Shown in pieces: positions 1 through 15,581 of a DNA stretch of 15,581 bases; position 1 is the first letter of the stretch; every line of letters begins with the position of its first letter. The position numbers were made by a program, and so were the translations under genes. The notes below the pieces were generated by a model. That model did no database searches. It had not been told where the DNA came from and worked only from the letters and a program-made list of their open reading frames with translations. Location: NCBI GenBank assembly GCA_025457845.1, contig JALOTO010000016.1, forward strand, positions 1 to 15,581, written 5' to 3'. This DNA comes from Thermoplasmata archaeon. GTDB lineage: Archaea; Thermoplasmatota; Thermoplasmata; UBA10834.

Positions 1-515
1 GGGAGGAGGTTGAACCCGGCGAGTATGACGTTGTAGAGCGACATCAGCCCCAGGAGGATCGTGAGCCCGTCCATGGCGACGGACGGGTCCGTGGCCGCGT
101 CCACGAGGAGCATCCCTCCGAACGACGCGAGCCCGATGGCGAGGCTGGACATCGGCCCCGCTAGTGCCATCTTCAGCTCCTGGAGCGGCTTCTTTGGGAC
201 CTCCTCCATTGCGGCGATCCCGCCGAAGAGCATCAGCGTGATGCTCTTGATCCGCACTCCGAACCTCAGCGCCACGTACGAATGCGCCAGTTCGTGGACG
301 AGTATCGTCGCGAAGAACAGGACCGCAGCGGCCGTCCCCCATGCGTACTTGATCCACTCCGGGCCGCCGAGGTCGCCGAAGCCTATCCTCGCCCAGAGGA
401 TGGTGTCCGAGCCGACCGAGAACGCGTAGACGAAGAGGGGAAGGATGAGCAGGAACGAGAAGTGAAGATGTATCGGGATGCCTAGTATGCGGCCCATCTT
501 TATGGACGATTTCAT
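1..515 (-). CDS. Site-2 protease-like membrane metalloprotease (peptidase M50), C-terminus cut off by window edge
   Basis: This is a partial gene; the 171 codons present start at 515 and run off the left edge. Translation shows a hydrophobic helix at about residues 17-32, then a helix containing the zinc-binding HELAH motif (H74, E75, H78), then an AGPMSS segment near residue 120 typical of M50 proteases. It ends at NLLP, the beginning of the family's second metal-ligand region (NxxPxxPxDGGR), which lies outside the window. M50 proteases cleave substrates inside the membrane, often to release regulators; many archaeal members carry C-terminal CBS domains, which cannot be judged here. The ATG at 515 is preferred because a TATA-like box lies 27 nt upstream, as for a leaderless mRNA; ATG at 497 (MGRILGIP) is the alternative and resembles the usual family N-terminus. 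The gene is divergent from the giant surface protein. The substrate is unknown. Confidence 0.9.
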   Translation of the reverse strand, partial: MKSSIKMGRILGIPIHLHFSFLLILPLFVYAFSVGSDTILWARIGFGDLGGPEWIKYAWGTAAAVLFFATILVHELAHSYVALRFGVRIKSITLMLFGGIAAMEEVPKKPLQELKMALAGPMSSLAIGLASFGGMLLVDAATDPSVAMDGLTILLGLMSLYNVILAGFNLL

Positions 516-538
516 CGCTCATCATTGGGATTCATCCG

Positions 539-546
539 TATTTAAG
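539..546 (-). promoter_or_regulatory. TATA box for the M50 protease gene
   Basis: On the minus strand the sequence reads CTTAAATA. Its centre is about 27 nt before the ATG at 515, the archaeal TATA-to-start spacing expected for a leaderless transcript. The same core, CTTAAATA, recurs upstream of the 5S rRNA. Confidence 0.6.
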
Positions 547-598
547 GCTTGGACGGTCTGGTTCGGTATCCTGGCAAGGTATTTTTCCCGAAAGCATG

Positions 599-606
599 AT
601 ATAAAA
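599..606 (+). promoter_or_regulatory. TATA box for the giant surface protein gene
   Basis: ATATAAAA lies in a locally AT-rich stretch between the divergent genes. The predicted transcription start is near 626-630. That coincides with an out-of-frame ATG at 629 and lies about 10 nt before the in-frame TTG at 640. Confidence 0.55.
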
Positions 607-639
607 CCAAACCGCTGTCCTGCCTGGGATGGAAAAAGC

Positions 640-3600
640 TTGCGCGCTATTCTAGCGGTCACAATGGCCGTCCTATCGTTGGCATCGCTCGTCTCCCCAA
701 TGTTCTCCGGGGACGTCACGGCACAGCCTCTCGTCAGCTCCGTTGACACCCACGTCGAGGTGACGACCTCTCCTTCGACGAGATCGATCGGCTTCACGGA
801 CCCCGTGGACACCGAGGCGACCGTCACGGAATACCCGCAGATAGCCCGCGCGCTCATGCTCCCGGGAGGATCCACCGATTCGTGCCTGGGGGACATCAAC
901 GCCGACGGGATCGACGACCTCATGGTCGCCGTGTCCGAAGCCAAGGTCATATCCGTGTTCTACGGGGAGGCGGACGGCTCGTTCCTGAGCCAGCCTTCGC
1001 ACAACATCACGCTCACCAGAAACCCGATCGGCGTGGCAATCATTGACGCATTTGACACGGGCATATTCCAAATCCTGGTGCTAGAGTCGGCAGTAGATGG
1101 TCTAGATTCTCCGCATCTCCGACTCTTCAATTACACGACAGACATCAGCTATCTGCCCCTTGTCGATGTCACCGTATTCGCGAATGCCACGTCGTTTGTC
1201 ATCGGGAGTTTCACCGGAGACACTTTTCCAGACGTGGCACTAGCGTGTTCGGGCCCATCTCCCGAATCCGATGCAGGGATTGTCGACATTAGAAGGGGGC
1301 CCTCGTTCTCGACCAACATCCAGGTCGAGTGCGGCCTCGGCACAAACGACATCGCGATGGGCATGTTCGACGGCGATCCGCTCATAGACCTGGCGGTCGC
1401 GAACAGGTACGATTCGAACGTGCTGATATTCAGCCAGCCGTTCTCGATAGGGATGGACCCGACATGGGTCCTAAACGTCAGCGGGGGCGCAGAGAGCCTC
1501 GCGGTAGGGCTTCTCGACAACGACGCATACGAGGATGTCGTCGTCTCTTCGACATCCCCGTCCGCTCTTCACTTCTTCTACCAGTCGCTAGCCTACCTCC
1601 CCAACGTCACGAGCTACGTCAGGCCGCTTGACGTGGTCGTCAGCTCCATCGACGTCGGCGACCTCGACGGGGACGGCAAGGACGACCTGGTCCTGCTGTC
1701 CAGGTCGTCGTCCGTGGCAGAGGTGTTCCTCCAACGCTCCAGCTCGCCGGTGTGGGAGTACTCGCCCGACCATTCCTTCCCCACAGGCTCCGCGCCCAGG
1801 GACGTCCTCATCGGCGACTTGTCGGCCGGATCGGCGACATGCATCGCCGTCTCAAGCGCCCGCGAGGATTGGACGGGAGCAAGCATCGCAATCTACCCGT
1901 ACTCATCCAGCGGCGTCTCCAACAGCAACCACACGACCTGGACCACCGTCAACTACGAGGCGGATGCGATCTCGACAGGGGACCTTGATGGCGATGATGT
2001 CGAGGACCTCGTCCTGCTCTACCCGTCCCTGAACTCGTTCGGCTACCTGCTCTCGTATGACGGTCCGACCAACAGCGTGGGCCTGGGTTACACCCCGTCG
2101 CAGATGATCGTGGACGACATCGACGACGACGGGTTCAGCGATGTGGTCACTCTCCATGAGAATGGGGTCGAGGCATCCGTCCACTTCGGGGCGTCCTCCC
2201 TGCCAGGGACCATGCGCTCCTCTGAGATATCGTTCTCCAGCCCCGTCACCTCACTGGACCGCGGCGACCTGAACGACGACGGCCTCGTCGACCTCGTGGC
2301 TTCCACCCTGATCGGTACCGTCGAGGTGGCGTACAACGATGGCACCGACGATGCATACTCGTCCGTCACCACGGTGGTCAGCTCATCCTGGGGGCCTGTG
2401 CTTGCGGTCGTCGCAGGCGATTTCGACTCGAACGGTCTTGACGACATCGCCTACCAGTGGCCGACACGCAGCATCGAGATAATCCTCCAGGAGTCATCCG
2501 ATACCCCGATCTCGCTGCCTGCGGACCTCACACTCTCCGTTTCCGTGGGGAGCGAGTTCGACAGGCTCTGGAGCGCGGACGCCACGGGCGACGGGCTTGA
2601 CGATGTCCTCGCGATGAGGGACGGCGACCTGAGCCTGTATGTCTTCGACCAGACCGACTTCGAGACCGCCCCGCACCCCTCCTACTGGGTCACGTTCCCC
2701 GAGGAACCATCGTTCGTCGCTGTCTCAGACTTCACCGATGACTGGGCCGCGGACGTCTTGGCCATCTACCCGGGCGGCGACCTCGCGTTCCTCCACAGGC
2801 AGGACGCGGGAGCGATCCCGACCTCCCCGTCCATGGTATTCGTGACGGGAGGGGACCCGACATGTGCCGCGGTCGGGGATGCCACCGGCGACCACCGCGG
2901 GGACCTGATGGTCTGCGACTCCTCCTCTCACACGGTGTCCGCCTGGGAACAGGTCAACACGGCTCCGACAGCCCATGCTGGCGGCCCCTACACGACCGGC
3001 CAAGGGGACCTTCTCGAGTTCGACGGTTCATCCGACACCGGCTCCTCAGAGGTCCCGTACATGGAGTACATGTGGGACTTCGGAGACGGGACCTCGACGG
3101 ACTGGGAGAGGGACCCGAACCCCACGCACGCATACATGTCCCTGGGCGCCTTCGATGTCACCATGTGGGTCCGCGACCCCGCCGGGCTGGAGGACACGGA
3201 CTCGACGCAGGTCGATGTCGTGGACAGCTCCCCCCACCCTGACTTCTCGTGGTCCCCCCTGAACCCATCCGAGGGCCAGCTCGTCACGTTCACAAGCACG
3301 ACTACTTCGTACGACGCCGTCGTCAGGTACACCTGGTGGGTCGACGCCGAGGAGGTCTCGGACGGATTGTCCACCGAGGTCTCGTCCGAGTTCGACGACG
3401 GCATGCACTCCGTCACCCTCGAGGCCGAGGACGACGACGGGTCGGTGGCCAACACCACGCACACCTTCGCCGTCCAGTCCCTCCTCCCGGAGATAGTCCT
3501 CACCTGCCCCGAGGACGTGGACGAGGGGGACGAGGTGACCCTGTCGGTCGAGGTCGATGCGTGGCACGGAGGCCCGGTAGACAGCATCGAGACCTACGAG

Positions 3601-5685
3601 TGGGACCTGTCCTATTCTGGCGGGGAGTTCCTGCCGGACGAGGTCACGACCACCAACACCACGACCCATGCGTTCGGCGCATCGGGCGATTCCGAGGTCT
3701 ACACGGTCGCGGTCAGGGTCACCGACGATGACGGCGACTCGAACACGACCATGGTCAACTTACTGGTACGCGACATCGGGCCCACGGCCTCGTTCTCCCT
3801 CAGCCCGTCCGCCCCTGCAGAGGGCACACCGTTCTCGTTCGTGGATTCGACGTACACATACGACGGTGTGGTCTCCTGGCACTGGACGCTGGTCGCCGAG
3901 GGCGCGACGACCGAGTACGACCTGAACGCGACCGAGATGGCCGCGCTAGAGTTCGTCTTCGGCGACGGCGCGTGCTCCATGACCCTCAACGTGACCGAGG
4001 GCGACGCGGACTCGTCGGAGGTCCACATAGAATTCGATGTGGCCGAGGTCGAGCCACAGGTCTCCCTTTCCACGATCCCTGCTGTTTCATCGTTCTACGA
4101 ATTCCAGGAGGTCGCGTTCTCCGCGGAGATTGAGAGCTACGACGATGTGGTCTCGATCGAATGGGACTTCGACGCCCTGGGCGGGGAGTTCATAGCCGAC
4201 CTGACGGGCTCCTCGAACGAGTCGTCGCACACATACCTGTGGACGGGCGACTACACCGCCAAGGTCAGGGTGACCGACTCGGACGGGTCGGCAGCGGTCG
4301 TGCCAGTCTACGTCGAGGTGATGGACACGGTCCTCGAGGGGACTTTCCTCGACGACATCACCGCCTCTAGGAAGGACCCGCAGCAGACCGCCATGATCAC
4401 ATTCGACGCGACGGATCTCTGCGACCGCTACCCTGACATCTCGAGCATGTTCTGGGAGTTCGGGGACGGCGAGGACATGATGAGCCTCGGCGCGCCGCTC
4501 CCGACGGTCGAGCATCTCTACGACCCCGTCAGGGACTACACGGTCAACGTGAGCATATCGGACGACGACGGGAACTCGCTTGTTCTGAGCAGGGTCCTTA
4601 AGCTGGTCCAGCCCGTCATACAGCTGGCCACCCCGGACGCCGGCGCGGTCATCCGGTCCGGTACCCCCATCAGGCTCATCATAGGCGACGACACGACCCC
4701 GCTCGTGTCGGTGCAGTACTCGGTCGACGGCTCGTACTTCGCCGACTTCGAGACGCTCTACGAGATCGACACAACGGAGTGGGGCGAGGCGACGCACTAC
4801 GTCGACGTGCGCGCGCAGGACAGGGACGGGAACATAGCCTATCTGCGGGACCTGGAGTTCACTACTGACGATTCCGCGCCCGTCGTCGTCTTCGAGCAGA
4901 CGGAGGATTCCGCGTACGGCGGGGACACGCTGACCGTCTACGTGACGATAGACGACGCGAACGTGGACCCGTCCAGCGTCCATCTCAACGTGACCTTCCC
5001 GGGATCGGCCGAGACCTCGTTCCAGATGGTCTCCGCCGGCAGCGGGATGTTCAGCGCCGTGATCGAGGTCCCGCTCCGCTCCGGCGAGATGACCTACTAC
5101 GTATGGGCGTCGGACCTGGCCGGGAACAGCCAGGTCAGCGAGACCCAGTCCGTCACCATCGACCTCAGGTTCATCGACGTCGCCCTGCCGTACCTACTTG
5201 CAGCCGCGGTCGCGGCCGCCGTCCTCCTGGCGATATACCTGGTCAGGGAGGGCACCATAGCGGTCGACGAGGTGTTCGTCATCTACAACGACGGGAGGAT
5301 GCTCGCCCACAGCACCCGGAGGCTCAAGCCCGGGATGGACGACCAGGTCCTGAGCGGGATGCTGGTGGCCGTGCAGGACTTCGTCAAGGACTCCTTCAAG
5401 GACGAGACGTCGTTCACCCTCAGGAAGATGGACTTCGGCGAGCGGGCGGTCCTCATCGAGAAGGGCCAGCACATCATCCTCGCAGTCGTCCTCCACGCGA
5501 GGGCCTCGAGGAAGGTCGCGACGAGGATGAAGATCGTCGTGGACGACATCGAGGACGTCTTCTGGGAGCACCTCCTGGACTGGGACGGCGACCTCGACAA
5601 GGTCCGAGGGGTGAACCTGATGGTCAAGAGGCTCTACTCCAAGGCCCCGATGATGCCCTTCGAACACTTCTTCAGGGAGAAGTGA
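640..5685 (+). CDS. Giant exported surface protein: FG-GAP repeats, PKD domains, C-terminal membrane helix and cytoplasmic domain
   Basis: About 1681 residues from the TTG at 640. Residues 1-29 look like a signal peptide: an Arg, a hydrophobic core, then SGDVTAQ. Residues ~80-765 hold 14 FG-GAP/VCBS-type repeats, several with calcium-loop signatures such as GDLDGDGKDDL; 14 would suit two seven-bladed propellers (inference). Residues ~774-1325 hold about six PKD domains (WDFGDG at 812-817 in the first, WEFGDG in the last). Two Ig-like domains follow (~1325-1505), then one membrane helix (~1511-1535). The last ~145 residues are a charged, soluble alpha/beta domain predicted to be cytoplasmic; its strand/helix order (bb-a-bbb-a) resembles longin/Roadblock folds, but I do not recognise a named family. 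The likely role is adhesion or surface sensing. The start is uncertain: TTG 640 gives a good signal peptide and fits the TATA box; ATG 664 is an alternative; the longest open frame (478) would overlap the divergent protease gene. Confidence 0.85.
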   Translation: MRAILAVTMAVLSLASLVSPMFSGDVTAQPLVSSVDTHVEVTTSPSTRSIGFTDPVDTEATVTEYPQIARALMLPGGSTDSCLGDINADGIDDLMVAVSEAKVISVFYGEADGSFLSQPSHNITLTRNPIGVAIIDAFDTGIFQILVLESAVDGLDSPHLRLFNYTTDISYLPLVDVTVFANATSFVIGSFTGDTFPDVALACSGPSPESDAGIVDIRRGPSFSTNIQVECGLGTNDIAMGMFDGDPLIDLAVANRYDSNVLIFSQPFSIGMDPTWVLNVSGGAESLAVGLLDNDAYEDVVVSSTSPSALHFFYQSLAYLPNVTSYVRPLDVVVSSIDVGDLDGDGKDDLVLLSRSSSVAEVFLQRSSSPVWEYSPDHSFPTGSAPRDVLIGDLSAGSATCIAVSSAREDWTGASIAIYPYSSSGVSNSNHTTWTTVNYEADAISTGDLDGDDVEDLVLLYPSLNSFGYLLSYDGPTNSVGLGYTPSQMIVDDIDDDGFSDVVTLHENGVEASVHFGASSLPGTMRSSEISFSSPVTSLDRGDLNDDGLVDLVASTLIGTVEVAYNDGTDDAYSSVTTVVSSSWGPVLAVVAGDFDSNGLDDIAYQWPTRSIEIILQESSDTPISLPADLTLSVSVGSEFDRLWSADATGDGLDDVLAMRDGDLSLYVFDQTDFETAPHPSYWVTFPEEPSFVAVSDFTDDWAADVLAIYPGGDLAFLHRQDAGAIPTSPSMVFVTGGDPTCAAVGDATGDHRGDLMVCDSSSHTVSAWEQVNTAPTAHAGGPYTTGQGDLLEFDGSSDTGSSEVPYMEYMWDFGDGTSTDWERDPNPTHAYMSLGAFDVTMWVRDPAGLEDTDSTQVDVVDSSPHPDFSWSPLNPSEGQLVTFTSTTTSYDAVVRYTWWVDAEEVSDGLSTEVSSEFDDGMHSVTLEAEDDDGSVANTTHTFAVQSLLPEIVLTCPEDVDEGDEVTLSVEVDAWHGGPVDSIETYEWDLSYSGGEFLPDEVTTTNTTTHAFGASGDSEVYTVAVRVTDDDGDSNTTMVNLLVRDIGPTASFSLSPSAPAEGTPFSFVDSTYTYDGVVSWHWTLVAEGATTEYDLNATEMAALEFVFGDGACSMTLNVTEGDADSSEVHIEFDVAEVEPQVSLSTIPAVSSFYEFQEVAFSAEIESYDDVVSIEWDFDALGGEFIADLTGSSNESSHTYLWTGDYTAKVRVTDSDGSAAVVPVYVEVMDTVLEGTFLDDITASRKDPQQTAMITFDATDLCDRYPDISSMFWEFGDGEDMMSLGAPLPTVEHLYDPVRDYTVNVSISDDDGNSLVLSRVLKLVQPVIQLATPDAGAVIRSGTPIRLIIGDDTTPLVSVQYSVDGSYFADFETLYEIDTTEWGEATHYVDVRAQDRDGNIAYLRDLEFTTDDSAPVVVFEQTEDSAYGGDTLTVYVTIDDANVDPSSVHLNVTFPGSAETSFQMVSAGSGMFSAVIEVPLRSGEMTYYVWASDLAGNSQVSETQSVTIDLRFIDVALPYLLAAAVAAAVLLAIYLVREGTIAVDEVFVIYNDGRMLAHSTRRLKPGMDDQVLSGMLVAVQDFVKDSFKDETSFTLRKMDFGERAVLIEKGQHIILAVVLHARASRKVATRMKIVVDDIEDVFWEHLLDWDGDLDKVRGVNLMVKRLYSKAPMMPFEHFFREK

Positions 5686-5689
5686 GCAG

Positions 5690-6475
5690 TTGGCGATACC
5701 AACACCCGACCTATGGACCGCAGTGGGCGTCACCGCCTTCTGCACGCTGATGGCCCTCGCGTCCTACAAGCGCAGGATATTCGACCTGTCGGGCTCCCTC
5801 GCGTCGTTCGTCGTCGGCATGGTCATAGGCCTCTGCGGGGACGTGCTCTGGCTCCTCCTCCTCCTCGTCTTCCTCATCACCAGCTTCGGGGCCACGAAGT
5901 ACAGGTTCGAGTGGAAGCAGAAGCAGGGCTTCCAGGAGGGCAGGAAGGGGGAGAGGACCTGGAGGAACGTCGCGGCCAACGGCGCGGTGCCCGCGGGCAT
6001 CGCCCTCGCGAGCTGGCTGGCGGAGATCGCATGGGGCGTCTCCGACGGGAACATCTTCTCCAAGAACATCGCCAGCTACATGTTCGTCTCCGCGGTCGCC
6101 GTCGCCGCTGCCGACACGGCAGCGAGCGAGGTCGGCATAGTCGACCCGCGGGTCTACCTCATCACGACGGGGAAGCGCATCCAGCGCGGGCTGGACGGCG
6201 GCGTCTCTCTCACAGGCCAGCTCATCGCGTTCGTCGCGGCGGCGTACACGTCGGCCGCCGCGTACGTGGTGTTCGCGGCCTTCGACACGGACCTCCTCGC
6301 GGGGCCGTCCACCCTCTTCGTCCCGATGCTCTGCGGCTTCCTCGGGTGTCAGATAGACAGCGTCATAGGCGCCACATGGGAGACGAGGGGACGGATAGGC
6401 AAGCTCGGGAACAACTTCGTGTCGATAGCGCTGGGCACGCTCATCGCCCTCGCGATAGCGCTCCTGTCCGCCTAG
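5690..6475 (+). CDS. DUF92 family integral membrane protein
   Basis: 261 residues, the usual size for the family, with about seven hydrophobic helices. Conserved DUF92 positions are visible: ADTAASE (141-147), DSVIGATWE (223-231) and an NN pair (241-242), all near membrane segments. The family includes plant VTE6 and its cyanobacterial relative, reported to phosphorylate phytyl phosphate, and human TMEM19 of unknown role. A polyprenyl-phosphate kinase role here is therefore possible but only inferred; no substrate can be read from the sequence. The start is TTG at 5690, 4 nt after the stop of the giant gene, so the two are probably co-transcribed. Its own stop overlaps that of the convergent methyltransferase gene inside CCTAGG. 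Confidence 0.85.
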   Translation: MAIPTPDLWTAVGVTAFCTLMALASYKRRIFDLSGSLASFVVGMVIGLCGDVLWLLLLLVFLITSFGATKYRFEWKQKQGFQEGRKGERTWRNVAANGAVPAGIALASWLAEIAWGVSDGNIFSKNIASYMFVSAVAVAAADTAASEVGIVDPRVYLITTGKRIQRGLDGGVSLTGQLIAFVAAAYTSAAAYVVFAAFDTDLLAGPSTLFVPMLCGFLGCQIDSVIGATWETRGRIGKLGNNFVSIALGTLIALAIALLSA

Positions 6476-7194
6476 GCCTTCGCGAGGACGCCCACGTACA
6501 GATGGCCGGACCCAGGCTCCTTTATCGCCCTCTCCATCCTCCAGCCGGACCGCTCCGCCAACCCCCTCATCTCGTCGGGGGTGACCATGAGCAGGTCCCA
6601 CCAGGCTCCGACCGTCCCCTTGTACCTGTCCCTGATCCTGACATGGCCAGGGTATCTCCCGCGCTCCCTGTTGCGCCTGTGGTACTCGAGATGCCTGGGG
6701 TTGGTCGTGGCCGTCGGGTCTATGGACTCCGCCAGGAACAGCCCGCCGTCTGCGACGACGTCTCTCAGCCGCACCATCATCCCCAGGACCCCTTCGGGGG
6801 TGCCGCACACGCCGAAGTTGTTCCCGAATGCGATGGCCGTGTCGAAGCTCCCGCCCGGGAAGTCGAGGTCGCACGCGCTCATCCTGACAGCCTTCCTGAC
6901 CCCCCGCCTCGCGGCTGTCTCCAGGGCCAGGTCCGAGATGTCGATCCCCGTCACGTCCAGACCGAGCGATTGCAGGTGCAGCGAGACCCTGCCCGCGCCG
7001 AGACCAATGTCCACAACCCTGCCCTTCGCGAGAGAGAGGGCGTCCTTCTCGCACTGCGGGAACCCGTCGAACCCGGCGAAGTAGTCCTCGAAGACATGCT
7101 CGTCGGTGTAGCCGTCGTCGCGCTCGATGACCAGCGACGGCTTCTCGCCGTCGAGGTAGTCCCGGAATGCCTCTCCGAAGGGGTCGTCTCCCAT
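6472..7194 (-). CDS. Class I SAM-dependent methyltransferase, substrate unknown
   Basis: 240 residues with a Rossmann methyltransferase core. Motif I is VVDIGLGAGR (residues 60-69), the acidic end of strand beta-2 is GID (83-85), an acidic ACDLDF segment lies at ~107-112, and motif IV is FDTAIAFGNN (117-126). The N-terminal ~50 residues are acidic and aromatic-rich (DDGYTDEHVFEDYFAGFDGF region) and may form a substrate lid. The C-terminal strand pattern (ERAIKEPGSGHLYVGVLAK) is typical of small-molecule methyltransferases, but neither substrate nor pathway can be named. It lies 35 nt downstream of the HAD gene on the same strand, with no clear TATA box between, so an operon is likely. The start is the ATG at 7194. 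Confidence 0.85.
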   Translation of the reverse strand: MGDDPFGEAFRDYLDGEKPSLVIERDDGYTDEHVFEDYFAGFDGFPQCEKDALSLAKGRVVDIGLGAGRVSLHLQSLGLDVTGIDISDLALETAARRGVRKAVRMSACDLDFPGGSFDTAIAFGNNFGVCGTPEGVLGMMVRLRDVVADGGLFLAESIDPTATTNPRHLEYHRRNRERGRYPGHVRIRDRYKGTVGAWWDLLMVTPDEMRGLAERSGWRMERAIKEPGSGHLYVGVLAKA

Positions 7195-7229
7195 GGCCTG
7201 GGGATGGGTCCGCTCGCTGAAAAAGATGC

Positions 7230-7967
7230 CTAGAGCCGGGCGAGCACTTCGGAGATCTGGTCGAGACGCTCGACGTGCGCGTCCGCGTCGTCGCTCCTCC
7301 TCGCGCCGGTGTGGAGCGTCTGTATGGCCGTCATGCCAACGGCCTTCGCACCGACGACATCGCAGTCGGCATCGTCGCCGATGTGCACCGCGGACCTCGG
7401 CGCCGCCCTGAGCTGTTCGAGGGTGAGCCTGAACGCGGCCTCCGCGGGCTTCCTCACCTGTATCTCGTTGGAGAACGTTGTGACATCGAAGACATCGAGT
7501 ATGCCCATCCTGTCCATCAGCACCCTTAGGGTCGACCCAGGTGTCTTGCCCGTGTTCGAGATGAGGGCAGTCCGGTAACCGGACTCCCTGACCGCCCGGA
7601 GTGCCTCCTTCGCCTGGGGCAGCAACATCGGCGGCTTGTCGAGTAGGCTGTCGGAGTAGACGGCGACGACCTCGTGGAACTGCTCAGGCGTGAGCTTGCT
7701 GGCCAGCCTGCACTCCACGCAGCTCAGGAGGAACAGGGCGTGGTCCCTGACGGGCATGTCCCTCGACTTCGCCCAGGTGAGCTCGAGGAAGGTCCCGGTC
7801 TTGTCGTATGCCTCGGCGACCTCCTCCCTGTCGTGTGGGTGGCCCGTCCGGTCCAGGATCTCCGCTATGCGGTCTATCCTGAGGTCAGCCACCTGCTCGG
7901 TGTTGCCAGGCGCCTCCTTGATGAGGGTGTCCCAGAGGTCGAACGTGACTGCGTTGATCCTTCTCAT
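7230..7967 (-). CDS. HAD superfamily hydrolase with a variant motif I
   Basis: 245 residues. HAD landmarks appear in order: motif I FDLWDTL (nucleophile D10), a helical cap at ~20-110, motif II LISNTG (S137), motif III K173 in VRKP, and motif IV GDDADCD (D198, D199, D203). The usual second Asp of motif I (DxD, the general acid/base) is replaced by Trp12. FDLWxTL variants occur in the superfamily, but this makes an ordinary phosphatase mechanism less certain. All other catalytic positions are intact. The cap contains three Cys (83, 86 and 202 lies in the core). The substrate cannot be assigned. It is the upstream gene of a probable two-gene unit with the methyltransferase; only a weak AT patch (TTGATTAG, complement of about 7996-8004) precedes it. 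Confidence 0.85.
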   Translation of the reverse strand: MRRINAVTFDLWDTLIKEAPGNTEQVADLRIDRIAEILDRTGHPHDREEVAEAYDKTGTFLELTWAKSRDMPVRDHALFLLSCVECRLASKLTPEQFHEVVAVYSDSLLDKPPMLLPQAKEALRAVRESGYRTALISNTGKTPGSTLRVLMDRMGILDVFDVTTFSNEIQVRKPAEAAFRLTLEQLRAAPRSAVHIGDDADCDVVGAKAVGMTAIQTLHTGARRSDDADAHVERLDQISEVLARL

Positions 7968-8077
7968 CCGATGCCCGCCCTTGAACGCGGAGGACGCTAA
8001 TCAACCCACCCATTGACATGTGGCTGGGGTGTGCTGGCAACCTCCGCCCAACCCGCTGAGGGCGGCGATTGGCAAGG

Positions 8078-8085
8078 CTTAAATA
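8078..8085 (+). promoter_or_regulatory. TATA box of the 5S rRNA gene
   Basis: CTTAAATA preceded by purine-rich GGCAAGG. Its centre is about 28 nt before 8110, where the proposed helix I of the 5S rRNA begins, so it fixes the 5' end. No 16S, 23S or tRNA gene lies upstream in this window, so the 5S gene appears to be transcribed alone. Confidence 0.65.
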
Positions 8086-8109
8086 GGACATCGTTATTGG
8101 TGCAGGACA

Positions 8110-8338
8110 GAGCGGTATGACGGCCACAGTGGCGGGGTCACACCTGGTCTCTTTCCGAACCCAGAAGTTAAGCCCGCCTACGTTCTCCGCGGTACTGAGG
8201 TGCGCGAGCCCTCGGGAAGCCTAACGCCCTTGTGGCGTCTCGACCGCATCGGCTAGGTGCACTAGCCAGGTACCTTCGGGTACAGGGTGAACTGCACTGC
8301 TTGAAACCGATGCGGTTGTGGGAAGCCGTCAGCCACTC
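8110..8338 (+). rRNA. rrf: 5S ribosomal RNA, apparently with an expansion of about 100 nt in the helix IV region
   Basis: Core identity comes from CCGAACCCAGAAGTTAAGC (8155-8173) with helix II GGCGGG/CCCGCC (8131-8136/8173-8178), helix III CTGG/CCAG (8144-8147/8161-8164), and the loop E arm GGTACTGAGG...CCTCGGGAAG (8191-8219). The best helix I is TGACGGC (8118-8124) with GCCGTCA (8325-8331), 7 perfect pairs, extended outward by GG/CC and GAG/CTC to 8110/8338. UUCUC (8183-8187) with GGGAA (8320-8324) forms the base of helix IV and directly abuts helix I, the normal 5S arrangement. Between the loop E arm and that strand lies about 100 extra nt. The alternative is a shorter 5S ending near 8248 (GCGGT/ACCGC plus GACG/CGTC), which gives a broken helix I and a poor helix IV. 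Identity as 5S is near certain; the 3' end is moderately supported. Confidence 0.85.
8222..8319 (+). other. Proposed 5S rRNA expansion segment: small hairpin plus long branched arm
   Basis: Directly visible structure: hairpin ACGCC-CTTGT-GGCGT (8224-8238); a 12-bp stem CGACCGCATCGG (8241-8252) with CCGATGCGGTTG (8307-8318), complete apart from one G-U pair; and inside it CTAG/CTAG (8253-8256/8262-8265) and GTACC-TTCG-GGTAC (8270-8283), a UUCG tetraloop closed by C-G. With helix IV and the loop E arm this makes a four-way junction. If the 5S rRNA in fact ends near 8248, this would instead be a structured trailer or a separate RNA whose stem competes with helix I for 8243-8247. Confidence 0.6.
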
Positions 8339-8351
8339 TACTTTTCATTCC
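8337..8351 (+). terminator. Pyrimidine/T-rich terminator after the 5S rRNA
   Basis: The sequence after helix I is T/C-rich with a TTTT run (8342-8345). Archaeal RNA polymerase stops at T-tracts, so this is the first plausible stop after the 5S gene, and its position favours the long 5S model. The 60 nt that follow up to the next TATA box show no other feature. Confidence 0.45.
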
Positions 8352-8412
8352 ACCCCTCGAGGCGGCCGTTGCGCGACGCTGGCTTCACTTTGCCGGTACC
8401 GGAGAAGAAGGC

Positions 8413-8420
8413 TTTATAAA
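8413..8420 (+). promoter_or_regulatory. TATA box for the zinc ribbon membrane protein gene
   Basis: TTTATAAA, a strong archaeal TATA box, predicts transcription from about 8443. The message would then begin just before the GGAGG ribosome site at 8449-8453, which lies 11 nt before the TTG start at 8465. Confidence 0.65.
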
Positions 8421-8464
8421 AGTCCAATGTGCTCAGCGATGGCTGATAGGAGGAGCATCCCCCC

Positions 8465-9364
8465 TTGGCTCTCACAGACCAGGACAAATACATCCTCATC
8501 ATCGTTTTGGCCATCCTGATGGTCTTCGTCCTCTACTTCGAGATCCGCGTGATGAGGGGGAAGGCCAAGGAGGTCAAGAGGCGGAGCCAGAAGAAGGACG
8601 AGGTCTACAACTCCATCATCACGACCAGGTCGGTCATGAACGTCATGGAGCGCCAGGGCAAGGACGTCTCCGCCGCCAGGGAGTGCCTGAACATGGCCAA
8701 GGACGCGATGTCCAGGGGCGAGTACGAATCCTCCACGAGATACTGCGAGAAGGCCAAGGACGAGCTGACCAAGGTCAGGGCAACGAGGCCGGTCGCGCAG
8801 CGCACCCCTGCCGTCGAGGAGGACGAAGGGGACAGCCTCGAGGAGGTGGCGAAGAGCATCCTCTCCTCGCAACCCGTGTCCGCCGACGGATACAAGGGGA
8901 CCAAGCTCCAGGACGACAAGGGCGCGAACTACATGAGCGCCAAGTTCGAGCTCAACACCGCGAAGGGCGAGGTGTCCAAGGCGGCTGCCGATGGCTACGA
9001 CGTGTTCAAGGCCGAGCGCCTGGTCCAGGAGGCCGACTCGTGCTTCACCACGGGGGATTACACCCGAGCGCTGTCCCTCGCGCTCAAGGCGAGGAAGCTG
9101 ATCGGTCCCTCGGAGAGCGCCGACACCATCCCTCTCACTGCCACGGACCATCCGGGAGCTCCTCCGCCAGAGGTCGAGGAAGTGGAGGAGGTGGAGGCCG
9201 CGGCCGGCAGATGCAAGAAGTGTGGCGCGACCTTCCACTCCGACGACGCCTTCTGTCCGAGGTGCGGCAACAGGGTCGTCGCCGAGAGGAAATGCCCCGA
9301 CTGCGGCTCCGAGCCCCGCGAGGCGGACGCGTTCTGCAGGAAGTGCGGCGCCAGGATCCCCTGA
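8465..9364 (+). CDS. Membrane-anchored helical-repeat protein with C-terminal double zinc ribbon, function unknown
   Basis: 299 residues. A single N-terminal membrane helix (~8-25) is followed by a Lys/Arg-rich stretch (31-43), which by the positive-inside rule puts the rest in the cytoplasm. Two related helical segments (~65-103 and ~173-217) share a pattern around GEYESSTRYCEKAKDEL and GDYTRALSLALKARKLI, resembling a degenerate TPR-like repeat. A Glu-rich linker (~230-245) leads to two zinc ribbons: C250, C253, C264, C267 and C277, C280, C291, C294. Such ribbons often mediate protein or nucleic-acid contacts; no enzyme domain is seen. The TTG start at 8465 is chosen because GGAGG lies upstream and no ATG is in frame before the membrane helix; the ATG at 8440 is in another frame. 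The stop is 1 nt from the convergent larB stop. Confidence 0.8.
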   Translation: MALTDQDKYILIIVLAILMVFVLYFEIRVMRGKAKEVKRRSQKKDEVYNSIITTRSVMNVMERQGKDVSAARECLNMAKDAMSRGEYESSTRYCEKAKDELTKVRATRPVAQRTPAVEEDEGDSLEEVAKSILSSQPVSADGYKGTKLQDDKGANYMSAKFELNTAKGEVSKAAADGYDVFKAERLVQEADSCFTTGDYTRALSLALKARKLIGPSESADTIPLTATDHPGAPPPEVEEVEEVEAAAGRCKKCGATFHSDDAFCPRCGNRVVAERKCPDCGSEPREADAFCRKCGARIP

Positions 9365-9365
9365 A

Positions 9366-10121
9366 TCAGGAACGCTTGTTCTTCACTATGACCGCGGCGA
9401 GCGCCCCCGCGCCGAAACCGTTGTCGATGTTCACCACGCCGATCCCGCTGGAACAGCTCGAGAGCATCCCGAGCAGCGCGGCCATCCCGCCGAAGCTCGC
9501 GCCGTAGCCGACGCTGGTGGGGACGGCTATGACCGGCCTGCTGGTCAGGCCAGCGACGACGCTCGGGAGGGCCCCCTCCATCCCCGCGAGGACGATTATG
9601 ACGTCCGCGCGGTCGAACTTGGACAGGTTGGTCGTGAGCCTGTGGACACCTGCGACCCCGACGTCGTACAGTCTCTCCACCTCGCAGCCGAGCAGGGACG
9701 CCGTGACCGCCGCCTCCTCCGCGACGGGGATGTCCGACGTGCCGGCCGTGACGACCAGGACGCGCCCGACGACATCCCTCTCCTCCACCCCGACGGTGGC
9801 GATCCTCGCATCGGGGTACCAGCGGACCTCCTTCCCGAACCTCTTCCTGAGCTTGGCGTGAGTGGCCTTGGACATCCTGGTGAAGACCGCCTCGCCCTTC
9901 CTCTCGAGGGTGCGCTCGGCGATCCGCAGCACCTGCTCGTCGGTCTTGCCGGGCGAATAGACGGCCTCTGGTATCCCCTTCCTGAGCTCCCTGTGATGGT
10001 CGAGCTTGGCGAAGTGGAGGTCCTCGTAAGGCAGAGTCCTCAGCAGCTCCATGGCCTCGCTCACCGAGGTCTTGCCCGAGCTGAGCTCCTTCAGTATCCT
10101 CTCGATCTTCTTCGGCGTCAT
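9366..10121 (-). CDS. larB: LarB, pyridinium-3,5-biscarboxylic acid mononucleotide synthase (nickel-pincer cofactor)
   Basis: 251 residues, the normal LarB length. The N-terminal part (1-~110) is the LarB-specific region. The C-terminal part is the PurE-like (AIR carboxylase) domain: VTAGTSDIPVAEEA (124-137), GMEGALPSVVAGL (180-192), VPTSVGYG (200-207), and SSCSSG with C223 followed by NIDNG (231-235). LarB carboxylates nicotinic acid adenine dinucleotide and releases AMP, the first step toward the nickel-pincer nucleotide of lactate racemase. C223 likely matches the Cys that forms the covalent substrate adduct in the Lactobacillus enzyme (inference from alignment by eye). The start is ATG 10121, which overlaps the larE stop as ATGA, implying translational coupling. 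The PurE-like domain alone might suggest PurE, but the length and N-terminus argue for LarB. Confidence 0.93.
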   Translation of the reverse strand: MTPKKIERILKELSSGKTSVSEAMELLRTLPYEDLHFAKLDHHRELRKGIPEAVYSPGKTDEQVLRIAERTLERKGEAVFTRMSKATHAKLRKRFGKEVRWYPDARIATVGVEERDVVGRVLVVTAGTSDIPVAEEAAVTASLLGCEVERLYDVGVAGVHRLTTNLSKFDRADVIIVLAGMEGALPSVVAGLTSRPVIAVPTSVGYGASFGGMAALLGMLSSCSSGIGVVNIDNGFGAGALAAVIVKNKRS

Positions 10122-10930
10122 CTTCCGAGCACCTCGTCCATGCTGCCGGTCCTGTAGCCTTCCAGGTCCATGGTGACGTAGTCGAACCCCATCGCCCTCA
10201 GGGCCTTGGCGACCTCGTTCCTGGTCCTCGCGGTCGCGAGCTTCGGGAGCTGCTCGGCCGAGACCTCGATCCTCGCAGTGGTCCCGTGGACCCTGACCCT
10301 GACGTCCGCGAACCCCTTGTCCCTCAGGAACGCCTCGGCCTTCTCCACCCTTCTCAGCTTCTCGACCGTGATGGTCTCCCCGTAGGGGATCCTCGTGGCG
10401 AGGCACGGGCTGGGCGCGAGTGTCGCCGTCCTCAGCTTCAGGGCCTTGGACAGCTGCCTCACTTCCGACTTGCCGATGCCCGCCTCGGCGAGCGGGCTCC
10501 TGACGCCCAGTTGCTGGACGGCCCTGGCCCCTGGCCTGTAGGCCTTGAGGTCATCCGCGTTGGTTCCGTCGGCGACCGTCCTCAGGCCAAGTCTCCCAGC
10601 GAGCTGAGAGATCTCCCTTAGGTAGCCGAGCTTGCAGACATAGCACCTGTCCGCGGGGTTGCTCGCGAACCTCCCCTCGGTCAGAGGATTGAGTTCCATG
10701 ACATAGTGCCTGATGCCGACCACCTTCGCGATCTCCTTCGCACGCGCGATCTCGGAGGCCGTCAGAAGGGGGGAGCTGATGGTCACGGCGACTGCCCTGT
10801 CGCCGAGGAGGTCGTGCGCCACCTTCGCGACCAGGCTCGAGTCCATCCCGCCGGAGAACGCGACCGCCATCGAGCCGTAGGAGCGGATGACGTCGGCCAA
10901 CCCCTCCATCTGCTTGTCGGTCCTGGACAT
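10118..10930 (-). CDS. larE: LarE, ATP-dependent sulfur transferase for the nickel-pincer cofactor, three-cysteine type
   Basis: 270 residues. The PP-loop ATP pyrophosphatase motif is SGGMDSS (26-32), and ADGTNADD (120-127) is a typical LarE segment. LarE adenylates the carboxylates made by LarB and converts them to thiocarboxylates. Three cysteines are well placed: C96 and C99 (RCYVCK) and C176 (SPCLATR). Single-Cys LarE proteins sacrifice the sulfur of the residue equivalent to C176; three-Cys LarE proteins are reported to hold a [4Fe-4S] cluster that carries an extra sulfur and so act catalytically. This protein looks like the latter (inference). It is the first gene of larE-larB. A TATA-like box lies 27 nt before ATG 10930, so the mRNA may be leaderless. 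LarC and LarA genes are not in the window. Confidence 0.93.
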   Translation of the reverse strand: MSRTDKQMEGLADVIRSYGSMAVAFSGGMDSSLVAKVAHDLLGDRAVAVTISSPLLTASEIARAKEIAKVVGIRHYVMELNPLTEGRFASNPADRCYVCKLGYLREISQLAGRLGLRTVADGTNADDLKAYRPGARAVQQLGVRSPLAEAGIGKSEVRQLSKALKLRTATLAPSPCLATRIPYGETITVEKLRRVEKAEAFLRDKGFADVRVRVHGTTARIEVSAEQLPKLATARTRNEVAKALRAMGFDYVTMDLEGYRTGSMDEVLGR

Positions 10931-10952
10931 CGTGCCTTGTCAATGGTTGGCT

Positions 10953-10960
10953 GTTATTTC
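10953..10960 (-). promoter_or_regulatory. Weak TATA box for larE-larB
   Basis: GAAATAAC on the minus strand, centred about 27 nt before ATG 10930. The sequence is a poor TATA match, but the spacing equals that of other leaderless genes in this window. Confidence 0.4.
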
Positions 10961-11002
10961 AAACTTGTCGGGTCCTGGTCAGGCGGCCCAGCGCGACACC
11001 TA

Positions 11003-11009
11003 TTATATA
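11003..11009 (+). promoter_or_regulatory. TATA box for the Alba gene
   Basis: TTATATA within TATTATATAG gives a predicted transcription start at about 11031-11034. That leaves a 20-nt leader carrying GGGGTG (11044-11049) just before ATG 11053. Confidence 0.65.
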
Positions 11010-11052
11010 GTCCATAACGACGTTTTGTCACGTGGGTGTCGCTGGGGTGCGA

Positions 11053-11325
11053 ATGGCAGAAGAGAGCACCATCTACATCGGAAAGAAGGAGACGATGAAC
11101 TACGTCCTTGCCGTCGTCTCGCAGCTGAACGGAGGTTGCTCCGACATCTGCATAAAGGCTCGCGGCAGGGCTATAAGCAGAGCCGTGGACGTCGCAGAGA
11201 TCGTCAAGAACAGGTTCGTCAAGGACCTGGGCTACACCGACATCAAGCTGGCCACCGAGACGCTGTCCAGCGAGAACGGGGAGACGGCGAACGTGTCCTC
11301 CATCGAGATATACCTCTCGAGATAG
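11053..11325 (+). CDS. albA: Alba, archaeal DNA/RNA-binding chromatin protein
   Basis: 90 residues, the normal Alba size. The N-terminal signature TIYIGKKETMNYV (6-18) contains the Lys pair K11-K12, equivalent to the nucleic-acid-contacting K16-K17 of Sulfolobus Alba. The middle part (IKARGRAISRAVDVAEIV, ~36-53) is the conserved second strand and helix 2, and the C-terminal strand ends at IEIYLSR. Alba dimers coat DNA and RNA and shape the chromosome. The start is ATG 11053, because MAEESTIYIG matches Alba N-termini and GGGGTG precedes it. A GTG at 11032 falls at the predicted transcription start and could give a form longer by seven residues. The gene has its own TATA box and is divergent from larE. 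Highly expressed proteins of this kind fit a strong promoter. Confidence 0.95.
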   Translation: MAEESTIYIGKKETMNYVLAVVSQLNGGCSDICIKARGRAISRAVDVAEIVKNRFVKDLGYTDIKLATETLSSENGETANVSSIEIYLSR

Positions 11326-11392
11326 GGCCGCCGGGTGTCTCCGACGCGATCCCCAGACGAGCGCGGGCAGCTGTGGGCCTAGCCTGCTAGGG

Positions 11393-11400
11393 TTTTATAC
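11393..11400 (+). promoter_or_regulatory. TATA box for the ipk-fni-idsA operon
   Basis: TTTTATAC in a GGGTTTTATACG context predicts transcription from about 11422, just upstream of the GGTGA ribosome site at 11425-11429. Confidence 0.6.
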
Positions 11401-11424
11401 GCCCCAGAACAATCGGCGACCAAC

Positions 11425-11429
11425 GGTGA
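11425..11429 (+). promoter_or_regulatory. Ribosome binding site that locates the ipk start
   Basis: GGTGA is complementary to the conserved archaeal 16S 3' end. It lies 7 nt before ATA 11437 and 10 nt before CTG 11440, the only codons that could begin the protein at the position expected for the family. The overlapping GTG at 11426 is in another frame and soon reaches a stop. Confidence 0.55.
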
Positions 11430-11436
11430 GCACACG

Positions 11437-12210
11437 ATACTGGTCAAGCTCGGCGGGAGCATAATCACGGACAAGTCGCGCCTGCGCACGTTCAGGAGGT
11501 CCGCGTGTCTCCGCCTCGCCAGGGAGATGTCGCCAGCGAAGGCCAGCCTCTGCGTCGTGCACGGCGCCGGCTCGTTCGGCCACATCATGGCGAAGAAGCA
11601 CTCGCTCCACAAGGGGTACAGCCGTCCTGCCCAGAGGAAGGCTGTCGCCTCGGTCCAGAGGGACGTGCGGGAACTGGACCTCAGGGTCATCGAGTGCCTG
11701 ATCGACGGTGGGATCAACGGCGCCGCAGTGCCGCCCGCGGCAGCCGCGGCCTTCGACAAGGGGACGGTCACGGAGTTCGACAAGGCCCCGTTCGAGCGCC
11801 TCCTCGGGATAGGGCTCACGCCCGTGACCTTCGGGGACGTCGTCCCCGACGCGTCCATGGGTTTCTCCATCTGCTCGGGCGACCTCATGATGGCCGAGCT
11901 CGCCGAGGCCTTCAGGCCCGAGCGCGTCGTCTTCTGCGCCGACGTCGACGGCGTCTTCGACAGGGACCCGAAGCGCGACCCGGGAGCGCGGCTCATACCC
12001 GAGCTCGACCGTTCGTCGCTCGCCGAGATACGCCGGTCGTCGGCGGTGAACGCAGATGTCACGGGGAGCATCTTCGGAAAGCTCGAGCGCATGCTGGCCA
12101 TAGCCGAGAACTGCGAAAAGTGTATGATAGTGAACGGCAATGTGCCAGGACGTCTGGCGAAGGCGGTCAAGGGCAGGGATGTCGTCTCGACGACAGTCCT
12201 GCCGGGATAG
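11437..12210 (+). CDS. ipk: Isopentenyl phosphate kinase, apparently with a non-canonical start codon
   Basis: 257 residues from ATA 11437. An amino-acid-kinase fold enzyme that phosphorylates isopentenyl phosphate to IPP, the last step of archaeal modified mevalonate routes. Visible motifs: KLGGS (4-8) and ITDKS (10-14) for nucleotide phosphates, GAGSFGH (43-49) with H49 matching the catalytic/substrate His50 of the Thermoplasma acidophilum enzyme, SGDLMMAELAE for substrate and ATP binding, and DVDGVFDRDPKR typical of IPK. Between the in-frame stop at 11380 and CTG 11440 there is no ATG, GTG or TTG. Starting at ATA gives M-LVKLGGS, exactly the length of Thermoplasma IPK (MILKIGGS), and GGTGA is well placed. 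The first in-frame ATG, 11527, would remove the GGS loop and is unlikely. A sequencing error (ATG read as ATA) is possible. The gene is first in ipk-fni-idsA, 8 nt before fni. Confidence 0.9.
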   Translation: MLVKLGGSIITDKSRLRTFRRSACLRLAREMSPAKASLCVVHGAGSFGHIMAKKHSLHKGYSRPAQRKAVASVQRDVRELDLRVIECLIDGGINGAAVPPAAAAAFDKGTVTEFDKAPFERLLGIGLTPVTFGDVVPDASMGFSICSGDLMMAELAEAFRPERVVFCADVDGVFDRDPKRDPGARLIPELDRSSLAEIRRSSAVNADVTGSIFGKLERMLAIAENCEKCMIVNGNVPGRLAKAVKGRDVVSTTVLPG

Positions 12211-12218
12211 GTGTGCGG

Positions 12219-13295
12219 ATGGAACGCGGTGAGGAACGGCTTATCGAGAAGAGGAAGTACGACCACGTCGTCATCTGCGCGAACGAGGAGCTCGGCTCCG
12301 GATACGAGTTCTGGGATGATGTCAAGCTGGTCCACGACGCCCTCCCCGAGGTCGACATGGACGACATCGACACGTCCGTCACCCTCTTCGGCAGGAGGCT
12401 CGAGGCGCCCATAATAATCTCTGCGATGACGGGCGGCTACGGCAAGGCCGCCGAGATCAACGGCAACCTCGCGGCAGTGGCAGAGGAGTTCGGGATCGGG
12501 ATGGGCGTGGGCAGCCAGAGGGCCGCCCTCGAGAACCCGGACCTGGCCGAGACGTATTCCGTCATCAAGGAGTTCGACATCCCTCTCAGGATCGGCAACC
12601 TCGGCGCCCCTCAGCTCGTCAGGCAGGGCATGAGCCCGACGCTCGAGCCCGAGGACGGCAGGATGGCGATGGAGATGGTCGATGCCCATGTCCTCGCGAT
12701 ACACCTCAACTACCTGCAGGAGGTCGTGCAGCCCGAGGGGGACACGAAGGCCGCGGGCGCCGTCAAGGCGATCGAGAGGTTCGCCTCCGCCATGCCAGTC
12801 ATGGCGAAGGAGACCGGCGCGGGCATCTCGAGGGATGTCGCGCTGAGGCTGAAGAAGGCCAAGGTCAAGGGGATAGACGTCGGCGGGCTCGGAGGGACGA
12901 GCTTCTCGGCGGTCGAGTACTTCCGCGCCAAGACCGCGGGCGACGCGGTCCGGGCGAACATCGGGAGGACGTTCTGGGACTGGGGCATACCGACCCCGGT
13001 GTCCGTCGTCGAGGCCAGCATCGGCCTGCCAGTCGTGGCGACGGGTGGCCTCAGGAGCGGACTCGATGTCGCGCGCGCGATAGCGATAGGCGCGAGCGCG
13101 GGCGGGATGGCGGGCCGGCTCCTTCCGGCGGCCCTCGAGGGCAGGGAGGCCCTGGGAATCGAGATCAAGACGATCATCGACGAGCTTAAGGCCGCGATGT
13201 TCCTTGTCGGCGCGCTGACGCTCGACGACCTCGCGGGGACCAAGGCCCTGGTGGTCGGAAGGTCGAGGGACTGGCTGGACCATCTCATGGAGTGA
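12219..13295 (+). CDS. fni: Type 2 isopentenyl-diphosphate isomerase (FMN-dependent)
   Basis: 358 residues, normal for the family. It isomerises IPP and DMAPP using reduced FMN and Mg. Motifs seen: KRKYDH (11-16), SAMTGGYG (68-75) at the flavin site, GVGSQRA (96-102), the catalytic/metal segment H162, N164, Q167, E168 followed by PEGD (172-175), KETGAGIS (197-204), GGLGGTSF (222-229) and ATGGLRSG near residue 275 for FMN phosphate. The spacing of H162, Q167 and E168 equals that of H155, Q160 and E161 in the Sulfolobus enzyme. ATG 12219 is preferred over GTG 12213 because AGGTG (12209-12213) is then a well-spaced ribosome site. It is the middle gene of the isoprenoid operon: 8 nt after ipk and 6 nt before idsA. 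Confidence 0.96.
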   Translation: MERGEERLIEKRKYDHVVICANEELGSGYEFWDDVKLVHDALPEVDMDDIDTSVTLFGRRLEAPIIISAMTGGYGKAAEINGNLAAVAEEFGIGMGVGSQRAALENPDLAETYSVIKEFDIPLRIGNLGAPQLVRQGMSPTLEPEDGRMAMEMVDAHVLAIHLNYLQEVVQPEGDTKAAGAVKAIERFASAMPVMAKETGAGISRDVALRLKKAKVKGIDVGGLGGTSFSAVEYFRAKTAGDAVRANIGRTFWDWGIPTPVSVVEASIGLPVVATGGLRSGLDVARAIAIGASAGGMAGRLLPAALEGREALGIEIKTIIDELKAAMFLVGALTLDDLAGTKALVVGRSRDWLDHLME

Positions 13296-13301
13296 TCTCA
13301 A

Positions 13302-14285
13302 ATGGCATTCCCGGAGGACTACAAGGACCGCGTCAAGAGGATCAACGCCGACCTGATGGCCTCCCTGGACGTGATGGAGGACAAGGACCTCAAGGCGGCC
13401 ATGGCGCACTACCCGGCTGCGGGGGGCAAGAGACTGAGGCCCCTGCTCGCGACCATGGCATGCGAGGCGGTGGGCGGCAAGTGGGAGACGGCCCTGCCTT
13501 TCGGCGTCGCCCTCGAGATGGTCCACAACTTCACGCTCGTCCACGACGACGTCATGGACGAGGATGACATGCGGCGCGGGATCAGGACCGTGCACTCCCA
13601 GTGGGGAGTGCCCGAGGCGATCCTGGCGGGCGATGCGATGTTCGCGCGGGCGTTCGAGCTGGTCCTGGAGTCCGACGTCGACGGCGACAGGGCGGTCAAG
13701 CTCGTGGACGTCCTCGCTAGGGCCGTTCGGCTCCTCGCCGAGGGACAGCAGATGGACATGTCCTTCGAGAGGAGGAAGACCGTCGCGGCCGACGAGTACC
13801 TCAAGATGATAGAAAGGAAGACCGCCGTGCTCTACTCGGCCGCGGCCCAGGGAGGCGCGATAGTCGGCGGCGCGCCCGAGTCGGTCCAGGAGGAGCTGTT
13901 CGAGTACGGCAGGCTGATAGGCCTCGGCTTCCAGATATGGGACGACGTCCTCGACCTACGGTCAGACCAGAAGACCTTCGGGAAGCCTGTCCTGAACGAC
14001 ATCAGGAACGGCAAGAAGACCATCATCGTGGTCGATGCGCTCTCGAAGCTGGAGGGCGCGCAGAGGACGGAGTTCCTCGCAGTGCTCGGGAAGAAGGACG
14101 CCACCGAGAAGGAGCTGCTCCGCGCGAAGGACCTGCTGGAGGCGGTCGGGTCCATAGAGCACGCGGACCGCGTGGCCAACGAGCACATCGCCATGGCGAA
14201 GGGCCATCTCTCGGCGGTCAAGGACGGCCCGCACAAGGACGCCCTGAAGGCGTTCGCGGACCTGATGGTCGGCCGGAAGACCTAG
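13302..14285 (+). CDS. idsA: Geranylgeranyl diphosphate synthase (trans-polyprenyl synthase)
   Basis: 327 residues. A class I prenyltransferase that condenses IPP with allylic diphosphates to make the C20 precursor of archaeal lipids. GGKRLRP (41-47) binds IPP. The first Asp-rich motif is DDVMD (82-86) with RRG after it, and the second is DDVLD (214-218). Position -5 from the first motif is Phe77, followed by Thr78, the same residues that set C20 chain length in Sulfolobus acidocaldarius GGPP synthase, so C20 rather than a longer product is expected. K229 and K232-region residues (FGKPVLNDIRNGKKT) complete the second diphosphate site. GGAGTGA at the end of fni serves as ribosome site for ATG 13302. 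Its TAG stop overlaps the radB stop inside CCTAGG. Confidence 0.95.
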   Translation: MAFPEDYKDRVKRINADLMASLDVMEDKDLKAAMAHYPAAGGKRLRPLLATMACEAVGGKWETALPFGVALEMVHNFTLVHDDVMDEDDMRRGIRTVHSQWGVPEAILAGDAMFARAFELVLESDVDGDRAVKLVDVLARAVRLLAEGQQMDMSFERRKTVAADEYLKMIERKTAVLYSAAAQGGAIVGGAPESVQEELFEYGRLIGLGFQIWDDVLDLRSDQKTFGKPVLNDIRNGKKTIIVVDALSKLEGAQRTEFLAVLGKKDATEKELLRAKDLLEAVGSIEHADRVANEHIAMAKGHLSAVKDGPHKDALKAFADLMVGRKT

Positions 14286-14947
14286 GTCACGCCGCCCCTT
14301 GTCAGCCTGAAGTCCGCCCTCCGCCCCTCCTCGAGGTGACGGTGCTTGATTATTACCGCCCTGCGGGTGCTGGAGCCGACCTTGTCCAGGCGGACTATCG
14401 TCTTCGCGTTGTGGAGCAGGACGTGGCCGCCGAGCGGCTCGAAGGTGTGCTTCTCGATGTCGGTGTAGACCTGCGACGTCAGCAGGACCGGGATCCCCTT
14501 CCCCCTGGCCACCCCCAGGAGCTTCGCCAGCTGAGTGCTCAGCGACCTGCGCGTGCCCTTCTCCTCGTCGTTCCTCGTGAGCCTGTAGTGGATGGTGGCC
14601 GAGTCGAGGATTATGACGCCGACCTCGAGGGAGCTCTCGGCCAACTTGACAGCCTTCTCCACGAACTTCTCCTGGTCGTCGAAGTTGTGCGGTTCGAAGA
14701 AGAGGACGTTCCGCATGACCTCCTCGTACCTCTCCCCTGCGATCTGCATGAGCCTCTCGAGCGAGACGCCCTCGGTGTCGATGTAGATGACCTTCTTCCC
14801 GGCTAGGGCGACGTTGCGGGCGACCTGGAGGCAGACGTTGGTCTTGCCGGTGCCCGCCTCGCCGAAGAGCAGGGTGATGGCCCCGCCCTCGAGACCCCCC
14901 TCTAGGAGTTCGTCCAGTGAGGGAGAGCCCGTCGCGAGATGGGACAC
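14282..14947 (-). CDS. radB: RadB, archaeal RecA/RadA paralogue
   Basis: 221 residues, the typical RadB size: a RecA core without the N-terminal helix-hairpin-helix domain of RadA. It opens with TGSPSLDELLEGGLEGG, then Walker A GEAGTGKT (29-36), a YIDTEG strand (55-60) and Walker B VIILD (111-115). Sensor-type residues follow in LLTSQVY (near 160-166), and the C-terminus is basic. RadB is thought to assist RadA in homologous recombination and binds DNA and ATP, with weak ATPase activity. The start is GTG at 14947. A weak TATA-like CTTATCA lies 27 nt upstream, matching a leaderless message. It is convergent with idsA and divergent from the beta-helix protein gene. KaiC-like ATPases are the main alternative but are usually longer or have different C-termini. 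Confidence 0.93.
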   Translation of the reverse strand: MSHLATGSPSLDELLEGGLEGGAITLLFGEAGTGKTNVCLQVARNVALAGKKVIYIDTEGVSLERLMQIAGERYEEVMRNVLFFEPHNFDDQEKFVEKAVKLAESSLEVGVIILDSATIHYRLTRNDEEKGTRRSLSTQLAKLLGVARGKGIPVLLTSQVYTDIEKHTFEPLGGHVLLHNAKTIVRLDKVGSSTRRAVIIKHRHLEEGRRADFRLTRGGVT

Positions 14948-14970
14948 GCGCCAGCAATCGGGCTCTCTGC

Positions 14971-14977
14971 TGATAAG
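14971..14977 (-). promoter_or_regulatory. Weak TATA-like box for radB
   Basis: CTTATCA on the minus strand, centred 27 nt before GTG 14947. The match to a TATA box is weak; the spacing is the main support. Confidence 0.3.
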
Positions 14978-15020
14978 CGTTTGTAGTACATGCCGCAGTG
15001 GGGCATCACCGACAATTTTC

Positions 15021-15028
15021 TTTATATC
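15021..15028 (+). promoter_or_regulatory. TATA box for the beta-helix surface protein gene
   Basis: TTTATATC in an AT-rich patch (AATTTTCTTTATATCGAT). Predicted transcription begins near 15050, a few nt before the TTG at 15058. Confidence 0.6.
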
Positions 15029-15057
15029 GATAGTCCATACGAGAACGGGTGTAAGGG

Positions 15058-15581
15058 TTGAGGATTGAGGTCTTCGGGGCGGTCGGGGTGCTCATCTGCT
15101 GCATGTTCGCGGTGGCCGTGCTGGTCCCACAGGGGTCTTCGGCCGCGCCGCACGGGACGATAGTCATAGACGACCCGGAGTCATTCACGGCGGACAACGG
15201 GGTGACGTCCGGCAGCGGCACCTCGGTTGACCCGTACGTGATCGAAGGCTGGACCATCGACGGCGGCGGGTCCGCGGTCGGCATACTGATACAGTCGACG
15301 ACGGATTATGTCATCATCAGGGACCTGACGGTCACCAACTGCTCAATCGGGATATCCCTCCTGTCCGTGTCGAATGTCATCGTCACGGACTGCGCCATAA
15401 CCGAGAACGGCAAGGGAGTTTCCCTCATCTACACCAGTGATTGCAGCGTGACCGACAACGTCGTGACCAGGAGCGACTGCGGGATATGCGTCTACGAGTC
15501 GTCCGGGTATATCGTCTCGCCGAACACCTACATCGACAACAGGGTGGATGTGAGCCTTCCCTACACGATGGCCTCGCCCAT
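15058..15581 (+). CDS. Exported right-handed parallel beta-helix (NosD/pectate-lyase-like) protein, C-terminus beyond window
   Basis: A partial gene with 174 complete codons, still open at the right edge. Residues 1-~30 form a signal peptide: MRIEVFGAVG, a hydrophobic core to VLVPQ, then GSSAAPHG. The mature start (TIVIDDPESF, then GSGTSVDPYVIEGWTID) is the usual opening of archaeal NosD-like beta-helix proteins. It is followed by short repeats of about 23 residues, one per helix turn: DYVIIRDLTVTNC, NVIVTDCAITENG, CSVTDNVVTRSDCG, GYIVSPNTYIDNR. Such proteins bind or cleave carbohydrates or act as surface structures; no catalytic residue can be assigned. An in-frame TAA at 15052 makes TTG 15058 the earliest possible start, and GGGTG upstream may help. 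It is divergent from radB. Further domains such as PKD or a membrane anchor may follow outside the window. Confidence 0.85.
   Translation, partial: MRIEVFGAVGVLICCMFAVAVLVPQGSSAAPHGTIVIDDPESFTADNGVTSGSGTSVDPYVIEGWTIDGGGSAVGILIQSTTDYVIIRDLTVTNCSIGISLLSVSNVIVTDCAITENGKGVSLIYTSDCSVTDNVVTRSDCGICVYESSGYIVSPNTYIDNRVDVSLPYTMASP

Follow-up and report, generated by a model that had tools for sequence, protein, structure and literature searches.

The window, by which we mean the whole 15,581-nucleotide stretch of Thermoplasmata DNA analyzed here (contig JALOTO010000016.1), hosts a 5S rRNA gene at positions 8110-8338, and the 3' strand of its helix I lies approximately 97 nt farther downstream than usual. 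The Rfam 5S model (RF00001) aligns with 8116-8235 at 73.6 bits (cut-off 38), in keeping with the first-pass annotation of this DNA, which had read the locus as an expanded 5S rRNA; the alignment ends on a poor helix I. This is the sole Rfam match of weight in the window, and a search with ARAGORN found no tRNA genes there. The features of the locus are collected in Table 1.

The longest reading frame of the window (478-5685, forward strand) encodes a protein of 1735 aa with FG-GAP-like repeats and PKD domains. Downstream of the 5S gene, an Alba gene is followed by genes for an AA_kinase-family protein, an FNI-like protein and a polyprenyl synthetase (11032-14285, forward strand), which can be read as an isoprenoid pathway. 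A Rad51-family protein, perhaps RadB, lies on the reverse strand (14282-14947).

Table 1. Features of the 5S rRNA locus in window coordinates
Feature	Position	Strand	Evidence
TATA-box-like CTTAAATAG	8078..8086	+	Sequence; AT-rich peak in 82 expanded genes; putative promoter role
Helix I, 5' strand with outward extension	8110..8124	+	Pairs with 8325-8338; own-partner preference in 62 of 64
5S core: loop A, helices II and III	8125..8181	+	RF00001 match; conserved in the alignment
Outer helix V, 5' strand	8182..8186	+	Comparative register with 8320-8324; absent from the 18-sequence consensus fold
Inner helix V, loop E and helix IV of the core	8189..8220	+	8189-8220 and 8190-8219 paired in the consensus fold
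Expansion segment in the 3' strand of helix V	8221..8319 (borders +/- 2-3 nt)	+	Present in 82 expanded, absent from 79 normal sequences
Arm A, 5-bp hairpin	8224..8238	+	Double-sided changes at all 5 pairs, 18 sequences
Arm B, long arm	8241..8318	+	Covariation in 18 and in 61 distinct sequences; models R1 and R2
Arm B, middle helix 8256-8261/8293-8298	8256..8298	+	97.5% of cells paired, 61 distinct sequences
Arm B, conserved internal loops	8253-8255/8299-8306 and 8262-8265/8288-8292	+	Loop conservation
Arm B, terminal hairpin with UUCG loop 8275-8278	8266..8287	+	Covariation in 18 and in 61 sequences
Outer helix V, 3' strand	8320..8324	+	Comparison of 82 expanded sequences
Helix I, 3' strand; proposed true 5S 3' end	8325..8338	+	Fold, consensus, comparison
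T-tract, possible terminator	8342..8345 (TTTT)	+	Sequence; weak marker

Helix I and the borders of the gene

The block TGACGGC at 8118-8124 is the exact complement of GCCGTCA at 8325-8331, and the helix is lengthened outward by GG/CC (8114-8115/8333-8334) and GAG/CTC (8110-8112/8336-8338). All these pairings had been proposed in the first-pass annotation, and they hold: left unconstrained, the region 8108-8340 folds at -107.8 kcal/mol (z -4.24, with 0 of 200 shuffles equally low) and closes helix I with the distal strand. The same fold draws the 5-bp hairpin that had been read within the insert (8224-8228/8234-8238), together with 11 of the 12 pairs assigned to the stem of its long arm (8241-8252/8307-8318), and places helix V near the register first suggested. 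The region 8189-8220 is drawn otherwise in this single-sequence fold than in the consensus fold discussed below.

We measured closure from the first base of the 8-nt helix I strand to the end of its partner. By this one measure the window closes at 216, compared with mostly 119 in normal 5S genes, which gives a net gain of approximately 97 nt. The expansion of about 100 nt originally read at this locus stands, and the accompanying length of 229 nt is a figure that takes in the extended helix I. Across the loci compared, closure separates two sharp classes, one of 79 distinct sequences with closure at 118-120 nt and one of 82 with closure at 214-234 nt (214-232 nt for the 81 that remain when the doubtful L260 is set aside). 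The 82 expanded sequences include the window, L226, whose insert is unmatched by our models, and L260, whose closure is weak and which looks broken; eight unclassified loci (L093, L160, L192, L207, L209, L234, L253 and L331) were left out, as were sequences with N, duplicates and loci before L081. Both L260 (G236) and L253 (G034) have 5S-like starts followed by a 3' half that is neither clearly normal nor clearly expanded, and are possibly remnants or broken copies.

A nearer 3' end was looked for as the observation that would speak against distal closure, and pairing favours the distal end throughout: it is a better partner for the 5' end than the standard-length end is in all 64 distinct stems. 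The outer part of helix I is also selective for its own partner: in 62 of 64 distinct cases that partner pairs better than those of other sequences do on average; the mean for own partners is -10.40 kcal/mol, and the lowest of 2000 permutation means is -7.79. Since the pairs beside the core (8119-8124/8325-8330) are nearly invariant and carry little covariation information, the comparative support for helix I comes from its outer pairs. The covariation anticipated across 8118-8124/8325-8331 is thus found in the outer stem and hardly at all next to the core.

Both signals that had been said to bracket the gene, the TATA-like box and the TTTT tract, are present. The latter is a weak marker of the end, because TTTT occurs at most 40 nt downstream of 52 of 78 normal genes as well as of 48 of 82 expanded ones; it is also seen within the gene itself in 20 of 82 expanded cases and 1 of 79 normal ones. 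The AT-rich peak before the TGACGG block lies 34-38 nt upstream in expanded genes and 25-30 nt upstream in normal ones, as if the expanded 5S started approximately 10 nt earlier, with a longer helix I.

Arms of the insert and the helix V junction

The consensus fold of 18 sequences contains both arms and the distal helix I, with double-sided change in 26 of 64 pairs. Within these sequences arm B has double-sided change at 15 of its 25 pairs (9.0 in shuffles) and in 57 cells (15.3 in shuffles), and 89.1% of its cells are paired, compared with 26-44% when the partner is slid. We then considered 61 distinct sequences found with model R1, in an alignment fitted to that model: arm B has 350 compensatory cells compared with 123.0 in shuffles, a covariation score of 0.690 against 0.265, and 90.0% of cells paired against 31-53% with the partner slid. 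The long arm, including the stem 8241-8252/8307-8318 on which this check had been proposed, is therefore confirmed by covariation. The number of pairs with double-sided change among the 61 sequences (22 of 25) barely exceeds the shuffles (mean 19.7; reached in 7 of 500).

The two internal loops of arm B are near-invariant, approximately 5'-YYAG facing 5'-NUNAA. Readings of these loops as a kink-turn, as loop E or as UAA/GAN did not fit when compared by eye with the consensus sequences of these motifs. Searches for a known Rfam element in the insert returned chance-level rows only, and the tRNA model RF00005 gave no row at E <= 10 in the inserts of the window and L263. A tRNA origin of arm B, suggested by the order of its hairpins and by a match of model R2 in genome G414, is unsupported given the absence of RF00005 from the inserts. 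The match in question is a tRNA-Pro gene (L285:107-181, reverse strand) that fits R2 end to end with 31.7 bits, probably by chance. In 18 genomes taken as normal, for most of which R2 scored only 150 first-look candidates, the model returned three chance-level rows (14.3-16.5 bits, E 2.5-3.5).

Outer helix V, directly beside helix I, had been placed at 8183-8187/8320-8324; its 3' strand and its position next to helix I stand, and the 82 expanded sequences favour 8182-8186 as the 5' strand. Of the 410 cells in its five outer pairs, 353 are paired, and pair 75 alone among the five changes on both sides (24 cells). The case for outer helix V is made by these five pairs, because over eight positions 67.2% of cells are paired, barely above the 63.1% of shuffles; the helix is missing from the 18-sequence consensus fold. 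Immediately before helix I, 68 of the 82 expanded sequences have a C that faces G; 13 of 82, like the window, have A at this place.

In normal 5S genes, seven of the eight helix V pairs counted vary and the remaining one is always G-C or G.A-like; double-sided cells number 129, compared with 48.8 in shuffles. In the expanded genes, pairing with the former partner site survives at position 78 in 1 of 82 sequences and at position 79 in 30 of 82. Position 80 has G-C or G-U at this site in 57 of 82, without double-sided change, and in the 18-sequence consensus G80 pairs with the base preceding the insert (17 G-C, 1 U-A). This pattern is what a four-way junction would give, and nothing in it points to splicing of the insert. 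The arms of the junction are outer helix V; inner helix V with loop E and helix IV; arm A; and arm B.

Distribution and history of the expanded gene

The FNI-like protein of the window is 71-76% identical to proteins from Thermoplasmata or Euryarchaeota metagenome assemblies (L001-L009). The loci among them that reach the 5S gene (L002 and L004-L008) have an expanded 5S upstream of the FNI-like gene, the arrangement seen in the window; the 5S of L002 reads N in its 5' part. The order of G008, which is the genome of L008, is represented by 21 genomes. A single RF00001 match is present in each of 16 of these; the 15 genes that are readable to the end are all expanded, the sixteenth being cut by a contig end. 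L081-L084, the 5S genes in the genomes of L010, L011, L016 and L019, are normal, and the normal form is common in the class of the window (for example, L103-L131).

Of 400 genomes sampled from this class, 57 have arm B by model R1. Because ten low-scoring 5S genes without an R1 match in the class scan turned out to be expanded, we built model R2, which detected arm B in 70 of the 400 class genomes (G062 and G114 counted without reading their 5S) and in 28 of 389 phylum genomes, with at least six genomes common to the two lists. The remaining 330 of the 400 class genomes have no R2 match. Scan counts are lower bounds, because the R1 genome scan missed genes that R1 matches directly (L207, L213, L214, L217, L223, L247, L248, L254, L255 and L257); the insert of L226 (G036) is missed by both models. 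A type found in the phylum (G018, G501 and others; L263, L266-L282) has the same loop motifs and, as it is not met among the 70 class matches, probably lies outside the class of the window. The 5S match of L263 begins 45 nt past the end of the 23S match, so the insert occurs in both stand-alone and operon-linked 5S genes.

Genomes G497, G485 and G501, each one contig of about the size of the genome, have a single 5S match, which is expanded; G165 (a contig of 1,990,926 bases) has two, both expanded. Since these four have only expanded genes, the expanded form should be the working 5S in genomes with no other 5S match, and from such genomes we infer that it is incorporated in the large subunit. 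Arm B is also present in G577, where the 5S core reads N. Among the loci read, the insert lies in 5S, with the exceptions of the tRNA match in G414 and of a truncated second copy in G452. In the latter genome (L264, L265), arm B occurs twice together with the 5S 3' end, and approximately 2.5 kb of a single contig separate the copies; one copy lacks the 5' part of the 5S and may be a partial duplicate or an assembly effect.

The trait was followed on a tree built from the EF-2 of 31 genomes, 16 of them expanded and 15 normal, after a motif filter had removed 6 of 37 rows (G047, G037, G036, G109, G016 and G098). Among the normal genomes, G080 and G162 were classed by RF00001 score alone (99.0 and 95.8 bits) and G053 from its sequence by eye, its locus L192 being one that the script left unclassified; none of the three has an R2 match. 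The expanded trait undergoes five changes on this tree, and holding the expanded rows as one clade is rejected (AU p 0.0018). As judged from the aligned sequences, the insert is shown to be a single conserved domain, homologous across many Thermoplasmatota genomes. Since this domain is shared and yet the expanded rows are not one clade, either an early gain in Thermoplasmatota with several losses or transfer between lineages is needed, and the deep branches are too weakly supported to choose. In two of the removed rows, L320 (G047) and L321 (G037), the EF-2 frame measures 1049 and 1053 aa, respectively, and the match falls into two parts, perhaps because of inteins.

Interpretation and comparison with known expanded 5S rRNAs

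The locus is very probably a functional 5S rRNA gene with a product of approximately 229 nt, in which a net segment of some 97 nt in the 3' strand of helix V creates a four-way junction. Closure classes and covariation support the reading from which this work started: this is the 5S rRNA of a Thermoplasmata-like archaeon, expanded and with its junction at helix V. At the level of sequence comparison, the distal closure of helix I and the fold of both arms are shown. The insert would stay in the mature 5S, and its arms may project from the central protuberance, by analogy with the Halococcus insert. A function for the internal loops is guesswork: their conservation would be consistent with the docking of a protein or of 23S rRNA, and such docking could stabilise or tune the assembly of the 5S RNP or the central protuberance. 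The 5S rRNA is a small component of the ribosome and as a rule highly uniform; that approximately 100 extra, strongly conserved nucleotides recur in it in many relatives points to an ancient addition to the ribosome and not to a local peculiarity.

The insert might instead be removed, either as an archaeal intron by a tRNA-type endonuclease or as an intervening sequence that leaves the 5S in fragments. Archaeal rRNA introns and bacterial rRNA intervening sequences exist, but inspection of the consensus folds by eye revealed no bulge-helix-bulge motif spanning the borders, and excision would not restore an ordinary helix V, given how seldom positions 78 and 79 find their former partners (1 and 30 of 82) and that this pairing is free of the covariation seen in the 79 normal sequences. 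The conserved letters of the arm loops also speak against a removed insert, and we regard removal as very unlikely. It is scarcely credible that the true 5S ends near 8235, where the Rfam alignment stops, and that the remainder is a separate small RNA or spacer. The score of that alignment is good, but the helix I that it closes is poor, the distal end is the better partner in every distinct stem, and the same mis-annotation is described for haloarchaeal expanded 5S in PMC7812874.

A tolerated insertion without function, which PMC7812874 allows for some expansions, would agree with the many genomes of the same class that have no expansion (for example, L103-L131; 330 of 400 have no R2 match). 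Drift, however, should erode the loops, whereas we find one homologous fold with near-invariant loop letters and strong compensatory change, confined in the loci read to 5S apart from the G452 and G414 cases; we consider this explanation unlikely. On the preferred reading, a functional expanded 5S, many genomes of one archaeal phylum have kept a single expansion whose pairs show compensatory change and whose loop letters are near-fixed, and several of these genomes have no other 5S match. If it is true, the role of 5S expansions becomes a testable question, the 5S 3' ends placed by standard models are wrong in these genomes, and an extra arm is predicted on the large subunit.

Cryo-EM of the Halococcus insert reveals a four-way junction with the core undisturbed (PMC7530397), and the 108-nt haloarchaeal insert leaves the ribosome at the central protuberance (PMC7530397 and PMC7812874). 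According to PMC7812874, the archaeal cases listed are in Halobacteria only, with the 3' end mis-annotated at the standard-model position; prokaryotic 5S expansions are rare, patchy, found within taxa of subfamily rank and of unclear adaptive value; and more are allowed for in poorly annotated genomes elsewhere. The published inserts fold on themselves, measure 13-109 nt and leave the core intact (PMC7812874). Here, too, a self-folding insert leaves the core intact, and the net inserts of the 81 clear relatives (95-113 nt) in some cases slightly exceed the range given in that text.

The haloarchaeal (Halococcus) type described in PMC7812874 and PMC7530397, for which the former cites NZ_AOMC01000054.1, 66311-66541, is similarly an archaeal 5S with an insert in the 3' strand of helix V and a four-way junction, is the only 5S type of its genomes and has a mis-annotated 3' end. 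The form described here differs from it, in a comparison by site and description, in its net insert (approximately 97 nt in the window), its different phylum, its wider distribution and its two conserved internal loops. Bacterial expanded 5S rRNAs (Thermoanaerobacterales, Clostridiales, Halanaerobiales, Pseudoalteromonas), which make up the remaining structural types of PMC7812874, share the self-folding insert in a 5S core but have other insertion sites, are scattered and sometimes stand beside normal copies (PMC7812874). Ordinary archaeal 5S (RF00001) has the same core, loops and helices I-V, but closes at 118-120 nt without an insert. Compared with the haloarchaeal 104.1/105 type, the insert probably lies about one position further in and keeps five outer pairs, the junction G being assignable to either side; this offset depends on our own mapping of the published numbering through E. 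coli numbering.

In the search for a sequence of the haloarchaeal type, two plasmid 5S genes were read and are both normal, and viral contigs gave 0 matches. Searches of open-licence PMC full text brought up no account of an expanded 5S in Thermoplasmata. That the Thermoplasmatota and haloarchaeal expansions are one homologous domain, ancient or repeatedly transferred across two phyla and serving as a conserved docking platform on the central protuberance, is conceivable but doubtful. The expanded 5S rRNA of Thermoplasmatota is filed here as a new structural family, of a kind already known and wider in distribution than the types described in PMC7812874.
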